Below, in pieces: positions 1 to 44,710 of a DNA stretch of 44,710 bases. Source of the DNA: a virus; the IMG/VR virus record IMGVR_UViG_3300042090_000282, positions 1-44,710 of that record, one strand, 5' to 3'. The position numbers and the translations under genes were made by a program. The first letter of the stretch is position 1. The number at the start of each line of letters is the position of its first letter. Under the pieces are notes generated by a model. It was not told the origin of the DNA. It did no database searches and saw nothing but the letters and a program-made list of their open reading frames with translations.

Positions 1-153
1 GCCCGAGCAGCCCGAGCAGCGCGAGCAGTCCGAGCAGTACGAGCAGCCCGAGCAGCCCGAGCAGCGCGAGCAGTACGAGCAGCCCGAGCAGCGCGAGCAG
101 TCCGAGCAGTACGAGCAGCCCGAGCAGCCCGAGCAGCGCGAGCAGTCCGAGCA
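1..153. repeat. 9-bp tandem repeat (CGAGCAG + 2 variable bases), left end
   Basis: Seventeen uninterrupted 9-bp units. Seven bases are invariant and the last two vary among CC, CG, TC and TA. Only the codon for the third residue of each triplet changes, so the array varies at protein level (Gly, Arg, Asp, Tyr) while Cys-Ser is fixed. There are no spacers and no palindromes, so this is a coding minisatellite and not a CRISPR. It is the same array as at 44526-44710. Confidence 0.97.
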
Positions 154-276
154 GTTAGTGCAATTTTCGCAGTCCTTCAAGCTATCGAGCGCAGCCTGCG
201 CCGCTTCCGTCGAGCCGAAGTATTCGACCGAGCAGCGATTGCCGTTCGAGTCGGTGAGCCAGGTAGTCTCGGTCAT
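1..276 (-). CDS. Cys-Ser-X triplet-repeat phage protein, N-terminal part (gene wraps the window ends)
   Basis: The frame starts at ATG 276-274 and runs off the left edge with no stop. Residues 1-40 form a compact domain (begins MTETTWLTDSNG, then RCSVEYFGS and an Ala/Leu helix). After the linker CENCTNC come 17 perfect triplets C-S-X with X = Asp, Arg, Gly or Tyr. The matching C-terminal part is the leftward frame 44169-44710, which begins with the same triplets and ends in a globular domain containing THCRAGWVVTLAG. From memory, uncultured-phage proteins combine exactly this N-terminal domain, a CSx tract and this C-terminal domain, so I read the two pieces as one gene of at least 271 residues. 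It lies 26 bp downstream of the DUF1364 gene in the early operon. Function is unknown. Cysteine at every third position suggests metal binding or a stacked-cysteine solenoid (inference). Confidence 0.85.
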   Translation of the reverse strand, partial: MTETTWLTDSNGNRCSVEYFGSTEAAQAALDSLKDCENCTNCSDCSRCSGCSGCSYCSDCSRCSGCSYCSRCSGCSGCSYCSDCSRCSGCSG

Positions 277-302
277 GATCGTTCCCAGTAGTTGGAGAAT
301 TC

Positions 303-590
303 CTAAAGTAAACCGCGCTTGTGTAGTGCGGCTATTGTTCTGACCATTCCCTCTAAGTGCATCAGATCCAATTGGTGTGGCGTAAAAGCCGTCTTGCTGC
401 GCCGATCTATAGCATCATGGCAGCTTGAGCAGGCCCAGGAACCGATCAGGTCGATGGGTTTCATTCCCATGCCACAAACTCCCGACAGCCTATAGTGCGC
501 GAGTACCGTCGTCTCCTGCCTGAAATTACATATTCCAGGGACGCGAATCATACAATCCTGCCCGCGGGCCGCATCACGGAGTTTGCTCAC
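303..590 (-). CDS. DUF1364 / YbcO-like nuclease
   Basis: A 95-residue protein of the DUF1364 family; E. coli prophage YbcO is a member and is thought to be an HNH-type nuclease. Visible landmarks are Cys13, Cys21, AHYR (His32), the loop GVCGMGMKP and the zinc/nuclease knuckle SWACSSCHDAIDRR (Cys54, Cys57, His58). I chose GTG 590 over the TTG at 602 because GTG overlaps the upstream stop as GTGA and because family members begin close to SKLRxAARG. It is the last gene of the recombination module before the Cys-triplet gene. The likely role is cutting branched or recombining DNA (family-level knowledge). No truncation is seen. Confidence 0.85.
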   Translation of the reverse strand: MSKLRDAARGQDCMIRVPGICNFRQETTVLAHYRLSGVCGMGMKPIDLIGSWACSSCHDAIDRRSKTAFTPHQLDLMHLEGMVRTIAALHKRGLL

Positions 591-928
591 GCGACACGCC
601 AAAGAGTTGAAAGCCCCCGATGCCTAGAAGGGTCTTGATGGCAGCCATACCCCGCATGCCGGATCACGCCAGCGAGCGAAGCCCTACGCAGCACACTTCC
701 CCATGCGCGCCTATCTGGCGGTTCTTCGATAAACGCCGGGGTCGCCCATTTGCGCACATCTTCAGTTTTGAAGATGCGATCAGGATTCAGAAAGGCGAAG
801 CTGCGCAACAGAGAATAGGCGCGTTCTGACCACTTCGGGATTTGCCGATCGGCGTGCCCTGTGGCGCGTTGCATTCCTTCGTCGCGTCGGCGCTCTCCTT
901 CCTGCAACAAATGAAGTTGCTCACTCAT
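587..928 (-). CDS. Hypothetical phage protein, winged-helix-like
   Basis: 113 residues from ATG 928, which overlaps the upstream stop as ATGA; an in-frame ATG at 943 is less likely. The N-terminal 30 residues are charged. The remainder has a regular alpha-helical pattern with TEDVRKWATPAF, then DRRAWGSVLRRASLAGVI and RHAGYG. That layout is typical of small phage winged-helix-like proteins found beside Holliday-junction and YbcO-type nucleases. No catalytic motif is seen. Translation is coupled to both neighbours. A DNA-binding helper of the recombination module is an inference only. Confidence 0.6.
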   Translation of the reverse strand: MSEQLHLLQEGERRRDEGMQRATGHADRQIPKWSERAYSLLRSFAFLNPDRIFKTEDVRKWATPAFIEEPPDRRAWGSVLRRASLAGVIRHAGYGCHQDPSRHRGLSTLWRVA

Positions 929-1359
929 CGCGCCAGCCCACATAGTTTTTGAATTTCCACATTGATTTCATCTTCTGTCACTCCTGGTAAAATATCCTTG
1001 CAAACTACATCGATGATTCGCGACCACACTTCCTGGAATTCATCCTCTCCTAGCGAGTCGAAGTTTATTGAATTAGGAAGCAAATAGACTTCCCCGGTAG
1101 AGCGCTGCATGAATGGCGAACAATGACCGGAGGCTAATTTAAGGTAATCGCTCACTTGTTCCTTGGCTTTGAACATATCGGTATTGTCCAGAATAATGTC
1201 CACCAGCGCCCAATATCGATTGAGTGCTTTCAGGGACCGCGGCTTGACGATATCTGCCTTATAAGTATCTCCCACATTGAACTTGCGTGCCGCTGCGCGA
1301 CTCGCGTCATCGGCTTCAATCCAGCCGCTTAATGTGCGCCTGAGCAAAAATCTAGCCAT
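925..1359 (-). CDS. DUF1367-like recombination-module protein
   Basis: 144 residues from ATG 1359. The central motif SLKALNRYWALVDIIL, followed by YLKLASGHCSPF and then STGEVYLLPNSINF, resembles phage DUF1367 / NinB-like proteins that accompany recombination genes. The C-terminal helix contains WSRIIDVVCKDILPGV. The stop overlaps the next start by ATGA. The gene sits between an SSB-tailed protein and a winged-helix-like protein. Assignment to DUF1367 rests on remembered pattern and could be wrong at family level, but the gene itself is well supported by coupling and coding pattern. Confidence 0.65.
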   Translation of the reverse strand: MARFLLRRTLSGWIEADDASRAAARKFNVGDTYKADIVKPRSLKALNRYWALVDIILDNTDMFKAKEQVSDYLKLASGHCSPFMQRSTGEVYLLPNSINFDSLGEDEFQEVWSRIIDVVCKDILPGVTEDEINVEIQKLCGLAR

Positions 1360-1371
1360 TCGATTTGGCCG

Positions 1372-1653
1372 TCAAAATGGGATCTCGTCGTCATCGAAGT
1401 TTTGGGTCGATTGCTGCGGTGCCGGATTAGCGGCACCCCCACGATGCTCGCTTGCGCGTTTCGGCTTGAACGAAAGCGACAGGAATTTTGCTCCAGGGGT
1501 TTTGCTCTTGGCACCGCTGGTCTTGATCCACGCATCCACCCAATATTGAACGCGATCGATTTCGGCCTGCCCGCGGTAGTCGGGATGGTTGTCTGCCACC
1601 TTGTCCGTGTTTTTGAACAAAACACCGCGCAGATCATTGTCAAATTCTGGCAT
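1372..1653 (-). CDS. SSB-like protein with acidic C-terminal tip
   Basis: 93 residues from ATG 1653, overlapping the end of the exonuclease gene by 14 bp. The N-terminal half reads RGVLFKNTDK, HPDYRGQAEI, WVDAWIKTSG and AKFLSLSFKPK. This is a beta-rich pattern like small phage single-strand-binding or DUF736-like proteins. The C-terminus is disordered (Pro/Gln/Asn) and ends exactly in DDDEIPF, which matches the acidic tip of bacterial SSB (Asp-Asp-Asp-Ile-Pro-Phe). The likely role is coating single strands and recruiting SSB-interacting partners to the exonuclease/annealase module (inference). It could also be a partner that mimics the SSB tail without binding DNA. Confidence 0.7.
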   Translation of the reverse strand: MPEFDNDLRGVLFKNTDKVADNHPDYRGQAEIDRVQYWVDAWIKTSGAKSKTPGAKFLSLSFKPKRASEHRGGAANPAPQQSTQNFDDDEIPF

Positions 1654-2290
1654 GAGTCATCCCCTCTATTTTGGCAACTTCGTTTTCGACTTCGTTCAGG
1701 AATTGCACCGCCAGCATTTCATAATCCGGGATGCCCGCGTTGTAGCACTCAACGCGCAGGCGCAGCAATTGCAGTCTCGCCGGCAGCCGGTTATCGAAGC
1801 TCACCAGATCGCAGAAGGTGGCGCCGCTGATCCAAAGGTTGTGGCGAACCTGCGCCAGATATTCAGCGAGCAGAGTTTGTGGTTCGCGCAGGTACATCAG
1901 GTGTGTATAGGTCTTCGGACACTTGAATTCAACGATGCCGCTGAAATTTCCAATGTCGGCATCCAGGGAGCATCCTGCCATCAGTGTGTTGTGCTGCAAA
2001 AAGCCGGTCTTGCGGCACATTTCCCCGGTTGCAACTTCGTAGGCAGCAAAGGCCAGCGGTTCCATTTCGAGGCCGCGCTGCATGTCTTTACCGAAAAACC
2101 CTTCCTCATCGGGAACTCCGGTGATTCGTTCGCAGGCGATTTGCAGCCGCAGATCGCGGCGCTGGATCGATTCCTCGCCTTTCTTGCCCTTGGCCAGCAA
2201 GATATCTGCCTTCGATCCCGTGAGCCGGCCGCAGCGCGCCAGATACCACTCCGGACTTCGCTGCTCGGCGTCGATAACAGTGAAGTTCAC
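1640..2290 (-). CDS. YqaJ-family (lambda Exo-like) 5'-3' exonuclease
   Basis: 216 residues, GTG start at 2290, two bases from the Erf stop, with AGGA just upstream. This is a PD-(D/E)xK recombinase nuclease. RSPEWYLARCGRLTGSK at about 11-27 is the family's N-terminal signature. GLEMEPLA (about 73-80) carries the conserved Glu. SLDADIG (Asp110/Asp112), then IVEFKCPK (Glu121-x-Lys123), form the catalytic D...ExK site, and Gln147 lies on the next helix. It resects double-strand ends to 3' tails for the annealing protein encoded directly upstream, as in lambda Red and similar two-component systems. Length is normal and all catalytic residues are present. Confidence 0.92.
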   Translation of the reverse strand: MNFTVIDAEQRSPEWYLARCGRLTGSKADILLAKGKKGEESIQRRDLRLQIACERITGVPDEEGFFGKDMQRGLEMEPLAFAAYEVATGEMCRKTGFLQHNTLMAGCSLDADIGNFSGIVEFKCPKTYTHLMYLREPQTLLAEYLAQVRHNLWISGATFCDLVSFDNRLPARLQLLRLRVECYNAGIPDYEMLAVQFLNEVENEVAKIEGMTHARI

Positions 2291-2291
2291 A

Positions 2292-3071
2292 TTATTCCTG
2301 CGGCTTCACGGCCGCCGCGCTGCCTTTCAGGTCCGTCCACCAGTTGCGGTAATCCGCGACAATCCTGCCGCGGGTTTCCTCGGCAAGCCCTTTAAAACAG
2401 AGCGCCAGGGCATCACTGCCCTCGTTGGCGGCATCCTCCAGGGCAATCCGCACATCATCAGCGAGCGGCGGTGCTTCGTCTTTGCGGTTGTCAGCATCAG
2501 GAAGATCGGCGCTCGTCAATCCGGTGATGGACAAGATTGTGTACCGCTCCAGGTAATGGATAGTGCTGCCGATAGCCTGAATGACATTCTTGGTCCCCGA
2601 ATCGTCCGGCGGCGCCGATAAAACGATACGCTCAGAATGTCCCAGCGCATGGGTAACGATGCAGGTGACGGTAATCCGGTTCTGCTCCTGGCTTACGTCC
2701 CAGCGGTGAGATAAGCCATGCTTGCCTAAGCCGGCGGCAATTTTCTCGACCACCTCTGCATGGCTGGCATGGGTGTATTCGGTTTCCCCTTTCTGGGTTT
2801 TGAACCGTACATGCGTGTCTTTGAATATCTTGGGCGGATCAGCCTTGAATGCCGCCATGGCCACGGTAAACGCCTTGCGCGCCTCATTGGCATCCCAGCG
2901 CTCTTTCAGTTCCAGCAGCTTTTCGATCCGGTTAAGATCGAAATCCGTCTCCATGGCGCGCTCGATGATCGCCATGATGGCAGCGGAATCGGTGATTGGC
3001 GCACGCTTGACGATGGCGCTCTCTGGCAGCCCGGTAAATACCATGTCGCCGGGTTTGAAAGGATCGATCAT
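2292..3071 (-). CDS. erf: Erf-family single-strand annealing protein
   Basis: 259 residues, ATG 3071 overlapping the upstream stop (ATGA). ERF superfamily landmarks are AFTVAMAAFKADPPKIFKD (about 66-84), the YTHASHAEVV block, HGLSHRW, then ITVTCIVTHALGHSE, and the family core NVIQAIGSTIHYLERYTI followed by ITGL. P22 Erf-type proteins form rings on single-stranded DNA and anneal complementary strands. Together with the adjacent YqaJ exonuclease this gives a RecA-independent recombination pair, which could circularise terminally redundant DNA or repair forks. The acidic, less conserved C-terminal third (from about 195) is usual for the family. Confidence 0.92.
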   Translation of the reverse strand: MIDPFKPGDMVFTGLPESAIVKRAPITDSAAIMAIIERAMETDFDLNRIEKLLELKERWDANEARKAFTVAMAAFKADPPKIFKDTHVRFKTQKGETEYTHASHAEVVEKIAAGLGKHGLSHRWDVSQEQNRITVTCIVTHALGHSERIVLSAPPDDSGTKNVIQAIGSTIHYLERYTILSITGLTSADLPDADNRKDEAPPLADDVRIALEDAANEGSDALALCFKGLAEETRGRIVADYRNWWTDLKGSAAAVKPQE

Positions 3072-3256
3072 TTCGTGGCCTCAACCGGCGCTTGGCGCAC
3101 ATCAGCGATCAACGCATCGTGATACGCGGAGCGCAGTTCCCGAAGCGCGATCCCCATTTTTTTGTTTATATCGCTCTCTTTCGGCGTCTTGCTGACGCAT
3201 TCATCGATCGCTGCCACCGCAGCCGCATACGTTTTATTCGAGATATCAATGAGCAT
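3068..3256 (-). CDS. Small helical hypothetical protein
   Basis: 62 residues from ATG 3256, with an AAAGGA Shine-Dalgarno eight bases upstream; a longer in-frame extension upstream has no such site. It contains KTYAAAVAAIDECVSKTPKE and IALRELRSAYHDALI, two amphipathic helices with no cysteines pairable as a metal site. The stop is coupled to the Erf start by ATGA, so it is probably an accessory of the recombination module. Its 5' end overlaps the membrane-protein frame 3166-3432 out of frame. Confidence 0.6.
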   Translation of the reverse strand: MLIDISNKTYAAAVAAIDECVSKTPKESDINKKMGIALRELRSAYHDALIADVRQAPVEATK

Positions 3257-3432
3257 TGTTGATCCTTTGGCTTGTAGTCTGCAAGGTTGAACTGCGGCGT
3301 GATCCGGTGACTTTTGATATCCCGGTAGGAGATAAATCGCGATCGTCGGTCGCGCCACCGCTGGTACCAATGAGCAATGCCAAGCATAGCCGCTAATATG
3401 GCAAGGAACAATAAGAAAAAATCGATGGCCAT
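3166..3432 (-). CDS. Putative small membrane protein (overlapping frame)
   Basis: 88 residues from ATG 3432. Residues 4-21 (DFFLLFLAILAAMLGIAH) form one transmembrane helix, followed by a very basic tail (WYQRWRDRRSRF, later RRRKR). The start codon lies directly after the T-run of the leftward terminator 3433-3465, with no clear Shine-Dalgarno. Its last 91 bp overlap the next gene out of frame. The hydrophobic segment looks deliberate, but the basic C-terminus may be a by-product of the overlap. A weak TTGTTC / TATGCT (17 bp) pair inside this frame could instead be a promoter for the recombination genes. Confidence 0.4.
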   Translation of the reverse strand: MAIDFFLLFLAILAAMLGIAHWYQRWRDRRSRFISYRDIKSHRITPQFNLADYKPKDQQCSLISRIKRMRLRWQRSMNASARRRKRAI

Positions 3433-3465
3433 AAAAAAAGAGCCAGGATGCTACGCTGGCTCTTT
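3433..3465 (-). terminator. Intrinsic terminator in the leftward operon
   Basis: A perfect 10-bp stem (3437-3446 with 3456-3465, core AGAGCCAG/CTGGCTCT) with a 9-nt loop. On the minus strand it is followed at once by seven T. It lies 5 bp past the stop of the 3470-3760 gene and ahead of the whole recombination module. On the plus strand only three T follow, so it acts leftward. Genes beyond it need antitermination, read-through or an internal promoter. Confidence 0.85.
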
Positions 3466-3469
3466 CCGA

Positions 3470-3760
3470 TCAGTGAGTTGTCGCCGGCTGCTCGGCTGCC
3501 GGTTTCTCGCTTTTGAAACCCCTCAGCAACTCGCCCACCGCGCCAGCCGCAAGGCCCAATTGGAAGCGCCTCTGCGCTTTCTCGATTGATTTCAGAACAG
3601 ACTGGGCGAGTTCCTTGTCGGCCGACTCGATCTCACCGGCCAACATTTTGTTGACAACTTCCGTGGCGAGTTCCATCGACTTTAGGATTACGCTAGCCGT
3701 TTCCTGCTCGATAGGCACGGAAATGACATTGGTTACACACGATTTCCCATCTTCACACAT
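3470..3760 (-). CDS. Small helical hypothetical protein
   Basis: 96 residues. The start is ATG 3760 (MCEDGKSC), chosen over ATG 3775 because a full GGAGGT Shine-Dalgarno (3773-3768) sits seven bases upstream of it and would lie inside the longer frame. The middle is a long amphipathic helix (VILKSMELATEVVNKML, then ADKELAQSVLKSIEKAQRRF). The end is Lys/Glu/Ala-rich with one Gly-rich patch. No catalytic motif is visible. It has the best ribosome site in the operon, so strong expression is likely, and it lies just before the terminator. Confidence 0.65.
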   Translation of the reverse strand: MCEDGKSCVTNVISVPIEQETASVILKSMELATEVVNKMLAGEIESADKELAQSVLKSIEKAQRRFQLGLAAGAVGELLRGFKSEKPAAEQPATTH

Positions 3761-3801
3761 TGCTATTACCTCCATTCAAATTGCCCACAAAACTGTGTGG
3801 A

Positions 3802-4098
3802 CTACAGTTTGCCCTCCAGCGTGGCCAACGCCAGCATGGAAAGCAGATACACAGTGTCTTCCACCCGGCCGATTTTCCGCGCATGGCGTAGAAAACCAAT
3901 GGCATCGCGCACCGAATTGCTTTTGGTGGCTGGTTTCGGCGGCGGTTTGTTCTTTTTGCTGGAAGTCTGCTTCTTGCGCCATGCGTGAATCATGGAATGC
4001 GCTACCCCGAGATCAGCAGCGATTGCCGCGGCCGATTCCTTGGCCAGCCGCTTGATCGCATCCGCCTTGAACTGCGGTGAATAGGTTTTGCGCGTCAT
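3802..4098 (-). CDS. Transposase OrfA-like (IS3/Transposase_8) helix-turn-helix protein
   Basis: 98 residues, ATG 4098 overlapping the previous stop (ATGA). Residues 1-43 (RKTYSPQFKADAIKRLAKES, then AADLGVAHSMIHAWRKK) match the N-terminal helix-turn-helix of IS3-family OrfA proteins. After a Lys/Pro linker (SSKKNKPPPKP) the last 45 residues form an unrelated helical domain in place of the OrfA leucine zipper. There is no OrfB, no inverted repeats and no frameshift signal nearby, so this is not an insertion sequence. The family binds specific DNA, so a domesticated regulator of the early operon is the best guess. Confidence 0.7.
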   Translation of the reverse strand: MTRKTYSPQFKADAIKRLAKESAAAIAADLGVAHSMIHAWRKKQTSSKKNKPPPKPATKSNSVRDAIGFLRHARKIGRVEDTVYLLSMLALATLEGKL

Positions 4099-4310
4099 TT
4101 ACACTTGACCATGACGAAGGCTGACTGCCCCGGCAGTTCTTCCATGCGCGCATCATAGAGGTGCAGCTTGGGGCGCCGCTCCAGGATTTCAGCCGGCCGG
4201 CGCCGGCTCCAGCGCCCGCAGGAGGCGCGGCAGTTGACGCAAAAAGTAGAGCGCGCGTTCTCCGTCAATTCATTAATACAGTTCGGCATGGCGCAAATCT
4301 TGGTTTTCAT
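4095..4310 (-). CDS. Small zinc-binding hypothetical protein
   Basis: 71 residues, ATG 4310, coupled to both neighbours through ATGA overlaps. CAMPNCINEL and TFCVNCRASCGRW place Cys at 6, 11, 24, 27 and 31, a credible zinc-ribbon set. The second half is basic then hydrophobic (RRRPAEILERRPKLH, ending VMVKCK). No known family is recognised. Short Cys4 proteins of this type are common in phage early operons. Confidence 0.55.
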   Translation of the reverse strand: MKTKICAMPNCINELTENARSTFCVNCRASCGRWSRRRPAEILERRPKLHLYDARMEELPGQSAFVMVKCK

Positions 4311-4507
4311 TGTGCACCCTCCACGGGCTTGCAGTCTTTGATAAATCGCTCCTTATCGAAGCTGGGATTGAGATTGAAAATTGCCTCCGCGACTCGCTCG
4401 CAGCACAGGGCATGCTGCGCGACAAAGTAGGGCGCATGCCGACCGCCGGCCAGAATCAGGGAGCCGCGAAGGGCATCCCCGAGTAATTCGTAATCGCGTC
4501 GCGTCAT
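4307..4507 (-). CDS. Conserved small early protein
   Basis: 66 residues from ATG 4507. The opening TRRDYELLGDALR and the later FDKERFIKDC are a pattern I know from many small phage early proteins of unknown function (start with a DYE..A.AL helix, end with F(D/N)..RF...C). It sits directly after the hairpin 4532-4555 and is coupled by ATGA to the zinc protein. It resembles the interrupted gene 5894-6083 in its C-terminal pattern (FNLNPSFDKERF versus the FDHSKF segment), so the two may be distant paralogues. Confidence 0.6.
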   Translation of the reverse strand: MTRRDYELLGDALRGSLILAGGRHAPYFVAQHALCCERVAEAIFNLNPSFDKERFIKDCKPVEGAQ

Positions 4508-4531
4508 AAAATCTCTACAGAGCGTCCGTAA

Positions 4532-4555
4532 TAGCCCTGGATTGCTCCAGGGCTA
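4532..4555 (-). terminator. Perfect 9-bp hairpin between DUF932 and the next early gene
   Basis: TAGCCCTGG and CCAGGGCTA form a perfect stem around a 6-nt loop, in the only sizeable gap (60 bp) of this part of the operon. No T-run follows on either strand, so it is a poor intrinsic terminator. An mRNA-processing site, a pause or a protein-binding site is equally possible. Confidence 0.35.
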
Positions 4556-4567
4556 CGGCTGAGGCTC

Positions 4568-5662
4568 TTAGGCTGCCTTTAGCACTTCGCTCCACTGAGA
4601 GCGCGGCAGGTCGATGATCTGGCCGCCGATGCGCTCAAGCTCGGTCGCGCGGTCGTATTCCTCCACGTCAGCAGAATGCCGCGTAACGGCAGAATGCAGC
4701 CCGTAGCGGGATAGATCGCCGCCTTCGATCAAGCGCGCGAGGATGCCCTTGCGCTCACCCTCACCCAGCGAGAAACGCTTGGCGGTGCGCTCAACCACCT
4801 CCACCACATCGTCCCCAAGCCGATCCTTGGCGGCATCGCTCAGTTTTTCGACGGTGGCATCGAACTGAGCCGGGTTGACCGCGGCCCCAAGAATGTCCCG
4901 CACCTGGCCATACACGGCCGCGTCGGTCAATTTCTTGGTGTTGTCGGTCAGAAGCGCATACACATCATCCGAGAGTTCCGCCCGTGCGCCCGTGTGGTAC
5001 TTGCGCATTTTGGCGCCAAAGCTCGCGAGGTTGGTGCATGCCTTGGTCCAGATGCCGGACTCGATCGAGAGTGCGCCAAATCCCACCTCTGAATTAGAGA
5101 TAGTGATCGCCGGGGCCACACAATCGAAAATCGTATGCGTGCCATCACCCATCCGGTGTCCCGTGGGGATGTTGCGCTCGATTTCTCGCGAAACCGCCTT
5201 GATGTACATCCGGGTTTCAGTGATCTCGCACGACAGGATCATAAAATCCTTGTCCAAAAGTGTGGGGATGACCACTTCGGCAAGGTCTTCGTTCTCCAGG
5301 GTACGATATTTGTTCGACAGCAACGCTCGCACAGAACCGTCCAGGGTACGGACCATCCGCTTGTCCCCGGTTTTCGCTTCGTCGTGCAGCCAGCGATTGA
5401 CGTTCGTTGCCAACAGTTCAGGGTCTTCCGCAACCATCCGCTTGTAGTAGGCGGCGGGAATGCCGGCATACTCCGCGATCTGGTTGTGGGCAACCGTGTT
5501 GACACCAAAGGTCTTCACGTCTCCATTTTGCAGGGCAATCGCAGGCTTGGCGTCGTAGACCACCATTTCCATCTTGCCGACAGGCGCGATGAAATCCTGT
5601 TTAGCCGCTGCCCGCCGCTCAATCTCTTGAGCGAGTTCGGTCAGGCTTTTTCCAGTTTTCAT
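4568..5662 (-). CDS. DUF932 phage/plasmid-like protein
   Basis: 364 residues from ATG 5662 (MKTGKSLTEL). A GGAG box lies about ten bases upstream, and the start overlaps the preceding stop as ATGA; the frame is open further upstream but without a ribosome site. Recognisable DUF932 features are FGVNTVAHNQIAEYAGIP, YYKRMV, LLATNVNRWL, then RTLDGSVRALLSNKYRTLEN and GLHSAVTRHSAD near the end. The family occurs beside phage recombination and plasmid genes. Its biochemical role is unknown and often guessed to be recombination-related. Length is typical (about 300-400). Confidence 0.85.
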   Translation of the reverse strand: MKTGKSLTELAQEIERRAAAKQDFIAPVGKMEMVVYDAKPAIALQNGDVKTFGVNTVAHNQIAEYAGIPAAYYKRMVAEDPELLATNVNRWLHDEAKTGDKRMVRTLDGSVRALLSNKYRTLENEDLAEVVIPTLLDKDFMILSCEITETRMYIKAVSREIERNIPTGHRMGDGTHTIFDCVAPAITISNSEVGFGALSIESGIWTKACTNLASFGAKMRKYHTGARAELSDDVYALLTDNTKKLTDAAVYGQVRDILGAAVNPAQFDATVEKLSDAAKDRLGDDVVEVVERTAKRFSLGEGERKGILARLIEGGDLSRYGLHSAVTRHSADVEEYDRATELERIGGQIIDLPRSQWSEVLKAA

Positions 5663-5895
5663 AGGAACAATTCTCCATTTTCTTGCAGGGAGTCGGTCCC
5701 GGCGGCCGTGTTGGAGTCTCCAACCAGATGCGCCGGGGCCTCCAGTCCGGCGCATGAAGTTGAATTCTGGTGATCGATCTGTGCTTGCGCGTGGCGAGCT
5801 TGATACTCGGTCCCGCAGCCGGAACAAAACTGCTTGAGTCGATCCGTCTCGGCATCGACCAGGCAGCCGCAGGCGAGCTTATAGGCGCGGCTCAT
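5659..5895 (-). CDS. Small zinc-ribbon-like protein
   Basis: 78 residues from ATG 5895. That ATG shares bases with the TAA ending the preceding frame (TAATG), which fixes the start. LACGCLVDAE and FCSGCGTEY supply Cys9, Cys11, Cys24 and Cys27, a compact Cys4 zinc site. The remainder (QAQIDHQNST...) is polar and probably disordered. It is coupled to DUF932 by ATGA. Unknown function. Confidence 0.6.
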   Translation of the reverse strand: MSRAYKLACGCLVDAETDRLKQFCSGCGTEYQARHAQAQIDHQNSTSCAGLEAPAHLVGDSNTAAGTDSLQENGELFL

Positions 5896-6083
5896 TAGTC
5901 CGGGACTCCGCACGCATCGCAAAACTTTGAATGATCGAATTGAGCGTTGGATTCCCGGCAAACCGCCGCTATCGCTTCGACTGTTTTTTACCAAGCCTCT
6001 CGCGCCTGGGTATTGGTGTAAATGTCCACCGGCTTGCAGGCAAGCATTGCTGCTGAAAGCGCCTTGAAGTGTTTTCGTGGCAT
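5894..6083 (-). pseudogene. Small phage early gene interrupted by an in-frame TAA
   Basis: From ATG 6083 the frame encodes MPRKHFKALSAAML and continues to a TAA at 5990-5988 after 31 codons. The same frame then stays open and makes sense (KTVEAIAAVCRESNAQFD, then CDACGVPD) to a TAA at 5896-5894, which overlaps the next start as TAATG. Intact phage proteins of this type (MPRKHF..A ... VCR..N..FD...F...CG) run the full 60-odd residues, so one codon appears mutated. A sequencing error beside the A6 run, a true nonsense mutation or stop-codon read-through are the options. It is the first gene of the leftward operon. Confidence 0.6.
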
Positions 6084-6168
6084 GGTTCTTTAGCCCTATG
6101 TCAGTTGATGAAAATCTATCGAGTTGGTAGTATGATGGCTATTCACCATGATTGCAAGGGGCCATCGA
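6084..6168. promoter_or_regulatory. Divergent early control region
   Basis: An 85-bp gap between the leftward operon and the rightward regulator. On the plus strand TTGATG (6105-6110) and TAGTAT (6128-6133) are spaced 17 bp, a fair sigma70 promoter for the regulator, whose AAGGGG ribosome site follows. On the minus strand TTGCAA and CATACT are spaced 17 bp and could start the leftward operon. The two overlap, as in lambdoid immunity regions. I see no convincing repeated operator. Confidence 0.45.
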
Positions 6169-6357
6169 ATGAAAATATTGAAAGGACTGGCAAAGGCGCG
6201 CAAAGCCAAGAATCTCTCGCAACGCGCGCTCGCCAAGATTCTCAAAACCAATCAATCAAACGTCAGCCAGTGGGAAAACGGCATTACCAGGGCGTTTCCG
6301 CATACGGTGGCAAAGATCGCGCGTGCTTTACGCTGCCGGCAGTGCCAATTACTGTGA
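6169..6357 (+). CDS. Cro/CI-type helix-turn-helix regulator
   Basis: 62 residues from ATG 6169; AAGGGG lies nine bases upstream, which favours it over ATG 6148. Nearly the whole protein is one HTH_3 (lambda-repressor-like) domain: LSQRALAKILKTNQSNVSQW (about 17-36) is the helix-turn-helix, followed by the helix HTVAKIARAL. There is no dimerisation or RecA-cleavage domain, so it is Cro-like in size. It is transcribed divergently from the long leftward operon and probably represses the shared promoter region. The short C-terminus ends CRQCQLL. Confidence 0.8.
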   Translation: MKILKGLAKARKAKNLSQRALAKILKTNQSNVSQWENGITRAFPHTVAKIARALRCRQCQLL

Positions 6358-6560
6358 ATCCTTCTGACCGGCATTTCTGGCGCATCACGGCCCACGATCG
6401 TGATACGCAGCATGCGCGCTGTATTTATTGTGGGGTCATTCGCAAGCGCATCAACCAGGGAGATCGGTTCCCGTTGACGATCTATCGGCTGCTCGATGGC
6501 TGTGATGTGCGGGAGCGCCCGCGCTGCGAAGGGAGGGCGGCACCGGACTCGGCTGCATGA
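6354..6560 (+). CDS. Small hypothetical protein with one CxxC
   Basis: 68 residues from GTG 6354, overlapping the regulator stop as GTGA. It has HFWRITAHDRDTQHARCIYC, then GDRFPLTIYRLLDG, and ends Pro/Arg-rich. A single CIYC plus a later Cys51 and Cys59 might bind zinc. No family is recognised. Support is the coupling to the regulator and the plausible amino-acid pattern. Confidence 0.45.
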   Translation: MNPSDRHFWRITAHDRDTQHARCIYCGVIRKRINQGDRFPLTIYRLLDGCDVRERPRCEGRAAPDSAA

Positions 6561-6739
6561 CCGGCCGGCGCCGCGTGGGGCCAGTGACGCAAAGGGGTGT
6601 GGCTCCGCAGTGCCGTCACCCTATTCAAATGCGCCACTATTGTCAAAAAACGACTATTGCATTATGGGGATCTGGGGGTGTACAACGTAAAAACCCCGCT
6701 CAGGCGAAACCACCTGGCGGGGTCGATTCAGTGCTGTGA
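6557..6739 (+). CDS. Doubtful small frame after the regulator operon
   Basis: 60 residues from ATG 6557, which overlaps the previous stop (ATGA). The product is Arg/Gly/Pro/Gln-rich without any domain, and its 3' half runs through the leftward terminator hairpin 6689-6723. The overlap start is the only argument for it. I think the region is more likely non-coding. Confidence 0.18.
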   Translation: MTGRRRVGPVTQRGVAPQCRHPIQMRHYCQKTTIALWGSGGVQRKNPAQAKPPGGVDSVL

Positions 6740-6770
6740 GGGCAGCGAAGTGAACCGGGCTTGTCGCCTA
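6688..6770 (-). ncRNA. Candidate leftward small RNA (about 80 nt), OOP-like position
   Basis: No leftward gene is convincing here, yet the minus strand has a sigma70-like promoter (6777-6806) followed about 80 nt later by a strong intrinsic terminator (6689-6723). The implied transcript starts near 6770 and ends in the T-run at 6689-6693. This is the size and position of lambda OOP-type RNAs: short, leftward, just past the rightward regulator gene. It would be antisense to any rightward message crossing 6688-6770. Existence is inferred from signals only. Confidence 0.5.
6689..6723 (-). terminator. Leftward intrinsic terminator
   Basis: The stem pairs ACCCCGC (6693-6699) with GCGGGGT (6717-6723) and continues past a single bulged T with CAGG/CCTG (11 bp in all), around an 8-nt loop. 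On the minus strand five T follow directly. No T-run follows on the plus strand. Confidence 0.8.
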
Positions 6771-7018
6771 GCGCGAATCATAGTCCACCACCGACCTCCC
6801 ACACAACTCGGCTACTGCTGGCGGCTAAAGCTGGGCGGCAGTGGCTTAAACCGGAACCAGAGGCCCTGAACATCCGGCGCGCAGCGTATAGCATGGGAGC
6901 GCGACAAGGGGCGGCAGCGATGCCGAATGAAGCATGCAGCGGCTTGGCTCCATATGGGCTAGACATACGATCCCGAAGGGGGTCCGTGCGTCTTTCACCA
7001 CTGGGCTAGGGGTTATCG
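6771..7018. other. Gene-free stretch before the 7019 gene
   Basis: I see no supported protein-coding gene. A leftward 62-codon frame (6778-6966) has a composition like translated non-coding DNA. On the plus strand TGGGCTAG occurs twice (6955-6962 and 7002-7009), each preceded by a CC..(A/C)T-like context, 47 bp apart. The second copy provides the AGGGG ribosome site of the next gene. This may be untranslated leader or regulatory sequence. Confidence 0.4.
6777..6806 (-). promoter_or_regulatory. Leftward sigma70-like promoter for the candidate small RNA
   Basis: On the minus strand, -35 TTGTGT (6806-6801), an 18-bp spacer and -10 TATGAT (6782-6777). The -10 matches consensus at 5 of 6 positions. 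The predicted start near 6770 has no leftward gene after it, only the terminator. Confidence 0.45.
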
Positions 7019-7234
7019 ATGCTGGAAGACAAGACTAAGATCAGAGCCAAACCGAGGACGCATTTGCAGATCGTCACGGCGCTTCTTGACTGGTACGAGA
7101 TTCATAAACCGGATCGGGAAAAGCGCGTTCAGGTCTGCATCCCGCCTCAGCATCTGGCCAAGTTCGCCAAGCTCAACGAAGATGAAGGTGTGTGGGATTA
7201 TCGAGGCTGGAAACTCATCAACACATTCAGGTAG
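7019..7234 (+). CDS. Small hypothetical early protein
   Basis: 71 residues, ATG 7019, with AGGGG seven bases upstream. It is charged and soluble: HLQIVTALLDWYEIHKPDRE, then RVQVCIPPQHLAKFAKL and GVWDYRGWKLI. No family is recognised. It is first in a short rightward group followed by a membrane microprotein and a helix-turn-helix protein. Confidence 0.55.
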   Translation: MLEDKTKIRAKPRTHLQIVTALLDWYEIHKPDREKRVQVCIPPQHLAKFAKLNEDEGVWDYRGWKLINTFR

Positions 7235-7243
7235 AATCGGCGC

Positions 7244-7345
7244 ATGGTCTTCTGGTACGTCATGCTCGCGTCCCTTGTGATCGGCCTTGGCTGGTGGGGC
7301 ATCGAGAAGTGCGCGCCCTTCCTGGATGATGACGAGGACGACTGA
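7244..7345 (+). CDS. 33-residue single-pass membrane microprotein
   Basis: ATG 7244 to TGA 7343-7345. The product opens MVFWYVMLASLVIGLGWWG (one transmembrane helix) and ends in the acidic tail FLDDDEDD. The stop overlaps the next gene's start (TGATG), and AGGTAG lies upstream. The hydrophobic helix, acidic tail and exact coupling make it credible despite its size. An early membrane effector is possible, but function is unknown. Confidence 0.55.
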   Translation: MVFWYVMLASLVIGLGWWGIEKCAPFLDDDEDD

Positions 7346-8013
7346 TGGCGAAAAACATGGTGCAACTGGAGATCGTTCGCCGCTTGAGCCACGGATTGAC
7401 CCAGGTGGACTTAGCCAAAGAGCTAGGAATCGCCAAAAATACCCTGCACATGCTGTTGCATGGCACCCGCAAGGCAGGCCCCGGTATTCTCAAGAAGCTC
7501 GGAATTCAACGCAAGCTTGAGTATTCCTACATCGGCACACCACCCGAGGATGTGCGCAAATCCTCAAAAGTGCCGCGGCCGGCGCCTATTGAAGCCAAAA
7601 AGCCGATTCTCCAGAAATCAGCGCCCACGGCCATAGAGACACCGAAACTCACCGTCGAGCGCATTCACATCGCTATGCGCTATGGCCTGAATCCGTCCAA
7701 ATCGTGGGAAACATTCATCGCTGCCTACGTGGCTGAGGAATGGCCTAGTTTCGATGAGGGATGGCTCGCGTTCTGTGAACACAACGGATCGGCACCACCC
7801 AGCATCGAGGCCGAATCACCGTTCGCACCTGGCGAACTGTACTCACACCTCAAGGCAGTCAAGCGCCCTCCCGATCATCGCGGAATGGCTGGAATTCAAA
7901 CACCTAACGGCACATTCACTATGGGCTTCCAGCCACCTACAACCGATCCAGTCCCAGAAGTATCCCTGCACGCTATGAGCGCAGCAGAAGCTAAGTTCAG
8001 AGCGAATGGTTAG
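7345..8013 (+). CDS. Helix-turn-helix protein with unknown C-terminal domain
   Basis: 222 residues, ATG 7345 (TGATG overlap). Residues 18-40 (LTQVDLAKELGIAKNTLHML) form a helix-turn-helix of the Cro/Fis-like type, followed by GTRKAGPGILKKLGI. After a Pro/Lys linker (about 70-100) comes a second domain (RIHIAMRYGLNPSKSWETF, EEWPSFDEGWLAF), then a Pro-rich tail. The N-terminus implies DNA binding, so a regulator or replication-associated protein is possible. The stop overlaps the convergent HNH gene by 4 bp. Confidence 0.6.
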   Translation: MAKNMVQLEIVRRLSHGLTQVDLAKELGIAKNTLHMLLHGTRKAGPGILKKLGIQRKLEYSYIGTPPEDVRKSSKVPRPAPIEAKKPILQKSAPTAIETPKLTVERIHIAMRYGLNPSKSWETFIAAYVAEEWPSFDEGWLAFCEHNGSAPPSIEAESPFAPGELYSHLKAVKRPPDHRGMAGIQTPNGTFTMGFQPPTTDPVPEVSLHAMSAAEAKFRANG

Positions 8014-8510
8014 GGGATCGTTGTGAATGGCAATCGTCGCTTGCGTCCCGGCCCGCCACCACGTTGTAGGTATTTTATAAGGCTTTGCAGCTTCGCCACC
8101 GAATCATCCATTTGCCCAAGCGCAGTGTTGCATCGGTGACAGAGCCAACCGCGAAACAACCCGGTTACGTGGTTATGATCGTAATGGAGCGAGCGGCGCG
8201 CGCAGTTCGGCTCACCACACGAATCACATCGATCAGGCCGCATTCGTCCCGCCGCGCCTTCCCTCAGCCGCCGCGTGTACTCTATCCCTGATCGCCTAAT
8301 ACACCCCTTGCATCGCGCATTGTGTCCTAACCGACACTTCGCATGAACACTGAATTGATCCAGCGGTTTAATCTCCTTGCATCGACTGCATCTTTTTGAG
8401 TGGGGAGCGCCTTCATTGATGAATTTCAAAGCGTTTCTGGCTTTGCGCGATGGAATGAGATCAATGCGGCGCGATAAGAGTTCATTGGCGATTGAGTTTG
8501 CGTCGGGCAT
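8010..8510 (-). CDS. Endonuclease VII-like HNH endonuclease
   Basis: 166 residues. ATG 8510 is chosen because GGAGGT lies seven bases upstream; a longer start at 8525 would include that site. A first Cys4 cluster (CSRCKEIKPLDQF at 41-53, with Cys67 and Cys70) precedes the catalytic domain: CDSCGEPNC, then HYDHNHVTGLFRGWLCHRCN (about 109-128), with zinc ligands Cys95/98/124/127 and the His-Asp-His core. This is the recombination endonuclease VII / HNH pattern with all residues present. The gene points against its neighbours and ends convergently on the 7345 gene. It could be a Holliday-junction resolvase or a freestanding homing endonuclease; isolation and orientation favour the latter. Confidence 0.85.
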   Translation of the reverse strand: MPDANSIANELLSRRIDLIPSRKARNALKFINEGAPHSKRCSRCKEIKPLDQFSVHAKCRLGHNARCKGCIRRSGIEYTRRLREGAAGRMRPDRCDSCGEPNCARRSLHYDHNHVTGLFRGWLCHRCNTALGQMDDSVAKLQSLIKYLQRGGGPGRKRRLPFTTIP

Positions 8511-8644
8511 GCGGTGAACCTCCATTTACGCGGCCAAGTGCGCGCAACAACCACCTGCGCTGCACAATCGATTTGATTGCTCCACGTGGAACGTTAGCAC
8601 GATTAAAACCACATGTCTTGCTAAATATTAAGCCAAGTCGTTGA

Positions 8645-8672
8645 TTGATAACGAATGAGCGTTTGACATAAT
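8645..8672 (+). promoter_or_regulatory. Candidate rightward promoter
   Basis: -35 TTGATA (5/6 to consensus), 16-bp spacer, -10 CATAAT (5/6) in an AT-rich island. It is the best sigma70-like site upstream of the late genes, about 330 bp before the first. Confidence 0.5.
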
Positions 8673-8944
8673 GTTTATTATGCGCACTTCGCGTACCTTC
8701 GACTCGCTTCCGTAAGCATGCTTTCCCACGCCGAACCATCCTAATCAGACCATCCAGCGATCGAGCCGGCGGCCCCGGTAAGCATGCTTTGGCGCGCGCC
8801 CCCTTCACCCCTTTTCCCACAGATCAATCCCCACGTCCCTCCTATTTCCCATATTTTTTTCCGCTAATTCCCGCCAATCACCAAAAGTGTTTTCCCGTGT
8901 TTTCCGATCATTCGGGGCCTTGGCTGGTCGATTTGCGATTTCAT

Positions 8945-8973
8945 TTGCTTGTTACAAAAACCGTGCTAATAAT
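8945..8973 (+). promoter_or_regulatory. Candidate promoter proximal to the late operon
   Basis: -35 TTGCTT, 17-bp spacer, -10 AATAAT (5/6), starting about 20 bp before a GGGGG ribosome site and the ATG at 9001. The -35 is weak, so an activator may be needed. Confidence 0.4.
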
Positions 8974-9000
8974 TCAAACAGGGCACTTCCTGGGGGATTG

Positions 9001-9351
9001 ATGCAAACCGCTAAGTTCCGTGCTGAGATCGAGGCCGTCTTGGGGACCAAGATTTTCCAGTTGCCGAAGGATCAGGCGCTGATGCAGGCGGCTGTGGAGA
9101 CGATGGACGCGAGGGCAGAGCGGGACCGGATGAAGCTGTTGCTGGAGGCTGTCCGCGGGGAGATTCGGACCCTGGCGGCTTTGCAGATGCGCCAGCGCGG
9201 CACCAACCGGCTCGTTCTGACCCAGAAGGAGTTGAACGAGTTGGGGGAATTCGAGGTCCATGTGGAGACCCCGGAGCCGGGGATCAGGATCTACGAGCTT
9301 CGGGCCAAGCACTCAGAGCCGGAGAAGTCGAAAATCGTGGGAGTTAACTGA
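9001..9351 (+). CDS. Hypothetical protein, first late gene
   Basis: 116 residues from ATG 9001, preceded by a GGGGG ribosome site; the frame is open further upstream into the promoter region, but that part is not coding-like. It is mostly helical and charged (AVETMDARAERDRMKLLLE) with a short beta-rich end (ELGEFEVHVETPEPGIRIYE). No family is recognised. It opens the operon leading to terminase. Confidence 0.55.
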   Translation: MQTAKFRAEIEAVLGTKIFQLPKDQALMQAAVETMDARAERDRMKLLLEAVRGEIRTLAALQMRQRGTNRLVLTQKELNELGEFEVHVETPEPGIRIYELRAKHSEPEKSKIVGVN

Positions 9352-9352
9352 C

Positions 9353-9514
9353 ATGCCGTGGAAACCTAGCGACGCTCACTCGAAGACCAAGAAGGCCAAT
9401 TCACCGAAGAAGCAACGGCAGTGGCGAGATATCGCCAATTCCGCACGCGAGCGCGGGTTGTCGGATGCCGAAGCGATCAAAGAGGCGAACGGCGTGATTC
9501 GTAAACGCAAGTGA
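9353..9514 (+). CDS. Small basic conserved phage protein
   Basis: 53 residues from ATG 9353, one base after the previous stop. The pattern MPWKPSDAHSKTKKANSPKK, then QRQWRDIANSARERG and DAEAIKEANGVIRKRK, is familiar from many phages just upstream of terminase. It is highly basic with one helical hairpin, superficially like ChaB-type proteins but without that motif. Function is unknown. The stop overlaps the next start as GTGA. Confidence 0.65.
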   Translation: MPWKPSDAHSKTKKANSPKKQRQWRDIANSARERGLSDAEAIKEANGVIRKRK

Positions 9515-9690
9515 GCCGCCGCTCCGATCGCTGGAATCTTCCCTGCAAGCTGCGGCCGAAAGAATTTCAGAACTCGCTCGCTGAACTTGATCTTCTGGCT
9601 GCTGGCTACAAGGCAGGCGGTGCGCGTAAGAGCGCCAATCAAGCCCGCGCGCAGATGGATCGTAAATACCTACCCAGGAGAGACTTATGA
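9511..9690 (+). CDS. Small basic hypothetical protein
   Basis: 59 residues from GTG 9511 (GTGA overlap upstream, ATGA overlap downstream). The sequence is helical and basic (RPKEFQNSLAELDLLAAGYK, then ARAQMDRKYLPRRDL). It is bracketed by exact stop/start overlaps, which is strong evidence for translation. No family is recognised. Confidence 0.55.
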   Translation: MSRRSDRWNLPCKLRPKEFQNSLAELDLLAAGYKAGGARKSANQARAQMDRKYLPRRDL

Positions 9691-10166
9691 GCACCGCTGC
9701 CGAGATTCTTGCCGCGCAACTGGAGTACGAAGTGGCTGAAGCGAAGCTTGCCCTGTTTCGCGATGGGCAACTCGATGCCGATGTTCTCGAAGACATGATG
9801 GAGCGCGTTGTCGCCCGCTGGTGGCTCAAGAAGATGCCGGGGAAAGTGCCGCCGCAAAAAGCCACCGACCGGGAATTGACGGATCGGGTCGCGAATCGCA
9901 TGCACCACCTGGGACGCTGCGTGATGCTGATGATCGATCGCTCCGGGCCGATTGAAGCGAACGCGCTGCAAGTGTCTGTTCTTGGCCTGTCCGCGGAATT
10001 GAATGCGCTGTGGGGACTGTTGATCGAGCTTGGCCTGATCACCCAGGAAGGGCGCCAGGACTATATGGATGCCGGCGTTGCCAATACCGTCGAGCGCGTC
10101 AATAAATATTCGCAGGCAGTGGTGCCGGCGAAGGATATCCCCCGTGGACGACGAAACGAGAATTGA
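9687..10166 (+). CDS. Hypothetical protein preceding terS
   Basis: 159 residues, ATG 9687, with AGGAG about seven bases upstream. It is all-helical: ILAAQLEYEVAEAKLALF, then DMMERVVARWWLKKMPG and ALWGLLIELGLITQEGR. The C-terminus VVPAKDIPRGR overlaps the terS start. No catalytic motif is seen. Position suggests a packaging accessory or late regulatory role, without direct evidence. Confidence 0.55.
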   Translation: MSTAAEILAAQLEYEVAEAKLALFRDGQLDADVLEDMMERVVARWWLKKMPGKVPPQKATDRELTDRVANRMHHLGRCVMLMIDRSGPIEANALQVSVLGLSAELNALWGLLIELGLITQEGRQDYMDAGVANTVERVNKYSQAVVPAKDIPRGRRNEN

Positions 10167-10767
10167 CCCGGCAACCGGCAAGAAGCGCCTTGGCAGGCCG
10201 CCCAAGACTTTCGCACAGCGCGCCATCGATGCCGCCGCGAAAAAGATGGAGCGGCAGGAACGCAAGGCCGCCCAAGATCAAGAGAAACGCGAAGAACAAA
10301 CCAAAAGCGCGTTCTATTACCTTACTCCGCAGGAACTTCGCTTTGTGCAGTCTAAAGCGGAAGGCAAGACAGACGAAGAATCTATACGCATTGCGGGTTA
10401 TCGCGGTGCTGGCGGCAGGGCGCGAGTGCGCGCCCACCGAATTATGCAACGCCCTGTGGTGCGCGCTGCTTTGTATGAATTGCTTTCTCGTTCCTGGGAT
10501 GAGGCGAAAATCTCCGTCACCCAAGTGCTGAAGGAAACCGCATTTCTCGCTTTTATGCCGCCTGACATGCTCGAAGGCAAGCCGACCTGGGGGCTGAAAA
10601 AAGAAGCCCTCAAAATGCTCGGTGACTACCAGAAGCTATTCGAGCGCGCCGCACCGCAGGCAGGGCCGCGCTCGATCGTGCAGTTGATCGTGCAGGCCGG
10701 CGCCAAGGTGACGGTGCCGGCGACCATCGAACAAGAAAAGGCGCCGCTCCTTGGCAATGGAAGTTGA
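10144..10767 (+). CDS. terS: Terminase small subunit
   Basis: 207 residues from GTG 10144 with AAGGA upstream; a longer frame from 10069 would overlap the preceding gene heavily. The N-terminus carries KKRLGRPPK, an AT-hook-like minor-groove motif, then a long charged coil (KKMERQERKAAQDQEKREEQ). The core LTPQELRFVQSKAEGKTDEE, AGYRGAGGRARVRAHR and RPVVRAALYELL is the helix-turn-helix pattern of Terminase_2-type small subunits (recognition of the packaging site). It is followed immediately by terL. The C-terminal third is probably the oligomerisation/TerL-contact region. Confidence 0.8.
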   Translation: MDDETRIDPATGKKRLGRPPKTFAQRAIDAAAKKMERQERKAAQDQEKREEQTKSAFYYLTPQELRFVQSKAEGKTDEESIRIAGYRGAGGRARVRAHRIMQRPVVRAALYELLSRSWDEAKISVTQVLKETAFLAFMPPDMLEGKPTWGLKKEALKMLGDYQKLFERAAPQAGPRSIVQLIVQAGAKVTVPATIEQEKAPLLGNGS

Positions 10768-12262
10768 ACAAGCCGATGAAGCTGAAGCCATCGCTCGCTT
10801 CCAGTTATGGCAAAAAGAGCCGGTTCAGTTCGTTCGCGATAATTTTGGGGTAGAACCCGATCCCTGGCAGGCCATGGTGCTCAACTGGGTCAGAGATGGC
10901 GATCGGCGTGTTGCCATGCAAGCCTGCAAAGGCCCCGGAAAAACCTGTGTCCTCGCCTGGATCATCTGGTGGTTCATGCTCTTTGAGAACGCCAATATCG
11001 CGGCAATCTCGAATTCCGGGGCAAACGCCCGAAACAACCTGTGGAAAGAGCTTGCCCTGTGGCGCGACAAATCGGTGTGGATCAAGCAGACTTACGTGAT
11101 GACGGCAACACGCATTTACGTGCCGTCGATCACCGACCTTGAACCTGAGTTGAACCGCGATTATGAGCGTACTTGGTACTGCGAAATGCGCACGTGGTCG
11201 AAGACCGCAGACGACGCCGCTGTTGCGCAAACCATCCAGGGACTGCACGCCAACAACGTCATGGTCATTCTTGATGAAAGTGGCGGAATGCCCGATGGCA
11301 TCATGGTCGCTGCCGAAGGCGTGCTCGCTAATGCCGTCCCCGGCGATGGCAAGCGCGCCCATATCGTGCAGGCTGGTAATCCGACTGCCCTCAAGGGACC
11401 TCTGTATCGCGCGGCGACCTCGGAACGCGCGCTGTGGAAGGTGGTTGAGATCACGGGCGATCCTGATGATCCTCTGCGCACGCCTCGGCTGTCTCTAACG
11501 TGGTGCCAGGAACAAATTCGTACCCATGGCCGGGAACACCCCTGGGTGCTGGTCAACATCATGGGCAAGTTCCCGCCCGCGAGTTTCAACGCGCTCATTG
11601 GCCCCGATGAGGTGTCGGCGGCGATCGGCCGGCACTTGGTACTATCCTCGTTCAACCGGGCCGCCAAGGTCATTGGCGTCGATGTGGCGCGCTACGGGGA
11701 CGATGCCACGGTAATATGGCCACGGCAGGGCCTTGCCGCTTTTGAGCCGGTGATGATGCGCAACGCTCACCCGGACGATGTGGCGGGAAGAATCGCGGTT
11801 CTCATGGAGGAATGGAAAGCAGATGCCGTTATGGTGGACGCAACCGGCGGATTTGGGGATGGCGTGGTTGATTCGCTTGCACGCATCGGAATCTCCGCAA
11901 TTCGAGTGCAATTTGCTGGGAAGCCAATCGAGCCCAAGTTCTACAACAAGCGCTCGGAAATTCTCTGGAAACTCTGCGAATGGATTAAAAACGGCGGCGC
12001 CATCGCGCCGGGGCAGTGGGCGCAGGAAGTCCAGGCCGAACTCACCGTCACCGAATACACCTTCCGCGGCGATAAAATCCTGATCGAAGACAAGGATTTC
12101 ATCAAGGCCAAGCTCGGCCACTCCCCCGACCATTCCGATGCCCTCGCCTGCACCTTCGCTTTCCCCGTGGCACCCAGGGACAGCGACCCACTTGCGGGAA
12201 TCGGGGGCGCGGGAGATTATAGTCACGCCAAGACCGATTACGATCCTTTGCAGAGGGCATGA
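10757..12262 (+). CDS. terL: Terminase large subunit (ATPase/nuclease)
   Basis: 501 residues from ATG 10757. The packaging ATPase has its Walker A at ACKGPGKT (about 56-63) and Walker B at NVMVILDESGG (about 167-177, catalytic Glu in DES). The C-terminal RNase H-fold nuclease has acidic residues in VIGVDVARYGDD (Asp309), VMVDATGG (Asp361) and SPDHSDALA (about 457-463). Full length with all catalytic residues present. It cuts concatemeric DNA and pumps it through the portal, guided by TerS. It overlaps terS by 11 bp. Confidence 0.95.
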   Translation: MEVEQADEAEAIARFQLWQKEPVQFVRDNFGVEPDPWQAMVLNWVRDGDRRVAMQACKGPGKTCVLAWIIWWFMLFENANIAAISNSGANARNNLWKELALWRDKSVWIKQTYVMTATRIYVPSITDLEPELNRDYERTWYCEMRTWSKTADDAAVAQTIQGLHANNVMVILDESGGMPDGIMVAAEGVLANAVPGDGKRAHIVQAGNPTALKGPLYRAATSERALWKVVEITGDPDDPLRTPRLSLTWCQEQIRTHGREHPWVLVNIMGKFPPASFNALIGPDEVSAAIGRHLVLSSFNRAAKVIGVDVARYGDDATVIWPRQGLAAFEPVMMRNAHPDDVAGRIAVLMEEWKADAVMVDATGGFGDGVVDSLARIGISAIRVQFAGKPIEPKFYNKRSEILWKLCEWIKNGGAIAPGQWAQEVQAELTVTEYTFRGDKILIEDKDFIKAKLGHSPDHSDALACTFAFPVAPRDSDPLAGIGGAGDYSHAKTDYDPLQRA

Positions 12263-12501
12263 GCATGGCTATCGATATCAAGCCGAGCCACAAGGGGCTG
12301 TTCCACAAGGATGTGGGCAAGAAACCGGGCGAGAAAATCACCTCCGCAGATATCAAGAAAGGCGAGAAATCCAAAGACCCGGCAGAGCGCAAACGCGCCG
12401 TGTTTGCCGCCAATGCCCGCAAGTGGAATCATGGCGGACGGCGGCGGGGCGAAAAAGATGCGTCTCGCGCCAAAAAGTTGTACGGTAAAGCGGGTAAGTG
12501 A
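12259..12501 (+). CDS. Small basic protein after terL
   Basis: 80 residues, ATG 12259 (ATGA overlap with terL). MAIDIKPSHKGLFHKDVG, then DIKKGEKSKDPAERKRAVF and NARKWNHGGRRRGEKD form a Lys/Arg-rich pattern seen next to terL in many related phages. Function is unknown. High charge suggests nucleic-acid contact or disorder. Confidence 0.65.
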   Translation: MSMAIDIKPSHKGLFHKDVGKKPGEKITSADIKKGEKSKDPAERKRAVFAANARKWNHGGRRRGEKDASRAKKLYGKAGK

Positions 12502-12580
12502 ACCGGAGTCACGCGAGCCTCATAAACTCGAAAGGCCGTTCAACTCGGCAACCCGCTACCACATAGGAAACCAGACTCAC

Positions 12581-13006
12581 ATGAGCAAAAAGCATTCAAT
12601 GAACGGATTGGACGGCCCCAACGGCGTCGAGCATTCCCATGTTCGTCACAAGGTCTATCCGAACGGCAACCAGGGCTTTTCACAGCATATCGGGAACCTG
12701 GGTGGGGACACGGTTCCAGGGCCGGCCAAGGGCGCACCGCTCTCGTCCAAAAAAGAGCAATTGATCCAGAAGCGACATGTCGAGCCTAATGGAATGAATC
12801 CATTCAACAAGCATGAAGGGAATGAGTCTGGAGTGCTGGCCTCCGATACCATCAAGCAGCACGCGCCGGGGCGTGATTCCCCAGTGCCGGAGCATGCCGA
12901 ACGACCGGATATTTCCATCAAGGACAAAGCGGATGCCGTGGTCCATTACAGCGAAGGGCCGCTGAACGACTTCCCCTCAGATGGGGTCATGCACAGCGAA
13001 CGCTAG
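12581..13006 (+). CDS. Hydrophilic hypothetical protein
   Basis: 141 residues from ATG 12581, with GGAAA upstream; the 79-bp gap before it has no gene. It is very rich in Gly, His, Asn and Pro, with weakly repeated phrases (GPNGVEHSHVRHKVYPNG, then HVEPNGMNPFNKHEGNE), and is probably disordered. The stop overlaps the GNAT start as TAGTG. No family is recognised; a minor virion or scaffold-associated role is possible. Confidence 0.5.
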   Translation: MSKKHSMNGLDGPNGVEHSHVRHKVYPNGNQGFSQHIGNLGGDTVPGPAKGAPLSSKKEQLIQKRHVEPNGMNPFNKHEGNESGVLASDTIKQHAPGRDSPVPEHAERPDISIKDKADAVVHYSEGPLNDFPSDGVMHSER

Positions 13007-13464
13007 TGTCCGACACGGTTGGAATCCGGGCTGTCACCTTCGATGTAGGCTACGCGCTTGCCGAACCGCTGCTTGCGAGGCATCGCGACGAGGTGGCGGT
13101 TTTCAAGGATTTATCGATCCTCAAGCCCGATCTTGAACGCTACCGTGAACTGGAGGCCAAGGGCCGGTTGTTCTCGCTGATCGCTTTCCGGGGCGAAGAA
13201 ACCATCGGCTATTCAGCCAATTTTTTCCTTTCTCATTTACATTACGCCGATTTGATCTACTGCCAGAACGATGTGCTGTATTTGGTTCCCGAAATGCGAA
13301 ACTCGCGCATCGGCTTAAATTTGATCAATGCGACGGTCAAAATGGCGAAAGAGGCGGGAGCGCAGTTGATGTTGTGGCACGCCAAATACGATACGCCGCT
13401 CGATCATCTGCTGGAGCGCATGGATTACCAGATTGCCGATATCATTCGAGCCAAGAGGATCTGA
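13006..13464 (+). CDS. GNAT-family N-acetyltransferase
   Basis: 152 residues, GTG 13006. The fold is visible as LFSLIAFRGEETIGYSANFF (strands beta2-3), NDVLYLVPEMRNSRIGLNLI (strand beta4 with the acetyl-CoA pyrophosphate loop) and KMAKEAGAQLMLWHAK (helix and beta5). The loop RNSRIG replaces the usual Q/RxxGxG/A, close enough for cofactor binding. Related podoviruses carry a GNAT protein at this place between terL and portal. Substrate is unknown; modification of a host or virion protein is inferred. Confidence 0.75.
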   Translation: MSDTVGIRAVTFDVGYALAEPLLARHRDEVAVFKDLSILKPDLERYRELEAKGRLFSLIAFRGEETIGYSANFFLSHLHYADLIYCQNDVLYLVPEMRNSRIGLNLINATVKMAKEAGAQLMLWHAKYDTPLDHLLERMDYQIADIIRAKRI

Positions 13465-13838
13465 TGGGTTTTACCGCGGGATCAGCAGCGTTGTTTGGTG
13501 CGGACTTCTCCGGGGTCGCCGCCGCGGGAGCCACTGGGGCCTATGGCGGCGCGCTGGCAAGCGGAGCCGCAGGTTCCCTCTTGGGGGGCGCCGGCATTGG
13601 CTTAGGCACCTCCTTTCTCGCCAGCCGCTTGATGGGAGGACGCCGGCCGGTGATCCCGCCATCACCGCAAATGCCGGCCGATCAGGTTGATCAGTCGGTG
13701 CAAAACGCCAATGAGGCGGCAATGCGCCGCGAATCCATTGCCGGCGGCCTGCAATCAACCATCGGCACTCCCGGCGGCGGCTCAGGGCAAATGCTGAATC
13801 CGGCGAACATGGGCGGCAAGACGCTGCTGGGCCAATGA
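13464..13838 (+). CDS. Gly/Ala-rich hypothetical protein before portal
   Basis: 124 residues, ATG 13464 (TGATG overlap). Residues 1-60 are a Gly/Ala/Ser-rich hydrophobic stretch (AAAGATGAYGGALASGAAGS, then GAGIGLGTSFLASRLMGG). The rest is polar (QSVQNANEAAMRRES) and ends MGGKTLLGQ. Its stop overlaps the portal start by ATGA. Proteins of this look are found just upstream of T7-like portals. It may be a small virion or membrane-active protein. Confidence 0.55.
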   Translation: MGFTAGSAALFGADFSGVAAAGATGAYGGALASGAAGSLLGGAGIGLGTSFLASRLMGGRRPVIPPSPQMPADQVDQSVQNANEAAMRRESIAGGLQSTIGTPGGGSGQMLNPANMGGKTLLGQ

Positions 13839-15769
13839 GCAGCGGTCAGGATCTCAATCCGCTGAATGCACCGAGCGCTGGCGAGCTTCTGGGCGTCGAT
13901 CCTGGCTCGGTTACTAATTCCGCTCGCGGCAGCACCCTCTATCGGCAACGCGGAGGACCGCGCTCCGCACCGCCGCCGAAGACCCGCTATGACATGCTGC
14001 GCACGCAACTCGATATCGAGCGCGAATCGTGGCGCCCGCACATTCTCGATCTGAAGAACAATTTTCTTCCCTACCGCACACGCTATCTCGATGATGGCGG
14101 CGATCCGAATCGCGGCACCAAGAAAATGCAGTACATCATCGATAATTGCCCGGTGCTGGGAATTCGCACCCTCGCCGCCGGCCTCATGTCCTCCGTCACC
14201 AATCCGATGCGCCCCTGGATACGCATCAAGCCGAAAAAACTTGCGCTGTTGGAGCAAAAAGGCGTCCCCGAATGGTGCGAGGCCGTGACCAATGGCGTTT
14301 TGAAAGTCTTCGGTGAATCAAATTACTACGACGCCATGGAGCCGACCTATCGGGAATTGGGGACTTTCGGAACCTGCAATATCGGCGGCTATGAAGTTCC
14401 CTACGATCCGCGCTGGGGACAGCAGCCGCTGATGAACTATGTCCCCAGAACCTGGGGCGAGTATTGGATCAGCCAGGATTCGACCTACCGGGTGAATGTG
14501 TGGATGCGGGTATTCAAATGGACCGCAAGCCAAATTGTTCATCGATTTGTGGAAGATCCCTACAATATCAATTCTCCGGGGTGGAAGAATATCTCCCCGG
14601 CGACCCGCTCGCTGTGGCTCAACCGTTCTGATGAGCGGCGCATGGAAGTTTTCCAGGTGATCGAGGAAAACCGTGACCGGCTGCCGGGGTCCCCGTTTGC
14701 CAAAGACAAATACTGGCGCAGCGTGTTCTATGAGCGTGGCGGCGATCCGTTCCAGCTTCTGGAGCTTTCCGGCTATGACATATTCCCGGAACATGTTGCG
14801 CGCTGGGACTTGAATTCTGATGACGCATGGGGCCATTCGCCGGCCATGGATTGCTTGGGGGATGCGCGAAGCCTCCAGGTGCAGCAGCGGCGAAAAGCCC
14901 AGGCGATCGACAAGTCGCTCGACCCGCCCCTGATTGGCGATGCCAACTTGAAGAAAACCCGCGTCTCCATGCTCCCCGGAGATGTGACGTGGCTCGAAGG
15001 CGCGGCGGCCAATAGTTTCGGCGTCAAGCCCCTGTACGAAGTAAAACCCGACACGTCGGGAGCCTTGGAAGATATCAAGGACATGCGCGGCCGTATCGGC
15101 GGCTCACTCTACACCGACGTTTTCCAAATGCTCAAATCGATGGGCGATGAGCTTAAATCAGGAATCACCGCAACCGAAATTCAGGCGCGCGTCCAGGAGC
15201 GCATCTTGGAGATGGGGCCTGTCCTGACGCGGCTCAATAATGAACTTTATGGGAAACAAATCGATCAAGTGCTGCATATTGGCATGCGCCGATCGCGCGT
15301 TGCGTGGCAATATATGGCTGCGGGAAAGCGATTGCCGAAGGGAGTTGAGATGATTTTCCCGCCGCCGCCGCCTGCGATGCGTGGCGAGGAAACCGACATT
15401 GAGTACATTTCAATTCTGGCGCAGGCGCAGCGGCAAGATGAAATCAACGGTATTCAAAAACTCATAACCTATGTGCTGTCCACTGCGGCATCCAAACCGG
15501 ACGTACTGGATAAGATCGATTTTGACCGATCCATCGATATTGTTGCCGATCGATTGTCAGTACCTCCGGAAGTGGTCATATCAACCGACCAGGCGGATCA
15601 AGTTCGAGCTATACGCGCGAAGCAGGCGGCTCAAGACAAAGCCAAGGCCCAGGCCCTACAAACGGCGCAAGTCGGTTCGCAGGCCCTTGCCAACCTGGGA
15701 AAAACGCCGCTTGGGCAGGGGACCGCTGCTGATTCCTTGCTAGGCGCGCAGCCGCAAGGCAATGCCTGA
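13835..15769 (+). CDS. Portal (T7-like head-tail connector)
   Basis: 644 residues, ATG 13835. It matches the Head-tail_con family of podoviral portals: RYDMLRTQLDIERESWRPH and NFLPYRTRYLDDGGDPNRG at the N-terminus, then LAAGLMSSVTNPMRPWIRI, and YREFGTFGT-type segment YRELGTFGTCNIGGYE. Later come GVKPLYEVKPDTSGALEDI and the long helix SGITATEIQARVQERILEMG. The C-terminal Ala/Gln helix (KAKAQALQTAQVGSQAL) would line the barrel. It forms the dodecameric DNA channel at the capsid vertex. Full length. Confidence 0.93.
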   Translation: MSSGQDLNPLNAPSAGELLGVDPGSVTNSARGSTLYRQRGGPRSAPPPKTRYDMLRTQLDIERESWRPHILDLKNNFLPYRTRYLDDGGDPNRGTKKMQYIIDNCPVLGIRTLAAGLMSSVTNPMRPWIRIKPKKLALLEQKGVPEWCEAVTNGVLKVFGESNYYDAMEPTYRELGTFGTCNIGGYEVPYDPRWGQQPLMNYVPRTWGEYWISQDSTYRVNVWMRVFKWTASQIVHRFVEDPYNINSPGWKNISPATRSLWLNRSDERRMEVFQVIEENRDRLPGSPFAKDKYWRSVFYERGGDPFQLLELSGYDIFPEHVARWDLNSDDAWGHSPAMDCLGDARSLQVQQRRKAQAIDKSLDPPLIGDANLKKTRVSMLPGDVTWLEGAAANSFGVKPLYEVKPDTSGALEDIKDMRGRIGGSLYTDVFQMLKSMGDELKSGITATEIQARVQERILEMGPVLTRLNNELYGKQIDQVLHIGMRRSRVAWQYMAAGKRLPKGVEMIFPPPPPAMRGEETDIEYISILAQAQRQDEINGIQKLITYVLSTAASKPDVLDKIDFDRSIDIVADRLSVPPEVVISTDQADQVRAIRAKQAAQDKAKAQALQTAQVGSQALANLGKTPLGQGTAADSLLGAQPQGNA

Positions 15770-15941
15770 TGAGAAGCCGTCAAACATAATCGAGTTCGCG
15801 CCCAGAAAAGAATACGTGTGGGTACATCGCTGCGAATTTGAATCCCAGGACTTCTGCCTGCATCGCGACGGTTCGGTGCAATGCACGCATTGCAAGGAAT
15901 TCATCCACACCATCTGCTGGGGTTATCGTGGCAAAACCTAA
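15762..15941 (+). CDS. Small zinc-ribbon-like protein in the head module
   Basis: 59 residues from ATG 15762, overlapping the portal end by 8 bp and the next start by 14 bp. It contains VWVHRCEFE (Cys24), DFCLH (Cys32), VQCTHCKEF (Cys41, Cys44) and TICWGYRGK (Cys52). Two to four cysteines plus histidines suggest a zinc site. No family is recognised. The unbroken overlaps with both neighbours argue that it is real. Confidence 0.55.
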   Translation: MPDEKPSNIIEFAPRKEYVWVHRCEFESQDFCLHRDGSVQCTHCKEFIHTICWGYRGKT

Positions 15942-16308
15942 TCGGGAAAATTTCAAGGACGAAGAAACGGCGCAGGAAGCGCACCAGGCGCGATCTGATA
16001 TCGAACGGGTCAATCAGTTGCGCTCGCTGCGCGATATCTTGAAAGACGAACGGGTGAGAACTTTTCTGTATCGGATGATGGCGAAGGCGGGGATGTTCAC
16101 CGATCACTTCAGCACCAACGCTGCGATCATGGGCAGGAATTGCGGCTTTGCCGCCATGGGTCATGCAATCTATGCGGAAATCGTTGAGTCGTCCCCGGAA
16201 GCTTGGATTCTCATGCAACAGGAAGCATTACAGCGCCAAAGGGACGAGGATGCTTGGGCCTTGATTGAGGAACAGGAGCGCTCTGCGCAAGCCAGTTCTC
16301 CAGAGTGA
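15928..16308 (+). CDS. Bbp19-like phage protein
   Basis: 126 residues from GTG 15928. The core RSLRDILKDERVRTFLYRM, then KAGMFTDHFSTNAAIMGRN, FAAMGHAIYAEI and WILMQQEA is the Bbp19-like domain known from Bordetella phage BPP-1 and relatives, encoded between portal and scaffold/capsid. Its precise role in the virion is not established. The last 98 bp overlap the antisense excisionase-like gene. Confidence 0.8.
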   Translation: MAKPNRENFKDEETAQEAHQARSDIERVNQLRSLRDILKDERVRTFLYRMMAKAGMFTDHFSTNAAIMGRNCGFAAMGHAIYAEIVESSPEAWILMQQEALQRQRDEDAWALIEEQERSAQASSPE

Positions 16309-16465
16309 TTCGTTGATAATAATAGCGTTTGCCGATTTTTCTTCGTGGCGGCCCATCGCCGTTTTTGGTCCAATTATTGAGTGTGCTGGTGGTCACACCT
16401 AAAATCTTCGCCGCCTCGATTGCGGTTAGCAGTTCGAGTTGCCGATTAATTCGCGCCGTTGGCAT
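16211..16465 (-). CDS. Excisionase/AlpA-like helix-turn-helix protein, antisense in the head module
   Basis: 84 residues, ATG 16465, with GGAG about a dozen bases upstream. Residues 13-32 (LTAIEAAKILGVTTSTLNNW), followed by PPRRKIGKRYYYQRITLENW, are a textbook MerR-type winged helix (HTH_17: excisionase/AlpA). The remaining 25 residues are the overlap with the Bbp19-like gene and look unstructured. It is the only leftward gene within the late operon and has its own TATAAT box. Xis-like proteins bend DNA, and AlpA-like ones regulate transcription. No integrase is present, so regulation is more likely. Confidence 0.75.
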   Translation of the reverse strand: MPTARINRQLELLTAIEAAKILGVTTSTLNNWTKNGDGPPRRKIGKRYYYQRITLENWLAQSAPVPQSRPKHPRPFGAVMLPVA

Positions 16466-16510
16466 GGTGGCTTATTCTCCAGAATTGGCGACATTTACCG
16501 ACTTTGGCGG

Positions 16511-16516
16511 ATTATA
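16511..16516 (-). promoter_or_regulatory. Perfect -10 box for the antisense helix-turn-helix gene
   Basis: TATAAT on the minus strand, about 45 bp upstream of ATG 16465. The -35 region (TGCAAT or GTGCAA, 17-18 bp away) is poor, so a regulator or extended contact may be needed. No other gene could use it. Confidence 0.45.
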
Positions 16517-16556
16517 GGCACCACTTCGGAGAAATTGCACTATTGTTCTGGCCGCA

Positions 16557-17291
16557 ATGGCCGAACCAACCAAACCTCCTGTTGAAAATTCAAGTAAGAC
16601 GGTAGCGCCGGACCCGGCCTCTGCTCCTGCGACGAAAGTCGATCCTGCCCCTCCTGTGGACGTGAAAGCGGTTGCCGACAAGGCAATTGCTGCGCCTGTT
16701 GTTGCCGATGAGAAACCAGTTGTTGTCCCTGCCGACAAGGCCGGCGACAAGGTGGTTGCCGATAAGGCAATCGCGGACAAGGCTGCCGCGGACAAAATCG
16801 CCGCCGATAAAGTTGCCGATCCAGACGCCGTGCCTGAAAGCTACGCGCTCAAAATCGGTGAACAAGAAGTCAACCCGGCGATTGTGGCTGCCATCACGCC
16901 GATTCTTAAGCAAGCCGGCGTGAGCGCAAAAAATGCGCAAGCCCTGGCGGAAGCCTACGAACAGGCGCAGCAAGCGCTGATCCCGATGATGATCGAAGCC
17001 GATCTGGCTGCTGTCAAAGCCGACCCGGAATTGGGCGGATTGAAGTTTGTCAGAACGGAAAGACGCATCACGGATGCCTTGCGTCAATTCACGACTCAGA
17101 AAGAGCGGGATGCCTTGACGGCAATGGGGCTGGTCAACAACCCGACTCTGGTCCGCATGTTTCATCGTATCGGTGCAGCCATGGAGGAAGCACCGCAGAC
17201 CGAAGATTCATCGGGCCGAGCGGAAAAGCTACCTTCTTCCAAGAAACTTTATGGCGGCGGCGATCTCGTGAAGAACGCCCGCACCAACTAG
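16557..17291 (+). CDS. Capsid scaffolding-type protein with Ala-Asp-Lys repeats
   Basis: 244 residues from ATG 16557. Position directly before the major capsid gene, an acidic/basic helical composition and a disordered N-terminus (PAPPVDVK...) fit a scaffolding protein. Residues about 38-90 repeat ADKA(I/V/A) and ADK(I/V) motifs about ten times. The C-terminal half is helical (GVSAKNAQALAEAYEQAQQA) and ends KLPSSKKLYGGGDLVKNART, a basic capsid-contacting tail. No protease domain is present. It should chaperone procapsid assembly and then leave. Assignment is by context and composition. Confidence 0.7.
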   Translation: MAEPTKPPVENSSKTVAPDPASAPATKVDPAPPVDVKAVADKAIAAPVVADEKPVVVPADKAGDKVVADKAIADKAAADKIAADKVADPDAVPESYALKIGEQEVNPAIVAAITPILKQAGVSAKNAQALAEAYEQAQQALIPMMIEADLAAVKADPELGGLKFVRTERRITDALRQFTTQKERDALTAMGLVNNPTLVRMFHRIGAAMEEAPQTEDSSGRAEKLPSSKKLYGGGDLVKNARTN

Positions 17292-17303
17292 GAGATTTGA
17301 ACC

Positions 17304-18323
17304 ATGGCCACTGTAGGCGGCACAGTATTGACGCTGACTGACTTTGCACAGCGTCTTGATCCGGACGGCAGTGTTCCCGACATTGCCGAACTGCTGAACG
17401 AAAAGAATGAAGTCCTCTCAGACATGCTCTGGGTGGAAGGCAACCTGCCAACCGGCATGCGCACGACCCAGCGCACCGGCCTGCCGAATGTGACTTTCCG
17501 CCTCCTGAATACGGGTGTGCAGTCATCGAAGTCCACGGTCGGTCAGATCGATGACGCTTGCGCCATCCTCGAAGGCTGGTCGGTGATCGATGAAAAGCTC
17601 GGGCGTTTGAACGGCAACGTCGAAGCGCTGCGGCTCTCGGAAGCCAAGCCCTTCCTGGAGGCCATGAACCAGCAGTTCGTCTCGACGCTGTTCTACGGCA
17701 ACGTGCTGGCGAATCCCGGCACCTTCTTGGGGCTTGCGCCGCGCTACGGTGCGATCGCCAATGCGATCAATCAGCAGAACATCATTTCGATGGCGGGCAC
17801 CGGCTCGACCAACACCTCCATCTGGCTCTTGGGCTGGGGCGAGGATACGGTCTGCGGCATCTTCCCGAAGGGCACGATGGCCGGCCTTGAGCATGAGGAC
17901 TATGGCCTTCAGACGGTGCAGACGCAGGTTGCCGGCGGCGCAGTCGGCATGACTTCCGGCTACATGCGGGCATACCAGGACAGGTTCGTGTGGGAACCCG
18001 GTCTTGCTTTGAGGGATTGGCGCTACGGGGTTCGCATCGCGAACATCAACGTGCCGAACCTCGTCTCGGCGGGTGTATCGACCACCATCGATCTTGTGGC
18101 GGCCATGTCTCGCTCGCTCGACCGGCCGCCGTCCCTAAAGGGGTGCCGCCCGGTGTTCTACATGAATCGCACGATCTACAGCTTCCTGCGACTTCAGGGC
18201 CTCAGCCGGTCCAATCAGGCAGTGACCATCCAGCCTGCATTGAACCAGTTCGAGCTTGGGTTTGAGGGTGTACCGATCCGCCGGGTGGATCAGTTGCTCA
18301 ATACCGAAGCGCAGATTTCCTAG
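17304..18323 (+). CDS. Major capsid protein (BPP-1-like)
   Basis: 339 residues, with GGAG ten bases before ATG 17304. Recognisable segments are TLTDFAQRLDPDGSVPDIAE, LSDMLWVEGNLPTGMRTT, ILEGWSVIDEKLGRLNGN, FVSTLFYGNVLANPGTFLGL and LALRDWRYGVRIANINV. These match the HK97-fold capsid proteins of BPP-1-like podoviruses (BPP-1 capsid is of similar size). It has its own strong ribosome site, as expected for the most abundant protein. It is followed 12 bp later by the cement protein gene. Confidence 0.9.
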   Translation: MATVGGTVLTLTDFAQRLDPDGSVPDIAELLNEKNEVLSDMLWVEGNLPTGMRTTQRTGLPNVTFRLLNTGVQSSKSTVGQIDDACAILEGWSVIDEKLGRLNGNVEALRLSEAKPFLEAMNQQFVSTLFYGNVLANPGTFLGLAPRYGAIANAINQQNIISMAGTGSTNTSIWLLGWGEDTVCGIFPKGTMAGLEHEDYGLQTVQTQVAGGAVGMTSGYMRAYQDRFVWEPGLALRDWRYGVRIANINVPNLVSAGVSTTIDLVAAMSRSLDRPPSLKGCRPVFYMNRTIYSFLRLQGLSRSNQAVTIQPALNQFELGFEGVPIRRVDQLLNTEAQIS

Positions 18324-18335
18324 GAGCCAGCAGCC

Positions 18336-18890
18336 ATGTTCATCGACAACGAAAATTGCTTCACGACCGGCGCAAGCTCGATCATTACTCCGGGATATGT
18401 CCCCTCGCAGTTGATCCCGACTGCGATAGCGACGACCGCGCTCAACAACGTGATCGATTCCGGCCCCCTGGGCGGCCAGAATACTCAGGCGCCGATCGCG
18501 AATGCCGGCCGGGATTTCGGCATGGGCTACCCGGCGTGGCTGTATATCGTGTTCCCTGTCGCACCCACCTCCGGTGGCGGCGCGACCATCGATATCCAGT
18601 TGGTGAGTTCTGCTGCCGCTGCGCTCACTACCCCGACCGTGATGGCCGATATCACGGGCGGCGCCCAAGCCTACAATGGCGGCAAATTCAGCACGACCTC
18701 GTTCTTCAAAGTGCCGCTACCCAGGGCAGGCCCGTATGTGGCGACTTTGAACCCGAATGGCTGGCTGCGCTACATCGGGATCAACATCATCATCGCAACC
18801 GCGGTTCTGACAGGCGGCTCGATCATCGCCTTCCTGACCCGCGACGCGCAGGACAACACGCTGTATCAGGCCGGCTACACCCTGTCGTAA
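18336..18890 (+). CDS. Bbp16-type capsid cement protein
   Basis: 184 residues, with GGAG ten bases before ATG 18336. MFIDNENCFTTGASSIIT, the DFGMGYPAWLYIVF block, IDIQLVSSA and the closing YIGINIIIATAVLTGGS form a beta-sandwich pattern of the BPP-1 cement protein family, which clamps capsid subunits from outside (established for BPP-1). Adjacency to the capsid gene and an equally strong ribosome site fit high copy number. It is longer than the BPP-1 protein as I remember it. Confidence 0.8.
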   Translation: MFIDNENCFTTGASSIITPGYVPSQLIPTAIATTALNNVIDSGPLGGQNTQAPIANAGRDFGMGYPAWLYIVFPVAPTSGGGATIDIQLVSSAAAALTTPTVMADITGGAQAYNGGKFSTTSFFKVPLPRAGPYVATLNPNGWLRYIGINIIIATAVLTGGSIIAFLTRDAQDNTLYQAGYTLS

Positions 18891-19174
18891 TGGCAGAGTT
18901 CATCGCAAAGGGCGAAAAAGTTCCCGCAGCCGCTTCAAAGGAAGTGGCTGCGGAGCTTCCCGACTGGTTCATGGTTCGCGCCACACAGCGCGGCTATTGG
19001 AACTGGATGCGATATCCGGGTGATGAATTTCGGTGCCCACGCCATCTTTATGCTCCCTCATGGATGGAAATCATCCCGGACCAGGCGACCATCGAGGCAC
19101 CCGCACTGACCGACAAACGAAAAGAGGAACCGACCGATGCGAGTTCAAGCGACGAGGGACGGCTTTTACGATAA
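18890..19174 (+). CDS. Small hypothetical head-module protein
   Basis: 94 residues, ATG 18890 (TAATG overlap). It contains VRATQRGYWNWMRYPGDEF, CPRHLYAPSWMEII and an acidic Ser-rich tail (DASSSDEGR). It shares the first phrase with the following protein (VQATRDGFYDN, later G..F), so the two may contain related small domains. No function is known. The 3' end overlaps the next gene by 38 bp. Confidence 0.55.
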   Translation: MAEFIAKGEKVPAAASKEVAAELPDWFMVRATQRGYWNWMRYPGDEFRCPRHLYAPSWMEIIPDQATIEAPALTDKRKEEPTDASSSDEGRLLR

Positions 19175-19601
19175 CATCCAGCGCCCAGCCGGCGAGGTGT
19201 TCGATCTGTTGAATGGGCCGGATGGGCAGATGCCGATCCGCATGCACCCTGCGATTGAGTTGAAGGATGCCAAGGGTGAGCCAACCGGCGATTGGTCGGA
19301 GCCGGAACCCTGGTTCGATCGGGACGGTAATCCGGTTCATGCCGACTTTGCCCCTGATGGCGAAGTCATCAATGTCAAGCGCGGCCCCTTCCGTGGCGAG
19401 CGCTTCTCGGGCGGCTGGATGCGCGAAGTGCCGAAAACAACGCCACTCGGTATCTATCCGCTCGGTACGGAATTTGGCGATGCCGGTGAGCAAAAGGCGG
19501 TCCCCATCCAGCGCATCATCCGTAGCGCCGATGAACCGGCGAATCTGCCGCGCATGACCATGCCGCGCGGCCCAATCAACCGGGTCCACAGAGCCGGGTA
19601 A
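19137..19601 (+). CDS. Hypothetical head-module protein
   Basis: 154 residues, ATG 19137, with GAGGAA ten bases upstream. MRVQATRDGFYDNIQRPAGE and VFDLLNGPDGQMPIRM resemble the small beta-barrel phage proteins that read 'G.Y....R..G..F.L', found near capsid genes in related phages. The rest is Pro/Gly-rich and charged (FRGERFSGGWMREVP). The stop overlaps the next start (TAATG). Function unknown. Confidence 0.55.
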   Translation: MRVQATRDGFYDNIQRPAGEVFDLLNGPDGQMPIRMHPAIELKDAKGEPTGDWSEPEPWFDRDGNPVHADFAPDGEVINVKRGPFRGERFSGGWMREVPKTTPLGIYPLGTEFGDAGEQKAVPIQRIIRSADEPANLPRMTMPRGPINRVHRAG

Positions 19602-20263
19602 TGGGAGCGGGAGTCTTAAATTTCCTGAATGGAGTTCCGGTAGGGCACTACCGGATCGCCGTTCCCACGGGCTTGACCACCGGCCTTGCGGCCAATGCCC
19701 CCATCTTTTCGGCGCGTTGGGCTTCCGCCAACTATATCCGCGCTTTGGTCACGAAATTGTCCGTGACTGCGAACCTCGTGACTCCGTTCACGACGGCCCA
19801 GGAAATCAATGCCGCAGCCTATATTGCCCGCTCCTGGTCGGCCGATGATACGGGCGGCACGGCAATTGTATTGACTGCGCCGACCAACATGCAGAATTCG
19901 CTTGCAGATGCCGCACCTACCTGCACCATGCGCGCAGCGACCGCCGCGGCGACTACTGCGGGAACCAGGACGCTCGACTCGAATGCCATCCTGTTTGCTT
20001 CAGGATCTCAGACATTGGCCGCAGCCTCGGCTTTTCCGGAAACCGTGGCAGATACTTTCCAGGCGGTTTCGGCGGATGTGGGGTTTCCCATCAACTTCCA
20101 GAGCGGGAATTCTCCGGTCGCTGGACTCGGCACCTATTATGGGCCGGAAGGCATTGTTGCCACCATCGGCCCCACAGCCCAGGGTGCCGGCGGCACGGTG
20201 CGTTACATCATCGAAATGGAATGGCTGGAGTACAACGTCCAAAGCAATATCGGGATGATGTAA
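19601..20263 (+). CDS. Beta-rich hypothetical structural protein
   Basis: 220 residues, ATG 19601. It is Thr/Ala-rich with alternating hydrophobic strands (GHYRIAVPTGLTTGLAANAP, then YIRALVTKLSVTANLV and VRYIIEMEWLEYNVQ), which suggests a beta-sandwich virion protein. The segment AAYIARSWSADDTGGTAIVL is a pattern seen in podoviral head-decoration or tail-sheath-neighbouring proteins. Coupled on both sides by TAATG. A minor head or head-fibre protein is likely, but no family is firmly recognised. Confidence 0.55.
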   Translation: MGAGVLNFLNGVPVGHYRIAVPTGLTTGLAANAPIFSARWASANYIRALVTKLSVTANLVTPFTTAQEINAAAYIARSWSADDTGGTAIVLTAPTNMQNSLADAAPTCTMRAATAAATTAGTRTLDSNAILFASGSQTLAAASAFPETVADTFQAVSADVGFPINFQSGNSPVAGLGTYYGPEGIVATIGPTAQGAGGTVRYIIEMEWLEYNVQSNIGMM

Positions 20264-20592
20264 TGGCCGATATGGTCCACCTGGGTCGGGAGCCGGAAAT
20301 GGCGGGGGAATCGCCAGAACCACCGGCAATCGTTTACCGGCACTCGATCCATTTGGATGAAGAAGACCTGAAGGCATTGGGCATCGAAGACATGCCGACC
20401 GCGGGGACGGAATTTCATCTGGAAGGCATCGGCACGGTTTGCCACGCATCGACCTCCGATTTCGATGCAGACGGCGATGTGGACGGTGTTTGCGTTTCCC
20501 TGACATTGACGCATATGGGCGCCGAATTTGGCGACTCCCCGGCGCTCAAGGATAAAGACAAGGATTACGCCAAAAGCCTGTACGGGAGATAA
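20263..20592 (+). CDS. Capsid staple-like protein
   Basis: 109 residues, ATG 20263. The middle IVYRHSIHLDEEDLKALGIE, then MPTAGTEFHLEGIGTVCHAS, CVSLTLTHMGAEF and the end AKSLYGR match a family annotated in related podoviruses as capsid staple protein (pattern L.LD...L..LG....P..G.E....A.V). It should stabilise the capsid by bridging subunits (family-level). An N-terminal, partly disordered arm of about 25 residues is present. Confidence 0.65.
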   Translation: MADMVHLGREPEMAGESPEPPAIVYRHSIHLDEEDLKALGIEDMPTAGTEFHLEGIGTVCHASTSDFDADGDVDGVCVSLTLTHMGAEFGDSPALKDKDKDYAKSLYGR

Positions 20593-20595
20593 TCC

Positions 20596-21297
20596 GTGGC
20601 AGGCGCCCAACAGCTAGATTGCTACAACTTAGCGTTGAGCTATTTGGATAGCTCGCAGCGCGTTCAATCGCTGACTGAGCAATCAGCCACCGCGGGCGCC
20701 TGCAATACCTTTTGGGATCGCGCCAGGAAAATCGTCCTGGAGCAGTGCTATTGGAGTTTCGCGACGCGCTCCCTCGCGCTCGCTTTGCTTTTGGATCAGC
20801 AGCAGATCCCCGTGGCTTCGCAGTTGATGCCGGGATGGCGGTTCATCTACAGCCGGCCAGTCGATTGCCTCAAAGCGCAGGCAGTGACGACACTCTATGG
20901 ATTGCGCGCATATCCCTCGCTTTCCTACTGGTGGACCAATTCCTCATACCAGCCAAACATTACCGGGCAATTCAGGCCCCCGTGGAAGGAGGTATTGGAT
21001 TACACCAACGTCAACGCGCCGGGGCAGGCGATCGATATCGTCACTGACCAGGACAGTGCGTGGCTGGTGTATACGGTAGACCCGCCAAACTTCGGTATTC
21101 TCCCTGAAGTATTCGTTGATTGCGTGGCGTGGCATCTGGCGCAACGCATAGCAGGTCCGGTTTCTGCCAATCAAAAGGCGAAAGAGCGCGCCGATAAAAA
21201 TGCCCTGCTATCGCTCTCGCGTGCGCTCGCGCAAAACTTAAACGAGGAACAGCCGGACGCATACCCGCAAAGCCCCAGTATCACAGCGAGGCTTTGA
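20596..21297 (+). CDS. Tail tubular protein A-like adaptor
   Basis: 233 residues from GTG 20596 with GGGAG upstream. DCYNLALSYLDSSQRVQSLT, then CNTFWDRARKIVLEQCYWSF and ATRSLALAL, is the signature of T7 gp11-type adaptor proteins. They form the ring between portal and nozzle. The later SWWTNS-like region and the helix CVAWHLAQRIAGPVSANQKA complete the family pattern. Encoded immediately before the nozzle gene, as in T7-like phages. Confidence 0.8.
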   Translation: MAGAQQLDCYNLALSYLDSSQRVQSLTEQSATAGACNTFWDRARKIVLEQCYWSFATRSLALALLLDQQQIPVASQLMPGWRFIYSRPVDCLKAQAVTTLYGLRAYPSLSYWWTNSSYQPNITGQFRPPWKEVLDYTNVNAPGQAIDIVTDQDSAWLVYTVDPPNFGILPEVFVDCVAWHLAQRIAGPVSANQKAKERADKNALLSLSRALAQNLNEEQPDAYPQSPSITARL

Positions 21298-24081
21298 ATG
21301 TTCGAGGATTTGCTTACCCCGTTTCAGGCCGCATTCAGCCACGGCGAGGTTTCGCCGTTCCTGTTTGGCCGCGTGGACTTGCAAGCCTATTCATCGGCAT
21401 TGCGAACCAGCAAAGATGGTTTCGTGCGAACCGAAGGCTCGTGGAGCAACCGGCCAGGAACCCAGTATTGTGCGGCCGCGGCGACCAACACGGATGACGG
21501 TTCCGTATTGATCCCGTTCACTTTCAACGTAGGGCAGACCTACGTCATTGAATTCAGCGCCGGCAATATTCAATTGTTCTCACAGGGCGCACTGATCAAC
21601 ACCGGGACCAATCCATACAGCCAATCGGCCTTGGCCGGGTTGAGATATGCGCAATCCGCCGACACGCTGACTATCGTTCATCCAAGCTACCCTCCCTATG
21701 AATTCAAACGCACGGGTGCTGGAACCTTCACCTTTCTGCCGGCCAGCTATATCAATGGGCCGTTCCTTCAGCAGAATCCGGATGGCGTGACCTTCATCTA
21801 TGCGAGTGCGCAGAGCGGCACGGTGACGCTCACGGCAACCGCACATATTTTCAATGCCAATCAAGTTGGCGGCGAAGTCAAGTTGACCCAGCAGGATCTA
21901 TCGCAGATCACGCCATGGGAGGCAGTCAAAGAATTGGGAAGCTCCGGGATCGCGCCGCTCTTGGGAACTTTGTGCCGATCGAATGGGAATAATTACAAGC
22001 TCGTCGGTTTGCCGGCAGTGGCAACGGGGGCCATCACGATTGCGACTGGAACCTATGCGCCAAGCTGGCAGCAGGGCACGCAATCGGATGGCACCGGGAA
22101 TGCGATACCGTCAGGCCCCAATGCTTCTGGCGTGAACTGGCAATATACCGACTCCGGGTACGGCACGGTGTTGATCACGGCATTTATTTCGTCAACTCAA
22201 GTCACCGGAGTTGTACAGCCAAACTACGTGGGCGGCCCTGGTATTTTGCCGATTTCTGTTGTCGGCGGTCCTCAAGGCGCAGGCGTCGGCCCCTGGAATT
22301 TCACGGGCGACGGAACCACAAAATTATTCTCCATGGGAACCTCGACTGCGACGGACCCAAACAAGTTCATCGTGACGGTGGCGGGTGTTTACCAGCAACC
22401 GTCCCTGTATTCCATCTCCACCACCTCGATCTTGTTTTTGTCGGCGCCGGCCAATGGTGCCGCGATTAATGTGCAGCAGATTACCGCGCTCGGACAAACA
22501 ACCTACTGGGCCTTCGATGCCTTCAGTGCGGACCAGGGTTATCCCGGTGCCGTCACTTATTTCCCGGATCGCCTGGTTCTCGCTGGCACACCGAAACAGC
22601 CGGTGGGTGTTTTTGGCAGCAAGACGAGTGCCTATCATGACTTCGGCTTTTCGAGTCCCATCGTCAATTCCGATGGCTTCGCGGTCTTTTTGAACGCACG
22701 CCAGTTGAACGCGATTTCCGATCTTGTTCCCTTGCAGGACATTATCATCGGTACTTCCAACATCATCTGGCGCCTGTGGCCGGGGCAGGGTGGTCAAGCC
22801 CTGGGGCCGTTATCGATTGCTGGTGTCCCGCAGGCGTTTTACGGAGATTCACCGCAAGCAGCCGCAGTCCTGTACGGCGACTCGATGATCTATGCCATCT
22901 ATGGTGGCAGGCGCATCCATGATCTCGTCTATCAGTTCCAATTCGACAAGTACATCGGTGGGGAATTGACCGCTTACAGCCGGCATTTGGTCCCTTTCGG
23001 GGTACAGATTATCAAGATGCAATACGCGCCTGATCCTTGGAGTCTATTGTTCGCATTGCGATCCGATGGTGTGTTGCTGTGCTGCACTTACGTTCGTGAG
23101 CAACAGATGATTGCCTGGTCGCAATGGCACATCTCGAACGATGTGGACGATATCGCGCTGATTCCTGAGAACAATAGTTATTCGCTATACATGATAACGA
23201 ATCGTACCATCAACGGCAGCAACGTTCGCTACGTTGAAAGGCTGTCACAGTGGGAAACTTCGACCATCTATGATTATAAATTCATGGATTGCTCGCTGAC
23301 TTACGATGGCAGGAATACTTCAGCAACGACCATGCGGCTCACGGGGGGTACGACGTGGGTGGCTGGGGATGTGGGGACACTGACAGCATCAGGAACTTCC
23401 GGCTGGGCAAATTTTGCTTCCACAGACCCCGGCTACAACAACGTCATTCAATTGTTCGATTCGGCAGGCACCCTGTCGCGGGTATTGATCACGGCTTATA
23501 TTTCACCGACACAGGTTTCGGTGCGCTTCATGGACCCGATCGCCGCCGACCTTCAGAATACTTCTGTTTTGACATGGACTTTCGCGCGCACCTATTTTAC
23601 CGGCGCCGCGCAGCTATCGAATCAACTAGTCACTGCGCTGGTTGATTCAAATGCCTATTGCGGCACCAATGGTACGCCAATACTCCAAATTAGCTTGACC
23701 GGCACGTTCACTTTGCCGATGGCGGGTGGTGTTGTATGTGTGGGGTTGCAGTACGACTCGGATCTTGAGACGCTTTCTTTGAACCAGCAGGGCTTGATCA
23801 CCTTGCGCGAGCGCGCCAAGGGCATGCCAATGCTGTATCTCGATGTGACCGGGACGCGCGGTTTGATCACTGGGACGGATTTCACGAACATGTATCCAAT
23901 CAAAGAGCGGGCCTATGAGAATTACACGGCCCCGACCAATAACCAGGAAGGCATCTTGGTCAATGTGCTGGATTCCGATTTTGGATCAGAGTGCCACGTT
24001 TGCGTGAGGCAACCATATCCGCTTCCTTGCACCATCCGCATGATCATACCGTCCGTCAATGTGGGCGAACCCGTAGGATAA
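21298..24081 (+). CDS. Tail tubular protein B-like nozzle protein
   Basis: 927 residues, ATG 21298. The start FQAAFSHGEVSPFLFGRVDL, SALRTSKDGFVRTEGSWSNR and RPGTQYCA is diagnostic of podoviral nozzle proteins. The propeller continues with VLIPFTFNVGQTYVIEFSAG, LTIVHPSYPPYEFKR and VTYFPDRLVLAGTP. Two inserted segments repeat one another (VLITAFISSTQV about 290, VLITAYISPTQV about 729). Another (FTGDGTTKLFSM, about 340) is of the type found in fibres. It forms the hexameric tail tube end and binds tail fibres. Confidence 0.85.
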   Translation: MFEDLLTPFQAAFSHGEVSPFLFGRVDLQAYSSALRTSKDGFVRTEGSWSNRPGTQYCAAAATNTDDGSVLIPFTFNVGQTYVIEFSAGNIQLFSQGALINTGTNPYSQSALAGLRYAQSADTLTIVHPSYPPYEFKRTGAGTFTFLPASYINGPFLQQNPDGVTFIYASAQSGTVTLTATAHIFNANQVGGEVKLTQQDLSQITPWEAVKELGSSGIAPLLGTLCRSNGNNYKLVGLPAVATGAITIATGTYAPSWQQGTQSDGTGNAIPSGPNASGVNWQYTDSGYGTVLITAFISSTQVTGVVQPNYVGGPGILPISVVGGPQGAGVGPWNFTGDGTTKLFSMGTSTATDPNKFIVTVAGVYQQPSLYSISTTSILFLSAPANGAAINVQQITALGQTTYWAFDAFSADQGYPGAVTYFPDRLVLAGTPKQPVGVFGSKTSAYHDFGFSSPIVNSDGFAVFLNARQLNAISDLVPLQDIIIGTSNIIWRLWPGQGGQALGPLSIAGVPQAFYGDSPQAAAVLYGDSMIYAIYGGRRIHDLVYQFQFDKYIGGELTAYSRHLVPFGVQIIKMQYAPDPWSLLFALRSDGVLLCCTYVREQQMIAWSQWHISNDVDDIALIPENNSYSLYMITNRTINGSNVRYVERLSQWETSTIYDYKFMDCSLTYDGRNTSATTMRLTGGTTWVAGDVGTLTASGTSGWANFASTDPGYNNVIQLFDSAGTLSRVLITAYISPTQVSVRFMDPIAADLQNTSVLTWTFARTYFTGAAQLSNQLVTALVDSNAYCGTNGTPILQISLTGTFTLPMAGGVVCVGLQYDSDLETLSLNQQGLITLRERAKGMPMLYLDVTGTRGLITGTDFTNMYPIKERAYENYTAPTNNQEGILVNVLDSDFGSECHVCVRQPYPLPCTIRMIIPSVNVGEPVG

Positions 24082-24086
24082 TTGAC

Positions 24087-27000
24087 ATGAAGAAAATCAT
24101 TTTTTTCCTCACGCTCATTGCCTTGTGCGGCATTGCGAAGGCGCAATCGCTCGTCAACTGTGCGCCGGGAACCGCGTGTAACTCGATCTCGGGGCCTGCG
24201 AACACCGGCACGGGCGATCCCGCCTGGACCGCCTTCGGCAAGATCAACGCCGACATCTCGACGCTGTGGCCGATTTTGTCCCTGCCTGGCCTGACGCCCT
24301 GCCCGACCAATACGGTCGTCGGCAACACGAGTGGGGCCACGGCGTACCCGACGTGCCTGACATCGCTCACGGTGACAAACATCACCACAACGGGACCGGC
24401 GGCGATCACCATCAATAGCTCCGGTATTTCGCCTATCCCCTTCGACACACCCGAATGGCACGGCTACGTGAACGATACGCAGGCCGCGAGTGTGTCGGTG
24501 ACGACCGCGGGCAACACCACGCTCTCGGTGGGCACGCCCATTTTCTCATCCGCCGATTGTCTGACCGGCGCCGGATGCACCGGCAGCGCGAACAAGATCA
24601 TCATCATCTCCGGTGCAGGCTCGAATCTTCTCGCTGGCGCGAGTACTTATACCCTCACGCATGGCTCAACCTATACGAATGGCACCTATGCGTTCGTACC
24701 CCTAACCTGCGTCACTTGCGCCGATCCTCGGGCGTCGCAGGCATTCGCGACCATCACTGTCTCGGGCAACCAAGTGACCGGCGTCAATAGCTCGAACGGC
24801 TCGGGCCAAATCGGCTACTACTACACGGTCGGGGATGTGCTGACGACGCCCAACGCTTTCATCGGGGGCACCGGATCGGGGTTCCAGGCCACGGTCACAA
24901 CGACCGCGAACGCGCCGCTCTCGACCACGATCACGGGCTTTACCGACTCTCAGCATGTCACGCTCGGCGCCGCCATGAACAGCGTGATCTCGAACAACAC
25001 CTGCGGCGGCACCGCTTGCCAGGAATATATCTGGTGGGGAGGCAAGTCGGGCGCCGGCGGCATCAACGATGCGGGCGCCGCGATCAACGCGGCATGGAAC
25101 GCGGGCGCCGGCACGGTTTATCTCAATAATGGCTACTATGCGCTGCTCACGACGCTGGTTCCGCCCGCCGCGCGCACCTGGCATTTGATCTGTAATCCGG
25201 GGGCCGTCATTCAGGCGCTCTCGCCGTTGAATGCGGCGAATTCCGCGAATCTCAGTATCCCCTATAACTCGATGCTCGACGTGCAATACCCGCCGGCTGC
25301 CTCGTCGGGAGCATCGTTCAAGGCGAATGTCGGCTCCACCGTTGAGGGCTGTCTATTCGACGGCGCGTTTGTGGTGCAAAACGGCGCTGTCGATAGGGCC
25401 TATAAAATCCGCTTTGAGAACGATATTTTTGCGGATATGTGGGGCGGCACGACCAGTTTTGTCGGGCCTGGGGCCGGCATTTCGGTTCTGAATCATGGTG
25501 AGGATGCGCGCTCCCTCAATGTCGATTTCAATAACGGCACAGACGGTATTCTCAATTACCCGGTGAACGTCACGCAATCCATCGGCCCCGCGCACTGCAT
25601 GACGGTGGGGGATACGGATACTCAGGAAGCATTCATGACCTGCGGCGCCTATGCCGAGTCAGCGATGCTTTTTGCCGCCCCCAACGCGATCACCGCCAAT
25701 GTATCGAGCAGCAGCCCAAATCTCGTCGTGACGAGCAGCACGGGCGCTTTGCATACCGGGGATTATCTTGTCGATAACAACACCTATGGCGGGATAAGCG
25801 GAGGTCAGAACCTGATCCCGGCGGGCGCCTATGTCGTTTCCGGCCCGGTCAACGGCATGATGACGCCGTTTTTTACGACCACGATCACCTGCAATGGCTC
25901 GACCCCGACGATTGCCACGGGCACTCAAGCGCTCGTCGCTGGCGAGGAAGTGGTGCTGTTCACGGCGGGAACTTATGCCTTGAATTCCTGCACGGGCCTT
26001 TATTCGGGTCGCGTCTATTACGTGAACTCCACGGGCCTGACGACGACGGCGATGCAGTTGTGCGCGCAGCCGAGTTGCAGCGCGGGTTCCATTACTCCGG
26101 GGGGCACCGGGACCGCAACGCCCATCGGCCAGGGCATTTACACGGGAACCTCGGGCACGTTTGTCATGAGCGCGAACGCCACGGGAAACTACACCGGAGA
26201 TACCGTCAAGGTGGGGCTGCTCTTGCCGGCCATTGGCGGATCGACGACGTTTCAGCCCGATGGATCATCGGGGCCTCACGTCGATCATGTCCACGCCTAC
26301 CAAAGCGGCGGCATGACCGCGCTCGGCAATGGCTGGCAGGTTGACAGCGGTAATGGCATGTACGGGCCGGGGAATCAAGTCGATAACTCGGCTGCAAATA
26401 CCGACAGCATGAATATTCGAGGCGCGTCTAATTTTGTTGCCGGCTTCTACTCGAACTCTGGCCCCTCGTATTACCCCGGAACGAGAGCGGTACGCATCGA
26501 CCCCTCCATTAATACGAACCCGCAGAACAACACCATCATCGGCACCCTCACGGCGGCCTACGGCGGTGGCAATCCCAACGTGGTGCAGGACAACAGTTCG
26601 GGGCATAGCAATCTATGCCTCAATACGGGCACCTCATTCACGGCCTGCGGCACGCAGGGGGTCACGCTCTCGGATGACAACGGCCCTCTGCTGGCGGCCA
26701 ACGATCCGAACGGCGCGAGCGCCAATTACTTCAAGCTCACGCCTTCCATAGAGGCGCCGCTAGCGGCGAATATTGCGAGCATCGGCCTCATTGCAAGTTC
26801 TGGCACCTCGCAAAATGACCTCAACTGGAAATTCACTTCGCCCTCGGCGCCGGGAAGCTCCGGGCTTCATGGCGGCGATATCACCATAGCACCGGGCGCG
26901 GGGGATGGCAGCGGGCGGCGCGGTGGCCTCATGGTAGCGGGCAGTTTTGGTACGAGCGGCACAGTGCCGACGATTGCCGGCACGGGTTCTTGCGCCTCGC

Positions 27001-27242
27001 CTAGCGCGATCACCGGCGGCGCGAACGGCGGCAAGTTCACTTGCGCATCCACTGGCGCCGGCACGATTACGGTGACTTTCCAATCGTTGGGCGGCAATAA
27101 CTGGTTTTGCTATGGCAGCGATTTGACAACGCAAGTCGCCTTTGGTCAAACAACGAGCAGCTTTAGCGCGACGACTTGTTCAATGATTGTTACCGTGAAT
27201 GCGACGAGCGACACGCTACAAGTCTACGGTTTCGGCTACTGA
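24087..27242 (+). CDS. Large tail-module protein with signal peptide and beta-helix-like body
   Basis: 1051 residues from ATG 24087. The first 19 residues (MKKIIFFLTLIALCGIAKA) are a Sec signal peptide with an AKA cleavage site. The phrase GDPAWTAFGKIN (about 45-56) occurs at the start of many phage tail/fibre proteins. The long Ser/Thr/Gly/Asn-rich body, with strands such as AINAAWNAGAGTVYLNNG (about 325-350, typical of pectate-lyase-like spikes), suggests a parallel beta-helix. The C-terminal domain (TVPTIAGTGSCASPSAIT, then TITVTFQSLGGNNWFC) resembles phage fibre tip domains. Likely an appendage or receptor/polysaccharide-binding protein. Why it is exported is unexplained. Confidence 0.65.
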   Translation: MKKIIFFLTLIALCGIAKAQSLVNCAPGTACNSISGPANTGTGDPAWTAFGKINADISTLWPILSLPGLTPCPTNTVVGNTSGATAYPTCLTSLTVTNITTTGPAAITINSSGISPIPFDTPEWHGYVNDTQAASVSVTTAGNTTLSVGTPIFSSADCLTGAGCTGSANKIIIISGAGSNLLAGASTYTLTHGSTYTNGTYAFVPLTCVTCADPRASQAFATITVSGNQVTGVNSSNGSGQIGYYYTVGDVLTTPNAFIGGTGSGFQATVTTTANAPLSTTITGFTDSQHVTLGAAMNSVISNNTCGGTACQEYIWWGGKSGAGGINDAGAAINAAWNAGAGTVYLNNGYYALLTTLVPPAARTWHLICNPGAVIQALSPLNAANSANLSIPYNSMLDVQYPPAASSGASFKANVGSTVEGCLFDGAFVVQNGAVDRAYKIRFENDIFADMWGGTTSFVGPGAGISVLNHGEDARSLNVDFNNGTDGILNYPVNVTQSIGPAHCMTVGDTDTQEAFMTCGAYAESAMLFAAPNAITANVSSSSPNLVVTSSTGALHTGDYLVDNNTYGGISGGQNLIPAGAYVVSGPVNGMMTPFFTTTITCNGSTPTIATGTQALVAGEEVVLFTAGTYALNSCTGLYSGRVYYVNSTGLTTTAMQLCAQPSCSAGSITPGGTGTATPIGQGIYTGTSGTFVMSANATGNYTGDTVKVGLLLPAIGGSTTFQPDGSSGPHVDHVHAYQSGGMTALGNGWQVDSGNGMYGPGNQVDNSAANTDSMNIRGASNFVAGFYSNSGPSYYPGTRAVRIDPSINTNPQNNTIIGTLTAAYGGGNPNVVQDNSSGHSNLCLNTGTSFTACGTQGVTLSDDNGPLLAANDPNGASANYFKLTPSIEAPLAANIASIGLIASSGTSQNDLNWKFTSPSAPGSSGLHGGDITIAPGAGDGSGRRGGLMVAGSFGTSGTVPTIAGTGSCASPSAITGGANGGKFTCASTGAGTITVTFQSLGGNNWFCYGSDLTTQVAFGQTTSSFSATTCSMIVTVNATSDTLQVYGFGY

Positions 27243-30013
27243 TGCGTAAATTCCTCTTAGCTCTCGCGCTCCTTCCCTCCCTGGCTTTCGGCCAGACCGT
27301 CAACGCCATCCTCTCAAGCGGGCTGCCGCAAGCCGCCGCGCCGACCTATAGCCCGGTCGCCAGCACCTATGGCTCGACACAGACGGTCACGGTATCAAGC
27401 GCCACGGGCGGGGCCGCGATCTACTGCACCTTCGATGGCTCGGTGCCGAGTACGGGAAGCACGCTCTATACGGCGCCCCTGTCGGTCGCGCTGAGCCAGA
27501 CGGTTTCCTGCATCGCAACCGCTTCCGGCTACAGCCAAAGCTATGTGAGCGTCGCCCAGTACGTCATCAACCAGACGCCCACGGGCACGCCGATCCTCTC
27601 AAGCGGGACCGGCTCGTACACGACGCCGCTTAGTGTGACGATGACGGACCCCACACCAGGGGCCTCGATCTATTACTGCTTGACGAGCGCTTGTGTGCCG
27701 ACCACAGGCTCGACGCTCTACACGGGCGCCGCCATCACGTTCTCGACAGCCGGTACGTCGTACTTAAATGCGATTGGTCATTTCGCCGGCTACACCGATA
27801 GCGCCGTGGCGTCCGCGACCTACACGCTCACGCTGCCGCAGGCCGCGACGCCGACATTCTCGCCCGCCGCGGGGCCGTATACCACACCCACAACGGTCAC
27901 TATCAACTGTCCCGTGGGCGTTTCGTGCTACTACACCACCAATGGCTCGACACCGACCACAGGCTCGACGCTCTATAGTGCGCCGTTCGTGTTGAACACG
28001 ACCGCGACCGTGAAGGCCATCGCGACCCAAGCGGGCTACTCGAATAGCGCGGTGGGAAGTGCCACCTACACGCTCACGCTCCTGACCATCACGACGACGA
28101 GCCTTCCGGCTGCAACAGTGGGTGTTCCCTATACTTATACTGTGGCCGCGATCAACGGGACGGGCACATATACTTGGACTCTCTTGTCGGGTCCGCTTTC
28201 GATCAATTCAACCACTGGTACTCTAACGGCCACTCCTGGGACTGCGGGTACCTTCTCCGTCACGGTGGCAGTAACCGACCAATACCCGAGCACGGTGCAA
28301 GCGAGCTTCCCGCTCACGATCAATGCGGCGGGTGCCACGCAGATTTTCAGCTACCCGAGCGGGTTTGCATCGGCCGCGAGCGCCTTCAGTCTGCCGGGTC
28401 ATTCGAACTACATCCAAGGGTCCGCGATCAACGTGACGCCCAACACGAGCGTTCATGGCGCGGGTGCTGCTTGGTATAAAACGCAGCAGAGCGTCGCTTC
28501 CTTCACCGACGATTTCACCTTCCAGCGCCCCTCGGGGATGGCGAACCCCACGATTACCTGCATGAGCTATTCGATCCAGAATGGGTCGAACAACGGCAGC
28601 CCCTATGGGTACTGGGGCATCAATGCGATTGGCGACTCGAATATGTGCGGTTTCGGCGCCTATGACAAATCGGGGCAATATCCGCTCAACAAGATCGTCT
28701 CGATCAAGTTCGACCTCAACGACTTGAACAACGACTCGCGCGCCTACCCGGCAGGCGGTAGCCCGAGCGATACCGGCCTCTATCTCAACGGCGGCACGTT
28801 TGGGCTTCTGAACCCGCAGCAGGATTTGCATCCCTCGACGATCAGCTTCTACTCGGGCGATGTGATGGCGGCGCACGTTGTCTATGACGGCACGCTTTTG
28901 ACGATGGTCTTGAAGGACAATACGACCAATGCGCAGGCCCGCTTCTCCTGGCCGGTGAATATCGCCGCGGTCGTGGGATCAAGCAATGCCTGGTTTGGCT
29001 TCACCGGGGGCACCGTCCCCGTGCAGGCGCAGAATCTTCTGACCTGGACGCATTGGAGCGGCTACAACACCCGCCTTGCGACGCCGACCTTCAGCGTTCC
29101 CGGTGGCTCCTATGGCTCGACGCAGACCGTGACCGTGACCTGTCCGGGCGGCGCGACCTGCTATTACACGACGAACGGCCAGCAACCGACCTCGGCCTCA
29201 ACCGCTTACACCACAGCGCTCTCGGTGAGCGCGAACGAGTTTCTACAGGTGGTGGCGATTGAATCGGGGTTCACGGATAGCTTGGTCGCGACGGCCAATT
29301 ATCAGATCAGCGCCGCGAACACGATCAATTTCTCTGGCGGGTTCTCGGGCGCCTCGGGATTGATTACGCCGGTCGGCACGGCCTCGTTCAACGGCTCGCA
29401 GATCCAGTTGACCGATGCGACACCTCCGGTTGAGTACGGCCAAGCAGGCGCCGCCTGGTACGTCTCACCGGTCACGATCTCCACCTTCTCGACCACGTTC
29501 ACGTTCCAGATGCCAAGCTCGAACGTGAGCGGCATGACGTTCACGATCCAGAACCAGAACCCCTCATCGACCGATACCACCGCGCTCGTGGTCTCGGGTG
29601 GGCCGCTGTCGACGGTGGGTGGCCGCGAGGGCTTGGGCTACTCGCAACCCTCGGGAACCGGCGTCGATGTGTACGGCCTGCAATCGAGCGTCGCGGTCAA
29701 GTTCGACCGCACCAATAACTCGACCGGGCTTTACACGAATGGCGCGCTGCCGGGAACCGCGACCGGGCAGACGGCACTCGCCGGGATCACCCTATCGAGC
29801 GGGCATCCGATCACCGTCACCTTAAGCTACGATGGCACGACGCTATCAGAACTGATGACAGATACCGTCACCTTGGCGACTTTCTCCAAGAGTTGGACGG
29901 TGAATATCCCCTCGGTCGTTGGCGGCTCGACAGCCTATGTCGGCTTCACCGGTTCCGTGAACGATTCCGGCAATAGCGCCGGCACCCAATTCGTGAACTC
30001 CTGGACCTTCTGA
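27242..30013 (+). CDS. Signal-peptide protein with chitobiase-C repeats and two L-type lectin-like domains
   Basis: 923 residues from ATG 27242 (TGATG overlap). A Sec signal (MRKFLLALALLPSLAFG) is followed by three chitobiase C-terminal-like beta modules at about 31-100, 115-190 and 201-270. Each contains the phrase (Y/C)(Y/C)T..GS.P.TGSTLY. An Ig/He_PIG-like domain (VGVPYTYTVAAINGTGTYTW, about 285-362), an L-type lectin-like domain (about 366-600), a fourth chitobiase-type module (about 613-690) and a second lectin-like domain (about 693-923) follow. Lectin marks are FTFQMPSSN, SVAVKFDRTNNSTGLYTNG and VTLSYDGTTL. It is probably a carbohydrate-binding appendage or secreted adhesin. Confidence 0.75.
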   Translation: MRKFLLALALLPSLAFGQTVNAILSSGLPQAAAPTYSPVASTYGSTQTVTVSSATGGAAIYCTFDGSVPSTGSTLYTAPLSVALSQTVSCIATASGYSQSYVSVAQYVINQTPTGTPILSSGTGSYTTPLSVTMTDPTPGASIYYCLTSACVPTTGSTLYTGAAITFSTAGTSYLNAIGHFAGYTDSAVASATYTLTLPQAATPTFSPAAGPYTTPTTVTINCPVGVSCYYTTNGSTPTTGSTLYSAPFVLNTTATVKAIATQAGYSNSAVGSATYTLTLLTITTTSLPAATVGVPYTYTVAAINGTGTYTWTLLSGPLSINSTTGTLTATPGTAGTFSVTVAVTDQYPSTVQASFPLTINAAGATQIFSYPSGFASAASAFSLPGHSNYIQGSAINVTPNTSVHGAGAAWYKTQQSVASFTDDFTFQRPSGMANPTITCMSYSIQNGSNNGSPYGYWGINAIGDSNMCGFGAYDKSGQYPLNKIVSIKFDLNDLNNDSRAYPAGGSPSDTGLYLNGGTFGLLNPQQDLHPSTISFYSGDVMAAHVVYDGTLLTMVLKDNTTNAQARFSWPVNIAAVVGSSNAWFGFTGGTVPVQAQNLLTWTHWSGYNTRLATPTFSVPGGSYGSTQTVTVTCPGGATCYYTTNGQQPTSASTAYTTALSVSANEFLQVVAIESGFTDSLVATANYQISAANTINFSGGFSGASGLITPVGTASFNGSQIQLTDATPPVEYGQAGAAWYVSPVTISTFSTTFTFQMPSSNVSGMTFTIQNQNPSSTDTTALVVSGGPLSTVGGREGLGYSQPSGTGVDVYGLQSSVAVKFDRTNNSTGLYTNGALPGTATGQTALAGITLSSGHPITVTLSYDGTTLSELMTDTVTLATFSKSWTVNIPSVVGGSTAYVGFTGSVNDSGNSAGTQFVNSWTF

Positions 30014-30375
30014 TGCCCGGCACCTGGACAGCCGATGGGAGTCTGCCGACCGCCGATGCCGGGAATTTCACGGCAGATGGCTCTGGGCCTGGATTTGCTG
30101 TTTATCGCGTCCAAGCGGTCAGCGTAGGCGACTATGGGGGTATTACCCGCAATATTGGGGATGTGTTTGATATCTACTCAGCAGCGGATTTTTCCGATTC
30201 CACAGTGGACTACCTGGCCGGTGGTGAAGGCTCGCCGCTTTATGGATGGATGATCAAAGTATCCTCAACTCAGGCATTGGTTGCGAATTCCCCGACGCCG
30301 CTGAATAATCCCGCTTACAACGGCGCACAGAGTTATATGCCGACCACGGGAAGCTACCCCCGATTGGTATTTTGA
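30013..30375 (+). CDS. Small hypothetical tail-module protein
   Basis: 120 residues, ATG 30013 (TGATG overlap). PGTWTADGSLPTADAGNFTA opens the protein, then AVYRVQAVSVGDYGGITRNI, GDVFDIYSAADFSDS and YGWMIKVSS. It appears beta-rich and small. The middle resembles the 'RVQA...DG.Y......GDVF.I' domain of the head-module protein 19137-19601, which suggests a shared small barrel used in two virion proteins. Function unknown. Confidence 0.5.
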   Translation: MPGTWTADGSLPTADAGNFTADGSGPGFAVYRVQAVSVGDYGGITRNIGDVFDIYSAADFSDSTVDYLAGGEGSPLYGWMIKVSSTQALVANSPTPLNNPAYNGAQSYMPTTGSYPRLVF

Positions 30376-30680
30376 TGCCAGACATGACTCTTATCGTTTT
30401 GCTAATCCTAACGGCAACCGGGAATCCGATCGGCCTGTCTTGGGATGCGCCGACCACGAACATCGATGGTTCACCTATTGTTGAGCCATTAACCTATAAC
30501 GTCTATCGGTCGCGCAATGGCAGTCCGTATCGCCTGACCAAGCACGCAGGGATATCCGCTACCAAGGCATCAATCACTGAGAATGTGGTGAGTGGTGAAT
30601 TGAATTGTTTCGAAATCGCTGCTATAGAATCTGGAATATCCAGCAGCCTAACCTTGCCGGTTTGTATCACGGTCCCATGA
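30375..30680 (+). CDS. Fibronectin type III-like small protein
   Basis: 101 residues from ATG 30375 (TGATG overlap). A short hydrophobic N-terminus (MTLIVLLILTATG) is followed by a single Fn3-like domain: PIGLSWDAPTTNIDGSPIVE, then LTYNVYRSRNGSPYRL and CFEIAAIESGI. Phage virions often carry Ig/Fn3-type domains for weak surface binding. The N-terminal stretch could be a weak signal sequence or simply the first strand. It sits in the same block as the two signal-peptide proteins. Confidence 0.6.
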   Translation: MPDMTLIVLLILTATGNPIGLSWDAPTTNIDGSPIVEPLTYNVYRSRNGSPYRLTKHAGISATKASITENVVSGELNCFEIAAIESGISSSLTLPVCITVP

Positions 30681-30865
30681 CCTACAAGGAAGCCAAGCGT
30701 GAATTCGAGATTCAATATTGGTCTGCTCTTATGAAACATCATCGCCAGAATGTCACTCACACCGCCACGGCGGCAGGCATGTCGCGCACCAGTTGCTATA
30801 GGAAACTGGTAAAGGCCGGCGTTAATACTCCTGGCAGAAAAGACGGCAATTGGGGTGGGCTATAA
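30677..30865 (+). CDS. Fis-type helix-turn-helix protein
   Basis: 62 residues, ATG 30677 (ATGA overlap). EAKREFEIQYWSALMKHHRQ, then NVTHTATAAGMSRTSCYRKL and VKAG, follows the C-terminal DNA-binding pattern of Fis/NtrC proteins (HTH_8: a long helix, N(V/I)..AA...G(M/L)SR...YRKL). No other domain is present. It lies inside the tail/ejection operon, coupled on both sides. DNA binding is well supported by motif; the target is unknown. Candidate roles are late regulation or a DNA-binding passenger in virions. Confidence 0.75.
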   Translation: MTYKEAKREFEIQYWSALMKHHRQNVTHTATAAGMSRTSCYRKLVKAGVNTPGRKDGNWGGL

Positions 30866-31320
30866 TGGGTATGACAAACGATATTGGTGGTGGCATCAAG
30901 GCGGCAAGCCAGTTCACGGCTGGCAGAGACAGGGATTACTTAGAAAAAGCCAACGAATCGATTGCACAAACGCAAGCGAAGTCGGAATTTTCTGCTGCCG
31001 CCTACAATACCAATATCGCGCGCATGCGCGCTCGCTCGATCATGGGAACTCAGGTTGCCAATACGGGCGCTAACAATCTTCAGCAGGGCGGCACGCCATC
31101 GGAAGTCATTGCCTCCACCGCAAAGACGCAGGAAGCGAATGCTCTGCAAATACAGAATAACGCCATGCGCCGTGCGTGGGGATTCGAGGTTGAGGGATCA
31201 TCTGATCAATATCAGGGGGATCAAGCGGAGCGCGGCGGCATCCTTTCAGGTCTTGGTACATTGGCATCAACGGCTGGTGGCTCTTACAAGAGTTACAGCT
31301 TCGCCAATCCTGGAACGTAA
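30865..31320 (+). CDS. Internal virion protein, T7 gp14-like position
   Basis: 151 residues from ATG 30865 (TAATG overlap). It is helical and Ala/Gln-rich: GGIKAASQFTAGRDRDYLEK, then AAAYNTNIARMRARSIMG and EVIASTAKTQEANALQIQNN. It ends in a Gly-rich hydrophobic stretch (GGILSGLGTLASTAGGS). Composition, size and its place before the two large ejection proteins match gp14-type internal virion proteins, which are ejected into the outer membrane. No sequence-level signature proves it. Confidence 0.7.
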   Translation: MGMTNDIGGGIKAASQFTAGRDRDYLEKANESIAQTQAKSEFSAAAYNTNIARMRARSIMGTQVANTGANNLQQGGTPSEVIASTAKTQEANALQIQNNAMRRAWGFEVEGSSDQYQGDQAERGGILSGLGTLASTAGGSYKSYSFANPGT

Positions 31321-33546
31321 ATGCCCATTGTCCCCGATGATCAAATAGGCTCGGTTCAGCAGGAACCAGTACCGGGCCGCGCATTCCCGCATTTCTCCAC
31401 GGAGACAAGTCCCGCGGATGCCGGTTATGGGTTGGGCGCCGGCATCGAACAGGCTGGGCAGGATGTTCAAGAGGCGCAGCAACGCTCAGATTCCCTAGCT
31501 GTGATCAAAATGAACACAGCCGCCAAAGCGTTGTCGGCCCAATTGCGGTTCGATCCGCAGAATGGCGCTTTTACCAAACAAGGGGAGGATGCGGTTAATC
31601 TCGCGCCAACCTATGGGCCGATGTTCGATGACGGTATTGCTAAGATCGCGGCGACCGCGGCCAATCCGCGCCAAGCTGCTGCGTTTCAGCAATTCGCAGC
31701 CAATGAGAAGGTCGATTTCAATCTCACTCTGAACCGGCACGAATTTGAACAGGGCAAGGTTGCTGAGAATGCGATCTACGAGACCGCGATGGAACAGTCA
31801 GTCATTTCCGGCTCGAATGATTTCCGTGATTCTGTGGCTGTACAGAAGGAACGCGACACGCAGAAGATGCTGGCGAGCGAGTACGCCAAGAATCACGGCC
31901 TGCCGCAGTCTGTAGCCGACACATTGGCGCAGGAATCCATCGACCGGATGAACCGCAATGTCGGGATGGGTTTGGTCCAACTGGACCCAATGGGGTCATT
32001 GAAGTCACTCACAGATCCGAAAAGCACCGATCCAAATTTCCAGGGGATTACTGGGGCGGTGCGCGAGGAATTGATCGGCCGCGCCAAGGTTGGCACTGCA
32101 AGACAGGTGAGCGATGGTGTCGTTGACACTTATCGTAATTTCGGCCCAGATGCCGGCGCCAAGGCATTTGCCGCGCTCGATAAGCAGGATCTTCCGGACG
32201 ACGCGAAGGACCAGGCGCGATCTGACATTGAGCGCGGCATATCACAATGGCGTGGCGAAGCGCGGGAGAAATATTCCAAGCAGTTATCGACCCTTGAGGA
32301 TCATCTGACAGATCCACAATCACTCACTGCGGCTGATCGTGCGAGCATTTGGGATCTTCGTAATAAGGGTGTTTTCAATGGGCTGGAGGCCGGAGAAGCC
32401 CTGGGGCGTTATGATCGTGCGCAACGTGCGCAGGATGCCGATGCGGTGTCTATCAAGTGGGCAGACGAAGTGATTGACCAGCGCCGCCATGCCGACCCGG
32501 ATGATCCGGAAACGAAACGCGCGATCAATCTGTCATTTGGTAAGCGTGTCGAGGGGATCGATCCGTTGTCGAATACCTGGACCAACACGGCCATGGATAT
32601 CACCAAGGCAACTGGAGTCGCGCCAAAGGATTTCGTTGGCGTGATTCGCGGACAGTTAACCAGTGGTGATCCTTCGACCGCAGGCAATGCCGCCGTGGCA
32701 ATTTCGCGCTTGATGACAGAGGCACCAATGGCGGCCAAGTATTCCATTGATGAACGGCTTGGAGCAAAAGCCAAGGTTATGTCTGATGCGTTATCCGCAG
32801 GCGTGCCGGCCACTCAGGCAGTGGAACTCGGCCGTGCGCTCGATGGTGTGAGTGATGCCGATAGGACGCGCCTGGAGGAAGAATGGAAAAAGCGATCAAC
32901 CACGATGTTTGGCCGCACCGGGACCATTCAATTGCCGCATGATCTTGACCAGGATTCGCGATTCCATACACCATTTTACAAGGGGGATTTGAAGCCGCCA
33001 CCGGAAATGCAAGGGGATTACGAAATTCTGGTCCATGACCACTTCTTGACGACCAACGGCAACATTGATGCCGCAAAAGCGATGGCGCTCGATGAGGTCA
33101 AGGGGAGTTGGGGGGGTTCCAAACTTATGAATATTGCCGGTGACAAGGAAATCGTCAAATATGCGCCCGAACAATTGAGTGGTTTTTCTTCTGAGGCCAT
33201 CAAGGATGATATGGTGGCGCGGGTAAAGGCGACCGATCCTACCGTGGATACCTCTAAGCTTGTTTTGATGCAATCGCCAATGACCAGGCTTTCCAATGGC
33301 AGGAAGTGGAATATCGGTGTACCCGATAAATTTGGATTGCCGAAAGTCCTCACTGATGAGCAAGGCCAGCCATTCGAGTACGATATTCATGGCGCGAATG
33401 CGGCGAATCAGAAACGCTTGTTCGATGAACAGGCAGAAGACGCTATAAATTCTCAAAACAAGGCAAAAGCGGCTCGCGATTCCGAGACTGATCTTTGGGA
33501 CTCAATCGACGCTGAAAAGAACCTACCGCACAACAGGCTGTATTGA
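31321..33546 (+). CDS. Internal virion protein, T7 gp15-like
   Basis: 741 residues, ATG 31321 directly after the previous stop. It is almost wholly helical: NTAAKALSAQLRFDPQNGAF, GEDAVNLAPTYGPMFDDGIA and AAFQQFAANEKVDFNLTLNR, through GTARQVSDGVVDTYRNFGPD and a Cys-free C-terminus. Phrases such as GAF.K.GE.A......Y...F..... are typical of podoviral ejection proteins in the gp15 position. Its partners are the 30865 and 33546 products. It should form part of the channel or motor carrying DNA across the periplasm. Confidence 0.75.
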   Translation: MPIVPDDQIGSVQQEPVPGRAFPHFSTETSPADAGYGLGAGIEQAGQDVQEAQQRSDSLAVIKMNTAAKALSAQLRFDPQNGAFTKQGEDAVNLAPTYGPMFDDGIAKIAATAANPRQAAAFQQFAANEKVDFNLTLNRHEFEQGKVAENAIYETAMEQSVISGSNDFRDSVAVQKERDTQKMLASEYAKNHGLPQSVADTLAQESIDRMNRNVGMGLVQLDPMGSLKSLTDPKSTDPNFQGITGAVREELIGRAKVGTARQVSDGVVDTYRNFGPDAGAKAFAALDKQDLPDDAKDQARSDIERGISQWRGEAREKYSKQLSTLEDHLTDPQSLTAADRASIWDLRNKGVFNGLEAGEALGRYDRAQRAQDADAVSIKWADEVIDQRRHADPDDPETKRAINLSFGKRVEGIDPLSNTWTNTAMDITKATGVAPKDFVGVIRGQLTSGDPSTAGNAAVAISRLMTEAPMAAKYSIDERLGAKAKVMSDALSAGVPATQAVELGRALDGVSDADRTRLEEEWKKRSTTMFGRTGTIQLPHDLDQDSRFHTPFYKGDLKPPPEMQGDYEILVHDHFLTTNGNIDAAKAMALDEVKGSWGGSKLMNIAGDKEIVKYAPEQLSGFSSEAIKDDMVARVKATDPTVDTSKLVLMQSPMTRLSNGRKWNIGVPDKFGLPKVLTDEQGQPFEYDIHGANAANQKRLFDEQAEDAINSQNKAKAARDSETDLWDSIDAEKNLPHNRLY

Positions 33547-36500
33547 TGGCTGCCGCCGACTTTGACGAAAAGGATCTGCCAGCCCAGCCTCTAGTCGCGC
33601 CCTCCCAGCAAGAACAGGACATGAGCGCGGACAACCGGCTGCCTGTCATGCCGGCCGCACCACCCGAAAGGCCGCGCCCCGGTATCTTGGATACGCTCGC
33701 CGCCGCGGAGCGTAACCAGAATTTGGCTGGCACGCTTGCCGATCATTTTGAGAACCCAAATCCCAATGCTCCAGCCATTGAGGGATTCGATGCGCTCGAT
33801 CATGTACCGGCCGGGTATCAGCATTTTGCCAGTAATTTCGTCAATGCTGATTCTCCGCAGGAAATAGAGCATATCCGCCAGCAAATCGATCGCGAATTAA
33901 GCGATAAGCAAACCCTGGATGATGCGGGACCATGGGGAATCGCGGCAACTGTCTTTGCTGGCCTCACTGATCCTTTGACGCTGGCCAGCATGCTATTGCC
34001 ATTTGGCGGGGCCACAAGGGCAACTCAAGCCATAAAACTAGCGGCAGTATCTGGCGTGAGCGCAGCGGGGCAGGAAGGAGTGATGCAGGCACTTCAAGAA
34101 ACCCGCTCGCATACGGATTCTCTTGTGACCATCGGTGCCAGCACCATTATGGGCGGCATCCTGGGCGCTATATTGAGGCCAAAGATCCCATTAGGCATTC
34201 AGGACGAGCTTGCAGATCGGCTGCATGCGGAGCTTCGCGGCACCGGAGAAACCGTTCTGGGGCCTATTGATGGGCGCGGCTCCGTGTCTCCCATGACACA
34301 CACGGAAGCAAAGATGCTCCCTGGTTTTGTGGATGAATCCATAAAGAGATTCCCGGACCAGGAAGGGTATACATTTTTTGAGGGGATCAATCCTGCGGAA
34401 ACTGCGACCCTGGAAAAGCGCGCGATTAGCGCAGCGGTAGGAGAAAAATCAGCGCCCGCAGTCGAGGCGGCGATCCAGCGTGGCGATATTAAGGCCAGCG
34501 AAATCACTGCCGCCGCTCAAGCGAAAGACATTCAAAGCGAGGTCGAAGACGTTTGGCAGGATGCCCATGAACAATTCGGTAGTGGAGTCGTGCAGGAAGT
34601 AGGCACCAATGTTGCTCCATCTCCGGAAGAATCCAGCGAAAAAGCGCTCCTGAAAGTTGCAGCGGATCATCCAATTACGCCGGCCGAAGGCAATCAAGTG
34701 GTGTCCACTGCAACTGGCCGGCAAATAGAAGTTCGCCCGCATCTGACGGAATTGAAGGATCTCGTGAGTTCTGATATGCCCGAGTACCCGAAAGAGCTTC
34801 AGCCGCGCCAGCGTGGCGATCGGGCGGCCCTTGAGGAACAAGTACAGACGATTTCCAGGGGATTGAACCCTGAAAGGCTTGGCATGTCGGCTGAAGCCGA
34901 TCGTGGATCTCCGATTATCGGCTCTGATCGGGTAGTTGAATCCGGGAATGGCCGCGTGCAAGCGTTGCGCGACGTGTATGAAAACAATGAGGTCAAAGCG
35001 CAAGCCTACAAAAACTACCTGACCAAGCAGGGCTACGATGTGAGCCGCTACGATCAGCCGGTTCTCGTCCGCGAGCGAGTGACGCCCCTGGAGGATGGCG
35101 AACGACGTGCGTTCACGGTTGAGGCTAATCAGTCTTCGATCGCTGCCATGTCGCCGGTCGAGCGCGCGGGCGCCGATGCGATGCACTTGGACCAACAGAT
35201 GCTGGACAACCTGGCCGGGGATGATCTGACGACAGCCAGAAATTCTCAATTCGTCAGGGATTTTATGGCCAAAATCCCGCAAAGTGAGCGAAACGAGCTT
35301 TTGAGCGCGGATGGCACTTTAAATCAGGCTGGAGTGCGCCGCATACAGGCGGCGATCATGGCCAAAGCCTACGGCGGCGACGAAGCCTCAAATGCCGCCC
35401 TGGGGCGAATGCTCGAATCCACGGATGACAATGTGCGATCGGCCAGCCGCGGCATGATGGAGGCCGCGCCTAAATTTGCCAAATTGCGACAAGCGATTGC
35501 CGATGGCAAAGTAGCAACAACCTTTGACATATCTAAGTATCTAACGCAAGCGCTTGAAGAAATTGGAAAAGTTCGCGCTTCCGGCCAAAGCATGAATGAA
35601 TATTTGGCGCAAGGGCAACTGTTGGGAAAGCGACCACCAATTGTGGAATCGCTGATGCGCGCCATGTACAACGACGCAGGCAGCCGGCTTGCCGGCCAGA
35701 CGCGGATTGCAGAACGGTTATCTCAGTACGCAGATGACGCGCTGAAACAGCGGCTTGACCAGCACGACATGCTGGGCGGCACTCAGGCGACCCCGGATAG
35801 CCTCCTGGCGGGGCGAGCGGAGGCGCCGACGCTACGCCAGGGCACGGATATGTTTGGCCTACGGACGCCCCAGGGGAGGCTTCCTGACCCTCCCTTGACG
35901 CTTGCCGCGCCGGCCGAAGATTCCTACCCGGTCAACCTCTCGGGGGAATCCACTGCCGGCGCCCAGGCATTCCACGGCGAAATGACGCCGACCTTGCGGG
36001 GGGATGCCATCGCCACAGGCGCGCAGACCTACGACAAGCTGACCGGCTGGGTCGCGCCGGCCAGCCGGCTCATGCGATCGCCAAACCTCATGGTGCGCCG
36101 CATCACTGAGGAAATGGTCAACATGCCGAACATGCTCGAAAAAAATTACTGGGGGCAGAAAACCGCTGGCCTTACCGGGCAGGGGCCGATCGAGCGCGAA
36201 TTATGGAAAACAGACGGTCAGCACTGGCAAGCGATTGAAGCGCGTAAAGCCGAGTACGCGGCTTATGCGGAGCGAATGCACAAAGCGGGATCGCCGGTCA
36301 TGGATGACAAGGCGTTTGGTGAAAAAGTTGCTCAAGCCATGCGTCGCGGTGATGAAAGCGATATTCCGGAAGTGGCCGCGGCAGCAAAGAAATCGCGCGA
36401 TATCGTCATCAACCCCTGGACTTCGCGCGCCCAAGCGGTCGGCGCGCTACCTTCGGATCTCAAAACCCAGTATGCGAAATCTTACCTGATGCGCCAATAC

Positions 36501-38285
36501 GATCAGGAGAAGATCCACGCCAATAGCCAGGGGTTCGTAACCGATATTGCCAATGGATTCTTGGCTCGCGACCCGACCATGGATCGCGCAGAGGCGCGTG
36601 ATATCGCCTACAAGGCGATGGACAATATCCGCGGTGGTGAGTATGGGACCATGGATTGGGGCGCCACCGATGGCATCGTTCCGAATTCAGGTCGGTTCAA
36701 GGGCCGCACCATCTCGCTGCCAGACACATATTTGGAAAAATGGCTCAACAACGATATCAACGGCGTTGAGCATTCATTTCTGCGCACGATTGCCCCGGAA
36801 GTTTTGTTCCGTGAACGGTTCGGGGATCGCGATCTAGGCGGCGCACTCAATGATGCGCGCGATCAATACCATATTCTTCAGGAGCGAGCGCCGGATCAAA
36901 ATACTCGCACTGACTTGCTCGATCGACAAAAAGATGATGAACGCGATCTGACCGCGCTGCGCGACCGATTGTATGGCATCTATGGACAACCGAAAGACCC
37001 TGGATCTGCGGGGGTCCGCATTGGTCGTATGTGGCGATCGGTCAACGGCACTCGATTGCTCGGCTCGGCCGCAATCAGCCATGCACCTGATTTGGCCAAT
37101 GTGATGATGCGGTACGGGGCGCCGAAGACTTTCGAGGGAATCGGTAAATTCATCGCTTCGTCCGCGGTAAGGGACATGGCCATGAATGATGCCAAGCGCA
37201 CGGGTGCCGCACTCGATATGTACATGAACACCACGGCTGCGATGTTGGGCGACTACATCAATCATTCAGCCTGGAAGCCGCAGCAGATAATGAACCGTGT
37301 CATGCGTGGATTTACGATCGCGACCGGGGAAACCCCACTCATTACGATGACCCAGGGCGTGACTTCGATGCTTGCTGAGGATGAAATGATTCGCACCGCG
37401 GGCAAGATTGCCGCCGGCAAGAATATCAGCCAGGGCGTCGAAGCGCGGCTCGCCGCGGCCGGCATTGATCGTGACATGCTTGGCCGGATTGGGCAGCAGT
37501 ACAATCAATTCGGCGCGCAGATCCGCGGCATAAACTTCGGCATGTCAGATAAATGGACCGACTTGCCGGCCCGCGAAGCGTTTGAATCCGCCATGGTCCG
37601 CGAAGCGCATAGCGTGACACTGCGCCCCGGCGTTGGCGATACCCCTCTGTTCATGTCCACCGAATGGGGGAAGACCATGATGCAGTTCAAGACCTTTGGC
37701 TTTTCTGCTTCACGATCGGTCACGGCGCCGCTGCTTCAGGGGATTGCCCATGGCGATCCGCGCGCCGCGCAAGCGCTACTATCTCTGATAACCATGGGAA
37801 CCCTCTCCTATGTGGTCAAGCAGAAGGTGGCGGGACAACCGATTGAGCCTTTCTCATCGCCAAAATTCGCTATGGAAGTTCTGGATAAATCAAACCTCCT
37901 AGGCTGGACCGGCGATGCGCTATTCCCGATCGCCAATCAGCTTGGCTTCTCGAATGTATCCCGGTTCTCAGATCGCGATCCAATGGAAACCCTGGGCGGC
38001 CCTACCGCTGGAACAGCAGGGGACGCATTCACTCGTATGCTGCCTGGGCGCGCTTTGGCGCCGATTCGCAATGCCATGCAACTGAACCAGGACGGCAAAG
38101 AGGCAGAAGGCTTCCGCCGCAGCGACCTTCATTTCATTCGTAAGCTCATTCCTGGCCAAAATCATTGGTTATTGCGTAATGGTCTAAACCATCTGGAAGA
38201 TACTATTGGCGATGCTTTTGATTTACCTGGGAAATCTCAGGCGCAACAGGCAGAGGACCGCGCCGTAGCAGGAAATGCCCAATGA
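33546..38285 (+). CDS. Giant internal virion protein (gp16-like) with ddrB-ParB-like domain
   Basis: 1579 residues, ATG 33546 (TGATG overlap). The N-terminal part has hydrophobic segments (GIAATVFAGLTDPLTLASML, ASTIMGGILGAILRP). Residues about 385-735 match the ddrB-ParB domain: EYPKELQPRQRGDRAALEEQ, GSPIIGSDRVVESGNGRVQA, AFTVEANQSSIAAMSPVERA and RIQAAIMAKAYGG. This is a ParB-superfamily domain found in phage polyvalent proteins injected with DNA. The rest is helical (WKPQQIMNRVMRGFTIATGE, KTMMQFKTFGFSASRSVT) as in gp16-type ejection proteins. No lytic transglycosylase motif is evident. Confidence 0.8.
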   Translation: MAAADFDEKDLPAQPLVAPSQQEQDMSADNRLPVMPAAPPERPRPGILDTLAAAERNQNLAGTLADHFENPNPNAPAIEGFDALDHVPAGYQHFASNFVNADSPQEIEHIRQQIDRELSDKQTLDDAGPWGIAATVFAGLTDPLTLASMLLPFGGATRATQAIKLAAVSGVSAAGQEGVMQALQETRSHTDSLVTIGASTIMGGILGAILRPKIPLGIQDELADRLHAELRGTGETVLGPIDGRGSVSPMTHTEAKMLPGFVDESIKRFPDQEGYTFFEGINPAETATLEKRAISAAVGEKSAPAVEAAIQRGDIKASEITAAAQAKDIQSEVEDVWQDAHEQFGSGVVQEVGTNVAPSPEESSEKALLKVAADHPITPAEGNQVVSTATGRQIEVRPHLTELKDLVSSDMPEYPKELQPRQRGDRAALEEQVQTISRGLNPERLGMSAEADRGSPIIGSDRVVESGNGRVQALRDVYENNEVKAQAYKNYLTKQGYDVSRYDQPVLVRERVTPLEDGERRAFTVEANQSSIAAMSPVERAGADAMHLDQQMLDNLAGDDLTTARNSQFVRDFMAKIPQSERNELLSADGTLNQAGVRRIQAAIMAKAYGGDEASNAALGRMLESTDDNVRSASRGMMEAAPKFAKLRQAIADGKVATTFDISKYLTQALEEIGKVRASGQSMNEYLAQGQLLGKRPPIVESLMRAMYNDAGSRLAGQTRIAERLSQYADDALKQRLDQHDMLGGTQATPDSLLAGRAEAPTLRQGTDMFGLRTPQGRLPDPPLTLAAPAEDSYPVNLSGESTAGAQAFHGEMTPTLRGDAIATGAQTYDKLTGWVAPASRLMRSPNLMVRRITEEMVNMPNMLEKNYWGQKTAGLTGQGPIERELWKTDGQHWQAIEARKAEYAAYAERMHKAGSPVMDDKAFGEKVAQAMRRGDESDIPEVAAAAKKSRDIVINPWTSRAQAVGALPSDLKTQYAKSYLMRQYDQEKIHANSQGFVTDIANGFLARDPTMDRAEARDIAYKAMDNIRGGEYGTMDWGATDGIVPNSGRFKGRTISLPDTYLEKWLNNDINGVEHSFLRTIAPEVLFRERFGDRDLGGALNDARDQYHILQERAPDQNTRTDLLDRQKDDERDLTALRDRLYGIYGQPKDPGSAGVRIGRMWRSVNGTRLLGSAAISHAPDLANVMMRYGAPKTFEGIGKFIASSAVRDMAMNDAKRTGAALDMYMNTTAAMLGDYINHSAWKPQQIMNRVMRGFTIATGETPLITMTQGVTSMLAEDEMIRTAGKIAAGKNISQGVEARLAAAGIDRDMLGRIGQQYNQFGAQIRGINFGMSDKWTDLPAREAFESAMVREAHSVTLRPGVGDTPLFMSTEWGKTMMQFKTFGFSASRSVTAPLLQGIAHGDPRAAQALLSLITMGTLSYVVKQKVAGQPIEPFSSPKFAMEVLDKSNLLGWTGDALFPIANQLGFSNVSRFSDRDPMETLGGPTAGTAGDAFTRMLPGRALAPIRNAMQLNQDGKEAEGFRRSDLHFIRKLIPGQNHWLLRNGLNHLEDTIGDAFDLPGKSQAQQAEDRAVAGNAQ

Positions 38286-40492
38286 TTCCGAATCTCGCCA
38301 CATTGGTCCAATATATTCTAAATGGCTCTACCAGCACATGGTCATGGCCAAACAAGATATTCAGCGCATCCGATCTGAGTATCACGCTGCTCGATACCTC
38401 GACTCCGCAAAATCAATATCCGTTCTCTTTCCAGAGCGGGAATGTTTTCTATAGCTCCGCGCTCAACGTCACTGCGACAGTTTCCAACGTCGATGTGGAT
38501 ACAGGATCGCAGGTTGCGCTCACCCAAGGCGGCAGCCCCTATGCGGGAACGTCCGGATGGACGCTAGACCTTCGATCGAATGTGCCTGAAACACAGCTTA
38601 CCTCGATCAAAAATCAAGGTTCGTTCGCGCCAGAATTGCATGAGGAAGCGCTTGACCGATTGACGCGAGAGGTTCAAGACCTTCGCCGGCTGGCTTATTT
38701 ATTCAGCGTGCATGGGCCGGATATCGAAGCCACTGCATGGCCATCAGTCGGCACCCCCTATTCGCGCCGCAACACCAATCTTGGTTTCGACAGCAATGGG
38801 AATCTTGCGGTCAGCGTGAATCTGGCGAGTGGCACCCTCTCAGCAAGCGCCATTGGTAATTTGACCTTCCCGATATTGACCGGAGAAATAGGGGCCATCA
38901 ACACATGGTATCCCTATGGACACGCGTGGCGATATTTGACGAGCGCCCAGATCACGGATGCGCAGAATTTTACTTATTCGGTATTGCAGGACGGCAACCT
39001 ACAGAACTGGATCGATTCGTGCTATGCGCTGAATGTGAAGGGACGCCTGCCGGGTGGTGGCTATCTGATCAGCACCGACCTGATTATGAATCACCTGGAT
39101 CACACCTACTATCGCGGTAACGCACTGATCCTGGAAGGCGATGGTGCTGGCGATGCCTTCGTCGCTCCAGGCACCACGGGTGTCGGCAACACGGTGATCC
39201 GCTGCGCAACGAATACCCTGACACAGTGCATGTTGCGGATGGATCAATGGCTCGGCACCTCGACTACGAGCGGTTGTTATCAGGTGCGCGGGATTCGCTT
39301 CGAGAACACCTATAATTCAGGCCCCGCCATCCATGTGATCCAGTTCGATAATTGGTCCGAAATGTCGCAGTTCGAGTTCTGCGAGATATACCAGGCCGGG
39401 CAGGGCGATGGCATTCGCTGCCTCATGCTCACGAAGGCCAATATCCAGTTCTGCAACGTCTTGAATCGCGATTGGAATACCGCCGGCCTCGGGGCCTCGC
39501 GCGTCGGCTGCGGCATCAATGTGTTCGATCAATACAGCGCCGGCAAGGGCGTTATCCACTACAACACGGTGCGTGGTTTCAAAGACGCCATAATCATCGG
39601 CTACGGCACCTATGATCTGACGATGCTCATCTGCGAGAAGAACGAATGCTCGGTGAACTATCGTGGCATTACGGTCGGCGCAGTCAACTCGAAGGTCCAG
39701 TGCAATCAGAATTATTTCGAGGGCACCGAACTGACCTGCCTGATCGACCATGGGCGCTACACCTCTGTCGAGCGTAACATGCTGCAAAACGCCACTTGGA
39801 CGCTCGGCATCGATGCGTCCTCAAATGGTGGCGGCTGTGTCTACGACGGCAACGAAATCGGACTCTCGGCCGCGCTCTCAGGCGTCACCGGCATGCAGGT
39901 TAATGGTTCCGCAACTGATCCTTCGACTGTGACCAATAATCAGTTCATATGGGGATCTTCGGGCACAGGCTTATCAAATGTCACCGGCCTCCTACTCGCC
40001 GGCTCGAATGCGATGATTAAGCACGATGGCAACATGTTCAATCCGAATGCGGGCTGGTCCGGGGCCTCGAATTGCAATGCGTTCGTGGATAGCACCACCA
40101 GCACCGGGGGTTCGTCTGGTTCTGGCGCGATCGGTTTCGGCATCGGCATGGACGCAACAACCTCGTTTCCGGTCATGGACCGCGGCGCGATCTCTTTGTG
40201 GGTAAACCCGACTGCCATCACCTCGATCTCCGGAGGCGCTTTCCCCCTCACGCGCGCCTCCGATTACACGGTGAGCTTTTCAGGCGCGACCGCCATCACT
40301 TCGTTTACGAACGGTAATGAGGGTCAGGAATTCATCCTGCGGTTTACGAATGCCAATGGCACGATAACGGCGGGAAGCGGCATCAAGCTCGCCGGCTCCG
40401 GGAACTTGACGACGATTGGCGCCAACGGTGCGAATGTGAAATTTAGAATGCGCGGCAATGTGGCTGAGGAATTGTCAAGAACTTTGTATTGA
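38282..40492 (+). CDS. Tail fibre/spike with T7-like N-terminal anchor and beta-helix
   Basis: 736 residues, ATG 38282 (ATGA overlap). Residues 1-115 resemble the T7 gp17-type virion anchor (YILNGSTSTWSW, VDVDTGSQVALTQGG). They are followed by its hallmark coil QGSFAPELHEEALDRLTREV (about 113-132). The body has right-handed beta-helix strands (NVKGRLPGGGYLISTDLIMN, VIHYNTVRGFKDAIIIGYG, KNECSVNYRGITVGAVNSKV, SVERNMLQNATWTLGID), suggesting polysaccharide binding or cleavage. The C-terminal beta domain reads FILRFTNANGTITAGSGIKL. It is the probable receptor-binding protein and lies immediately before the lysis genes. Confidence 0.85.
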   Translation: MIPNLATLVQYILNGSTSTWSWPNKIFSASDLSITLLDTSTPQNQYPFSFQSGNVFYSSALNVTATVSNVDVDTGSQVALTQGGSPYAGTSGWTLDLRSNVPETQLTSIKNQGSFAPELHEEALDRLTREVQDLRRLAYLFSVHGPDIEATAWPSVGTPYSRRNTNLGFDSNGNLAVSVNLASGTLSASAIGNLTFPILTGEIGAINTWYPYGHAWRYLTSAQITDAQNFTYSVLQDGNLQNWIDSCYALNVKGRLPGGGYLISTDLIMNHLDHTYYRGNALILEGDGAGDAFVAPGTTGVGNTVIRCATNTLTQCMLRMDQWLGTSTTSGCYQVRGIRFENTYNSGPAIHVIQFDNWSEMSQFEFCEIYQAGQGDGIRCLMLTKANIQFCNVLNRDWNTAGLGASRVGCGINVFDQYSAGKGVIHYNTVRGFKDAIIIGYGTYDLTMLICEKNECSVNYRGITVGAVNSKVQCNQNYFEGTELTCLIDHGRYTSVERNMLQNATWTLGIDASSNGGGCVYDGNEIGLSAALSGVTGMQVNGSATDPSTVTNNQFIWGSSGTGLSNVTGLLLAGSNAMIKHDGNMFNPNAGWSGASNCNAFVDSTTSTGGSSGSGAIGFGIGMDATTSFPVMDRGAISLWVNPTAITSISGGAFPLTRASDYTVSFSGATAITSFTNGNEGQEFILRFTNANGTITAGSGIKLAGSGNLTTIGANGANVKFRMRGNVAEELSRTLY

Positions 40493-40508
40493 TAAACGGT
40501 GGCGTACA

Positions 40509-40679
40509 GTGAGCGACGAAATTGCCAAAAGGGCGGCGGATGCTGGGTGGGTCACGGGTTTTATCGTGTGGTGGACCTTGCACGTCACTGAAATCAATGA
40601 GGGCATTCAACTCGTCATCGGCTTGCTGACGATTGTCTCTCTGATCGCAGCCATCCGGTTTCATTGGAAAAAATGTTAA
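40509..40679 (+). CDS. Small membrane protein, holin candidate
   Basis: 56 residues from GTG 40509 with GGTGG upstream. Two hydrophobic segments, GWVTGFIVWWTLHV (about 14-27) and LVIGLLTIVSLIAAIRF (about 36-52), a charged N-terminus and a basic end (HWKKC) fit a class II holin. It ends just before the lysozyme-like gene. The protein at 41041 is a second candidate. Confidence 0.65.
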   Translation: MSDEIAKRAADAGWVTGFIVWWTLHVTEINEGIQLVIGLLTIVSLIAAIRFHWKKC

Positions 40680-41054
40680 ATGAGCTTGCTAGCCGAACTC
40701 ATTGCCAAGGAGGAAGGATATGGCATCCCCGGGGCGCTGCCTACTCGTAACAATAATCCTGGCGATCTACGTCACAGTCCTCATTCTTTTCATAGTACCG
40801 ACGCACCTGATGGGATTGGTCAAATCCCGAATGCGACCGAAGGGTGGGCCGACCTCGAACGCCAGCTTGAACTCTATGCGGAGAGAGGAATGACGCTCGC
40901 GCAGGCCATTTTCGAGTTCGCGCCTCCGACCGAGAATAACTCCGCCCAATATCTCGCCTATGTGGTGCAGGGGCTTGGCGTGACGAGCGATATTCTGGTG
41001 AGCGACGCCTTGAAAATCCCCGGAAAAGGAGCCTATCCCGATGAGCAGTCCTGA
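40680..41054 (+). CDS. Lysozyme-like endolysin (NNPGDLR type)
   Basis: 124 residues, ATG 40680. ELIAKEEGYGIPGALPTRNN, then NPGDLRHSP, GIGQIPNATEGWADLERQLE and MTLAQAIFEFAPPTENN form the pattern of small phage muralytic enzymes with the motif NNPG(N/D)L, a lysozyme-like fold whose catalytic Glu lies in the first helix. There is no signal peptide, so it would need a holin. It lies between two small membrane proteins. It could alternatively be a virion-associated hydrolase, but its position at the end of the late operon favours lysis. Confidence 0.75.
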   Translation: MSLLAELIAKEEGYGIPGALPTRNNNPGDLRHSPHSFHSTDAPDGIGQIPNATEGWADLERQLELYAERGMTLAQAIFEFAPPTENNSAQYLAYVVQGLGVTSDILVSDALKIPGKGAYPDEQS

Positions 41055-41286
41055 CCCCGTTCCTTCGTATTTCGGCCTGCGCTATGTGGCGTGGTTCATC
41101 TGGTCAAATGCGATCACCGGGCTTATGATTATCCAGGTCGCCGTGACCGCGATCACCCTCGACCCGACCATTGTCTCGCACAACACATTTCACTATGCGC
41201 TGATCGCCAATGCGGTACTCGCGGCAATCGTGGCCCAACTGAAGAAAAATACCCCGCCTTCTCCACCACCGACTAAAGGACCGTAA
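41041..41286 (+). CDS. Two-helix membrane protein, holin or lysis regulator
   Basis: 81 residues, ATG 41041, overlapping the endolysin end by 14 bp. Hydrophobic segments AWFIWSNAITGLMIIQVAVT (about 17-36) and ALIANAVLAAIVAQL (about 53-67) are followed by a Lys/Pro tail (KKNTPPSPPPTKG). It may be the holin, an antiholin partner of the 40509 product, or an unrelated inner-membrane protein. No spanin pair (lipobox plus type II membrane protein) is seen nearby. Confidence 0.6.
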   Translation: MSSPDPVPSYFGLRYVAWFIWSNAITGLMIIQVAVTAITLDPTIVSHNTFHYALIANAVLAAIVAQLKKNTPPSPPPTKGP

Positions 41287-41287
41287 C

Positions 41288-41545
41288 ATGTCTACCCCCA
41301 ACCCCCTGCTCACCGCCGCAGCGCCCGAGCTGATCGCGGTCATCAAAGCCCTGCAAGCCTTCAACGCCGCGATGGGTCCTGACCCGACCAAGTGGGCGCT
41401 GAATTATCCCGGCGCACAGTTGATCCTAACGGGTACGGTCCTGAACCAGTTGCCGCTCCTGGCGACCGCCGAGGGCGGCGTTGCCGTGACGCAGCTCGAC
41501 AGCATCTATGCGGGCTGGATCACGAAGCTGAGCGCGCCCGCGTAG
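41288..41545 (+). CDS. Last late-operon gene, hypothetical
   Basis: 85 residues, ATG 41288, with AAAGGA upstream. It is Ala/Leu-rich and helical (ELIAVIKALQAFNAAMG, then GAQLILTGTVLNQLPLLATA and DSIYAGWITKLSAPA), with no clear transmembrane segment or catalytic motif. Its last 26 bp overlap the convergent leftward gene ending at 41520. There is no terminator hairpin in the overlap. It may belong to the lysis cassette. Confidence 0.5.
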   Translation: MSTPNPLLTAAAPELIAVIKALQAFNAAMGPDPTKWALNYPGAQLILTGTVLNQLPLLATAEGGVAVTQLDSIYAGWITKLSAPA

Positions 41546-41756
41546 GCTCACCCTCCCCTCGCGGCGCGGTGGCTTCATCAGCGGCAATAAGAAAATCGTT
41601 GCGGTAAGTCCCCGAACTTTTATTTCCGTCGAATATAACGCGCGTGCAACGTTTATCGGAACTAAAACCAACTACCGTTGCCGTTCGTGCGCGCTTCGGT
41701 GAAGTACCTGCCCATAATGGGCTAAATTTCACTCTGTCACCTTTCGAGAACTTCAC
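41520..41756 (-). CDS. Small SH3/KOW-like hypothetical protein
   Basis: 78 residues from GTG 41756, which overlaps the upstream stop as GTGA and has GGAGGGGGG directly before it; that fixes the start. MKFSKGDRVKFSPLWAG, then ATVVGFSSDKRCTRVIFDG and TYRNDFLI, reads as a five-strand SH3-like barrel. The C-terminal 20 residues are disordered and lie in the convergent overlap. It is the last gene of the leftward operon. Unknown function. Confidence 0.6.
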   Translation of the reverse strand: MKFSKGDRVKFSPLWAGTSPKRARTATVVGFSSDKRCTRVIFDGNKSSGTYRNDFLIAADEATAPRGEGEPTRARSAS

Positions 41757-42274
41757 TTCCCCCCTCCCACCGACGCGAGGAAGGCGCGGGCATCTTTGAT
41801 CGACTTGCGCCACTCACAGAAACCACCGCCGTTTGCGATAGTGCAATCATCGTCCGTACCGTCGCATTCGTCGCAGGCGAGTTCCAATTGCTCCGGTATT
41901 AGCGTCTTGATAATTTCCGCCGCCCGCTTTAGCTGCGCCTCGGCTGCGGCGGCGCGTTGTTCAAGACTGGCAGTGTGTACTTCGTTGGTCATGCCTGGAA
42001 ACCGAATCTCGGCGTACTTCTTCCTAAACGTCTGGAATAGCTCCCACCCTCGCCGTGAATTGTCTTTCTCTGCGGCCAACTCCTCCGTCAACTGCTTCAC
42101 TTCCGCCTGGGATGCGTCTCGCGCCTTGACGTACTCGGCGCACCAAGAATCGCGAACCGCAGCGCACTCGGCAAGTTCTGCGGCAAGAGCGGCGTAGTCC
42201 GTAAAATGGACAAACGGCCCTGTTTCGGACTCGTATTCCTCGCCGTCGCGGTCCGTGTCGTAGCGCTTAACCAT
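41753..42274 (-). CDS. Coiled-coil hypothetical protein with C-terminal Cys4 cluster
   Basis: 173 residues, ATG 42274 (TAATG overlap). After an acidic N-terminus come long heptad-like helices (YVKARDASQAEVKQLTEELA, then EQRAAAAEAQLKRAAEIIKT). The C-terminus carries CDECDGTDDDC and FCEW (Cys134, 137, 144, 153), a likely zinc site. It is similar in style to lambda Ea22-type early proteins. Function unknown. Confidence 0.6.
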   Translation of the reverse strand: MVKRYDTDRDGEEYESETGPFVHFTDYAALAAELAECAAVRDSWCAEYVKARDASQAEVKQLTEELAAEKDNSRRGWELFQTFRKKYAEIRFPGMTNEVHTASLEQRAAAAEAQLKRAAEIIKTLIPEQLELACDECDGTDDDCTIANGGGFCEWRKSIKDARAFLASVGGGK

Positions 42275-42477
42275 TATCGCGGCTCCAAATTCTTTGGATT
42301 TACATGGCGTTCGATCATCCCGCCGATACCTTCGGTGCGGATGCGAACTGTCTTGCCTGTGCGGCTCGGGTTTCCCGCAATGGCCTTCACGCGCTCACCC
42401 TTCTTACCGAAAGCCGACAGCCACCAGACCGGCACCCATCGTTCCGGCTCGCGGCGGCGGATAACGACTTCAATCAT
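42274..42477 (-). CDS. Small basic beta-rich hypothetical protein
   Basis: 67 residues. ATG 42477 is preferred over ATG 42483 because the GGAGAG box is eight bases from it and touches the other. IEVVIRRREPERWVPVWWL and KTVRIRTEGIGGMIERHVNP suggest a small barrel. No cysteines. Coupled downstream by TAATG. No family recognised. Confidence 0.5.
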   Translation of the reverse strand: MIEVVIRRREPERWVPVWWLSAFGKKGERVKAIAGNPSRTGKTVRIRTEGIGGMIERHVNPKNLEPR

Positions 42478-42507
42478 GCGCATCTCTCCGGTCCACAGTC
42501 GCGTCGT

Positions 42508-42750
42508 TCATTCCCCCGCCTCCAATCGCTTCAAGAATGCGTCGATGACGTAAATGGGTCGGCCAGCGTAACTGCCATCTGGTAAAAACCCGTTTGCGAT
42601 TTCACGCATGGCAGCCTCATACGCCGTAATGCGAACTGCTGCTTCCTTCAGCAGTTTGACGACACTCTGCCCAGTGGGAATGTATGTGAGGTCGCCCCAG
42701 TCGCTTTCGATGTGCCCTGCGACGTTTCGCAAGTCTCGTTCTATGCTCAT
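42508..42750 (-). CDS. Small helical hypothetical protein
   Basis: 80 residues, ATG 42750 (ATGA overlap). RDLRNVAGHIESDWGDL, then SVVKLLKEAAVRITAYEAAM and AFLKRLEAGE, are amphipathic helices; no cysteine or catalytic motif. It is a typical accessory protein of phage early operons. Function unknown. Confidence 0.55.
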   Translation of the reverse strand: MSIERDLRNVAGHIESDWGDLTYIPTGQSVVKLLKEAAVRITAYEAAMREIANGFLPDGSYAGRPIYVIDAFLKRLEAGE

Positions 42751-42959
42751 GATCTTTCCTCGTTAATGCGGTCCAGTTCCTTAGAATGCGCCTCCATGTC
42801 CCGCAACAGCCACACAGCCTCGTCTAGCTGCGCGATAAGCCAGCGGCGGTCAGCAGCTAGACGCTCGGCGTCAATAGCCAGCACGACTCGCTCCCATTCC
42901 GGTAAATCGCGCACCCCATAATCCTTAATATTTACATCCTTCAAGGTGGGGCCGGTCAT
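42747..42959 (-). CDS. Small coiled-coil hypothetical protein
   Basis: 70 residues, ATG 42959 (ATGA overlaps on both sides). WERVVLAIDAERLAADRRWL, IAQLDEAVWLLRDMEAHSKE and LDRINEE are continuous heptad-like helices, so it probably dimerises. It lies next to an equally small helical protein, and the two may be partners (inference). Confidence 0.55.
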   Translation of the reverse strand: MTGPTLKDVNIKDYGVRDLPEWERVVLAIDAERLAADRRWLIAQLDEAVWLLRDMEAHSKELDRINEERS

Positions 42960-43198
42960 GGCTTGCCTCTGTCACTCAAGGGAGAGCCGATGCTCAGGAT
43001 TCTTCGGCGTGAAGGTGAGCATGTGTTGATCCCGTCGCGGACCCATCGGCGGATGTAAAGCTGGCAACCCGTAACCAGGGCAATACCGTTGCCGCACCCT
43101 CGATGCGTCGCCCGGCTTTTGCATCCGCAATGGCATCGGCGACGTGAACGGGCCTCGACTGCAACCATCGTCCGAGCGTCCCACACGCTACCGTGCAT
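42956..43198 (-). CDS. Cys-rich conserved early protein
   Basis: 80 residues from ATG 43198, which shares its A with the upstream stop (TGATG); the longer frame is an extension into the neighbour. VWDARTMVAVEARSRRRCHC, then GCKSRATHRGCGNGIALVTG and QLYIRRWVRD, give Cys22, 24, 26, 35 and 45 plus His. The phrase (R)C.CGCK.RATH.G.G.G.AL..GC is one I recognise from many phages, and it is likely a zinc finger. Function unknown. Confidence 0.65.
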   Translation of the reverse strand: MHGSVWDARTMVAVEARSRRRCHCGCKSRATHRGCGNGIALVTGCQLYIRRWVRDGINTCSPSRRRILSIGSPLSDRGKP

Positions 43199-43545
43199 CA
43201 CGGCGTCTCCCACGGGATTTCCCACAGGTGAAAGCAGTTCGGGTGAATGTTGATGTACTCGTTTAGCGGCGGCAAAATCTGCGCGAACGTCAGTCCCATG
43301 GGCAACAGGCAATACCGCGCGTCGTGGATTTCCTCCCACGTCGGATAGCGGTCCCTGCAACTGATCGACAGGTGCCAGTGCAGGCCCGGTGCGCCTGGAC
43401 GTGGCTCATGGCCGACGAAGCAAGCACATGCGCCCTTGCGGTACGCCTTCACCCCGTTGTCGGTCAAATTCCGGTCGGCCTGCGGCGGGAGCGGTATTTC
43501 CTCCCAGCCGTGCGATTTGACGCGGGCTAGCTTGTGCTCACCCAT
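43198..43545 (-). CDS. DUF7694-like phage protein
   Basis: 115 residues from ATG 43545; the GGAGAG box at 43551-43558 suits it better than the ATG two codons earlier. The second half SISCRDRYPTWEEIHDARYC, LLPMGLTFAQILPP and YINIHPNCFHLWEIP is the conserved core of a widespread phage family (DUF7694 as I recall it): a short helix after RYP.WEE, then P...EY.N.H....HL(W/H)E. Its function is not known. The first half has GWEEIPLPP and ACACFVGHE. Confidence 0.7.
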   Translation of the reverse strand: MGEHKLARVKSHGWEEIPLPPQADRNLTDNGVKAYRKGACACFVGHEPRPGAPGLHWHLSISCRDRYPTWEEIHDARYCLLPMGLTFAQILPPLNEYINIHPNCFHLWEIPWETP

Positions 43546-43810
43546 GCTCATCTCTCCATTCGCCGTCCCAGTCGTCGTTCGGCAAATCGAACCGCTGAAT
43601 GCCGAAGTATGTTTCGGCGCAGCCATCGCAAAAGCGCGCCTCTAGCATCGGCTCGGAGTCCTGTTTCCACATCCGCAACGCGATCGTATCTTCGGGGATC
43701 ATTGCCCCGCAGTACGAGCAGAGACACGTCGGATCGCCCTCGTAGGGTGAGGTCTTGGACCAAAGCACCTTGCTCCAATCGCCGGAAAACTTGAGGCCGT
43801 CACCGGTCAC
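43538..43810 (-). CDS. Zinc-binding hypothetical protein
   Basis: 90 residues from GTG 43810 (GTGA overlap). CLCSYCGAMIPEDTIALRMW and ARFCDGCAETYFG place Cys31, 34, 61 and 64 as a clear zinc-ribbon; a fifth Cys lies at 29. The tail is acidic (DLPNDDWDGEWRDEHG). The pattern CSYCG..IPE...LR.W......FC..C is common in phage early proteins of unknown role. The next gene begins within its last 8 bp. Confidence 0.65.
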   Translation of the reverse strand: MTGDGLKFSGDWSKVLWSKTSPYEGDPTCLCSYCGAMIPEDTIALRMWKQDSEPMLEARFCDGCAETYFGIQRFDLPNDDWDGEWRDEHG

Positions 43811-44103
43811 GTAGGCTCACCTCTCCGGTCCACCGCTGACCCCGGCTCGCGCAGCGCGGCAACACGGGCTAGGCACACGACGCACGGGCATCCCTCGGAT
43901 TCTGATATTTCCTCGTTCGCCCGCAGGCACGTCAAATCACACTCGTCTATTAGCTCCCAGATTGCTTTTTTCAACTCCGCAATCTTTGCCGCCTCCAACC
44001 TCTCGCATCGCGCTTGCAGGGCGTCGTAGTCGGAGGCTGGCACGCATTCGCGCATGTCATGAGCCAATCGGCCCACGGGTATCGCGTTAAATCGTTTCAC
44101 CAT
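43807..44103 (-). CDS. Coiled-coil protein with Cys motif
   Basis: 98 residues, ATG 44103, with AGGAG about ten bases upstream. YDALQARCERLEAAKIAELK and KKAIWELIDECDLTCLR form a helical coil with Cys55 and Cys59. GCPCVVCLARVAALREPG adds Cys72, 74 and 77, a potential zinc knuckle. Similar proteins with 'D...L......L' coils followed by Cys pairs are frequent beside restriction-alleviation or Ea-type early genes. Unknown function. Confidence 0.6.
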   Translation of the reverse strand: MVKRFNAIPVGRLAHDMRECVPASDYDALQARCERLEAAKIAELKKAIWELIDECDLTCLRANEEISESEGCPCVVCLARVAALREPGSAVDRRGEPT

Positions 44104-44121
44104 CTCTCGCTCCTGGGGGCG

Positions 44122-44172
44122 TTACGACTCGAACTCCGGCACGTAGGTCTGCCAGCGCTTGAATGCGTTCAC
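44122..44172 (-). CDS. Possible 16-residue microprotein
   Basis: GTG 44172 overlaps the stop of the Cys-triplet gene as GTGA and encodes MNAFKRWQTYVPEFES before a TAA. The exact coupling pattern matches its neighbours, but the product is tiny and could be chance. Confidence 0.2.
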   Translation of the reverse strand: MNAFKRWQTYVPEFES

Positions 44173-44710
44173 GGCGCCTCTCCGTGGCCCGCATATCCGC
44201 GCTCCGCCATCGCTTTCATGTCCGCGAGCGCTTCTTGATTGTCGGCAAAGAAGTTAGACATGCGCCAGGTCGGGTCGGATGCGCGGTATATCTGCATCGC
44301 CGCGAACGGCGTCGAGGTTACGGCTTCGAGCGCTTTGCCGGCCTCACCCGCGAGCGTGACCACCCACCCCGCGCGGCAGTGCGTCGTGCCGCAGTGCCAT
44401 AGGCTCATGTCGAGGCACCCCGGTTGACTCGCCGCCTCGTAGACGGCCTTGTGAATATCGGGGACGACAGGCACCTCGGGCATCTTCCAGGCTTTGCCGG
44501 GTTCAACCTCGTTTTTGTCTTTGCAGTACGAGCAGCCCGAGCAGCGCGAGCAGTCCGAGCAGCCCGAGCAGCGCGAGCAGTCCGAGCAGCCCGAGCAGCG
44601 CGAGCAGTCCGAGCAGCGCGAGCAGTCCGAGCAGCCCGAGCAGCCCGAGCAGTCCGAGCAGTACGAGCAGCGCGAGCAGTCCGAGCAGCCCGAGCAGCGC
44701 GAGCAGTCCG
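44169..44710 (-). CDS. Cys-Ser-X triplet-repeat phage protein, C-terminal part
   Basis: The frame enters from the right edge without a start and ends at TGA 44171-44169, 179 residues. It begins with 20 complete C-S-X triplets plus one partial, then the linker CKDKNEVEPGKAWKM. A globular domain follows: VPDIHKAVYEAASQPG, then HCGTTHCRAGWVVTLAGEAG, PFAAMQIYRAS and DNQEALADMKAMAE. The last region is a domain I recall at the C-terminus of phage CSx-repeat proteins; its N-terminal half is the frame 1-276 at the other window end. The globular domain has two cysteines (HCGTTHC) that may extend the metal or disulphide theme. A separate start at 44483 is possible but unnecessary. Confidence 0.85.
   Translation of the reverse strand, partial: DCSRCSGCSDCSRCSYCSDCSGCSGCSDCSRCSDCSRCSGCSDCSRCSGCSDCSRCSGCSYCKDKNEVEPGKAWKMPEVPVVPDIHKAVYEAASQPGCLDMSLWHCGTTHCRAGWVVTLAGEAGKALEAVTSTPFAAMQIYRASDPTWRMSNFFADNQEALADMKAMAERGYAGHGEAP
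44526..44710. repeat. 9-bp tandem repeat, right end
   Basis: Twenty complete 9-bp units plus 5 bases, the same CGAGCAG+NN unit as at 1-153. Read on the gene strand from the window edge, X runs mainly in the cycle Asp-Arg-Gly, with occasional doubled Gly and a Tyr. The last 30 bases of the window equal positions 3-32, which is consistent with the ends overlapping or with chance in so simple a repeat. Confidence 0.97.

Follow-up and report, generated by a model that had tools for sequence, protein, structure and literature searches.

A (Cys-Ser-X)n phage protein encoded at the two ends of a viral contig, with a tract predicted to form a thin beta-solenoid

The Tenebrio antifreeze protein is built on the consensus TCTxSxNCxxAx, each copy of which makes up one 12-residue coil with a disulphide between positions 2 and 8 (PMC8038014). 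C, S, C and A stand at every third residue of this consensus. Pentapeptide proteins (PF00805), with tandem A(D/N)LXX repeats, form a different solenoid, with five-residue sides, an Ala/Leu core and a 20-residue coil; among them, MfpA and Qnr act as DNA mimics (PMC8145042). Repeated Cys-Xaa-Xaa (CXX) units are also known in bacteriocins of the heterocycloanthracin/sonorensin type (PMC2674419), which are bacterial thiazole-type precursors with maturation operons. Two phage protein families, PHROG 15341 (an N-terminal cap, or N-cap, followed by a CXX tract) and PHROG 31265 (pentapeptide repeats followed by a C-terminal domain, or C-domain), are both labelled 'unknown function', and neither states a fold.

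The window analysed here is the whole of a 44,710-nucleotide stretch of viral DNA (positions 1 to 44,710 of IMG/VR record IMGVR_UViG_3300042090_000282). It carries at its two ends the pieces of a protein with a long tract of Cys-Ser-X (CSX) triplets. The protein matches PHROG 15341 over the N-cap and tract (E 2.8e-10, residues 7–90 of the N-terminal piece), as do 15 of 15 relatives, and PHROG 31265 over the C-domain only (E 9.5e-38); before position 147 the latter family matches pentapeptide proteins, and this pentapeptide part is absent from the window. The likeness to the insect cysteine-rich antifreeze protein (1EZG, IPR016133) consists of an inward residue at every third position, a Cys-rich core and a small beta-helix, as predicted for the phage tract, and 1EZG was among the top matches by sequence (E 0.15–0.54). 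However, the inward positions are C, S, C and A in the insect protein and all Cys in the phage tract, the phage repeat is CSX rather than TCTxSxNCxxAx, there is neither a TCT ice-binding face nor a visible secretion signal, and the N-cap and C-domain are unrelated to the insect protein. The likeness is probably convergent. In sister phage proteins, pentapeptide repeats take the position of the CSX tract ahead of the same C-domain, and their surface letters are similar (S/R then G/D, compared with D/G/R/Y in CSX), but their tract sequence is unrelated to CSX, and neither the window pieces nor the CXX relatives gave a match to PF00805 or to Pfam. The heterocycloanthracin/sonorensin precursors share the repeated Cys-Xaa-Xaa with the CSX tract but have no comparable C-terminal domain, and no relation to them was recognised.

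A gene interrupted at the ends of the window

All parts of the gene lie on the minus strand. The leftward frame 1–276 reads MTETTWLTDSNGNRCSVEYFGSTEAAQAALDSLKDCENCTN(CSX)17 and reaches the contig end without a stop. Its layout is MTETTWLTDSNGNRCSVEYFGSTEAAQAALDSLKD-CEN-CTN-(CSX)17, comprising a 35-residue N-cap (172–276), supported by 15 aligned relatives, AF2 and PHROG 15341, two leading CXX triplets (CEN CTN, 154–171) found in the same place in many relatives, and the first 17 triplets of the array (1–153). The leftward frame 44708–44169 reads D(CSX)20CKDK... and continues through a C-terminal domain to a stop. Here the array (44526–44710) consists of the last 5 nt of a split CSD triplet and 20 further triplets, with one CXX triplet (CKD) flanking it on this side. 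A linker that varies among relatives (CKDKNEVEPGKAWK, 44484–44525) leads to the C-domain (44172–44483), supported by relatives, AF2 and PHROG 31265; it has 104 residues and a WHC-x-TTHCRAGW motif, and its final residues are not conserved. The stop codon lies at 44169–44171. The X residues are seven G, four R, three D and three Y in the N-terminal piece, and six R, six G, six D and two Y in the C-terminal piece. Both fragments had been described in a first-pass annotation, whose total of 271 residues (92 + 179) and restriction of X to D, R, G and Y were confirmed.

The contig ends have no terminal overlap, and joining them directly (818 nt) puts the two pieces out of frame, ruling out the window as a closed circle. 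The IMG/VR class of the record is linear. At the break, the N-terminal piece finishes a whole codon (..TGC TCG GGC) and the C-terminal piece opens with CG GAC TGC. Because of these split codons, at least 4 nt (TGC T) must be missing, and the gene should therefore have 38 or more CSX triplets. The earlier count of at least 37 consecutive triplets described a real tract, with the qualification that the ends do not abut.

A C-domain scan of viral contigs yielded 196 relatives. The nearest (L003, 81% identity) has the N-cap, 35 triplets and the C-domain in a single ORF, and both halves of the window align, in the same order and orientation, to a single ORF in L003 and in L390. A second scan yielded 80 further phage loci, in 78 of which the tract and the C-domain share one ORF. 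The single-ORF locus was complete in 64 of these 78, with 10 to 59 triplets (median 29), and was cut at or near a contig edge in 14. Assemblies thus often break inside the CSX array, which explains the ends of the window and, more widely, why many phage contigs break at the CSX gene. We conclude from the aligned sequences that the window pieces are one gene across the contig ends, and that chance is excluded. The joined loci and the single ORF of L003 bear out the original proposal that one gene spans the two ends; the contrary case, in which the domains flanking CSX tracts would always be separate genes, is refuted by their union in 78 of 80 loci.

The 9-nt unit of the window array is nearly homogeneous, and all six frames are open across it, so that an open frame is no evidence of coding there. 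Both properties would suit a spurious frame, that is, a DNA-level repeat whose CSX reading had no selected meaning. Coding in the CSX frame of the window rests instead on the conserved flanks and on the relatives. The N- and C-domains are conserved in frame in dozens of phages, and divergent relatives hold Cys and register amid varied neighbours. Serine is encoded by TCN in most of the 78 tracts and by AGY in a few, the two never being mixed within one tract, and both Cys codons are present in 32 of the 78. Since Ser is recoded in this way between tracts, the CSX frame is taken as real and under selection at the protein level. The conserved flanking domains, the codon recoding and the register in relatives refute the spurious-frame reading. 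Period-9 scans at the DNA level also recovered many wrong-frame or unrelated arrays, which were removed by composition and by eye.

Across the 78 tracts, about 97% of triplets have D, G, R, Y or N at X. Cys is at times singly replaced by S, L, F, Y, R or G with the register kept, in tracts that had been selected as mostly Cys. Array length is not quantised, and both odd and even triplet numbers occur among the loci of the second scan. Divergent phage relatives likewise keep the Cys register, with S, R, T, I, K, N or V as the second residue of the triplet and mostly D, N, G or S as the last. Two loci with identical flanks (L037 and L038; 280/280 and 289/289 nt) nevertheless have 25 and 28 triplets, respectively, with X rearranged. 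This difference indicates rapid turnover of the array, although repeat counts in assemblies can be wrong.

Flanking domains and exchange of the solenoid

The N-cap is conserved in 15 aligned relatives, and in divergent phage relatives it follows the consensus W.D.N.N...[ST].E.A...S.[ST]L.[NDG]C. AF2 predicted a beta-hairpin followed by a helix, with block pLDDT of 68–80 in L003 and 88–95 in L320, a CXX relative. The window C-domain, of about 95 residues with the motif W-H-C..T.HCRAGW, was predicted to be all-helical in L003 (block pLDDT 65–91). All 22 aligned C-domains have the H, C, H and C, and we guess from the motif that these residues possibly form a Zn site. Searches of the C-domain against Pfam, PDB profiles and Foldseek gave no significant match; an RbfA-like PDB match (E 0.011) and one to NVEALA (E 0.05) were judged to be chance hits.

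PHROG 31265 was unusable as a probe of genomes, as it contains pentapeptide repeats, and an alignment of the C-domain was used instead. This domain was found in only one of 398 genomes of one bacterial phylum, and thus looks like a phage domain. Some CXX relatives are without any large C-domain, suggesting that the CXX rod may act alone.

In the first 80 loci, the window-type C-domain was preceded by a CSX tract in 37 and by pentapeptide repeats (PF00805) in 38. On a tree of the C-domain the two kinds fall largely into two clades, separated by a minimum of two changes; L003 adjoins the pentapeptide clade, and inside the CXX clade a pentapeptide protein from a plasmid sits on a long branch. Two changes indicate that solenoid exchange on this C-domain is real but rare, and frequent stalk swapping was rejected on the same count. 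A pentapeptide protein with the window C-domain is encoded on plasmid pA of Bordetella bronchiseptica (L519:1565-2794), a phage-like plasmid with YqaJ genes nearby.

Three relatives (L143, L190 and L124) have CXX tracts that lead into a second C-domain (IGSRN...CGCF, PHROG 20532). In named phages this C-domain follows YdcK (PF18836), Hexapep (PF00132) and pentapeptide solenoids. The YdcK and Hexapep proteins share with CXX proteins this C-domain, but their repeat, N-cap and C-domain are all unlike those of the window protein. Replacement before two different C-domains suggests that the slot between N-cap and C-domain holds either known beta-solenoids or CXX. PHROGs 15341, 31265 and 20532 and their relatives would thereby be united as proteins of N-cap, exchangeable solenoid and C-domain. 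The named carriers of the PHROG 20532 C-domain (L513–L518, L521, L522) are phages of Listeria, Bacillus, Ruminococcus, Paenibacillus, Bacteroides and Chryseobacterium, and some of their solenoid proteins (YdcK, Hexapep or pentapeptide) were deposited as acyltransferases.

The presence of the same C-domain on pentapeptide solenoids is what would favour a DNA mimic of pentapeptide type, inhibiting gyrase or DNA-binding host enzymes. A 12-residue coil would, however, be far thinner than the 20-residue pentapeptide coil or B-DNA, and D and R at X almost cancel out (mean charge −0.08 per triplet), which gives no DNA-like negative surface. This mimicry therefore seems very unlikely. The net charge of X was no closer to zero than in random draws, and no pairing of opposite charges by lag was detected in X.

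Predicted fold and chemistry of the tract

In 62 complete unique relatives, the residues at −3 and −6 before the first Cys were hydrophobic in 73–74%, as compared with 3–19% at −1, −2, −4 and −5. After the tract, positions +0 and +3 were hydrophobic in 56% and 47%, respectively, as compared with 13–26% at +1, +2, +4 and +5. The hydrophobic residues thus take the Cys register at both tract ends, indicating that Cys continues a hydrophobic core. An AF2 model of a relative with the same N-cap and a diverse CXX tract (L320:3806-4225) had a beta-bridge at every third residue over nearly the whole tract, the bridging residue being the one after each Cys. Tract pLDDT in this model was about 60–80; the best of five models scored 71 and the other four 52–59. 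In L003, the CSX protein, the tract was modelled without confident structure (pLDDT about 27). Foldseek of the L320 model returned the Tenebrio antifreeze protein first and then many parallel beta-helices, none of them significant.

The tract most probably forms a thin parallel beta-solenoid in which every three-residue side contributes one inward Cys, a predicted fold to which the hydrophobic register, the AF2 model of the paralogue and solenoid replacement lend moderate support. The first-pass annotation had offered three readings of the cysteine ladder (a thin beta-solenoid with a stacked Cys face, a metal or metal-cluster array, and a disulphide zipper), of which the beta-solenoid is the best supported. 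Its interpretation as a whole was partly upheld, for the single gene and, at moderate strength, for the beta-solenoid. The most likely geometry, for which we see an even chance, would be a four-sided coil of 12 residues as in the Tenebrio protein. Lag statistics on pooled divergent tracts peaked at four triplets (z 3.3 for position 3 and 3.6 for position 2), but multiples of four gave p 0.70 in a held-out independent set, so that 12 residues per coil is a hint only.

In such a solenoid, each CSX triplet would form one side, with Cys pointing inward into the core, X (D/G/R/Y/N) exposed at the turn, and Ser (or a beta-branched residue in relatives) forming the beta-bridge. The helix of the N-cap would start the solenoid, and Leu, Ala, Ile or Val would stand in for Cys at its ends. 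The cysteines would serve chiefly in core packing, as a thiol stack, and not as an obligatory metal array. If this is true, a solenoid with three residues on each side and Cys in all inward positions is a new, near-minimal design, one that phages use widely and that very fast turnover of repeats has shaped.

The same inward cysteines, at most four per 12-residue coil, might instead bind Zn, Cu or Fe-S, making the rod a metal or metal-cluster array that acts as a sink, a donor or an electron path. This is consistent with the near-complete retention of Cys at one position over 10–59 triplets, where other solenoids accept Ala, Val or Leu, with the lack of a visible secretion signal, as thiols should then be reduced and available, and with the invariant H, C, H and C of the C-domain. 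Single Cys replacements that keep the register, and lengths that are not quantised, nevertheless fit packing better than fixed clusters, and none of the 30 largest neighbour clusters was recognised as a metal-handling or Fe-S gene. We regard the metal array as a minority possibility. A cytosolic solenoid with an unbroken Cys stack of at least 10 layers and at most four Cys per layer, along which metal or thiol/redox chemistry would run in the manner of a nanowire, is quite improbable.

In a disulphide zipper, disulphides between or within coils, of the kind found in insect antifreeze proteins, would stabilise the rod and would form after lysis or in an oxidising compartment. The pairing of Cys 2 and 8 in each Tenebrio coil is a precedent, and one phage homologue was deposited as 'insect antifreeze protein' (IPR016133). 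Against this, the protein has no visible signal peptide and is encoded in the early region, the tract is without the TCT face, and triplet numbers are both odd and even. An obligatory disulphide ladder is made less likely by the occasional S or L in the Cys register together with the lack of a visible secretion signal, and we consider the zipper unlikely.

Genome context, possible role and cultured carriers

With its PF12236 connector and PF20911 capsid genes, the window is podovirus-like; the CSX gene sits in a leftward run with ERF, YqaJ, DUF1367 and YbcO genes. Its upstream neighbours, all on the minus strand and assigned by Pfam, are a YbcO-type nuclease (PF07102, 303–602), DUF1367 (PF07105, 925–1359), a YqaJ recombinase (PF09588, 1640–2290) and an ERF recombinase (PF04404, 2292–3071). 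A small gene without a Pfam match (43807–44103, minus strand) lies downstream in the same run. The rightward structural region between 24000 and 30000 contains very long, repetitive ORFs rich in Ser, Thr and Gly (1083 and 945 aa), possibly tail or surface-binding proteins.

No conserved partner gene was found around the 78 CSX loci, and no gene family was common to more than eight of them; the recurrent neighbours that could be recognised were recombination, replication and methylation genes. Among PADLOC defence families, only a weak SIR2 match (E 0.058) in one relative was obtained. Inspection by eye and a few profile scans of the neighbour clusters recognised no RiPP maturase (YcaO or radical SAM) as a recurrent neighbour; four loci have a Gp37/Gp68-like gene. 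This bears on the idea that the protein is a RiPP precursor, with Cys and Ser of the tract converted to thiazoles and oxazoles or cross-linked by radical SAM enzymes as supposed for HxsA. Cys-Xaa-Xaa bacteriocins do exist, and similar-looking loci (L203, L246 and L277) appeared in the genome scan. However, a conserved domain follows the CSX tract, the NCBIfam HxsA4 model (NF038313) reached 13.7 bits against a cut-off of 55, and TOMM models gave no match. The absence of a neighbouring maturase is not decisive, since the enzyme may be encoded at a distance or by the host. We consider a RiPP precursor extremely unlikely.

An early, portable and partnerless gene with a fast-changing surface would fit an accessory role in host interaction or counter-defence better than a part of the virion. 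The beta-solenoid would then serve as a rigid scaffold that evolves fast and either binds a host factor or sets the spacing of the head, and the head (WH(x)CxTTHCRAGW, perhaps Zn-binding) would be the conserved contact in host takeover or counter-defence. We tentatively suggest a cytosolic accessory protein whose rod and head serve host interaction or counter-defence. The explanation as a whole, an early-region phage gene for an N-cap, a (CSX)n beta-solenoid rod and a helical C-domain with an accessory role, stands in our judgement evenly balanced between right and wrong.

The first-pass annotation had stated that uncultured phages carry similar proteins, which the viral-contig relatives confirmed, and the observation now extends to two cultured phages. 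Flavobacterium phage FL-1 (L389/L524, KY421186.2, 26455–27271) encodes the N-cap, 36 CXX triplets and the C-domain, the last being split by an apparent one-base frameshift. Its GenBank annotation is wrong: APZ82901 corresponds to an Ala-Pro-Val ORF read in a different frame, and APZ82918 to the end of the C-domain. Vibrio phage 1.238.A encodes a 124-residue protein of N-cap and CXX tract without the C-domain (NVP1238A_68, L523:5001-5375), deposited under the insect antifreeze name noted above. Three annotations are thereby corrected ('insect antifreeze protein', the Ala-Pro-Val ORF and the split gene), and FL-1 and 1.238.A permit direct tests of structure, thiol state, metal and function.

Some genomes carry several CXX genes. 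One phage has five tandem CXX paralogues with the same N-cap (L320:2522-4494), and other contigs, among them IMGVR_UViG_3300029922_000042, have at least five CXX paralogue positions. CXX tracts were also seen in bacteria. In three mycobacterial proteins (L238, L247 and L281) a repeat rich in Gly, Ser, Ala and Val is followed by a CXX tract. A Patescibacteria protein (L319) has interrupted CXX repeats and a C-terminal motif of IFNK type, which resembles by eye a third phage C-domain, that of L125, L150 and L155.
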